Shown here piece by piece: positions 1 through 33,113 of a DNA stretch of 33,113 nt (position 1 is the first letter of the stretch; the number at the start of each line of letters is the position of its first letter). The position numbers and the translations under genes are program-made. The DNA lies in assembly GCA_947460385.1 (NCBI GenBank), contig CANHGT010000006.1, positions 1 to 33,113 on the forward strand, written 5' to 3'. The DNA comes from Alphaproteobacteria bacterium. Its GTDB lineage: Bacteria > Pseudomonadota > Alphaproteobacteria > WRAU01 > Hepatincolaceae. Under the pieces are notes generated by a model. It saw nothing but the letters and a program-made list of their open reading frames with translations, ran no database searches and was not told the DNA's origin.

Positions 1-373
1 AGCTAAAGCTAGAATTATTTATAGTTGCTTCGCAACTTGCGTGTCTTTATAAGGCACAAGCTTAGTGCTACGCACGATGTTTATACAGTTGCTTCGCAAC
101 TTGCGTGTCTTTATAAGGCACAAGTTTAATAGGCTACGCCTATAGTCTATATATAGTCGCCATGCGACTTGCGTGTCTGTTCAGCACAAGTTATGCTAGC
201 TAAAGCTAGAATTATTTATAGTTGCTTCGCAACTTGCGTGTCTTTATAAGGCACAAGCTTAGTGCTACGCACGATGTTTATACAGTTGCTTCGCAACTTG
301 CGTGTCCATACTGGCACAAGTTTAATAGGCTACGCCTATAGTCTATATATAGTCGCCATGCGACTTGCGTGTC
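1..373. repeat. Hairpin-module array on a 197-bp tandem duplication
   Basis: Positions 1-197 recur from 198 onward with a period of 197 bp, differing by a few bases and one 1-bp indel near 307-313; the second copy breaks off after about 373. Each copy holds three submodules of about 65 bp. Every submodule has a short perfect hairpin, an AT-rich spacer of 11-13 bp, a second perfect hairpin, then TTGCGTGTC, a short variable stretch and (usually) GGCACAAG. First hairpins are at 1-10, 65-75, 129-143 and 198-207, 262-272, 325-339. Second hairpins are at 24-36, 88-100, 155-169 and 221-233, 285-297, 351-365. The window starts inside the array, so its true length is unknown. The rest of the gap to the recO stop (374-467) holds one degenerate hairpin (GTTG...CAAC near 391-408) and nothing else I recognise. 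A reading frame at 262-456 crosses the repeats and is not credible as a gene. Confidence 0.9.
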
Positions 374-467
374 TTTTATATTTTGAATATGTTGTCGTTG
401 CTTCAACTTCTTTAGCTTCCTACACTCTGCCTGTTTCTTCTATTAATACAAAATAATGTAACTATAG

Positions 468-1184
468 CTAAAACAAGGTAGCTAGATTTTTTATCAACAA
501 ATTACGCATATTAGGAATTTTTTTGTTATACTCTGTGCAGAAAAATTGTAAAAAATGAGTTGTTATATCTAGTAAATTTAAGATATCTTGAATATTGTTG
601 GGAGTAGTTTTGTTAGTAATAAATTGCGGAATAATAAATAATTTATCTTTATAAGGTTCTCCTACTGTTTTACTAACAGATTTACCACTTTTTGGAGATA
701 AATAGTAAATATCTGGGGCATCAGATACTACGCACTTAGAAAAATCTAAGCCAAAGCCAATATTATTTAATAATAGTAATTCCCAATTAGCGTATAGTAA
801 TAAAAAATCATCTTTAGTTAAATTCGCAATCATGTCTTTGCTATCTAAATAAAAAGGTGTGCTAATCTCTTGCATCGGAATGAATTCTTCTATTAATGAA
901 CACATGGTGGTAAGTGCTAATAACTTGGTATTATTATAAAAAATATTAGCAAGATTACTTTCTTGTAAGTCTACCTTTAAAATGCCTAATTGTTCTTCTA
1001 AACGCACCATTTTAGTTATGCTTAAAATATTGCCTAAAGATAAAACATGTCTAATTTTACTACTGTTGGCTCCTTTCAATAAACCTTTCTGAATGCCATG
1101 CTCTTTTGTAAATAAAGTTAAAATATTGCTACTATCACCAAATTGATATTTTGCAATTAAGATAGCCTCATCATGAATTATCAT
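468..1184 (-). CDS. recO: DNA repair protein RecO
   Basis: RecO helps load RecA on SSB-coated single strands with RecR in the RecF pathway, and anneals strands. The 238-residue product has the family's usual length. It opens with the OB-fold start seen in alphaproteobacterial RecO (DEAI, then FGDSSNILTLFTKEHG, then KGLLKGANS) and has the L-x-x-GN region. The C-terminal half carries the family stretch YYLSPKSGKSVS followed by GEPYKDKLF. The usual zinc-binding cysteine cluster of some RecO proteins is not evident, as in many alphaproteobacterial versions. The ATG lies inside the end of metG (14-bp overlap), so the two are probably translationally coupled. The hairpin array follows the stop codon. 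Confidence 0.93.
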   Translation of the reverse strand: MIIHDEAILIAKYQFGDSSNILTLFTKEHGIQKGLLKGANSSKIRHVLSLGNILSITKMVRLEEQLGILKVDLQESNLANIFYNNTKLLALTTMCSLIEEFIPMQEISTPFYLDSKDMIANLTKDDFLLLYANWELLLLNNIGFGLDFSKCVVSDAPDIYYLSPKSGKSVSKTVGEPYKDKLFIIPQFITNKTTPNNIQDILNLLDITTHFLQFFCTEYNKKIPNMRNLLIKNLATLF

Positions 1185-2712
1185 TGCTGTCTATATATTT
1201 TTCAAATACTATTACAGGGGCATTAACTACGTGATTATTTTCTATAAGGCTGTTAAAATCAATAAAACTACGCTTTGTTTCATTAATATTAAGTTGATCT
1301 AAAATCTTTTTAGCCGAACTTGGCATAACGGGTTGCATTAGCAGTGATACTCTACGTAAAATTTCGCACACCACATATAATACACTAAGTGCTTCTTCGT
1401 GTTGCTCTGCTTTTATTAATTTCCAAGGAGCCATTTCATTAATGTAAAAATTACCATATTTAATTAGTTGCATTACGCAGTCTATATAGTTTAATAAGTC
1501 TTGATTATCTATATAGTTTCGGCATTTTTCTAATGTGTGATTAGTGTCATTTATGATTTCTGTTTGCTTCTCACTTAATTTTACATTTACCAAAGTGCTA
1601 TCAAAAGATTTGTTTAAGATAGAAATAGTGCGTTGCAACAAGTTTCCATATTCATTAGCTAATTCATTGTTAATGCGAGATACAATATTATTGTGTGAAA
1701 TATCTCCATCGCTACCAAAAGATATCTCTTTAAATAAAAAATACCTTATGTTATCTAGTCCATATTTATCTATTAACTGTTTGGGATCTATAGCATTACC
1801 TAAAGATTTAGAAATTTTTTCCCCTTCATTTAGCCACCAACCATGTGCAAATATTTTCTTTGGTAGTGGTAAATTGGCTCCCATTAAAAATGCAGGCCAA
1901 AAAACAGCATGAAATCTAATTATGTCTTTGCCAACCACATGAATTGCTTGCTCCCAATAATTCTGTAATTGCTCGGTTTTAGCAGGATAGCCTAAGGCAC
2001 TAATATAGTTTGTGAGTGCATCTAACCAAACATAAATAACATGTTTGTTGTTATTTGGCACTGGAATGCCCCAATTAAAATTATCTCTAGATATAGATAA
2101 ATCTTTCAAGCCTGATTTTACAAAACTTACCACCTCATTATACCTAGATTTAGGAGAAATAAAATTGGGATTCTTTGCGTAAAAATCTAAAAGTTTATCT
2201 TGAAATGATGATAATTTAAAAAAATAACTATCTTGTTCTAACCACTCAACCGTAGCTCCTGATGGAGCAAGCTTTGTACCATCTTCTTTAGTGGTTAACT
2301 CAGCTTCTGCGTAGAAGCATTCATCTCTTAATGCATACCAACCTGAATATTTATCTAAGTAGATACAGGAGTTGTCTTCTAGTGTTTGCCATAAGTGTTG
2401 AACTGCTTTTTTGTGCCTTTCTTCTGTTGTTCTAATAAAGTCGTTATTACTAAGATTTAAAAGCGGTGTTAATTCTTTAAAAAATACAGATACTTCATTA
2501 ACAAATTCTTGCGGGGTTTTATTTTTTGCAATGGCTGATTTTTCTACTTTTTGCCCATGTTCATCGGTGCCTGTTAAAAAAATAGTTTCATATCCATCTA
2601 AATGTTTAAATCTAGATAAAATATCTGCCGATAAGCTAGTATAAGCATGACCAATATGAGGGCGGTCGTTTACATAGTAAATAGGGGTAGTAATGTAGTA
2701 AAATTTTTTCAT
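1171..2712 (-). CDS. metG: Methionyl-tRNA synthetase
   Basis: Charges tRNA-Met with methionine in the cytoplasm. The 513-residue class I synthetase has the HIGH signature at about residues 19-22 and the KMSKS loop as KISKS at about 299-303. The connective region has CFYAEAEL rather than a full four-cysteine zinc knuckle, as in the shorter alphaproteobacterial type, and there is no C-terminal tRNA-binding (Trbp111-like) domain. I place the start at the ATG at 2712; a TTG two codons upstream (2718) is also in frame, but the product then starts MKKFYYITTPIYY as expected for the family. The 3' end overlaps recO by 14 bp. Confidence 0.95.
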   Translation of the reverse strand: MKKFYYITTPIYYVNDRPHIGHAYTSLSADILSRFKHLDGYETIFLTGTDEHGQKVEKSAIAKNKTPQEFVNEVSVFFKELTPLLNLSNNDFIRTTEERHKKAVQHLWQTLEDNSCIYLDKYSGWYALRDECFYAEAELTTKEDGTKLAPSGATVEWLEQDSYFFKLSSFQDKLLDFYAKNPNFISPKSRYNEVVSFVKSGLKDLSISRDNFNWGIPVPNNNKHVIYVWLDALTNYISALGYPAKTEQLQNYWEQAIHVVGKDIIRFHAVFWPAFLMGANLPLPKKIFAHGWWLNEGEKISKSLGNAIDPKQLIDKYGLDNIRYFLFKEISFGSDGDISHNNIVSRINNELANEYGNLLQRTISILNKSFDSTLVNVKLSEKQTEIINDTNHTLEKCRNYIDNQDLLNYIDCVMQLIKYGNFYINEMAPWKLIKAEQHEEALSVLYVVCEILRRVSLLMQPVMPSSAKKILDQLNINETKRSFIDFNSLIENNHVVNAPVIVFEKYIDSNDNS

Positions 2713-2798
2713 AAACAACCTATAATAAAAAGAAAAGCCAACATTAATATAATTAATACATTAAAATAGTATAAATGAAAATATCATAATAATCAAAA

Positions 2799-3602
2799 TT
2801 ATTTTATTTTATTGTGTTGATTAATAATTATGTATTTTCCTTCTACATTGTTGATATCTAGTAGTAAAGACTTAGTATTTTTAGGTATTTTTTTTAAGGA
2901 TAATTTAAAAGCTAACAAAGAACCTGTAACATTAATTATTACTTCGTCAAAATGCTTTTTAAAGATTTCTTCTAATTCATCAATTGTTCTATCTTTATTA
3001 AACCATATTTTATGATGATTCTGATAGTGAATAAATTCTTGAGCTTTTTTACGATGATTTATATCTTGCCCAACAATGGTAAAGCCAAAAATTGTGCCAC
3101 CGTTGTTTAGTAAAGACTTCATGTTTATTAAAAAATTTTCAATTTGTTCCAAACTGCGTATTTCATCAAGCACTAAAGACAATGATATAGAATCAACTTT
3201 TGTAGATAATTCTAATTCATCTTTAGTAATATCTATATTGCATGTTTCAATAGTGCAGAGGGTACCTTGAAAAACATGGGGAAACAAATTTAAAACTTTT
3301 GGATTTTTATCTATTCCTAAAATTATAGGGTAGTTGTCGTACAATCTATGGGTATTTTCAATAAATATGCCATAAAAAGTATTAACTTCTATGTGCCTGT
3401 TATCTATAAAAATATAATGACCACGTAGATATGTTAGTGAACAATTAAAAGTTTTTTTAAAAAAGCTTTGAGTTTTATATTGTTTAATTTTTAAATCTAA
3501 AGAGACAAATATTAGCCCTAAACCTTCAAAAACAGAAAGCCAAACATCTTTATAATTTCGCATGCCCGAGAACAAGTTGTCAAATCTAAAGAAGTTAAAC
3601 AT
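2799..3602 (-). CDS. Class I SAM-methyltransferase-like protein, degenerate motif I
   Basis: The product is 267 residues from the ATG at 3602 (a TTG two codons upstream, at 3608, is also possible). The C-terminal half resembles class I SAM-dependent methyltransferases: IDKNP fits the acidic end of strand 2, VDSISLSLVLDEI fits the motif around strand 4, and LLNNGGTIFGFTIVG fits the strand 5 post-motif. After that comes WFNKDRTIDELEEIFKKHF and a closing hydrophobic strand, as in this family. The N-terminal half, where the glycine-rich SAM loop should lie before LYDNYPIILGIDKNP, shows no GxGxG. Either the loop has diverged or the enzyme has lost SAM binding. The substrate is unknown. It stands alone between metG (80 bp downstream) and a terminator. 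Confidence 0.6.
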   Translation of the reverse strand: MFNFFRFDNLFSGMRNYKDVWLSVFEGLGLIFVSLDLKIKQYKTQSFFKKTFNCSLTYLRGHYIFIDNRHIEVNTFYGIFIENTHRLYDNYPIILGIDKNPKVLNLFPHVFQGTLCTIETCNIDITKDELELSTKVDSISLSLVLDEIRSLEQIENFLINMKSLLNNGGTIFGFTIVGQDINHRKKAQEFIHYQNHHKIWFNKDRTIDELEEIFKKHFDEVIINVTGSLLAFKLSLKKIPKNTKSLLLDINNVEGKYIIINQHNKIK

Positions 3603-3634
3603 AAACAATACCTACTTTGCAAATAAAATCTAAA

Positions 3635-3669
3635 CCACGAGACATTTTGTTAATAAGAACATCTCGTGG
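3635..3669 (-). terminator. Probable rho-independent terminator after the 86-residue gene
   Basis: CCACGAGA at 3635-3642 is the exact inverse complement of TCTCGTGG at 3662-3669, an 8-bp stem with a 19-nt loop. On the minus strand it lies just after the stop codon at 3685 and is followed by a T-rich stretch (TTTAGATTTTATTT). The loop is long, so efficiency is uncertain. Confidence 0.6.
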
Positions 3670-3684
3670 CTTAATTAATTAAGA

Positions 3685-3945
3685 CTACTCTTCTGTCTTA
3701 TTTAAACCAGCAGCTTCTTGCATTTTAGCAATCATATCTTGATTTTTAGGATCTTTAACAAACACTGCTAAAGCATAAATAAAAGTATTGATTGGTAAAG
3801 CAATAGTTTTAGTTGGTTGTGGAACAACTTTTCCTTGATTTTCCATAACTTGAGATTGATCTTGATTACCCAAAATCAATTTAACAATACCGTTATTAAT
3901 ATTAATAGCAGTAATAGCATCGTAATAAGAAATCTCTTTTTCCAT
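3685..3945 (-). CDS. Small protein of unknown function (86 residues)
   Basis: I do not recognise the family. The product is soluble-looking, with no signal peptide or membrane segment. The first half alternates short beta-prone stretches (ISYYDAITAININ, GIVKLILGN); the second half is probably helical (TFIYALAVFVKD, then a charged tail ending NKTEE). A GGG-containing purine stretch stands 11-14 bp before the ATG. The gene has its own terminator and is divergent from aspS across 223 bp, so it is likely a single transcript. It looks real because of its codon use, its ribosome site and its terminator. It may be a lineage-specific conserved small protein. Confidence 0.7.
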   Translation of the reverse strand: MEKEISYYDAITAININNGIVKLILGNQDQSQVMENQGKVVPQPTKTIALPINTFIYALAVFVKDPKNQDMIAKMQEAAGLNKTEE

Positions 3946-4080
3946 TGTTATATTCCCTTGTGATAAGATTGAAATTAATTACAAGACAATATTTAATATA
4001 TAAAAACTTTAATGTCTATTGTTATAAAAAAAATAAGCATAAAATATCTTATTCTAACAATTAAATTTTTATATAAATAC

Positions 4081-4109
4081 TTGGTTTAATGTATAAAATA
4101 TGATAAGAT
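4081..4109 (+). promoter_or_regulatory. Candidate sigma-70 promoter for aspS
   Basis: TTGGTT (4081-4086), a 17-bp spacer, then TAAGAT (4104-4109), about 60 bp before the aspS ATG. The match is moderate in a very AT-rich region, so chance is a real possibility. Confidence 0.35.
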
Positions 4110-4168
4110 GTCATTATAATTATAATGTTTAATTTTTAATAAAGATTCAATTGGGGTGTATGTAGGTT

Positions 4169-5953
4169 ATGCATGAGTTTAGAACACATAAATGTAATGA
4201 ATTAAGTATAAATAATTTAGACTTAGAAGTTAAATTATCGGGTTGGATACACAGAAAAAGAGACCATGGTAGCTTAATATTTATAGACTTAAGAGATCAT
4301 TATGGCATAACGCAATGTGTTATAGATCAAAGTAATCCTTCTTTTAAATTAGTTGAAGAGAGCAGGGTAGAATCTGTAATTACCGTGGTGGGTAAAGTTA
4401 TTAAAAGAAGTGAAGACACCATTAATTCAGATTTAACTACAGGCTATATTGAAGTTTTAATTTCAGATTATTTAATGGAAAATCCTTCTAAAGTTCTACC
4501 TTTTATGGTGGCAGATCAAGATAACGCTCCCGAAGATATCCGCTTAAAATACCGCTTTTTAGATTTAAGAAGAGAGCATAATCATAAAAATATTATTAAA
4601 AGAGCTCAAATAATTAGCTACCTTAGAAGAAAAATGGAACATTTAGGATTCTTAGAGTTGCAAACTCCAATCCTTACAGCTTCATCGCCTGAAGGAGCAA
4701 GAGATTTCTTAGTTCCAAGTAGAAAACATCCAGGTAAATTTTATGCCTTACCCCAAGCTCCACAGCAATTTAAACAATTGTTCATGACATCGGGCTTTGA
4801 TAAATACTTTCAAATAGCTCCATGCTTTAGAGATGAAGATGCAAGGGCAGACCGTACTCCTGGAGAATTTTATCAATTAGATTTTGAAATGGCTTTTGCC
4901 ACACAAGAAGATATTTTTACAGTATTAGATGATGTTATGTATAACACATTTAAAGAATTTGCAGGAAGCAAAGATGTAACTCCTGCACCATTTCCTAGAA
5001 TACCCTACAAAGAATCTATGTTGAAATATGGTTCAGATAAGCCCGATTTAAGAAATCCTATTGAAATGATTGAAGTAACAGAATATTTTAAGGGAAGTGA
5101 TTTTAGCTTGTTTGCCACTTTGGTTGAAAAAGGTAACTTTGTTCGGGCGATTCCCGCACCAAGTGCATCATCTAAAGCACGTAGTTTTTTTGACAAACTA
5201 AATGATTGGGCGAAAGGTGAAGGGCAAGGGGGATTAGGCTATATTATTTATGATAATGATGGCAATGCCAAAGGTCCTATAGCTTCTAAGCTAACTCAAG
5301 AACAGTTAGACGGCATTAAAAATAAAGCTAATATCAAGAATGGCGACTCTGTCTTTTTTGTATGTGGTAAAGACCTTAAAACTATTAAATTTAGTGGGTT
5401 GGCTCGTAATCGTATTGCTGAAGAATTAGATATTTGTGAAAAAGATATTTTTAAATTTTGTTTCATTGTAGATTTTCCAATGTATGAAATGAATGAAGAG
5501 ACAAATAAAATAGATTTTTCACATAATCCATTTTCTATGCCACAAGGTGGGTTAGAGGCATTAATGAACAAAGACCCATTAGATATTTTAGCATATCAGT
5601 ATGATATTGTTTGTAATGGTATTGAATTGTCTAGTGGTGCGGTTAGGAATCATAAGCCCGAGGTAATGGTTAAAGCCTTTGAACTTGCAGGATATAGCAA
5701 GGAAGACATTGTAGATAGATTCTCTGGTATGTTTAATGCCTTTCATTATGGTGCTCCTCCTCATGGTGGTTCAGCCCCGGGGGTAGATAGAATGGTGATG
5801 TTGCTAACTGACTCTATGAATATTAGAGAAATTATTGCTTTCCCATTAACTCAAACTGGTGAAGATTTAATGATGTCTGCCCCTAATACTGTAGATAAAA
5901 AACAGCTTCAAGAATTACACATCTCTTTGAATTTACCAAAAATCAAAGATTAG
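4169..5953 (+). CDS. aspS: Aspartyl-tRNA synthetase
   Basis: Charges tRNA-Asp, and possibly also tRNA-Asn if the organism uses the amidotransferase route. The 594-residue length is typical of bacterial AspRS. In order: an N-terminal OB-fold anticodon-binding domain ([22 protein letters not shown]), class II motif 1, motif 2 ([23 protein letters not shown], only described here in part as RDEDARADR...EFYQLD), the bacterial GAD insertion domain (residues about 280-420), and motif 3 near the end ([11 protein letters not shown]). The CDS starts at an ATG after a GG-containing site and heads the aspS-xseB-ispA-dxs run; xseB begins 11 bp after its stop. Confidence 0.96.
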
Positions 5954-5964
5954 GTTGTAGAAGC

Positions 5965-6231
5965 ATGAAAAGGGATATTAATTGGATAGAAATATTAAAT
6001 TCAGAAGATGCTGTTCAATCTATGCACAATGCTAATATATCTTTTGAAGAAGCTTATTCTTATTTACAAGACTTGGTTAATAGCCAAGAAAATGCAAATA
6101 TTTCTTTAGAAGATTCTATAAAAAATTATAAATTAGGAAGAAGTTTAGTAGATTACTGCGAACAAGTGCTAGATAAAGCACGGCATACAATTGAAGATGT
6201 TGTAGAAAGTGAAACTAATAGTACCAAATAA
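5965..6231 (+). CDS. xseB: Exodeoxyribonuclease VII small subunit
   Basis: XseB binds several-fold to the catalytic XseA subunit to form the nuclease that degrades single-stranded DNA. The 88-residue product has the family core from about residue 25: SFEEAYSYLQDLV, then NISLEDSIKNYKLG, then CEQVLDKA with the final helix. The roughly 20-residue N-terminal extension before SFEEA is longer than in many XseB proteins. Its place directly before ispA and dxs is the classic proteobacterial order. Confidence 0.92.
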   Translation: MKRDINWIEILNSEDAVQSMHNANISFEEAYSYLQDLVNSQENANISLEDSIKNYKLGRSLVDYCEQVLDKARHTIEDVVESETNSTK

Positions 6232-6249
6232 TGTTAAGGTTGTAAATTT

Positions 6250-7086
6250 ATGCAAAATATACTGTCATTTGCCAATAATTTAGATGAATACTTAGATGAA
6301 CTTTTATCTATAAAAAATTATCCTTGTTCTAAATTAGCTGAATCTATGAGATATTCAGTTTTAGGCGGTGGCAAAAGAATTAGACCATATTTTCTATATG
6401 TTTTAAGCCTAAGTTTAGGTGGTAATATAAAAGATGTATTATTAATTGGTGCAACAATAGAGATGCTTCATGCTTACACCTTAATTCATGACGATTTACC
6501 TGCAATGGACGATGATGACATAAGGCGAGGTAAACCATCTAATCATAAATTTTTCAATGAGGCAACTGCAATACTGGCAGGAGATGCCTTGCAAACTGAA
6601 GTGTTTTATTACTTAAGTAGTAAGCATCTTCAATTAGATAGTGATATCAAAATAAATATTATTAATGCTTTTTCCGAATATTTAGGTGGTAGAAATTTAA
6701 TTAGTGGGCAATCTCTAGATGTTGATTTTGCAGAAACGAAAGAAACAGCTACCAATATAAAAAATATGGAGACTATTAATTTATTAAAAACAGCTAAATT
6801 TTTTATTTTAATTTGTAAAATAATTAGTTGTATGAATAAATTAAATGAAGAAACAACAAAAAAATTATTACATTATGGTGAAAAAATAGGTCTAATGTTC
6901 CAATTAATAGATGATATAGACGACTATAATAGTTCTAGTGCCAACATGGTTAAATATTTAGGTTTAGATGAATCAATAAGAGTTCTCAAGGTGCTTAATA
7001 TAGAATCTTTACAAATATTAGAAGACTTAAATATTACAGAGGTTGGGGCAATTAATAATATTTTAATGGAAAAATATAATGTATAA
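6250..7086 (+). CDS. ispA: Polyprenyl (farnesyl) diphosphate synthase
   Basis: Condenses isopentenyl and allylic diphosphates, most likely to farnesyl diphosphate for undecaprenyl and quinone side chains. Visible motifs are GGGKRIRP (residues 39-46), the first aspartate-rich motif DDLPAMD (81-87), LLKTAKFF at the allylic site, and the second aspartate-rich motif DDIDD (221-225). The protein is 278 residues, slightly short for IspA. The segment after DDIDD, where the family normally has GK...G.D...K.T, reads YNSSSANMVKYLGLD and lacks most of those lysines, so the C-terminal lobe is diverged. The gene overlaps dxs by 8 bp, supporting coupled translation. Confidence 0.9.
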   Translation: MQNILSFANNLDEYLDELLSIKNYPCSKLAESMRYSVLGGGKRIRPYFLYVLSLSLGGNIKDVLLIGATIEMLHAYTLIHDDLPAMDDDDIRRGKPSNHKFFNEATAILAGDALQTEVFYYLSSKHLQLDSDIKINIINAFSEYLGGRNLISGQSLDVDFAETKETATNIKNMETINLLKTAKFFILICKIISCMNKLNEETTKKLLHYGEKIGLMFQLIDDIDDYNSSSANMVKYLGLDESIRVLKVLNIESLQILEDLNITEVGAINNILMEKYNV

Positions 7087-8938
7087 ATATTTAGACAGCA
7101 TTAATGAACCACGAGATGTTAAAAAAATTGACACTGAAAATTTGCCTGTTTTATGCAGTGAAATTAGGGATTTCATCATTAAGTCTGTTAATTATACAGG
7201 GGGGCATTTAGGCTCATCTTTGGGCTGTACAGAGCTGTGTGTGGCTTTACACAAAGTATTTAATGCACCGCAAGATAAAATAATATTTGATATTGGGCAT
7301 CAATCTTATGCACACAAAATTATTACCAAAAGAAAAGATAAATTTTCAACTTTGCGTCAAGAGGGTGGTTTGTCGGGATTCTCTTGTCCACAGGAAAGTG
7401 AGTACGATCTTTTTACAGGAGGGCATAGCTCGGCATCACTATCACAAGCTATTGGTTTGAAAATGGCATTGGAACAACAGGGTGATAAATCTTCTGTGAT
7501 AAATATTATTGGTGATGCAGCAATAGGCTCGGGAGTATCCCTTGAAGCAATAAATCATTTAGGTACTTTAGATTCAAAAGTTATTGTTATTTTAAATGAT
7601 AATAATATGTCTATTTCTAAAACTACAGGTGCATTAAGTGCATATTTTTCTAAAATTAAATTCACAGATTCATATTTTTATGCAAAAGAATTAACCGATA
7701 AACTTTTAAGTAAAATGCCCGATGTTTTAACGGGGTTAACCTCACATGTAAAAAGAGCTATTCGTAGTAATGCCCAATCTAATTTGTTTGAAGAGCTAGG
7801 ATTTAGTTATTACGGACCAATTGATGGTCATGATGTTGTTAGCTTGGTTGATATTCTTGAGCATTTTAAAAATCATGATTATCATAAGCCAATATTGTTG
7901 CACCTAATTACAGAAAAAGGTAAGGGAGCCGATAAATTAGAGCAATCTAAAGATTGTTTTCATGGAGTAGAAGGAGAGCTTAATGCAATTGGCACTGGGG
8001 TTGTAAAAGTTGCTAATACTAAGGTTTGTGTAGATGAGCTAATTAAATTAGTACAATGCGATGAAAAAATCATTTGTATTACTGCTGCTATGTTGCATGG
8101 TACAGGGCTTATAAATTTAAAGAATATGTATCCAAATAAAGTGATAGATGTTGGTATAGCAGAACAACATGCAGTATCTCTTGCTTCTGGTTTAGCTAAG
8201 GGTGGCTTAAAACCATTTGTATGTATTTATTCAACTTTTATGCAAAGAGCTTACGATCAAGTTATTCATGATGTTAATATAGATTCTTTGCCTGTACGCT
8301 TTATAATGGATAGAGCAGGCTTTGTAGGGGCAGATGGTTATACTCATGTAGGCATGTTTGATTATTCTATGTTTGGAAATTTACCCAACTCTGTTTTTAT
8401 GGTTCCTAGTTGTCAGACTGATATTATTTCCATGCTTCATTTAATGAATAATATAAATAATAAGCCCTCTTTTATAAGATTCTCTAAAGAAAAATATCCT
8501 GTTTCTAGTAATTTATTGGTTGAAGAGGTTATTGAAATAGGTAAGGGAAAAATTTTAAAACAAGGTAAAAAATTAGCAGTAATAGGTCTTGGCGAGGTGC
8601 TTGCCGATGTTCTTTCTGCCTCTAAGATATTGCTAGGTGATGGTATAGATATTACTGTGGTTGATGCCCGATTTTTAAACCCTATAGATGAAAAATTAAT
8701 AGTAGAAATTGCAAATACACATGATTATATTGTAACCATAGAGGAAAGCTTAGGTTCTGTTTTTGGTAACAAAGTATTATCTGTTATTAATAATTATAAA
8801 TTATTAAATAAAATTAAAATACATTGTGCGTGTATTCCTTGTAAATATATAGATCAAGGTAGTATAGAATATCAGAAAAAACAAGCTTATATTAGTACTG
8901 AACAAATTGCAGAGTTTATTAAGGATTTTCTGAAATAA
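7079..8938 (+). CDS. dxs: 1-deoxy-D-xylulose-5-phosphate synthase
   Basis: Thiamine diphosphate enzyme making DXP from pyruvate and glyceraldehyde 3-phosphate, the first step of the MEP isoprenoid pathway. The 619-residue length is normal. The order is as expected: GHLGSSLG near residue 42, DIGHQSYAHK (71-80), GGLSGF, GGHSSAS, the TPP-binding motif beginning GDA (145-147), NDNNMSIS, then the pyrimidine-domain catalytic Glu in IAEQHAV (near 362) and YSTFMQRAYDQVIHD. The TPP motif reads GDAAIGSG where most DXS proteins have GDG. The start ATG lies inside the end of ispA. Confidence 0.96.
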   Translation: MYKYLDSINEPRDVKKIDTENLPVLCSEIRDFIIKSVNYTGGHLGSSLGCTELCVALHKVFNAPQDKIIFDIGHQSYAHKIITKRKDKFSTLRQEGGLSGFSCPQESEYDLFTGGHSSASLSQAIGLKMALEQQGDKSSVINIIGDAAIGSGVSLEAINHLGTLDSKVIVILNDNNMSISKTTGALSAYFSKIKFTDSYFYAKELTDKLLSKMPDVLTGLTSHVKRAIRSNAQSNLFEELGFSYYGPIDGHDVVSLVDILEHFKNHDYHKPILLHLITEKGKGADKLEQSKDCFHGVEGELNAIGTGVVKVANTKVCVDELIKLVQCDEKIICITAAMLHGTGLINLKNMYPNKVIDVGIAEQHAVSLASGLAKGGLKPFVCIYSTFMQRAYDQVIHDVNIDSLPVRFIMDRAGFVGADGYTHVGMFDYSMFGNLPNSVFMVPSCQTDIISMLHLMNNINNKPSFIRFSKEKYPVSSNLLVEEVIEIGKGKILKQGKKLAVIGLGEVLADVLSASKILLGDGIDITVVDARFLNPIDEKLIVEIANTHDYIVTIEESLGSVFGNKVLSVINNYKLLNKIKIHCACIPCKYIDQGSIEYQKKQAYISTEQIAEFIKDFLK

Positions 8939-9030
8939 GTATATTTAATAGTAATTGTCTATAAAAAACAGTTGTATAATCAACCAAATAAGTTAATAGA
9001 TTGTTAATTATTTTATTTTACAATGTTTAC

Positions 9031-9060
9031 TGTACAATAGTCATTGTTTTATGCTATAAT
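9031..9060 (+). promoter_or_regulatory. Candidate sigma-70 promoter for the lipoprotein-NDUFA12-MCE operon
   Basis: TGTACA (9031-9036), an 18-bp spacer, then a perfect TATAAT (9055-9060), 49 bp before the TTG start at 9109. The -10 box is ideal and the -35 box matches four of six positions. Confidence 0.45.
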
Positions 9061-9108
9061 AGGGTGTAAATTATTACATAAAGATTAAAAAATAACGTAG
9101 GTTTTGAT

Positions 9109-10353
9109 TTGAGAAGCATATTAATTTTATTGTTTTTATTTTTTGTTGTTAGTTGTTCAAATAAAGATGTTCCTGAAGGAGTAGAAGCCGACAGCAGTAA
9201 TATTACAGAGGAAGATATCGCACTACAAGAAAAAATCAAGGAAGAACAACTCGCACTAGAGCAAAAAAAAGCCGAAGAGGCAGCCGCAGAAGAAGCTAAA
9301 GCAGCAAAAGAAAAAGCTAGTAATAAAACTTTACGAATGAAAATAAGAAATTCTCAAAAAGAAAAAGAAGAGTTGCTAGCACAAGAAGCATTGAAGGCAA
9401 AAGAAGCACTAGAGAAAAAAAATCCGGAAGAACAAGCAGAAACAACTCAAACAGAAGGTGGTGAAGCAGTTGCAACTCAGGAAGTATCTACTAATGAAAC
9501 AACTGGTTTGTTGGCTTCAATATTATCAGTTTTTTCTAAAGGTACCTCCGATGATGATATTTCTGCAGCTGAAGAAGAAGCCAGATTACGAGAAGAAGCA
9601 GAAAGAAATTCAGTACAAACTGAAGATGACCTAATAGATTTGTTTACTGAATTTAAAGCTAATATGGTTATAGATTATTACGGCTTGCCTATTCTTATAT
9701 TAAGATTGCCGAAGGTAGAAGTTAAAATTGAAGAAGATTTTAATAAAGATAGAAAAGTAAAAAAAGAATCAGAAAATCCTGATGATTATTTATCTTATAA
9801 AATAGACTTTAAGACCCCAAGTGATAAAGTACCTACTTTAACAGATACTCATAAGGCATTAATAAAAGAATTGCTAAGTAAAATGACACCAGGTAATAAG
9901 TATGTTGTTATTATGTATGTTAATGGTACTAACTTAAAAAGCTGGGGTAAAGCTAAAAAAACAATAGAAAAAACTGTTTATTCCCAGTATGTAAGTACAT
10001 TTGTTTACTTGAACACTCAAAATGTTCGTTTAGAAAAAAGATATATTACTAATATTCCTGAAGATGAAATATTTTTAACCGTTGCTAAATATAATGGAGA
10101 TGTAGGAAGCAATGTTTATACTGCAGACAAAGGAAGTGTTATTAAATGGCTTGAAACTTATAAGATATTAGAAATCAATAGGGCTGAAGAAAGCAAAAGA
10201 CGTAAAAAAGAATTAGATAATATTTTGTCTAATTCTGGTAAGACTGATACTAAGAAAGTAACTGTAAAAACAAAAAATGAATCGAAAGTTACAGATAAAA
10301 CTAATGTAGAAAGTAAGAAAACTGCAAATACTAAATCAACACCTGCTAAATAA
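9109..10353 (+). CDS. Lipoprotein of unknown function with long charged region
   Basis: The start is a TTG. The first residues form a signal peptide ending in the lipobox VVSC, so the mature protein should be lipid-anchored at about Cys16. Residues 35-150 are rich in Glu, Ala, Lys and Gln and probably form helix or coiled coil, a spacer-like region. Residues about 185-360 look globular, with beta strands such as YVVIMYVNG and YVSTFVYLN separated by a helix (KSWGKAKKTIEKTV). That pattern faintly recalls an OmpA-type peptidoglycan-binding fold, but the diagnostic Asp and Arg residues are not evident. A Lys/Thr-rich tail follows. I do not recognise the family. It heads the operon with NDUFA12, MCE and DUF2155 genes, so an envelope role is likely. 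Confidence 0.75.
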   Translation: MRSILILLFLFFVVSCSNKDVPEGVEADSSNITEEDIALQEKIKEEQLALEQKKAEEAAAEEAKAAKEKASNKTLRMKIRNSQKEKEELLAQEALKAKEALEKKNPEEQAETTQTEGGEAVATQEVSTNETTGLLASILSVFSKGTSDDDISAAEEEARLREEAERNSVQTEDDLIDLFTEFKANMVIDYYGLPILILRLPKVEVKIEEDFNKDRKVKKESENPDDYLSYKIDFKTPSDKVPTLTDTHKALIKELLSKMTPGNKYVVIMYVNGTNLKSWGKAKKTIEKTVYSQYVSTFVYLNTQNVRLEKRYITNIPEDEIFLTVAKYNGDVGSNVYTADKGSVIKWLETYKILEINRAEESKRRKKELDNILSNSGKTDTKKVTVKTKNESKVTDKTNVESKKTANTKSTPAK

Positions 10354-10380
10354 TAAACAATATTAAACTTAAAGGAAAAT

Positions 10381-10737
10381 ATGAATATAGTTATTTTATT
10401 GCTGACTTTATTTTTTGGTAAAAAATTTGGAATAGATGAATTTAAAAATCAATACTATTACTCTAAAATGAAACTATTTGGAAGACAAAGGCGTTGGGTT
10501 ATTTATAAGGGTAAGGTAGAAGCTTCTAAAGTTCCACCGCAGTGGGACGCTTGGCTTAGAGGCATGACAGATGCTCCACTAAATAAACCAAATTACTCTT
10601 GGTTGAAAAGTCATTCTGTTAATTTAACAGGAACTAAATTTGCATTAAACCCTAATAAGTATAATAGCAAAATAAAAAGTTATAATGATTATACTTCTTG
10701 GAACCCAGAAGAAAGTAATTCATCGTATAATAAATAG
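10381..10737 (+). CDS. NDUFA12-family complex I accessory subunit
   Basis: Homologue of the 17.2-kDa mitochondrial complex I accessory subunit, found in alphaproteobacteria at the peripheral arm of NADH:ubiquinone oxidoreductase. Family features in the 118-residue product are GIDEFKNQYYY, RRWVIYKGKVEASKVPP, WDAWLRGMTDAP and NLTGTKFALNP. The N-terminal segment before GIDEF is shorter than usual and hydrophobic (VILLLTLFFG). AAAGGA precedes the ATG. The NDUFA12-MlaD-DUF2155 order is typical of alphaproteobacteria; here it is kept, with a second MCE gene added. Its presence implies a complex I elsewhere in the genome. Confidence 0.9.
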   Translation: MNIVILLLTLFFGKKFGIDEFKNQYYYSKMKLFGRQRRWVIYKGKVEASKVPPQWDAWLRGMTDAPLNKPNYSWLKSHSVNLTGTKFALNPNKYNSKIKSYNDYTSWNPEESNSSYNK

Positions 10738-10746
10738 AGTTTAAAT

Positions 10747-11199
10747 ATGGAAGAAAATAGATTGTTACAGATTATAATAGGCTTTATTACTGTTTTGGGT
10801 ATGGCTTATTTTTTGATTTTTTATGACAATACTCTGTGGCAGGATGCTTCTAAAAACACATATACGGTTGTATTAAAAGATTGTTCAGGGGTTAAAATTG
10901 GGCAAAATGTTGGGTTAGGTGGCTACACAGTTGGTTTTGTAAAAGACATTATTTTGAATGATAACTACAGTACTAATTTAATTATATCTATAGATAACTC
11001 TATTAAATTAACCACAGATGCCATGGTAATGGTTGCTGCATCGTCTTTATTTGCTACGGGCAAAACTATTAATCTTGTTAATGGTATAGAAGAAAGTTTT
11101 TTAGATAACAATAGCACCCTATACAATTCCAATGTGGGAGTTGATTTATATCAATTGCTAGACTTAGTATCTTATTATATTAACTCATTACATAAATAA
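10747..11199 (+). CDS. MlaD-like MCE-domain protein, copy 1
   Basis: The 150-residue product has one N-terminal membrane segment (residues about 7-26) and a single MCE domain (about 37-125) that would sit in the periplasm. MCE proteins such as MlaD form hexameric rings that pass phospholipids between the inner and outer membranes with an MlaEF ABC transporter. Recognisable pieces are YTVVLKDCSGVKIGQNVGLGGYTVG and the following beta strands. The tail after the MCE domain is short. This copy is more diverged than copy 2. No MlaE, MlaF, MlaB or MlaC gene lies in the window. Confidence 0.82.
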   Translation: MEENRLLQIIIGFITVLGMAYFLIFYDNTLWQDASKNTYTVVLKDCSGVKIGQNVGLGGYTVGFVKDIILNDNYSTNLIISIDNSIKLTTDAMVMVAASSLFATGKTINLVNGIEESFLDNNSTLYNSNVGVDLYQLLDLVSYYINSLHK

Positions 11200-11211
11200 C
11201 AAGGAGTTGCG

Positions 11212-11652
11212 GTGAAAAATAGGGTTTTAGAAATATTTTTTGGTGGATTAATAATCGTATGTGCAGTATTTTTTATAGTATATGCCAGTTTGGTTGTTAT
11301 GAATTCTAATATGAAAACATATAAAGTTTCTGCTATATTTACCAATGTAGGTTCTTTGGTTAATGGTGCACATGTAAGTATTTACGGTGTAAGTATTGGT
11401 AAGGTTAATGATATTAGTTTAAATGGCGATTACAATGTAGTGGTAGATATGGATATTGCCGATAATATTAAAATTCCTGAGGGTAGTTTTGTTACTATAA
11501 ATTCATCGGGAGTTTTTGATTCTCCTGAAATTATTATTACTCCATCAAAGTCTACTAAATTTGTTAATTCTGGCGATGTGTTAAAAAATACTAAAGATTG
11601 GGTTTCTTTAGATGATCGCATAGGAAGTATATTTTTAAATATGAAAGATTAA
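11212..11652 (+). CDS. mlaD: MlaD-like MCE-domain protein, copy 2
   Basis: The 146-residue product has an N-terminal membrane segment (about residues 9-30) and one MCE domain (about 38-130): YKVSAIFTNVGSLVNGAHVSIYGVSIGKV and then IKIPEGSFVTINSSGVF. This is closer to canonical MlaD than copy 1. The start is GTG with a clear AAGGAG site 5 bp upstream. The likely role is lipid trafficking across the periplasm as part of an Mla-type complex, possibly as hetero-rings with copy 1 (inference). The stop is 2 bp from the next ATG. Confidence 0.88.
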   Translation: MKNRVLEIFFGGLIIVCAVFFIVYASLVVMNSNMKTYKVSAIFTNVGSLVNGAHVSIYGVSIGKVNDISLNGDYNVVVDMDIADNIKIPEGSFVTINSSGVFDSPEIIITPSKSTKFVNSGDVLKNTKDWVSLDDRIGSIFLNMKD

Positions 11653-11654
11653 AT

Positions 11655-12101
11655 ATGAAATATTGCTTTATATTATTTATTTTTATTGCTAGTAGTTTGT
11701 CGGCTCAATCTTTTCATGAGTTTTCTATAGCCAAAGTTCAATTGCTTAACAAATTCACTGGTAATACTAAGATAGTTAATTTATATAAAGATAAGTTATA
11801 TATTTTTGAAGATAAACTGTATATTATTCTTAGAAATTGTTATAAAGCTTCACAGCAAGATGAACCAGAAAATGAAGCATTTATTCAAATGGTAAAGCAT
11901 ACAAGTGAAAGAGATAAAACGAAAACCCATGATTTATCTAATGAAATTCCTATTCCTAAAGACTTTGAAATTAAAGGTAAAGATAACTATGTAAGTAAGT
12001 TTATTTTTAGTGGTTGGTTATTTTCTAGTTCGCCATCATTAACTTATTTAGAAGATCAAATGTACGATATTACTCTTTTGCAGTGTGTAGTTAAAGAATA
12101 A
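11655..12101 (+). CDS. DUF2155 family exported protein
   Basis: A 148-residue protein with a cleavable signal peptide (residues 1-18, ending LSAQS). The family core is present: IAKVQLLNKFTGNTKIV near the start of the mature chain, an ILRNCYKA motif, EPENEAFIQM, and near the C-terminus the hallmark FSGWLFSSSPSLTYLED followed by YDITLLQC. DUF2155 proteins are alphaproteobacterial, periplasmic and of unknown function, and are commonly encoded next to NDUFA12 and MlaD as here. The middle has an insertion rich in charged residues (TSERDKTKTHDLSNEIP). Cys residues in the two conserved motifs could form a disulfide. Confidence 0.88.
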   Translation: MKYCFILFIFIASSLSAQSFHEFSIAKVQLLNKFTGNTKIVNLYKDKLYIFEDKLYIILRNCYKASQQDEPENEAFIQMVKHTSERDKTKTHDLSNEIPIPKDFEIKGKDNYVSKFIFSGWLFSSSPSLTYLEDQMYDITLLQCVVKE

Positions 12102-12253
12102 CAAAATATTTGCAAAAAATACAGTGGTAAAAATATTTCTTTGATATAAACAATCTAGTATAAAAGATATAAATGTTGGTTATGGTGTGCCAAAGTATAT
12201 TCCAAGAAATTTATTCTTTTTAGCTATATAAATCAATTAAAAAATTATAAAAA

Positions 12254-13660
12254 ATGACAGATAACAACCAAAATCAAGATACTACAAGCAGTAAAAGAAT
12301 TCAAAATATTATAATAGGAATAATAGTAATAACTTTCGGCTTTACTATATTTTGTTGTACATATCTTATATGGAATACTCCAAGTGTAGATGACTATTGG
12401 CAGTCTTATACAATTAATGTAGATTCTAAAGAGAAAAACACAATAAATCCAGAGGAACTATCTAAATTCTTAGATACAAGAATTAAAGATGTTAATAACA
12501 CTTTACAAATAGCCTATACCTTAAGATTGAATATGTTAGAAAATTGGCTAGCAGTACTAGGCTTATTGTTAACTTTCTTTGGGGTTCTAGTTCCTATTTT
12601 TCTTTATATTAAAGGAGAGAAGCTAGACAAAGAGATTGAAAAGATTGAAAAAATAAAAAAAGATGCCGAAGAGCAATTAAATGATATTATTAATGCAAAA
12701 AAGAAAATAAAGCTTGAAATAGAAGAACAGTTAAAGGAAGCAAAAAGTATTGTAGACAATGAAATTAGTAATTTGCAATCTAAAGTAGACACTTTTAAGA
12801 CAGACGCTGAAACAACGATATTAATATTTAAAGACGAAGCACAAAAAAGCATGCAAGAAGTTGAAGGGTTAAAAACACAAGCCGAAGATTTCAAAAAGCA
12901 AACTGTTGAATCTACCAAAGAATTTGATAATAAGCAAAAAATAGCAAATTTATTCTTTGAATTCCAGAATCTTTATAATAAGCAAGAATATCTACCTGCC
13001 ATTATTAAGCTTAATGAGATAATAGATTTAGATAAAAAAAATGCAGATGCTTATAATAACATGGGAAATTCTTACGGGAAATTAGCAGGTATCACAGAAT
13101 ATGAAAAAGGTAAAATTGAGTATTACAATAAAGCCATTGAGAATTACAACAAAGCTATAAAATTAAATCACAACTTAGCACGTTCATATAATAATAGGGG
13201 AGCGTGTTATAGTGATTTAGCAGATATAACAGAAGATGAAAAAGCTAAAAAGTTTCATTACAAAAAATCCATTGAGAATTTCAATAAAGCTATAGAATTA
13301 AATCCAAAAGATGCACTTCCATATAATAACAGGGGTGAGCTTTATATTTATATGGCGGAAAGGAATAAAGAAACAAGCAAAGATGATGCTAATTACAAAC
13401 AAGCATTTAGTGATTTAAGCCAAGCCAAGATTTTAGACGATAAATTGGGCAATGGTGAACCCTACAATAATTTAGGTATGTACTATGCTAGTTTGTATAT
13501 AAATACTCATGATAATAAAGAGGCTAATTATATTGAAGCCATTAAGAATTACGATGAAGCAATTGCATTAGGGAATGAAAAAGCCCAAAGTTTAAAAACG
13601 GCACTTGAAGAGGAACGTACGAACGAAAAAAATACTGAAGAAAAAAATACGACAGGCTAG
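12254..13660 (+). CDS. Membrane protein with coiled coil and TPR repeats
   Basis: The 468-residue product has two membrane segments, about residues 19-42 and 96-118, flanking a roughly 50-residue loop. A long coiled coil follows (about 122-235, Glu/Lys-rich heptads), then at least four tetratricopeptide repeats (about 240-440; repeated pattern AYNNMGNSY...AIENYNKAI, SYNNRGACY...SIENFNKAI, PYNNRGELY). By topology both N-terminus and TPR domain should be cytoplasmic. The repeats carry 8-10-residue insertions between helices. I do not recognise an orthologous family with known function. The gene stands alone, with 152 bp before it and a repeat-containing gap after it. TPR units suggest a protein-binding scaffold; a host-interaction role would be speculation. 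Confidence 0.8.
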   Translation: MTDNNQNQDTTSSKRIQNIIIGIIVITFGFTIFCCTYLIWNTPSVDDYWQSYTINVDSKEKNTINPEELSKFLDTRIKDVNNTLQIAYTLRLNMLENWLAVLGLLLTFFGVLVPIFLYIKGEKLDKEIEKIEKIKKDAEEQLNDIINAKKKIKLEIEEQLKEAKSIVDNEISNLQSKVDTFKTDAETTILIFKDEAQKSMQEVEGLKTQAEDFKKQTVESTKEFDNKQKIANLFFEFQNLYNKQEYLPAIIKLNEIIDLDKKNADAYNNMGNSYGKLAGITEYEKGKIEYYNKAIENYNKAIKLNHNLARSYNNRGACYSDLADITEDEKAKKFHYKKSIENFNKAIELNPKDALPYNNRGELYIYMAERNKETSKDDANYKQAFSDLSQAKILDDKLGNGEPYNNLGMYYASLYINTHDNKEANYIEAIKNYDEAIALGNEKAQSLKTALEEERTNEKNTEEKNTTG

Positions 13661-13692
13661 TATAAAATTCCTAAAAAGATACAGCCAATAAA

Positions 13693-13738
13693 TTATTATA
13701 TCTAATTGTTGTATCTTATTATATCTAATTGTGGTAGA
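13693..13738 (+). repeat. 23-bp direct repeat
   Basis: TTATTATATCTAATTGT begins at 13693 and again at 13716, two adjacent 23-bp units with a few differences at their 3' ends. It lies in the 287-bp gap between the convergent TPR and fluoride-channel genes. Confidence 0.7.
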
Positions 13739-13822
13739 TAATTTGTATATTTAGCCCAAGAAAGTTGAATAATGCTAAAAACCCCCACTCTTATCTATGT
13801 ATAGCTAACTTTACTATATTTC

Positions 13823-13865
13823 CGAACGGCTGTTTTGCAAAACTCCTTTAGTTTATTACCGTTCG
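13823..13865. repeat. Nested inverted repeat between convergent genes
   Basis: CGAACGG (13823-13829) pairs with CCGTTCG (13859-13865), enclosing a 12-bp perfect palindrome, GTTTTGCAAAAC (13832-13843). No T-run follows on either strand, so it is not a standard terminator. It could be a remnant of a palindromic element. Nothing else stands out in the 287-bp gap 13661-13947 apart from the 23-bp repeat. Confidence 0.6.
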
Positions 13866-13947
13866 CCTTGTATTACTAGCATCAAATTAAAATAGTTTAG
13901 ATATATAAGTAACCCATAACATGGTTGTATTATAAACAGAATGATTT

Positions 13948-14331
13948 TTATGTGCTAAAAAAACAAGATATTTTGGTTAAATAAGCTCCCAATAAAAAGC
14001 CACTTAATCCTAACACTATAGATATTATTACATATAAAATAGCGTATGGTAACTTATTGTCTTGAATTAGGCTGTGAAAATCTAAGGAAAAAGTAGAAAA
14101 GGTAGTAAAACCACCTAGGAATCCTGTAATTATAAAGTCTTTAATGTAGCTATATTCTAGGGAAAATTTTTGTAAAGAGCTGTATACTATGCCAATTAAT
14201 AGGCAACCCAACACATTTACTATAATGGTGGTAATTTGTGCATAAGCAAACAAGCTAGAAGTAAGCAAATACATTAAATATCTACTTAAGCTACCTAAAC
14301 CACCACCAAGAAAAATTAGCAATATTTTCAT
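13948..14331 (-). CDS. crcB: CrcB/Fluc fluoride channel
   Basis: Small dual-topology channel that exports fluoride as a dimer. The 127-residue product has four membrane helices and the family signatures: GGGLGSLSRYLM at the N-terminus, TIIVNVLGCLLIG (with the conserved Asn), and GFLGGFTTFSTFSLD, whose Phe residues form the fluoride path. The ATG abuts the stop codon of the upstream lipoprotein gene (TAAATG), so the two are one transcript. I see no fluoride riboswitch upstream of the pair, though I cannot exclude a divergent one. Confidence 0.93.
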   Translation of the reverse strand: MKILLIFLGGGLGSLSRYLMYLLTSSLFAYAQITTIIVNVLGCLLIGIVYSSLQKFSLEYSYIKDFIITGFLGGFTTFSTFSLDFHSLIQDNKLPYAILYVIISIVLGLSGFLLGAYLTKISCFFST

Positions 14332-14850
14332 TTAACGATCATTTTTTAGGTTTCTAAAGTGAAAATCAACCCCTTTTTTTACAATAGGTTTGTAGTTGGC
14401 AGGGATAATTTTTGGTTCATTATCTATATTTTTATAAGCTTGTTCTACAATAAATTCTCTTTTTGTATTTATTAAATTTGCACATAATCCTGTTTCTAAA
14501 TCACAAATTTGGCTTTTACCATTATGTTTGGCTGCCGTTATGGCATCATGCACAGCACTTAATTCAGGATTAATAGACATTTTTTTAATTAAATTAATGC
14601 TTGCCGATTCAGATTTATCTGTAATATCAAGCTTGCTTTGGTAAGTATATAAAGCACCTGTTTTATAATCTATATAAAAGAAAACTAAGCCAAGACCACC
14701 CGCAAAAAGCATAATTGTATCATAAAGCATTACTAAATTATTCAGCTTACCTCTGTTATCAACGGGAACTCGCCCTGTAATCATGGTGCCACAGCCTTGT
14801 GTGAATATAAAGGCTACTATAATACATATTCCAATTAATTTTTTCATCAT
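14332..14850 (-). CDS. Putative lipoprotein of unknown function
   Basis: The 172-residue product has a signal peptide with lipobox TQGC (Cys20). The next part, GTMITGRVPVDNRG and then a hydrophobic stretch (LYDTIMLFAGGLGLVFFYIDYKTGALY), recalls small YceK-like lipoproteins in which a D-T/aspartate-aromatic-TGA pattern closes a hydrophobic hairpin. The second half is polar, with several Cys (ICDLETGLCANL). Function is unknown. It is directly followed by crcB in the same transcript. Start chosen at the first of two adjacent ATG codons. Confidence 0.7.
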   Translation of the reverse strand: MMKKLIGICIIVAFIFTQGCGTMITGRVPVDNRGKLNNLVMLYDTIMLFAGGLGLVFFYIDYKTGALYTYQSKLDITDKSESASINLIKKMSINPELSAVHDAITAAKHNGKSQICDLETGLCANLINTKREFIVEQAYKNIDNEPKIIPANYKPIVKKGVDFHFRNLKNDR

Positions 14851-14960
14851 AACTTTTATTTCAAAACGATTATATAAATTACTAACAATTTCTATAATAG
14901 TCTATTTGGTGAAATAATAAATACTGTTCTTGGTTAATTGATATTTTATAACTATTTCAA

Positions 14961-15617
14961 TTATTCAAAGGTATTAAATATTCTATCACCAGCATCACCA
15001 AGACCTGGAACAATGTAGCCTTTTTCATTTAAAGTGCTATCTAATGCTGCGGTATACACTAAACAGTTTGGAAATGCTTGAAAAATTACATTTAAAGCAT
15101 TCGGCACGCAAATAATAGATAATACAATTACGTTTTTAGTATTGTGTTCTTTCAAATAATTAAGAGTATGGGCAATAGTATTTCCTGTTGCCAACATAGG
15201 GTCTAATATTAATGCTGTGCCTTCGCTATCTATTTTTGGAATATTAACATAGTATTGTTGGGTTTTAAGGGTTTCATGATTTCTTGAAGCTCCCATAAAG
15301 CCGACCTTTGAATCTGGCAATAGTTTCTGCAAGGGAGCCATCATTGCTAGCCCCGCACGAATAACTGGTATTAAGGTAACATCGTTAATGCTAATGCCTT
15401 TATAGCTAGCTAGTGGTGTTTCTACGGTTTTTTCTGTAAATTTTAAATTTCTTAAAGCTTCAGAGGCCACTATTAAAGTTATTTCTTCTAGTATTTCTCT
15501 AAACTCTTTTGGGCTAGTGTTTTTATCACGAATTAAGGTCATTTTATGCTTGACTAGTGGATGATCATCTAAACAAAAAAAGTTTTTGTGGAGATTTTTG
15601 GTGTTTATTTCCGTCAT
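14961..15617 (-). CDS. upp: Uracil phosphoribosyltransferase
   Basis: Salvages uracil by joining it to PRPP to give UMP. The 218-residue product has the PRPP-binding loop LILDPMLATGNT (about 136-147), the PVIRAGLAM motif, and the uracil-binding C-terminus GYIVPGLGDAGDRIF. Length is standard. A GGGGGT ribosome site precedes the ATG. It is a single gene with its own promoter candidate and is one of three base/nucleoside salvage genes in this window (with gpt and a Tsx-like porin). Confidence 0.96.
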   Translation of the reverse strand: MTEINTKNLHKNFFCLDDHPLVKHKMTLIRDKNTSPKEFREILEEITLIVASEALRNLKFTEKTVETPLASYKGISINDVTLIPVIRAGLAMMAPLQKLLPDSKVGFMGASRNHETLKTQQYYVNIPKIDSEGTALILDPMLATGNTIAHTLNYLKEHNTKNVIVLSIICVPNALNVIFQAFPNCLVYTAALDSTLNEKGYIVPGLGDAGDRIFNTFE

Positions 15618-15663
15618 TTTTTGTTGTACCCCCTGTGAAAATATCTATTACTTAAACTTATCA

Positions 15664-15692
15664 ATTGTAGTCTATTTTATTTTTTTTTGCAA
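15664..15692 (-). promoter_or_regulatory. Candidate sigma-70 promoter for upp
   Basis: Read on the minus strand: TTGCAA (15687-15692), a 17-bp A-rich spacer, then TACAAT (15664-15669), about 47 bp before the upp start codon. Good spacing and boxes. Confidence 0.5.
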
Positions 15693-15767
15693 GTTGAATA
15701 AATTATGAAACTATAATATAATATAAGAATATATGTTTTTAATATTTTTTTGGGAGGTTATGAAATT

Positions 15768-15857
15768 TTGTCAAAGAATCTTTTAAAGAATCGTGTGTTT
15801 ATTTTATCTGTTGTTGCTATGATTATTAGCATGATAACAATTATTATATTAAAATAA
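15768..15857 (+). CDS. Possible 29-residue single-span membrane microprotein
   Basis: A TTG-initiated frame, preceded by the strongest ribosome-binding sequence of the region (GGGAGG, 15752-15757, 10 bp upstream), encodes MSKNLLKNRVFILSVVAMII and continues with SMITIIILK. This is a basic N-terminus followed by one hydrophobic helix. Its stop lies 1 bp before an in-frame upstream ATG of rpiB and 13 bp before the likely rpiB start, so it could be translated in the same message. An ATG at 15760 in another frame gives only eight codons and sits too close to the ribosome site. No known family recognised; the hydrophobic pattern and the ribosome site are the only evidence. Confidence 0.45.
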   Translation: MSKNLLKNRVFILSVVAMIISMITIIILK

Positions 15858-15870
15858 AATGGAAGAAGAA

Positions 15871-16311
15871 ATGAAAATTATTATTGGTTCCGACCATCGG
15901 GGCGTAGGGCATAAAAGTTTTATTGTAGAATATCTAAAAAGTCAAAGTATAGAAGTATTTGATGTTGGTTGCCACCCTGATGTGAAGGTAGATTATCCAG
16001 ATGTAGTTCAGGCATTTGCTAAAAAAATGTATGAAGACTTAGATAATAATATTGGAATTATTTTATGCGGTTCGGGAATTGGGGTATCTATTGCTATAAA
16101 CAGATACAAACATCTAAGGGGAGCTGTTGTGTACAATGAAGAAGTTGCCCACACTTCAAGAGAACATAATAATGCAAATGTAATTTGTTTAGGTGCAGAT
16201 TTTACTAGCTATGAACACACTTTAGAGTATGTTACAATCTTTTTAAAGGGTGTTTTTGAAGGTGGTAGACATCAAGTTCGGGTAAATGCTTTAGCAAAAT
16301 TAGGCGACTAG
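15871..16311 (+). CDS. rpiB: Ribose-5-phosphate isomerase B
   Basis: Interconverts ribose 5-phosphate and ribulose 5-phosphate in the pentose phosphate pathway. I chose the ATG at 15871 because GGAAGAAG stands just upstream and the product then starts MKIIIGSDHRG like the family; an in-frame ATG at 15859 would add four residues (MEEE). The 146-residue chain has the catalytic Cys in CGSGIGVSIAINR (Cys66), the His in TSREHNNANV (His99) and DYPD in the ribose-binding region. It follows the possible microprotein closely. Confidence 0.94.
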   Translation: MKIIIGSDHRGVGHKSFIVEYLKSQSIEVFDVGCHPDVKVDYPDVVQAFAKKMYEDLDNNIGIILCGSGIGVSIAINRYKHLRGAVVYNEEVAHTSREHNNANVICLGADFTSYEHTLEYVTIFLKGVFEGGRHQVRVNALAKLGD

Positions 16312-16344
16312 TTAAATTCTATATTGGTAGATAGTAAATATTGG

Positions 16345-16373
16345 TTGACATGAGGGCAGAAAACAGATAAAAT
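16345..16373 (+). promoter_or_regulatory. Strong sigma-70 promoter for rpsD
   Basis: Perfect TTGACA (16345-16350), 17-bp spacer, TAAAAT (16368-16373). This is the best promoter match in the window and fits a ribosomal protein gene. It implies a leader of about 100 nt before the rpsD ATG. Confidence 0.75.
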
Positions 16374-16395
16374 AACATGAATTCTTAGGAACGCA

Positions 16396-16438
16396 TGAAG
16401 GGTAATTTAGCCTTCACATCAATGTTTTTATACATTGG
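16396..16438 (+). promoter_or_regulatory. Structured rpsD leader with two hairpins
   Basis: TGAAGG (16396-16401) pairs with CCTTCA (16411-16416) around a 9-nt loop, and CAATG (16420-16424) pairs with CATTG (16433-16437) around an 8-nt loop. They lie between the promoter and the ribosome site (AAAGGA). S4 represses its own operon in other bacteria, so a leader site for S4 is plausible, but the link is inference; no known leader motif was recognised. Confidence 0.4.
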
Positions 16439-16482
16439 GATACTAGGACAATAACCATTAATCCATTAAAGGAAAATCATTT

Positions 16483-17097
16483 ATGACTAAAAGACATAAT
16501 GCAAAATATAAAATAGATCGTAGGCTTGGGGTTAATTTATGGGGTAGAGCTAAATCTCCTTATAATACTAGACCTACAAGACCAGGACAACACGGTGCCC
16601 AACCTAAAAAACAAAGTGATTATGGCATACAGTTAATGGCCAAACAAAAGCTTAAAGGATATTATGCTAATATTGGTGAAAGACAATTTAGAAAATATTT
16701 TGAAGAAGCTGCACGTAGAAAAGGTGATACTTCACAAAACTTAATTTCTATCCTTGAAACACGTCTTGATTGCATAGTGTATAGAATGAAGTTTGCTTCT
16801 ACAATGTTTGCTTCAAGACAGTTCGTAAATCATGGACACGTGTTAGTAAATGGCAGAAAAGTAAATGTTCCTTCTTATTTGGTTAAAGTAGGCGATGTAA
16901 TTGAACTTAAAGAAAAAGCTAAAAACTTAGTTATTGTTTTAGAATCTATTGCTAGCCCAGAAAGGGAAGTTCCAACTTATATGGAAGCCGATCATAAAAA
17001 CATGAAAGGTAAATTTATAGCTATTCCAAAATTAGAAGATGTTCCATATCCAGTTAAAATGGATCCACAAATTGTAGTAGAATTTTATTCAAGATAG
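16483..17097 (+). CDS. rpsD: 30S ribosomal protein S4
   Basis: Primary 16S rRNA-binding protein that nucleates assembly of the small subunit body. The 204-residue product starts with the alphaproteobacterial zinc-free N-terminus ([17 protein letters not shown]), contains RPGQHG and has the S4 RNA-binding domain in the middle ([14 protein letters not shown], then [16 protein letters not shown]). AAAGGA stands 9 bp upstream. It is monocistronic, with a strong promoter and a strong terminator, as in many alphaproteobacteria. Confidence 0.97.
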
Positions 17098-17122
17098 TAT
17101 TCTATGTTTGTTTGTATCAAAG

Positions 17123-17154
17123 AAAAGCAACTATTTATTAGTTGCTTTTTTTTT
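17123..17154 (+). terminator. Rho-independent terminator of rpsD
   Basis: AAAAGCAACTA (17123-17133) pairs perfectly with TAGTTGCTTTT (17139-17149) around a 5-nt loop, followed by further T residues to 17154. It lies 25 bp after the rpsD stop. Confidence 0.9.
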
Positions 17155-17224
17155 ATCTTTTTATATACTTAAATAATGCAACATATAAAATAATGCAACG
17201 CATTGTAACATACAAGGATTAACT

Positions 17225-18181
17225 ATGTTAAAATTTTGTTCTTATGATTCCGAAAATCATTGTATTGTTGATCATAATGAATATATAGATGAATTATGGA
17301 TTAAATCAATTAACTCCATAGAAGATATAGATAAGCTTGTTGAAATTACAGGTATATCTAAAGTTATTCTTAAGAACTCTTTAGACCCTGAAGAGCAATC
17401 AAGACTAACAATTCGTAATGAGTATGTGCTAGCGGTTATTAATGCCCCCATACTCAAAGAAAACGATGCTTTTGACACTATTCCAGTAGTAATTATAATA
17501 ACAGATAAGCATTTTGTTACCATGTGTAGAACAGAAAACGATGTAACTGCTATATATAAATTTTTTAACTATAAACTGTATGATATTAATATTGAAGAAA
17601 AAGAACATTTTTTATTACATTTGTTATATTCTACTTCTAAATCTTTTGTTGAAAATATTAATATTATTGTAAAAAAATTGAATTTATTAGAGCAAGAATT
17701 ATTTAATGCTACAAAGAATGAAGACGTTATTAAGGTTATGAATTTACAAAAAAGTATGACTCTTTTTACGATGGCATTATATGGTAATGCTAATGTTATA
17801 GAAAAATTAAAAAAAATTCGTGATGGACATTTTCAAAATAATCTGTTCTATGCCGATAAGATGGATACAGAGTTGCTTGATGATGTAAATATAGAGCATA
17901 AACAAGCATTTGAAATGGTTAATACATATTCAAAAATTTTAACCGATATGATGCAATCTGTGGGTTCTATGATATCTAATAATCAAAATAAATTTATGAA
18001 GTTTTTATCTAATATTACATTGCTATTAACTATTCCTATGCTTTTTTCTAGCTTTTGGGGAATGAATGTGAAGATTCCTTGGGAGGGAACGCTTACAGGC
18101 TTTATTTTTATTTGCGGTGCTTCCTTATTGGTTACAGGTACAATATTTGGAGTCTTATGGAAAAAAGATTTGCTTAGGTAG
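17225..18181 (+). CDS. corA: CorA-family divalent cation transporter
   Basis: Pentameric channel for magnesium (or cobalt/nickel) in the inner membrane. The 318-residue product has a large cytoplasmic N-terminal domain, a long helix (about 190-255), then two C-terminal membrane helices separated by the GMN selectivity motif (residues 279-281, WGMNVKIPW). The final helix is followed by a basic KKDLLR tail. Sequence resembles the CorA group more than MgtE. AAGGA precedes the ATG. It converges on lpxI with only 13 bp between the stop codons. Confidence 0.9.
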   Translation: MLKFCSYDSENHCIVDHNEYIDELWIKSINSIEDIDKLVEITGISKVILKNSLDPEEQSRLTIRNEYVLAVINAPILKENDAFDTIPVVIIITDKHFVTMCRTENDVTAIYKFFNYKLYDINIEEKEHFLLHLLYSTSKSFVENINIIVKKLNLLEQELFNATKNEDVIKVMNLQKSMTLFTMALYGNANVIEKLKKIRDGHFQNNLFYADKMDTELLDDVNIEHKQAFEMVNTYSKILTDMMQSVGSMISNNQNKFMKFLSNITLLLTIPMLFSSFWGMNVKIPWEGTLTGFIFICGASLLVTGTIFGVLWKKDLLR

Positions 18182-18194
18182 TTAAATAACTTTT

Positions 18195-19043
18195 CTATAG
18201 CAGATTTTTTATCATATCTAAATTATTATGCTTTAAAGCTATTAAAAAAATATTATATTTGTTGGCTAGTGCAACTGTTTTTTCTTGATTTAGAATTATA
18301 GTTTTACCAGCTTCAATAACAATACCTGCTAAATTTACTTTTTTAGCTTGTAAAATAGTTTTATCGCCTATTGTTGGTACATCTAAAAACATATTTTGAT
18401 TTATTTTGCTAGTTTTTACTAAAATTGCCTTAGGATTATGCTTTTTAATTAATTTTTTAGAACGTAAAATCATAGCTTTAGTATTTTCAACTGCCTCAAC
18501 AGATATAACAATGTTTTGTTGAAAAATAATGCTTTGCCCAATATCTAACTTAGACAACTCTTTAGCAGTGTTAAAGCCTTTAATAATATCTTCTATATTT
18601 TCCTCTTTAGGAACTACGTTAGTATAAAGCTTTTCTTGGGCTAAAATGGAAGGGTCTATACTTTGTATTGGCACACACTCTATACCTTGTTCTATAAAAA
18701 AGTTATAAACAATTTTTAGTAAGCTATCGTCTCCACCAATTTGGGAAAAAAATTTTTTTACAAACTCTTTGCCTAAATCATCTACTTTTAATGATAGTAA
18801 TGATGGTCTATTAATACTGCCAACAAGTACAACTTTTTTAATACCTCTACTACTTAAATTATTTAGTAAGTCGTTTAAACAGCCCATGTTAAACCAAAAA
18901 TGGTCGTACTTATTTACTAACAAACGAGGAGAATAAGATTTAATACCTGCAATTACAAAATTTAATTTATTATTTAATGCTACCTCTATTAATCTATAGG
19001 GTAAATCTCCTTTGCCAATAATAAAAGCGTATTTTTCGTTCAT
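18195..19043 (-). CDS. lpxI: UDP-2,3-diacylglucosamine pyrophosphatase LpxI
   Basis: Hydrolyses UDP-2,3-diacylglucosamine to lipid X in lipid A synthesis, replacing LpxH in alphaproteobacteria. The 282-residue product has the N-terminal IIGKGDLPYRLIEVA motif and the C-terminal DVPTIG motif, whose Asp221 corresponds to the catalytic Asp of Caulobacter LpxI. The usual EGTD motif reads ENTK (186-189), which is unusual. It is last in the skp-lpxD-fabZ-lpxA-lpxI run, 3 bp after lpxA. lpxB, the usual next gene, is not here. Confidence 0.93.
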   Translation of the reverse strand: MNEKYAFIIGKGDLPYRLIEVALNNKLNFVIAGIKSYSPRLLVNKYDHFWFNMGCLNDLLNNLSSRGIKKVVLVGSINRPSLLSLKVDDLGKEFVKKFFSQIGGDDSLLKIVYNFFIEQGIECVPIQSIDPSILAQEKLYTNVVPKEENIEDIIKGFNTAKELSKLDIGQSIIFQQNIVISVEAVENTKAMILRSKKLIKKHNPKAILVKTSKINQNMFLDVPTIGDKTILQAKKVNLAGIVIEAGKTIILNQEKTVALANKYNIFLIALKHNNLDMIKNLL

Positions 19044-19046
19044 GTT

Positions 19047-19844
19047 TTATTTATTAGATTTATAATTTGTACATATATTTCTTGAACCCTCACGGCTTAC
19101 AAAGTTAATAATTTTATTAACTAATTCATGATTAGGAAAAGTAGATTGTAATGTATTAATATTATCTTTAAATAAACTATCTTTAGCAAATAAAATTTTG
19201 TAAGCTTGTACAATATTTTGAATGTCTATATTGGCAAATCCCTTACGCTTTAAGCCAACTAAGTTTGCCCCATTTATTTCACCATCTCGTATTCCTGTGT
19301 AAATCGCAAAAGGTACAATATCTGCTACAACCGCACTATAGCCACCAATAAAGGCATATTCACCCAAGTGAACATGTTGATGTATTGCCGAATTTCCACC
19401 AATTGTAACACTGTTGCCTATTTGTACATGCCCACCTAAGAGAACACTGTTTGAAATAATTACATCATTACCAATAATGCAATCATGGGCTACATGGCAA
19501 CCAACCATTAATAAACAGTTATCGCCTACTTTGGTGCATATGCCCTCGCTAGTAGCTAAATGAATAGTTACATGTTCACGTATTGTTGTGTTTTTACCAA
19601 TAACAACTTTGGTTGGTTCATTTCTATATTTTAGATCTTGTGATTTTAAACCAATTGTTGCAAATGGATAAATTATAGTGCCTTCACCAATTGTTGTATC
19701 GCCATCAACTACTACAGAGCTTATTAATGTAACATTGTTATGCAAAGTTACTTGCTCGCCAACGGTACAATATGGACCAATGTTACAATTTTCACCAATT
19801 TTGGCATTGTGATGAATGATTGCCGTAGGGTGAATTTGCGACAT
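19047..19844 (-). CDS. lpxA: UDP-N-acetylglucosamine acyltransferase
   Basis: First enzyme of lipid A synthesis; transfers 3-hydroxyacyl from ACP to the 3-OH of UDP-GlcNAc. The 265-residue chain is a left-handed beta helix of hexapeptide repeats followed by a helical C-terminus. It keeps the catalytic His in GCHVAHDC (His120, equivalent to E. coli His125) and the active-site loop near GGNSAIHQHVHLG. Its ATG is directly next to the fabZ stop, as expected in this operon. Confidence 0.96.
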   Translation of the reverse strand: MSQIHPTAIIHHNAKIGENCNIGPYCTVGEQVTLHNNVTLISSVVVDGDTTIGEGTIIYPFATIGLKSQDLKYRNEPTKVVIGKNTTIREHVTIHLATSEGICTKVGDNCLLMVGCHVAHDCIIGNDVIISNSVLLGGHVQIGNSVTIGGNSAIHQHVHLGEYAFIGGYSAVVADIVPFAIYTGIRDGEINGANLVGLKRKGFANIDIQNIVQAYKILFAKDSLFKDNINTLQSTFPNHELVNKIINFVSREGSRNICTNYKSNK

Positions 19845-20297
19845 TTATGCACCTACCATAGCAGTTAATACTGCTTCACACACAAGAACATCATTATTAT
19901 ATGCTTCTGTTTTTTGTTTAATAATTTTTCCTTTCTCTTGAATAGGAGTTACTTTAAAAGTAAGAGTGTCTCCTGGAAAAGTAGGTTTTCTAAATTTACA
20001 GTTATCTATAGACATAAAGAAAACATTTTTTGTGTTTTCTGTAATATCATTGTTTAATAAATAGAATAGGGCAGAAGTTTGTGCCATTGCTTCTATAATT
20101 ATTACTCCTGGCATTATGGGAAAATTAGGAAAATGACCTTCAAAATATGATTCATTGCCTGAAACATTTTTAATTGTTTTCATGTAGTCATTTTTTTTAA
20201 ATTCTATCACCTTATCTACGAATAGAAATGGATACCTATGAGGTAATAATTTTTTTATACCATTGATATCAAGAATAAAGGTATTATCTTCAGACAT
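19845..20297 (-). CDS. fabZ: 3-hydroxyacyl-ACP dehydratase FabZ
   Basis: Removes water from 3-hydroxyacyl-ACP in type II fatty acid elongation and competes with LpxA for the same substrate, which explains its place in the lipid A operon. The 150-residue hot-dog fold protein has LLPHRYPFLFVDKV, catalytic His55 in GHFPNFPIMPG and catalytic Glu69 in IIIEAMAQ. It lies between lpxD and lpxA, 35 bp after lpxD. Confidence 0.96.
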   Translation of the reverse strand: MSEDNTFILDINGIKKLLPHRYPFLFVDKVIEFKKNDYMKTIKNVSGNESYFEGHFPNFPIMPGVIIIEAMAQTSALFYLLNNDITENTKNVFFMSIDNCKFRKPTFPGDTLTFKVTPIQEKGKIIKQKTEAYNNDVLVCEAVLTAMVGA

Positions 20298-20332
20298 TAT
20301 TTTTTTGCTCTCCTAGGCTTAGTTTAATGTTG

Positions 20333-21340
20333 TTAATGATTTTCTTTATTAAATAACTTATTTAATAAAGCTTGTTGTTTCCACAGTTGCATAATAGGAA
20401 TTGCAGGTACACCACCCATACGGGAATTAGCTGGAACACTACTTGCTACACCTGAACCACCAGCAATTTGGCTACCACTTTCTATGCGAATATGGGGAGC
20501 TATCGTGCTGTTACCACTAATTGATACGAAATCATCTATTATGGTACTGCCACCAAAACAAGCACCTGCAGTAATAAAGCAATGTTTACCTATATGAACA
20601 TTATGAGCTATATGCACCATATTATCTATTTTTGTACCATCGCCAACAATAGTTTCTCCTAAGGCTGCCCTGTCTATACAAGTATTTGCACCAAGTTCCA
20701 CATTGTTATGAATAGCCACACTGCCAACTTGTGGTATTTTTATATGTCCTTGAGAGTTAGGAACAAAGCCAAAGCCCTCTTGTCCTATTCTTACCCCGTC
20801 ATGAAGAGTGCAGTTATTTCCAATAGTAGTATATTTGATAGTGGCATTACTATAAATTATAGTATTTTCACCAATAGTAACGCCCGCACCAATTACAGTA
20901 TTATGACCTACGTAGCTATTGTTACCAATTTTTACATTTGCTTCTATTACGGAGTGTTCGCCAATAAAAACATTTTCACCAATGTGTGCTGTTGGATTTA
21001 TTTTCGCACTTAGGGAAATATGGTTAGAATCTAAAACTTCCTGATATATATGTTGTAAAACAAGAGTAAATGCTAAATGGGGGTCTTTAACTACAATAGG
21101 GATTGTAGTGATTGGTAACTTGTTAGCATTTTTTTCTTCAATAAAACATGCTAATGCCTTTGTATTTTGTAAGTCATTTGTATATTTAATATTGTTAAAA
21201 AATGTTATTTCAGAGTTCTTAGAATCTTTTAAAGTGTTGCAATCTGTAATTGCAGTGCTGTTATTAATAGGTAAAGCTCCTGTTAATTCACACACTTGAG
21301 CAACAGTTAACGATACAATAGGTTTAAAAAAAACACTCAT
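20333..21340 (-). CDS. lpxD: UDP-3-O-(3-hydroxyacyl)glucosamine N-acyltransferase
   Basis: Adds the N-linked hydroxyacyl chain in lipid A synthesis (third step). The 335-residue product has an N-terminal uridine-binding domain (about 1-100), a long hexapeptide beta helix, the catalytic His in MVHIAHNVHIG and a helical C-terminus ending near FNKEN. Length matches the family. It follows skp after 95 bp that contain a terminator-like hairpin, so it may have reduced or separate expression relative to skp. Confidence 0.96.
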   Translation of the reverse strand: MSVFFKPIVSLTVAQVCELTGALPINNSTAITDCNTLKDSKNSEITFFNNIKYTNDLQNTKALACFIEEKNANKLPITTIPIVVKDPHLAFTLVLQHIYQEVLDSNHISLSAKINPTAHIGENVFIGEHSVIEANVKIGNNSYVGHNTVIGAGVTIGENTIIYSNATIKYTTIGNNCTLHDGVRIGQEGFGFVPNSQGHIKIPQVGSVAIHNNVELGANTCIDRAALGETIVGDGTKIDNMVHIAHNVHIGKHCFITAGACFGGSTIIDDFVSISGNSTIAPHIRIESGSQIAGGSGVASSVPANSRMGGVPAIPIMQLWKQQALLNKLFNKENH

Positions 21341-21365
21341 ATGTTTAGTCCTAATTTATTACTTA

Positions 21366-21409
21366 AAAAAAAGAATTAACTATATATTACTATAATTAAC
21401 TCTTTTTTT
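21366..21409 (-). terminator. Hairpin between skp and lpxD, minus-strand polarity
   Basis: Two 19-nt arms (21366-21384 and 21391-21409) with a 6-nt loop pair along their whole length on the minus-strand RNA if two G-U wobbles are allowed; on the plus-strand RNA the same positions would be A-C mismatches. The 3' arm ends in a run of seven to eight U residues. It looks like a terminator or attenuator for skp read-through into lpxD. Confidence 0.65.
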
Positions 21410-21435
21410 CTACTATTTATTAAAATAATTAATAA

Positions 21436-21966
21436 CTAAGGTTTTTTAACTTTTACCGTTGATAATGATTTATTGAGTCTTTTTAAAACTTCTTCTGTAA
21501 TACTTTTATCTTCACTTGAATAAGAAAGTGCTGCCGATTGATATACTAATTGATATTTACCTTCTTTAGCTACTTCATTTACAGTTTTTTGTGCTTCTTT
21601 TTCTATAGATTGTAGCACTTCTGCACCAACTCTATCAAAATTTTGTTGTTTTTCTTGAACTTTTTTTCTAAAAGCTGCTACAGATTTTTCAAAATCTGTT
21701 TTTTTCTTTTCAAATTCTTTAGCAGAGAAATCACTTCTTTTCTCAATTAATTCTTGTTCGGTTTTCTTTAGTTTTTCACTTTCTTCGTTAAATGATTTTT
21801 CTAATTCTTTCCTATACTCATCTATTTGCTTTTGAAAACTTTGAAATGCTTTAGAGTTTTGCAAAACAAATTGAGTATCAACCACAGCGTAATTCTCTAC
21901 ATTTGCACTTAAATAAGATATGCTTAGTATAGATAAAAATAAGCATAGGGATAATATTTTTTTCAT
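21436..21966 (-). CDS. skp: Skp/OmpH periplasmic chaperone
   Basis: Periplasmic chaperone that holds unfolded outer-membrane proteins for the BAM complex. The 176-residue product has a signal peptide (about 1-22), then the family start YAVVDTQFVLQNSKAFQ, a long charged coiled coil (about 45-115) forming the tentacle, and the C-terminal return VNEVAKEGKYQLVYQ. An AGGAG site precedes the ATG. In most proteobacteria bamA lies just upstream; here the upstream neighbour is lipA on the other strand. Confidence 0.9.
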   Translation of the reverse strand: MKKILSLCLFLSILSISYLSANVENYAVVDTQFVLQNSKAFQSFQKQIDEYRKELEKSFNEESEKLKKTEQELIEKRSDFSAKEFEKKKTDFEKSVAAFRKKVQEKQQNFDRVGAEVLQSIEKEAQKTVNEVAKEGKYQLVYQSAALSYSSEDKSITEEVLKRLNKSLSTVKVKKP

Positions 21967-22104
21967 TGTTTTCTCCTGATGAAAATAAGATTATAAATAA
22001 AAAGTTACCATAATATATATTATATTAATAATTAAAATACAAGGATAATTTTTCAATATAGAATAATATATTTTTTAGATATCAATGTAAATATTTTTTG
22101 TTAG

Positions 22105-22133
22105 TTGATTGTTTAAAAATATTGAATTATACT
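22105..22133 (+). promoter_or_regulatory. Candidate sigma-70 promoter for lipA
   Basis: TTGATT (22105-22110), 17-bp spacer, TATACT (22128-22133), about 63 bp before the lipA ATG in the 229-bp divergent gap with skp. Confidence 0.5.
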
Positions 22134-22195
22134 AACAATTAAGCTTATGTTACAATTAATAAATCAGTGCTAGCACAATACATGGAGATTCACTA

Positions 22196-23110
22196 ATGCG
22201 ACGAGAAAGATTGAATGAAGTGCAACCATTATCTACTAATAATAGACCAGAATGGTTGAAAGTAAAAGTGTCTATGGGAGATTCTATTTTTAATGATACT
22301 AAGCAACAAGTTCGTGATAATAAACTGCATACAGTATGCGAAGAGGCTGCTTGCCCAAATATTGGCGAATGTTGGAAGAAAAAACATGCTACGGTTATGA
22401 TACTTGGTAATATTTGTACTCGCTCTTGTAGGTTTTGTAACGTACAAACAGGTAAACCGGGAGCCGTAGATGAAAATGAGCCTGCTTCTGTTGGTACTTT
22501 AGCTAAAAATATGGCTTTAAAACATATGGTTATTACATCTGTAGATAGAGACGACCTTCCAGATGGAGGAGCTAAGCATTTTGTAAATTGTATTGCAGAG
22601 GTAAGAAAACAGTCGCCCAATACTACTGTTGAGGTCTTAACCCCTGATTTTAGACACAAGGAAAATGCCCTTGAGCAAGTTATTTCAGCACTGCCCGATG
22701 TTTTTAATCATAACTTAGAAACAGTTTCAAGGTTGTATCAAGAAATTCGTCCTAAGGCAAGATATTTTCACTCTTTAAATTTGCTTTGGCGTGCTAAACA
22801 ATTAAATAAAAATATCTTTACTAAGTCGGGCATTATGGTTGGACTTGGTGAAGAAAAAAAAGAGATTATTCAAGTAATGAACGATTTACGCTCTGCCAAT
22901 GTAGATTTTTTAACCATTGGGCAATATCTACAACCTACAGCTTATCATGTTCCTGTAAGTAGATTTGTTACTCCTGATGAATTTGCCGAGTACAAAGACT
23001 TAGCTTTAAAAAAAGGCTTTTCTGTTGTTTCAAGTAGCCCACTTACTAGGTCGTCTTATCATGCTGATAGTGATTTTGAATTATTAAGGAAATCTAATAA
23101 AACCGCATAA
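22196..23110 (+). CDS. lipA: Lipoyl synthase
   Basis: Radical SAM enzyme that inserts two sulfurs into protein-bound octanoyl groups to make lipoate for 2-oxoacid dehydrogenases and the glycine cleavage system. The 304-residue product has the auxiliary iron-sulfur cluster cysteines in [12 protein letters not shown] (Cys48, 53, 59), the radical SAM triad CTRSCRFC (Cys74, 78, 81), and the conserved C-terminal RSSYHA (285-290), whose Ser ligates the auxiliary cluster. All key residues are intact. Lipoate genes imply active pyruvate or 2-oxoglutarate dehydrogenase. Confidence 0.97.
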
Positions 23111-23224
23111 ATAACAAACATATAAGCAATAAAGTTGCATATAATATGAAATTAATAACATATTATAATTATTATGGTTATAATTTTGAAATTGTTTTTA
23201 AGGTTTACTGGGGAAATTGTATAC

Positions 23225-24580
23225 ATGAACCAAATTATTATTAGATTTTTTGCTTATATCTTGTTTTTTTACTCGTTAAGCTTAAGTTCTATGTTTGCTT
23301 TCTTAGACTTTGGTGATAATCATATAGCCCATGTAGTAATAGACTACAATAGCGGTGAAATTATTTCAAGTTATAGAGAACAAGAAAGAATGTATCCTGC
23401 ATCTCTTACAAAAATGATGACTCTTTATCTGCTTTTTGATAAACTCTCTAACAATGAAATTACTTTTAACAGTATGTTGAAAATATCTAAAGTTGCAGCG
23501 GGAATGCCTCCTTCTAAATTAGGAATACCTGCGGGTAGTTCTATTTCAGTAAGAGATGCCATTTTATCTGTTATTGTTCGCTCAAATAACGATATAGCAT
23601 ATGCAATTGCCGAAAATATTGCGGGAACAGAAGCAGAATTTGTTACCATGATGAACGAAAAAGCTCAAGAACTTGGTATGCAAAACACTGTTTTTCGTAA
23701 TTCAAATGGATTACATAATAAAGAACAGTACACTACAGCATTAGATATGGCAAAGCTATCTAGGGCTTTAATGATACATCACAATGCTTATTACCCACTA
23801 TTTTCTATTCCATCTTTTCGTTGGAATAGAATTAATTATTTAAGTACTAATCATTTATTAGCAAATAATGCAGTAGATGGTATAAAAACAGGTTATACAA
23901 GTGCTTCGGGGTTTAATTTAATATCTTCTGCACAAGTAAACAATGTTCGTGTTGTGGCCGTTGTTTTGGGTTTCTATTCTCCAAAGAATCGTGATGAGTA
24001 TATGGGAAATTTAATTGATTTAGGCTTAGATATTGCTAAGAAAAATAGAATGATGTCGGTTTCTTACTTTGAAAAACCTAAACAAGATAGCACTGAAAAT
24101 CTTACTATAGAACACGATAGTGAACTAGAAGATTATGATGAAATAATCTCTTCTACAGAAACAACTAAAGAGCCATCTGTATCTACTAAGGATATTTACA
24201 ATATAGACTACCAGGACGATCAAAATACAAATCATTATAGCATTGAACGTATTCCTTATTTAGATAAAATAACAGAAGCAGAGCATGTTTATATTAGTCC
24301 TAATGTTAAAAATTATCCTATTAAACGTTCTATAAAGAATAAAAAATCTAGGTATACAGTGCAAGTAGGAGCTTTTTCATCATATAGTAGTGCATTAAAT
24401 GCTTCTTTTAATGTTACTAAATATAAAGCAGTTACAGGTTTAATTTCTAAACAAGATATAGAAATTAAACAAAACAATAAGTACTATATGGCAAGATTTA
24501 AAAATTTAACCAAAACAGAAGCTACAAAAACCTGTAAAATATTGCAACAAAAAGGGCAAGATTGCTTTGTATTAGCTTAG
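23225..24580 (+). CDS. D-alanyl-D-alanine carboxypeptidase (PBP5/6 type) with SPOR domain
   Basis: Serine peptidase that trims the terminal D-Ala of peptidoglycan stem peptides. I chose the ATG at 23225 (451 residues) because it starts a signal peptide and follows GGGGA at 10 bp; an in-frame ATG at 23174 would add 17 residues. Penicillin-binding motifs are SLTK (60-63), SNN (120-122) and KTG (221-223), all intact. A low-complexity acidic linker (about 285-370) leads to a C-terminal SPOR domain (about 376-451, YTVQVGAFSSYSSA) that binds denuded glycan at the septum. This architecture is common in alphaproteobacteria. It replaces the amphipathic C-terminal anchor of DacA. Confidence 0.93.
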   Translation: MNQIIIRFFAYILFFYSLSLSSMFAFLDFGDNHIAHVVIDYNSGEIISSYREQERMYPASLTKMMTLYLLFDKLSNNEITFNSMLKISKVAAGMPPSKLGIPAGSSISVRDAILSVIVRSNNDIAYAIAENIAGTEAEFVTMMNEKAQELGMQNTVFRNSNGLHNKEQYTTALDMAKLSRALMIHHNAYYPLFSIPSFRWNRINYLSTNHLLANNAVDGIKTGYTSASGFNLISSAQVNNVRVVAVVLGFYSPKNRDEYMGNLIDLGLDIAKKNRMMSVSYFEKPKQDSTENLTIEHDSELEDYDEIISSTETTKEPSVSTKDIYNIDYQDDQNTNHYSIERIPYLDKITEAEHVYISPNVKNYPIKRSIKNKKSRYTVQVGAFSSYSSALNASFNVTKYKAVTGLISKQDIEIKQNNKYYMARFKNLTKTEATKTCKILQQKGQDCFVLA

Positions 24581-24686
24581 CAAACATATACAAAGCTTAA
24601 TTCTTTACAAATTTATATATAATTATTGATATTCTTAATATCTTCATATTATTTATTTTTATATATACTATCATTTAATTGCTATT

Positions 24687-24721
24687 TACATTGTGTGTTT
24701 TACATATTAAGACACAATGTA
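24687..24721. other. Hairpin in the gap before gpt
   Basis: TACATTGTGT (24687-24696) pairs perfectly with ACACAATGTA (24712-24721) around a 15-nt loop. No T-run follows. It lies in the 260-bp gap between the carboxypeptidase gene and gpt, 55 bp before the gpt promoter candidate. It could be a weak terminator or an operator; I cannot tell. Confidence 0.45.
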
Positions 24722-24775
24722 TAGATAAATCATTTAGTGCTAAGCTATTAATTTAAAATGTTATAAAATTATTTG

Positions 24776-24804
24776 TTGTAAAAAATATCATCAAACTATA
24801 TAAT
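24776..24804 (+). promoter_or_regulatory. Candidate sigma-70 promoter for gpt
   Basis: TTGTAA (24776-24781), 17-bp spacer, TATAAT (24799-24804), about 36 bp before the ATG at 24841. Confidence 0.55.
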
Positions 24805-24840
24805 ATATTTTTTATAAATTGAGATGATTATGGAGTAGAT

Positions 24841-25290
24841 ATGACAACAAAATATTATATTTCTTGGGAAGAGTTTCACCAAGATACATTACTACTATCT
24901 ACTAAAATAAGTGCAACAAACAAAGAGTTTAAAGGGATTATTGTAGTTACTCGTGGTGGATTAGTGCCAGCCGCAATTATTTCTCAGCAGTTAAATCTCC
25001 GTGTTATTGAAGCATTTTCAGTTTCATCTTACAATGGTGCTGAGCAGGGTGAGTTGCGTCCTTTAACAATTCCTCATTTAGCAATGCAAGATAATGGTGA
25101 GGGTTGGCTTATGATAGATGAACTTGAGGATTCGGGTAAAACAATAGAATTTGCTAGAAATCTTTTACCTCATGCTTTTATTGTAACTGTTTATAGAAAG
25201 CCTGTAGGATCTGTACAACTTTCTGATATGAATGTTAAAGAATTTGGTGCAAATGAATGGCTAATTTTTCCTTGGGAACAATATAGGTAA
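24841..25290 (+). CDS. gpt: Xanthine(-guanine) phosphoribosyltransferase
   Basis: Salvages xanthine, guanine or hypoxanthine with PRPP. The 149-residue product matches the Gpt group in length and in its N-terminal pattern (YISWEEFHQDTLLL), the RGGLVPA loop, the PRPP-binding segment LMIDELEDSGKT (usual form IDDLVDTGGT) and the C-terminal NEWLIFPWEQ. GGAG precedes the ATG. It ends at a bidirectional terminator shared with the nucleoside-porin gene. Confidence 0.92.
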   Translation: MTTKYYISWEEFHQDTLLLSTKISATNKEFKGIIVVTRGGLVPAAIISQQLNLRVIEAFSVSSYNGAEQGELRPLTIPHLAMQDNGEGWLMIDELEDSGKTIEFARNLLPHAFIVTVYRKPVGSVQLSDMNVKEFGANEWLIFPWEQYR

Positions 25291-25385
25291 TTATTTATAT
25301 TTTAGAACTTATTAGCTTTTGATTATGCTTTAGTACACTTAAAATAAAGTTATCTATACAAGTAAAAGCGGTTTGCTATTAAATA

Positions 25386-25416
25386 AAAAAAGGAGATGAA
25401 TTTCATCTCCTTTTTT
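25386..25416. terminator. Bidirectional rho-independent terminator
   Basis: A 14-bp perfect stem with a 3-nt loop: A-run plus GGAGATGA (25386-25399) against TCATCTCC plus T-run (25403-25416). It has A/T tracts on both sides and lies between the convergent gpt and Tsx-like genes, so it can end both transcripts. Confidence 0.93.
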
Positions 25417-25441
25417 GTACTGTAAATTATCTATAATAATT

Positions 25442-26236
25442 TTAGAACTTATATGTTAAAGCCACATAATGCCCAATACCTGTAGACTTAAATGATAATG
25501 TATCAGTTGCTACATTGTAGGTTGTATTATTTTTATAGTATCCCATATTCTTGAAAACTTTTAAACCATAACCAATGGCAAATTTGTCTTGAAAGTGAAA
25601 ATATAAACCTTGAAATGTTTGCAATTCATCTTCTGTTCTATTTATATCTTTAGCTATGTTATTTGCTGAAAAAATATAATTAAAATATCCTTGATAGGCA
25701 ATAAAGTTCTTTTCACTAAAATGATACAGTGGTTTAAACCAGCTTAAGTCTAACCTTATGCCATCAAAAGATTTTTCAGCACTAGAGCCAAAATCTTCAA
25801 ATTTATAAACTGTGTACACATTAAACCCTAGCCCAAAAATATTTGTTCCTAAACCAATTGATTCATGAAACAAGCCATTACCACCATCTACTAGGGAGGC
25901 AGTAGATATATAAAGATTTTTTAGAAATCCTGCATCAAACTCATATATTTTAAAACGAGGTTTTATTTCTAAAAATAAATTAGAAGCACCGTTATTGTCG
26001 GAATTTTTATTATGATAAGCATCTAAAATATCTACATAACCATATAATTCCATAATGCCTGAAGTGCCACCAAACTCTAACTCTATGTATTGATCGTTTT
26101 TATTGTTGTAAGGGTTCTTGGCATCCATGCCTGCCATAAAATTAATATTAAAGAATTTGTAGTCTTCCGCTCTAACAGTTTGTAAGTTCAACATAATTGA
26201 TAACACTATAACCATATATATGAAAATATTTCTCAT
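25442..26236 (-). CDS. tsx: Tsx/OmpK-like nucleoside-specific outer membrane channel
   Basis: Outer-membrane beta barrel that passes nucleosides. I chose the ATG at 26236 because GGAG sits just upstream; an upstream TTG frame start would include the ribosome site. The 264-residue product has a signal peptide (about 1-24, ending VRAED), then the family start FFNINFMAGMDAKNPY and YIELEFGGTSGIMELYGYVDILDA, alternating barrel strands and a C-terminal Phe (HYVALTYKF) as recognised by the BAM complex. Neighbouring gpt suggests that imported nucleosides feed base salvage. Confidence 0.85.
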   Translation of the reverse strand: MRNIFIYMVIVLSIMLNLQTVRAEDYKFFNINFMAGMDAKNPYNNKNDQYIELEFGGTSGIMELYGYVDILDAYHNKNSDNNGASNLFLEIKPRFKIYEFDAGFLKNLYISTASLVDGGNGLFHESIGLGTNIFGLGFNVYTVYKFEDFGSSAEKSFDGIRLDLSWFKPLYHFSEKNFIAYQGYFNYIFSANNIAKDINRTEDELQTFQGLYFHFQDKFAIGYGLKVFKNMGYYKNNTTYNVATDTLSFKSTGIGHYVALTYKF

Positions 26237-26284
26237 TTTTTTCTCCAATGACTAAGCTTGTTAAAACATTTTATGTACACAGAT

Positions 26285-26313
26285 ATTATATTGTTTCTAC
26301 TATAATAAAGCAA
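26285..26313 (-). promoter_or_regulatory. Candidate sigma-70 promoter for the Tsx-like gene
   Basis: Read on the minus strand: TTGCTT (26308-26313), 17-bp spacer, perfect TATAAT (26285-26290), about 50 bp before the ATG. Confidence 0.6.
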
Positions 26314-26321
26314 TGGATTTT

Positions 26322-27380
26322 TTATATTTTATCTTTATGTTGAAACAAGTAATTATTGGAAGCTAAGTCTTTTATTTTAACATAGCCTAATATTTCTAAA
26401 TAAGCAAAAACCCTCTCAATATTTTCGGGCATTATTTCTATAAAAATGATAGGCTTATATTTTAGTAATGTTTCTTTTGCTCCTTGTAATACTTCATACT
26501 CAAAGCGTTCTACATCACATTTTATAAAATCTATAGTAGGAGGATTTTCTTGTTGTATCACTTCATCTAATGATTGAATTTTGAGTTGTCCATGTTCAGA
26601 ATCTTCAGCTACATGAATATGTTGACTTCCAAAGTTGAGTAATCCACCGTACCAATCAGTGCGAGGATCAGAACTATGGTAAAAAGTACCAAAAGAGTTT
26701 GCTTTTCCTAAGGCAATATTGAATGTTTTGATATTGGAAATATGATTCAATTCTATGTTTTTTTGTAAGATATTAAAAACGTGTTCTTGAAGTTCAAATG
26801 CATAAATCATTTTAGCATTATTTTTTAAAGCAAAATACATGCTATGATTTCCGATATTAGCTCCAAGATCTAAAATTATAGCATTAGGTACAATATATTC
26901 TTCTAATAATTTTAATAATTTAAATTCAAAAAAATTATTGTTATCAACTATATCTCTACTTATAAGATCGGACGGATAATGAGGCAAATAAAATTTTACA
27001 CCACTACTATGATGAAAAATACCATCGGGCATGGAGATTCTTTTTAGTATAGATTCTAAGTAATTTTTAATTCCTCTACTATTATAGAAAATACCATCAG
27101 GCATTAAAATTAGGTCTTTAACTAATTTATCATTGCTTTTACTTATTATATTTAACTTTTCACTAATTTCACTAAGTAAATTTAACTTTTCATTGCTTTT
27201 ACTTATTATATTTAACTTTTCACTAATTTCACTAAGTAAATTTAACTTTTCAATGCTTTCAAATTTATCATTGATTTCATTCAACTTTCTTCGTGTTTTT
27301 TTAAATTGAACTGCAATAACATTTAGAGAGACAGCTACCAGTGTAATTAGTATGCATATTAAAATAATTATAAAGAACAT
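26322..27380 (-). CDS. FkbM-family methyltransferase with membrane anchor and coiled-coil repeats
   Basis: FkbM proteins are SAM-dependent O-methyltransferases, often acting on surface glycans or secondary metabolites. The 352-residue product begins with one membrane segment (about 2-25), then a coiled coil (30-88) with two 20-residue repeats, KLNLLSEISEKLNIISKSNE at 45-64 and nearly the same at 65-84. Next is a duplicated MPDGIF...SxGxKxYL segment (from 93 and 117); the second copy is the normal FkbM N-terminal segment (SSGVKFYLPHYPSDLI). The catalytic fold follows from about 165: LDLGANIGNHSMYF (motif I), YAFELQ, NIALG, IDFIKCDVERFEYEVLQGA and a closing EI. The anchor and repeats are additions to the family core. 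Confidence 0.9.
   Translation of the reverse strand: MFFIIILICILITLVAVSLNVIAVQFKKTRRKLNEINDKFESIEKLNLLSEISEKLNIISKSNEKLNLLSEISEKLNIISKSNDKLVKDLILMPDGIFYNSRGIKNYLESILKRISMPDGIFHHSSGVKFYLPHYPSDLISRDIVDNNNFFEFKLLKLLEEYIVPNAIILDLGANIGNHSMYFALKNNAKMIYAFELQEHVFNILQKNIELNHISNIKTFNIALGKANSFGTFYHSSDPRTDWYGGLLNFGSQHIHVAEDSEHGQLKIQSLDEVIQQENPPTIDFIKCDVERFEYEVLQGAKETLLKYKPIIFIEIMPENIERVFAYLEILGYVKIKDLASNNYLFQHKDKI
27130..27250 (-). repeat. Exact 60-bp tandem repeat inside the FkbM gene
   Basis: Positions 27131-27190 and 27191-27250 are identical base for base, and a third copy starts but diverges after a few bases (27251-27260). The unit is 60 bp, so copy-number change adds or removes 20 residues of coiled coil without a frameshift. 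Confidence 0.95.
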
Positions 27381-27447
27381 TGTATTTTTCCAATAAATTG
27401 TATAATATGTTATATAATATCATTAAATTTATAAAATATCAATTTGA

Positions 27448-27475
27448 TTGTTTTTAATAAAAAATATAGTAAAAT
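27448..27475 (+). promoter_or_regulatory. Candidate promoter for the lipoprotein-trhP transcript
   Basis: TTGTTT (27448-27453), 16-bp spacer, TAAAAT (27470-27475), about 50 bp before the ATG at 27526. Moderate match in a very AT-rich gap. Confidence 0.35.
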
Positions 27476-27525
27476 ATAATAAATTTATATATCCAAAGAA
27501 AGCCTATTTATTTAAGGAAAAGTTT

Positions 27526-28116
27526 ATGATTATGAAATCACCGCAAATATCATTATTATTACTTCTTTTTTTACTTTCGGCTTGTAGCTTTAGAAACATG
27601 ATTCCTAGCAATGCTGAACAAGTTCGTAAATATAATCAAACCCTTGTAGACTTACCAAAAATCAATCAAATGGCTCAATGTATTAATCAATTTAGCACTT
27701 ATAACACCTCACCATCACTTGGTGATAATATTGGCACATGCACATTTTTAATAGGTCATGTTATTCAAGTAAATGATGATGGTTCGTATCTTATAGATAA
27801 CACGGGAGAGTTAGAACTTTCTATGGATAAATATGGAAATCCTATTACTAAAATGATGTTTTTTAGAAATCAAGACTTACACAAAAAATTAACTTTTCAA
27901 TTAATTGGCTATCCAAAAGATAGAATGAAAACAGGTGATCAGATTAATCTTTTTTATATCCAAAAAATTAAAGGCAAATATACCTATAAAACAGCACTAT
28001 CTGTAATTAACGATGTGAATGTGTACGAATATATTACATCTTTTAATCAAGATTTAGAAGTAGTAAATATTAATAAAAAATACAATAAATTTAAAGAATA
28101 CAAAGAAATTAAATAA
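27526..28116 (+). CDS. Putative lipoprotein of unknown function
   Basis: I chose the ATG at 27526 (196 residues) because AAGGA is 7 bp upstream and a clean lipoprotein signal follows, with the lipobox LSAC (Cys20); the longer in-frame start at 27448 overlaps the promoter. The mature part has two Cys (AQC and GTC regions), beta-strand-like stretches (CTFLIGHVIQVNDDGSYLI, LTFQLIGYPKDRM) that could form a small OB-like barrel, and a polar tail. No family recognised. It stops 3 bp before the U32 gene, so the two are co-transcribed. Confidence 0.7.
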   Translation: MIMKSPQISLLLLLFLLSACSFRNMIPSNAEQVRKYNQTLVDLPKINQMAQCINQFSTYNTSPSLGDNIGTCTFLIGHVIQVNDDGSYLIDNTGELELSMDKYGNPITKMMFFRNQDLHKKLTFQLIGYPKDRMKTGDQINLFYIQKIKGKYTYKTALSVINDVNVYEYITSFNQDLEVVNINKKYNKFKEYKEIK

Positions 28117-28119
28117 TTT

Positions 28120-29733
28120 ATGAAAAAAACTGAACTTTTAAGCCCCGGCGGAAACCTTAATAAAATTAAAACGGCATTGTTATATGGTGCAGATTCCATT
28201 TACGCTGGTACTCCTGATATGTCTTTAAGATCTAAATCTGAACTATCTCTTACAGACTTAGAACAAGTTTCCTATATTACTAAGGCTAATAATAAAAAGC
28301 TTTATTTAACTTTAAATCTGTTTTCTCACAATAAAGATATTGAAAAGTTGCCAGCATTTTTAGAAACTATTGCTAAAATTAATCCCGATGGCTTATTAAT
28401 TGCCGACCCGGGTATTTTCTCATACTTTAGAGAAAATATGCCATCTATGAACTTACATATTTCTACCCAAGCTAATGTTTGTTCGTCTTTATCTGTTGAC
28501 TATTGGAAAAAGCAGGGAGCCTCATTGTGTGTAATGGCTCGTGAATTAAGTTTTCAAGAAATTAAAGAAGTAAAAGAAGATTGCAAAGACATTAAAATAG
28601 AAATTTTTGTACATGGTGCCATGTGTATGACTTATTCGGGAAGGTGTTTGCTTTCTAATTATATGGCAGAACGTGGTGCAAATCAAGGTAGTTGTGCCCA
28701 TAGTTGCCGTTGGAATTACAAAATGAAAGCTCGTCTTAAAAACGAGAAAATGTTTGAATTAGATATAAATGATGAAAACAGAGATCTTTTTGAGTTTTAC
28801 CTAGAAGAAGAATTTAGAGAAAATGAGTATTTTCCAATAGAAGAAGATGATTTTGGTTCATATATTTTAAATTCAAAAGATTTATGCCTTATGCCTGTTT
28901 TGAATGAATATTTAAACATTGGCATAGATACTTTAAAAATAGAAGGGCGTAATAAAAGTGAATACTATGTGGCAATGGCTACAAAATCTTATAGATATGC
29001 CATAGATAGTTGGTATAAAGACCCTGTTAATTGGAATTATAAAGAATATTTAGATGAGTTAAACACTCTACAAAATAGGGGCTACACCTTAGGGTTTCAT
29101 AACAATAAATTAACCAACTTAGCGCATAATTATAATATTAGCAACACTGTTAGCACCTATATGTTTGCTGGCATTGTTATGGATTATATAGATGATCATT
29201 TAATTCTTGAAATTAAAAACTTTTTAGCTTCGGGCGATGTCCTTGAATTTGTGAGTCCTTTTACCATTGAGCCTATTCGTTTAAGGTTATATGAGTTTAC
29301 AGATTTTGAAACTGGCAAGGTGCAAAGTAGAATATCACCTGGAAAAGCGCATCAGTGCATTAAAATACCGCTTCAAGCTTTTGACCATGAAGATAAATCT
29401 AAAATTAAAGAATTTTTACCAAAACACACTGTTGTAAGAAAAGAGAATTTAAGCAATGAGTTTGCTTTATTTGTAAAGCATAATGTTCAGTCATTTAAAG
29501 TAGAAAACAATGTAGCAAATACATCAGGGCTAACATCTATTCAAAATGAAATAGACAAACTTGGTGGTGAAAATAGTTCCCATAAAGCTCCAAAAACGGG
29601 TTTAGATGGCTGTTGTTCTAAGGGTTGCAATGGTTGTTTAAATTTTTGGCATGATGATAAATATGCTAAATTAAGAGAAAAACTTAATAATAAAAAGCTT
29701 GGTGAAATGTTAATTAAAAACATAGATTTTTAA
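28120..29733 (+). CDS. trhP: TrhP-type U32 family protein (tRNA hydroxylation)
   Basis: Related to E. coli YegQ/TrhP, needed for 5-hydroxyuridine at the tRNA wobble base; older annotations call it a collagenase-like protease. Family features: LLSPGGNLNKIKTALLYGAD at the start, the U32 signature EIFVHGAMCMTYSGRCLLS (161-179), and cysteines 169, 176, 192 and 196 that probably bind an iron-sulfur cluster, then NSKDLCLM, LKIEGRNKSEYY and RGYTLGF. It is 537 residues, longer than YegQ (about 450), because of a C-terminal extension with CCSKGCNGC (498-506) and FWHDDKYAKLREKL. I prefer TrhP over the paralogous RlhA and UbiU/UbiV on the YegQ-like YSGRCLLS and NQGSCAHSCRW spacing. Confidence 0.87.
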   Translation: MKKTELLSPGGNLNKIKTALLYGADSIYAGTPDMSLRSKSELSLTDLEQVSYITKANNKKLYLTLNLFSHNKDIEKLPAFLETIAKINPDGLLIADPGIFSYFRENMPSMNLHISTQANVCSSLSVDYWKKQGASLCVMARELSFQEIKEVKEDCKDIKIEIFVHGAMCMTYSGRCLLSNYMAERGANQGSCAHSCRWNYKMKARLKNEKMFELDINDENRDLFEFYLEEEFRENEYFPIEEDDFGSYILNSKDLCLMPVLNEYLNIGIDTLKIEGRNKSEYYVAMATKSYRYAIDSWYKDPVNWNYKEYLDELNTLQNRGYTLGFHNNKLTNLAHNYNISNTVSTYMFAGIVMDYIDDHLILEIKNFLASGDVLEFVSPFTIEPIRLRLYEFTDFETGKVQSRISPGKAHQCIKIPLQAFDHEDKSKIKEFLPKHTVVRKENLSNEFALFVKHNVQSFKVENNVANTSGLTSIQNEIDKLGGENSSHKAPKTGLDGCCSKGCNGCLNFWHDDKYAKLREKLNNKKLGEMLIKNIDF

Positions 29734-29797
29734 TTAACATGACAAGAGAACATAATTAATATATAGTTATATTAATAAAAATGAAGGCTTTATAATT

Positions 29798-30787
29798 ATG
29801 TTCAAAAAAATAGTATCGCATACAGTAAAATTTGTATTGCATACACTAAAGTTTATGCCCGTAGCAGCAACAGGTTTAGGCTTAGGGATTGTTAATATTG
29901 GTATTTTATTAAGCTTGTTTTTAAATAGTATCATTCCCAGTGTTGTTGGTTTAGTTATTTGCTTATTATTTATTAGTAAGATATTTCTAAAAAATGTTTT
30001 ACACTTCAGGCATTTTATTAGTGAATTAAGAAATCCTTTAGTAGCAAGCTTTATTCCTACTATCAGTATGGCAATTATGTCTATGGCTGTTGTTGTGGCT
30101 TATTTTTCTATAGATGTAGCACGTTATGTATGGTATTTTGGTTTTGTATTACATATTCTTTTATTAATGTCGTTTATTTATCATTGTATTACAGTTTTTG
30201 ATTTAAAACGTATTGTGCCAAGTTGGTTTGTACCTCCTATTGGTTTGGTTGTGGCTTCGGTTTCAGGAGTACCCTTAGGATTTCAAGAAATTGCTCAAGT
30301 TGTTTTTGTTTTTGGTTTTACCGTGTTATTTTGTTTAATGCCTATTGTTTTGTATCGCATTATTTTTAGCCGAATGATTAAACGTCAAGTAATGCCAACT
30401 TTTGGTATTATTGGGGCTCCCATTAACTTGTGTTTGGCTGGATATTTAACCGCTTTTGATAACTTAAATCCATTGCTATTAAATTTTTTAGTGAATTTAG
30501 GAGTATCTACAACAGCATTAGTTTATATATCTTTCTTTTATTTAAGACAATTAGCTTTTACGCCTTTGTTTGCATCTTACACTTTCCCTTTGGCAGTAGG
30601 GGCAATTGCCATGTTTAAATATTCCCAGTATTTAGCTAAGCAAGGTTTGGAATATTCACAATTATTTTATTATATTTCTTTGTTTGAAACTGTAGTAGCC
30701 TGTTTTATTATATCTTATGTGTTATATAAGTTGTTGGGTCATATTTATGATGTAATAGTAAAAGAACATTCTTCTGATGCTATATAG
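29798..30787 (+). CDS. TDT family transporter (TehA/SLAC1-like)
   Basis: Polytopic inner-membrane protein of 329 residues with about ten helices. The family includes TehA (tellurite resistance), yeast Mae1 (malate) and plant SLAC1 (anion channel). Supporting pieces are FMPVAATGLGLGIVN in the first helix and PSWFVPPIGLVVASVSGVP in the middle, close to the TehA pattern. The substrate cannot be read from sequence. It follows trhP after 64 bp on the same strand. Confidence 0.85.
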   Translation: MFKKIVSHTVKFVLHTLKFMPVAATGLGLGIVNIGILLSLFLNSIIPSVVGLVICLLFISKIFLKNVLHFRHFISELRNPLVASFIPTISMAIMSMAVVVAYFSIDVARYVWYFGFVLHILLLMSFIYHCITVFDLKRIVPSWFVPPIGLVVASVSGVPLGFQEIAQVVFVFGFTVLFCLMPIVLYRIIFSRMIKRQVMPTFGIIGAPINLCLAGYLTAFDNLNPLLLNFLVNLGVSTTALVYISFFYLRQLAFTPLFASYTFPLAVGAIAMFKYSQYLAKQGLEYSQLFYYISLFETVVACFIISYVLYKLLGHIYDVIVKEHSSDAI

Positions 30788-30869
30788 TTAAATTTTATGT
30801 TTACTTATAAGCCAAAACATGTTATTATTAATACTTAAGAATAAAATCAATCCATTTAAGTTATAAATC

Positions 30870-32456
30870 ATGTTCAGCAAAATATATAGTACATTTAAAA
30901 TTGAATTAAGTTTTATAAAAGAAGCTTTAGTTTCATTAAAAAATCACGCAAGTGCCGATTTAAAAGTAAATGGTGTTTGGTACGCCTTTATTTTCGCCAT
31001 ATTATTCATATTTTTAAGAGAGTTGGTGCTTGATACTATTGCCTATAACGACTATTTTACTTCATTTACTCATTTATATAATAAATCATTTAATAAGATG
31101 GGGTTTAAGAATTGGTTCATTTTAGATGACCAAAGATTTATGTTTTATCTATGGGCATGGTTTGTTAATTCTGTAAAATTACCACTTGGTGTTATAGTAT
31201 TTATTTTTATATTTTTTGCATATATTAACAGTATTTTATTGTTATATATAATAGAGTTATTAGGAAAAATTCAGTTAAATTTATTTATAAAGTTATCATT
31301 TATAATATTGTACTTTTTAATTATTATGAGTTTTTTAAAAGGAGATTATTTTTTAGGTTATTTAGGTTGTTCTGCATACTTAAGTATATCTAACTTATGG
31401 ATGTTCTTGTTTTTATTGTTTTGCTACATTACACTCACATCATTTTATAGTAATAACATTAATTATGTAAGTAGCTTAATAGTAGGTATAACGGGTTCTT
31501 GCATTGTAGGAAGTTATAGTGCTGGTTTATTTCATATATTTTATTTATTACTTTTTGCTTTTTTATATGAATATTTTTATATAAATAAAAAACACAATAT
31601 AAAAGAGCTTATAACAAGAATAATAAAATATCTTATTATATTAATATTAATTTTAATGTTTTTAAGGCTAATAAATGCTTATATTCTTGGAAGCTTTGAT
31701 GTTGGCTCTCCTGATTATAGAAAATTAAATCATTTATCTTTTAAAGATATAATAAGATTTTGCTTAAGAGCATTAAGGCAAGTTATAAGTGAGAAATATA
31801 TTGTTGCATTAATTCCATTATTTATTTTGGCAGTATGTAAAATCACAACAAATAATATATGGAGAGGCGTATTATTAGTAATATTGTTTTTGTCTATCTA
31901 TATAGTATTTATTCCAGAATTGTTATTAAAACAAACTGGGGCAACTATTAGGTTATATGCTGTGTTTATATACATATCATATATTATGCTTGTTTGTTTA
32001 ATATTATATAGACATAGTAAAATATATTTATATTTAGGTATTTTGGTTACAGTATTAAATTTATGTTTTTTTAATAAATTTATTAAAAATATTGAAGAAG
32101 TACAGAAACTTAATAAAACAAACACTTATACTATTGAAAATATAAATAGAGAATATAAAGCATTATGCCCCACTATGGATTGTCAGTTACTTTTGCTAGC
32201 TGATGTTACATTATTAGAAAATCAAAATAATTTTTATTTGCCAACTTGGTGGGTTCTTGATGTTGATAATAATCTTATAATAAAAGGAATGACTGGCAAC
32301 CCCCATCATTACCGTTATATGTCTGATATGAAAGATAAAAAATTAAAAGCTATATGGGAAGAAAAAAGTAAATTAGGTATTAGATACCCAATGGAAGGCA
32401 GTATAATAAAAGCAGTTAATGATAATGGTAAAACTGTAATTATTGTTTTTGTTTAA
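30870..32456 (+). CDS. Large polytopic membrane protein, possible GT-C/GtrII-like glycosyltransferase
   Basis: The 528-residue product has about eleven to twelve membrane helices (from residue 38 to about 405), then a soluble C-terminal domain of about 120 residues. The first external loop has AYNDYF and, about 25 residues on, a patterned aromatic segment, which resembles the acidic first loop of GtrII-type and other GT-C enzymes; this is weak. It is followed 14 bp later by a family 2 glycosyltransferase gene, the usual GtrA/GtrB-like partner that makes the lipid-linked donor. I do not recognise it with certainty; another reading is a DUF6056-like membrane protein. The likely role is decoration of surface polysaccharide. 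Confidence 0.6.
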   Translation: MFSKIYSTFKIELSFIKEALVSLKNHASADLKVNGVWYAFIFAILFIFLRELVLDTIAYNDYFTSFTHLYNKSFNKMGFKNWFILDDQRFMFYLWAWFVNSVKLPLGVIVFIFIFFAYINSILLLYIIELLGKIQLNLFIKLSFIILYFLIIMSFLKGDYFLGYLGCSAYLSISNLWMFLFLLFCYITLTSFYSNNINYVSSLIVGITGSCIVGSYSAGLFHIFYLLLFAFLYEYFYINKKHNIKELITRIIKYLIILILILMFLRLINAYILGSFDVGSPDYRKLNHLSFKDIIRFCLRALRQVISEKYIVALIPLFILAVCKITTNNIWRGVLLVILFLSIYIVFIPELLLKQTGATIRLYAVFIYISYIMLVCLILYRHSKIYLYLGILVTVLNLCFFNKFIKNIEEVQKLNKTNTYTIENINREYKALCPTMDCQLLLLADVTLLENQNNFYLPTWWVLDVDNNLIIKGMTGNPHHYRYMSDMKDKKLKAIWEEKSKLGIRYPMEGSIIKAVNDNGKTVIIVFV

Positions 32457-32470
32457 TAAATTAAGGTGTA

Positions 32471-33113
32471 ATGACTTTGAATAACCTAGTGATAGTAGTT
32501 CCATGTTACAATGAGCAAGATAATATAGAGCAATTAATACACGACTATACAGATATAGTTAATAAAACGGGTGCTTTATTGTTACTTATTGACGATGGTT
32601 CTAAAGATGGCACTGTAAAGAAAATAGAGTCTTTAAAGCATTTATGTAATATAGAATTAGTAAAGAAAAATAATAGTGGACATGGTGCAACCATTAGATT
32701 TGGTTATGACTATGCCATTAAACATGGTTATGAATATATATTTCAAATAGATTCTGATAATCAGATTGATAGTAATATATTTTGGCAATTATATGATAAA
32801 AGATTAAATTACGATTTTATTCTAGGGCGTAGGGTTACTAGAGAAGATGGATTTTTTAGGCTTCTTACCACAAGTTCTTTTATTAATTTTTTGGACGTTT
32901 GTTAAAGATGCTAATTGTCCTTTTAGAATAATGAAAGTAGCTACGGTTGCTGAAATTTTGCCGTTTATTCCTGAAAACTACAATTTAACCAATGTGGCTC
33001 TTACCACAATTGCTACTAAGCAAAAAAGAAAAATGATGTATATTGATGTTATATTCAAAAACAGAGAGCATGGTGTAAATAGCATAAATATGATTAAAAT
33101 ATTCAAAATAGGC
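32471..33113 (+). pseudogene. Family 2 glycosyltransferase, frameshifted and cut by the window end
   Basis: The first 144 codons (32471-32905) encode a GT2 catalytic domain: VVPCYNEQDN, LLIDDGSKDGT, the DSD metal motif in FQIDSDNQID, and ILGRRVTREDGFFR. That frame ends at a TAA after a T6 run (32887-32892). In the next frame, from about 32893, translation reads WTFVKDANCPFRIMK and stays open to the end of the window, matching the expected continuation (KDAN.PFR) of polyprenol-phosphate glycosyltransferases. One T fewer in the run would join the two frames. It may be a true pseudogene, a slippage-tolerant gene or an assembly error. The partner is the upstream membrane protein. Confidence 0.8.

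Follow-up and report, generated by a model that had tools for sequence, protein, structure and literature searches.

The window, which is the whole 33,113-nucleotide stretch of DNA analysed here, comprises the entire contig C6 starting at its base 1, in a 1.09 Mb assembly of 66 contigs that is ~92% complete. We found that positions 1-373 are a mosaic hairpin array, of which the window holds the right-hand part; the array runs off the contig's left end, in keeping with the original prediction that it continues past the window. Five complete units of 64-68 bp each and two partial units make up this part, all arranged head-to-tail, and they are followed by a truncated copy of a dispersed element (P) and by a recO-like gene, the nearest gene:

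1-22: tail of an earlier unit
23-86, + strand: complete unit 1, with A-hairpin (loop TTC), box CTTGCGTGTC, linker TTTATAAG, GCACAAG and V2 hairpin
87-154, + strand: complete unit 2, with A-hairpin (loop TTC), linker TTTATAAG and V3 hairpin
155-219, + strand: complete unit 3, with A-hairpin (loop CAT, compensatory C-G pair), linker TGTTCA and V1 hairpin
220-283, + strand: complete unit 4, identical to unit 1
284-350, + strand: complete unit 5, with A-hairpin (loop TTC), linker CATACTG and V3 hairpin
351-373, + strand: last partial unit, with A-hairpin (loop CAT) and box CTTGCGTGTC, whose last base is also the last of the array
375-466, + strand: P element (positions 14-109 of 110 bp), its left end truncated by the array
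468-1184, - strand: recO-like gene (Pfam RecO_N and RecO_C), its 3' end facing the array

Read in the direction of the box, a unit consists of GCACAAG, a V-hairpin, an AT-rich stretch, an A-hairpin and the box CTTGCGTGTC, and is followed by a linker of 5-9 nt. Tandem Repeats Finder reports a period of 64 bp with 4.8 copies (score 330), and the array is richer in GC than the window (0.42 versus 0.29). The six modules of about 65 bp first described correspond to six A-hairpins, of which only five belong to complete modules, the remainder of the array being partial units. The A-hairpin consensus is AGTYGC-NNN-GCRACT with four main loops (TTT, TTC, TAT and CAT), and the fourth pair of its stem switches between T-A and C-G in a compensatory manner with few intermediates. 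V-hairpins come in three types (GCTAGC-TAAA-GCTAG; GTGC-TAC-GCAC and close forms; ATAGGC-TAC-GCCTAT) and linkers in six (ATTCT, TGTTCA, CGCTG, CATACTG, TTTATAAG and AATTACATG). These parts combine in many ways, so that the arrays are mosaics: TGTTCA occurs with V1, V2 and V3, ATTCT with V1 and V2, CATACTG with V1 and V3, and TTTATAAG with V2 and V3.

The near-identical 197-bp duplication noted earlier is borne out by alignment of positions 1-176 with positions 198-373, in which 172 of 174 aligned bases are identical, with three internal gap bases in addition. The main difference between the two copies is the linker, which is TTTATAAG in one and CATACTG in the other. The two ends of a unit are imperfect inverted repeats, and these box arms are its most conserved part. 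By inspection, GCACAAG and CTTGCGTGTC can pair at seven positions, leaving an unpaired T and CG on one side, and one unit could on this basis be drawn as a clover-leaf. Array termini fall mostly at GCACAAG on the left and at CTTGCGTGTC on the right.

No gene explains the array, as had been thought: no open reading frame of 100 aa or more overlaps it, and the recO-like gene ends at 468. We found no tRNA on it, and no Rfam match either at the gathering threshold or at E 0.5. With no overlap found for any of the three, we rejected an open reading frame, a tRNA or an Rfam family as its identity. The absence of unique spacers also held, since the linkers are only 5-9 nt long and belong to six recurring types; CRISPR arrays, in contrast, have unique spacers.

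We counted perfect hairpins, defined as a stem of 5 or more with a loop of 3-4, and found nine in the 373-bp array. In 1000 dinucleotide shuffles the count averages 0.83 and never exceeds five, which makes the array ~11-fold enriched over shuffled sequence; the rest of the window has 0.23 per 373 bp. The two hairpins per module originally described are joined by a third, weaker one (GTGTC-linker-GGCAC) that requires a G-U pair and thus forms better on the + strand. The reverse strand of 1-373 carries many GC-GNA-GC triloop hairpins (GCGAAGC, GCGTAGC), eight of them in the window array. Triloops of this kind are a class of very stable DNA mini-hairpins. In DNA folding, both strands of the array exceed their dinucleotide shuffles in stability (z -3.05 and -2.72), whereas in RNA folding neither strand does (z -1.47 and -0.68). 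This difference speaks for palindromes that are maintained as DNA, or through template-directed repair of imperfect palindromes, rather than for a single large structured RNA, and it weakly disfavours the structured-RNA option that had been offered. Individual hairpins may still act as a terminator or mRNA-end element.

Next to the array we identified P, a MITE-like palindromic element of 110 bp that is dispersed over the genome (~30 matches at E 0.1) and has terminal inverted repeats of ~26 bp and TATAG...CTATA ends. Two models detect the copy at 375-466: an nhmmer profile built without it (E 1.4e-8 in 103 kb, 31.3 bits) and covariance model R3 (E 5.5e-4). The array stands in place of P's first 13 bases and probably splits the element. 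The flank just left of the array on contig C52 ends in sequence resembling those 13 bases; since the left flank of the C50 array shares part of this sequence, the match is only suggestive. A decayed relic of the repeat on C38 sits inside another P copy. The P profile has no match on 1-373, so the array unit is without detectable homology to P. Further P copies lie at window positions 13799-13906, at L119:2236-2438 and at L136-L140, and tandem or closely spaced copies occur on C18, C13, C4 and C31; P has no Rfam match in the loci tested. Weaker matches in two other genomes, G013 (L153, L156, L159 and L162) and G002 (L154, L157, L160 and L163), have P's length and architecture and a core like CTCATGTAGNNTTACTACACNTCGCC...TCCTAGTGTCAA, with terminal arms that differ and stay complementary. 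These P-like elements are possibly a widespread palindromic element family.

In the assembly, the intact repeat is found at eight contig ends (C6 and seven others) and nowhere else, and no intact single dispersed units were found in the genome. Four ends are right boundaries in box orientation (C6, C36, C47 and C59) and four are left boundaries (C52, C11, C1 and C50). Units within the pairs C1-C47, C11-C36 and C50-C59 differ by a mean of 1.2-1.4 edits and those of every other pair by at least 8.1, and unit similarity inside each contig end is above chance (p 0.012). Because three left and right ends pair so closely, the eight ends are probably four arrays, each broken by the assembly. The C52-C6 pairing is the least certain of the four, made by elimination and on shared variants, and its units differ by 10.8 edits. 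Each array has private variants and unique flanks. Two decayed relics lie inside contigs, at C38:7221-7280 (E 1.9e-5) and at C7:22839-22880, and imply age and turnover of the repeat. Copy numbers are not certain in an assembly that is ~92% complete and breaks at every intact array.

The search across the whole genome and its relatives proposed with the original prediction thus returned eight contig ends and two relics in the array's own genome and nothing in the relatives searched. We found no array by blastn in 57 other genomes (three of the same family), no match of covariance model R2 in 18 relatives, and no match of the array DNA in the plasmids and phages searched. Among 385 genomes of the class, the array occurs in its own genome only, apart from a 29-bp match in G138 that we took as chance. 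We likewise took as chance the 60 single matches of the exact box pattern across unrelated phyla in a public genome collection, and treated as chance two single matches of the box with a 5-nt linker in viral contigs. We could show neither a target-site duplication nor, given that relatives carry recO in a different gene neighbourhood and gene order, an empty site. The best reading is that the repeat, absent from the relatives searched, is lineage-specific.

The genes flanking the repeat include those for a YceG/MltG-like protein (C52), the recO-like protein of the window (C6), a thioredoxin (C36), a solute-binding protein (C11), an EVE-domain protein (C47), ribosomal protein S21 (C50) and a POT transporter (C59). 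Relics included, 11 of 12 flanking genes have their 3' end toward the repeat (p 0.003); the sole exception is the solute-binding protein gene on C11, which has the repeat on its upstream side. Five of the six inferred loci are between convergent genes (p ~2e-4 against the window's own intergenic space). REPs of other bacteria are found mainly in convergent or unidirectional intergenic spaces (PMC3733652).

We consider it fairly probable that a palindromic repeat of the REP/BIME kind, lineage-specific and non-autonomous, has formed this satellite-like cluster, having settled at gene 3' ends and expanded there through local tandem duplication. A small number of intergenic sites, most of them between convergent genes, would have received the first copies, two of which would have landed within or beside an older P element. 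Tandem duplication would then have enlarged each site, through replication slippage at hairpins or unequal recombination, and shuffling of units inside each array would have led to the private variants. The copies could have been dispersed by a lost transposase acting in trans, or by rare ectopic copying. The arrays may also act mildly as bidirectional terminators or as hairpins at mRNA 3' ends, although this account does not depend on it. The RAYT/Y1 transposase (PF01797) is absent from the ~92% complete assembly, while five control genomes score; DDE_3 and DDE_Tnp_1 transposases, which with Y1 make three families tested, are absent from it too. Of the palindromic mobile repeat family initially suggested, the family stands, with eight contig ends, two relics and an intergenic location. 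Its mobility we only infer, and about four arrays and two relics are few for a mobile family.

An explanation at the RNA level would have multi-hairpin 3' ends terminate convergent transcription in both directions or protect mRNAs, with the hairpins under selection. Placement at 3' ends and between convergent genes would fit, as would hairpin pairing kept despite sequence change, the + strand preference that the G-U pair gives the third hairpin, and a count of two terminator-like sites within window 1-1300 where 0.7 would be expected, both of them array sites on the + strand. Yet promoter avoidance alone yields the same placement bias, T runs after the stems are at most weak, the repeat is at only a handful of loci, and the whole array's RNA folds no better than shuffles (z -1.5 and -0.7); we regard this explanation as unlikely. 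A recombination array, in which CTTGCGTGTC-linker-GCACAAG would be a site-specific recombinase core or the clover-leaf an attC-like single-strand site, with V-A blocks exchanged as cassettes, would account for the highly conserved box arms with unpaired bases on one side, for array ends mostly at the two arms, and for the shuffling of blocks. However, linkers of 5-9 nt are unlike the fixed overlap of a recombinase, GCACAAG and CTTGCGTGTC do not match the attC R-box consensus, and the supposed cassettes hold no gene of 100 aa or more, which leaves this reading distinctly improbable. The recombination or replication site named in the original prediction has little support, given inverted-arm linkers that vary from 5 to 9 nt and several dispersed copies.

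Since every one of the eight intact copies sits at a contig end, in an assembly of 66 contigs, repeats might also have been mis-chained there and the 197-bp duplication made by the assembler. Contig breaks are, however, expected at a real short-period repeat, decayed relics lie within contigs C7 and C38, and the arrays differ from one another in their private variants and have unique flanks, so we give an assembly artefact almost no credence; the exact copy number within an array may nonetheless be wrong. An array that occurred once and was missing from close relatives had been taken in advance as the mark of an artefact or a chance expansion. Of these two marks, absence holds for the relatives searched, but the repeat occurs more than once, and a single assembly chimera is hard to accept because there are four divergent arrays and decayed relics.

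The REP/BIME-kind repeat that we favour shares with BIMEs and REP clusters of E. coli and other enterobacteria, and with REPINs of Pseudomonas, its short palindromes, mosaic structure and interchangeable joining motifs, as well as its intergenic location at gene 3' ends in small arrays. It differs in that the array hairpins lack the GTAG foot tag, the genome lacks a Y1/RAYT transposase, and no intact single dispersed units were found. BIMEs and REPINs also alternate in orientation and occupy hundreds of sites, whereas this array is head-to-tail at about four sites. Like GTAG REPs, the repeat has short intergenic palindromes at several loci and a mosaic of interchangeable palindromes and joining motifs. 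The unit strand of the eight array ends is free of GTAG; its reverse complement CTAC is present in the V2 and V3 hairpin loops, away from the foot. Membership of the GTAG REPs fails because tag and transposase are missing. CGTC and GACG each occur zero times in all eight array ends, and membership of the CGTC REPs fails because that tag is missing. CGTC-tagged REPs, including the Rickettsia palindromic elements (PMC3733652), are likewise palindromic and without a dedicated transposase, but they are dispersed single copies, while the repeat here forms tandem arrays and was not found inside genes.

By analogy, the nearest described counterpart of the tandem arrangement is Wolbachia VNTR-105, which has two 23-bp hairpins per 105 bp (PMC3287509). 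VNTR-105 and VNTR-141 are intergenic and tandem, with one or two hairpins per period, near-identical copies and internal deletions, and their authors propose slippage at hairpins and concerted evolution (PMC3287509). The likeness is one of description, and in contrast to these VNTRs the present repeat has three module positions with recombining alleles, at about four loci. Among MITEs and other palindromic dispersed elements, the comparison is with P of this genome, which has many copies and terminal inverted repeats; the array adjoins one P copy and a relic lies inside another. The attC sites of integron cassette arrays have an R-box consensus and gene cassettes, and we found neither here.

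A further reading takes the unit as a single-strand clover-leaf DNA that moves and grows tandemly without a known transposase family, and whose ends could have originated in the tRNA-Leu(UAG) anticodon arm. AGACACGCAAG...CTTGTG is common to this tRNA gene (L109:1202-1286, on C17) and the array unit's reverse strand, and the gene holds the genome's only other CTTGCGTGTC outside the arrays. The match to the array is 11 nt exact, and 18 of 1000 shuffled tRNAs score as well; the likeness may be chance and serves as a lead only, and we hold the reading to be very doubtful. If its ends were tRNA-derived, the unit would be a bacterial tRNA-derived hairpin satellite.

With our analysis, a small AT-rich genome gains a mosaic tandem palindromic repeat specific to its lineage, which shows how such repeats occupy gene 3' ends and break short-read assemblies. 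It is a modest result in repeat biology, and the arrays could serve as strain-typing markers. If the repeat spreads without RAYT, it would provide a test case for palindromic-repeat movement in genomes without an obvious transposase. Elsewhere in the window, repeats of other kinds lie within coding sequence: positions 27123-27261 hold a 60-bp tandem repeat (30-bp subunits) inside an open reading frame on the - strand (26322-27380), and a 135-bp DNA repeat lies inside the coding sequence of a TPR-repeat protein at positions 12254-13660.
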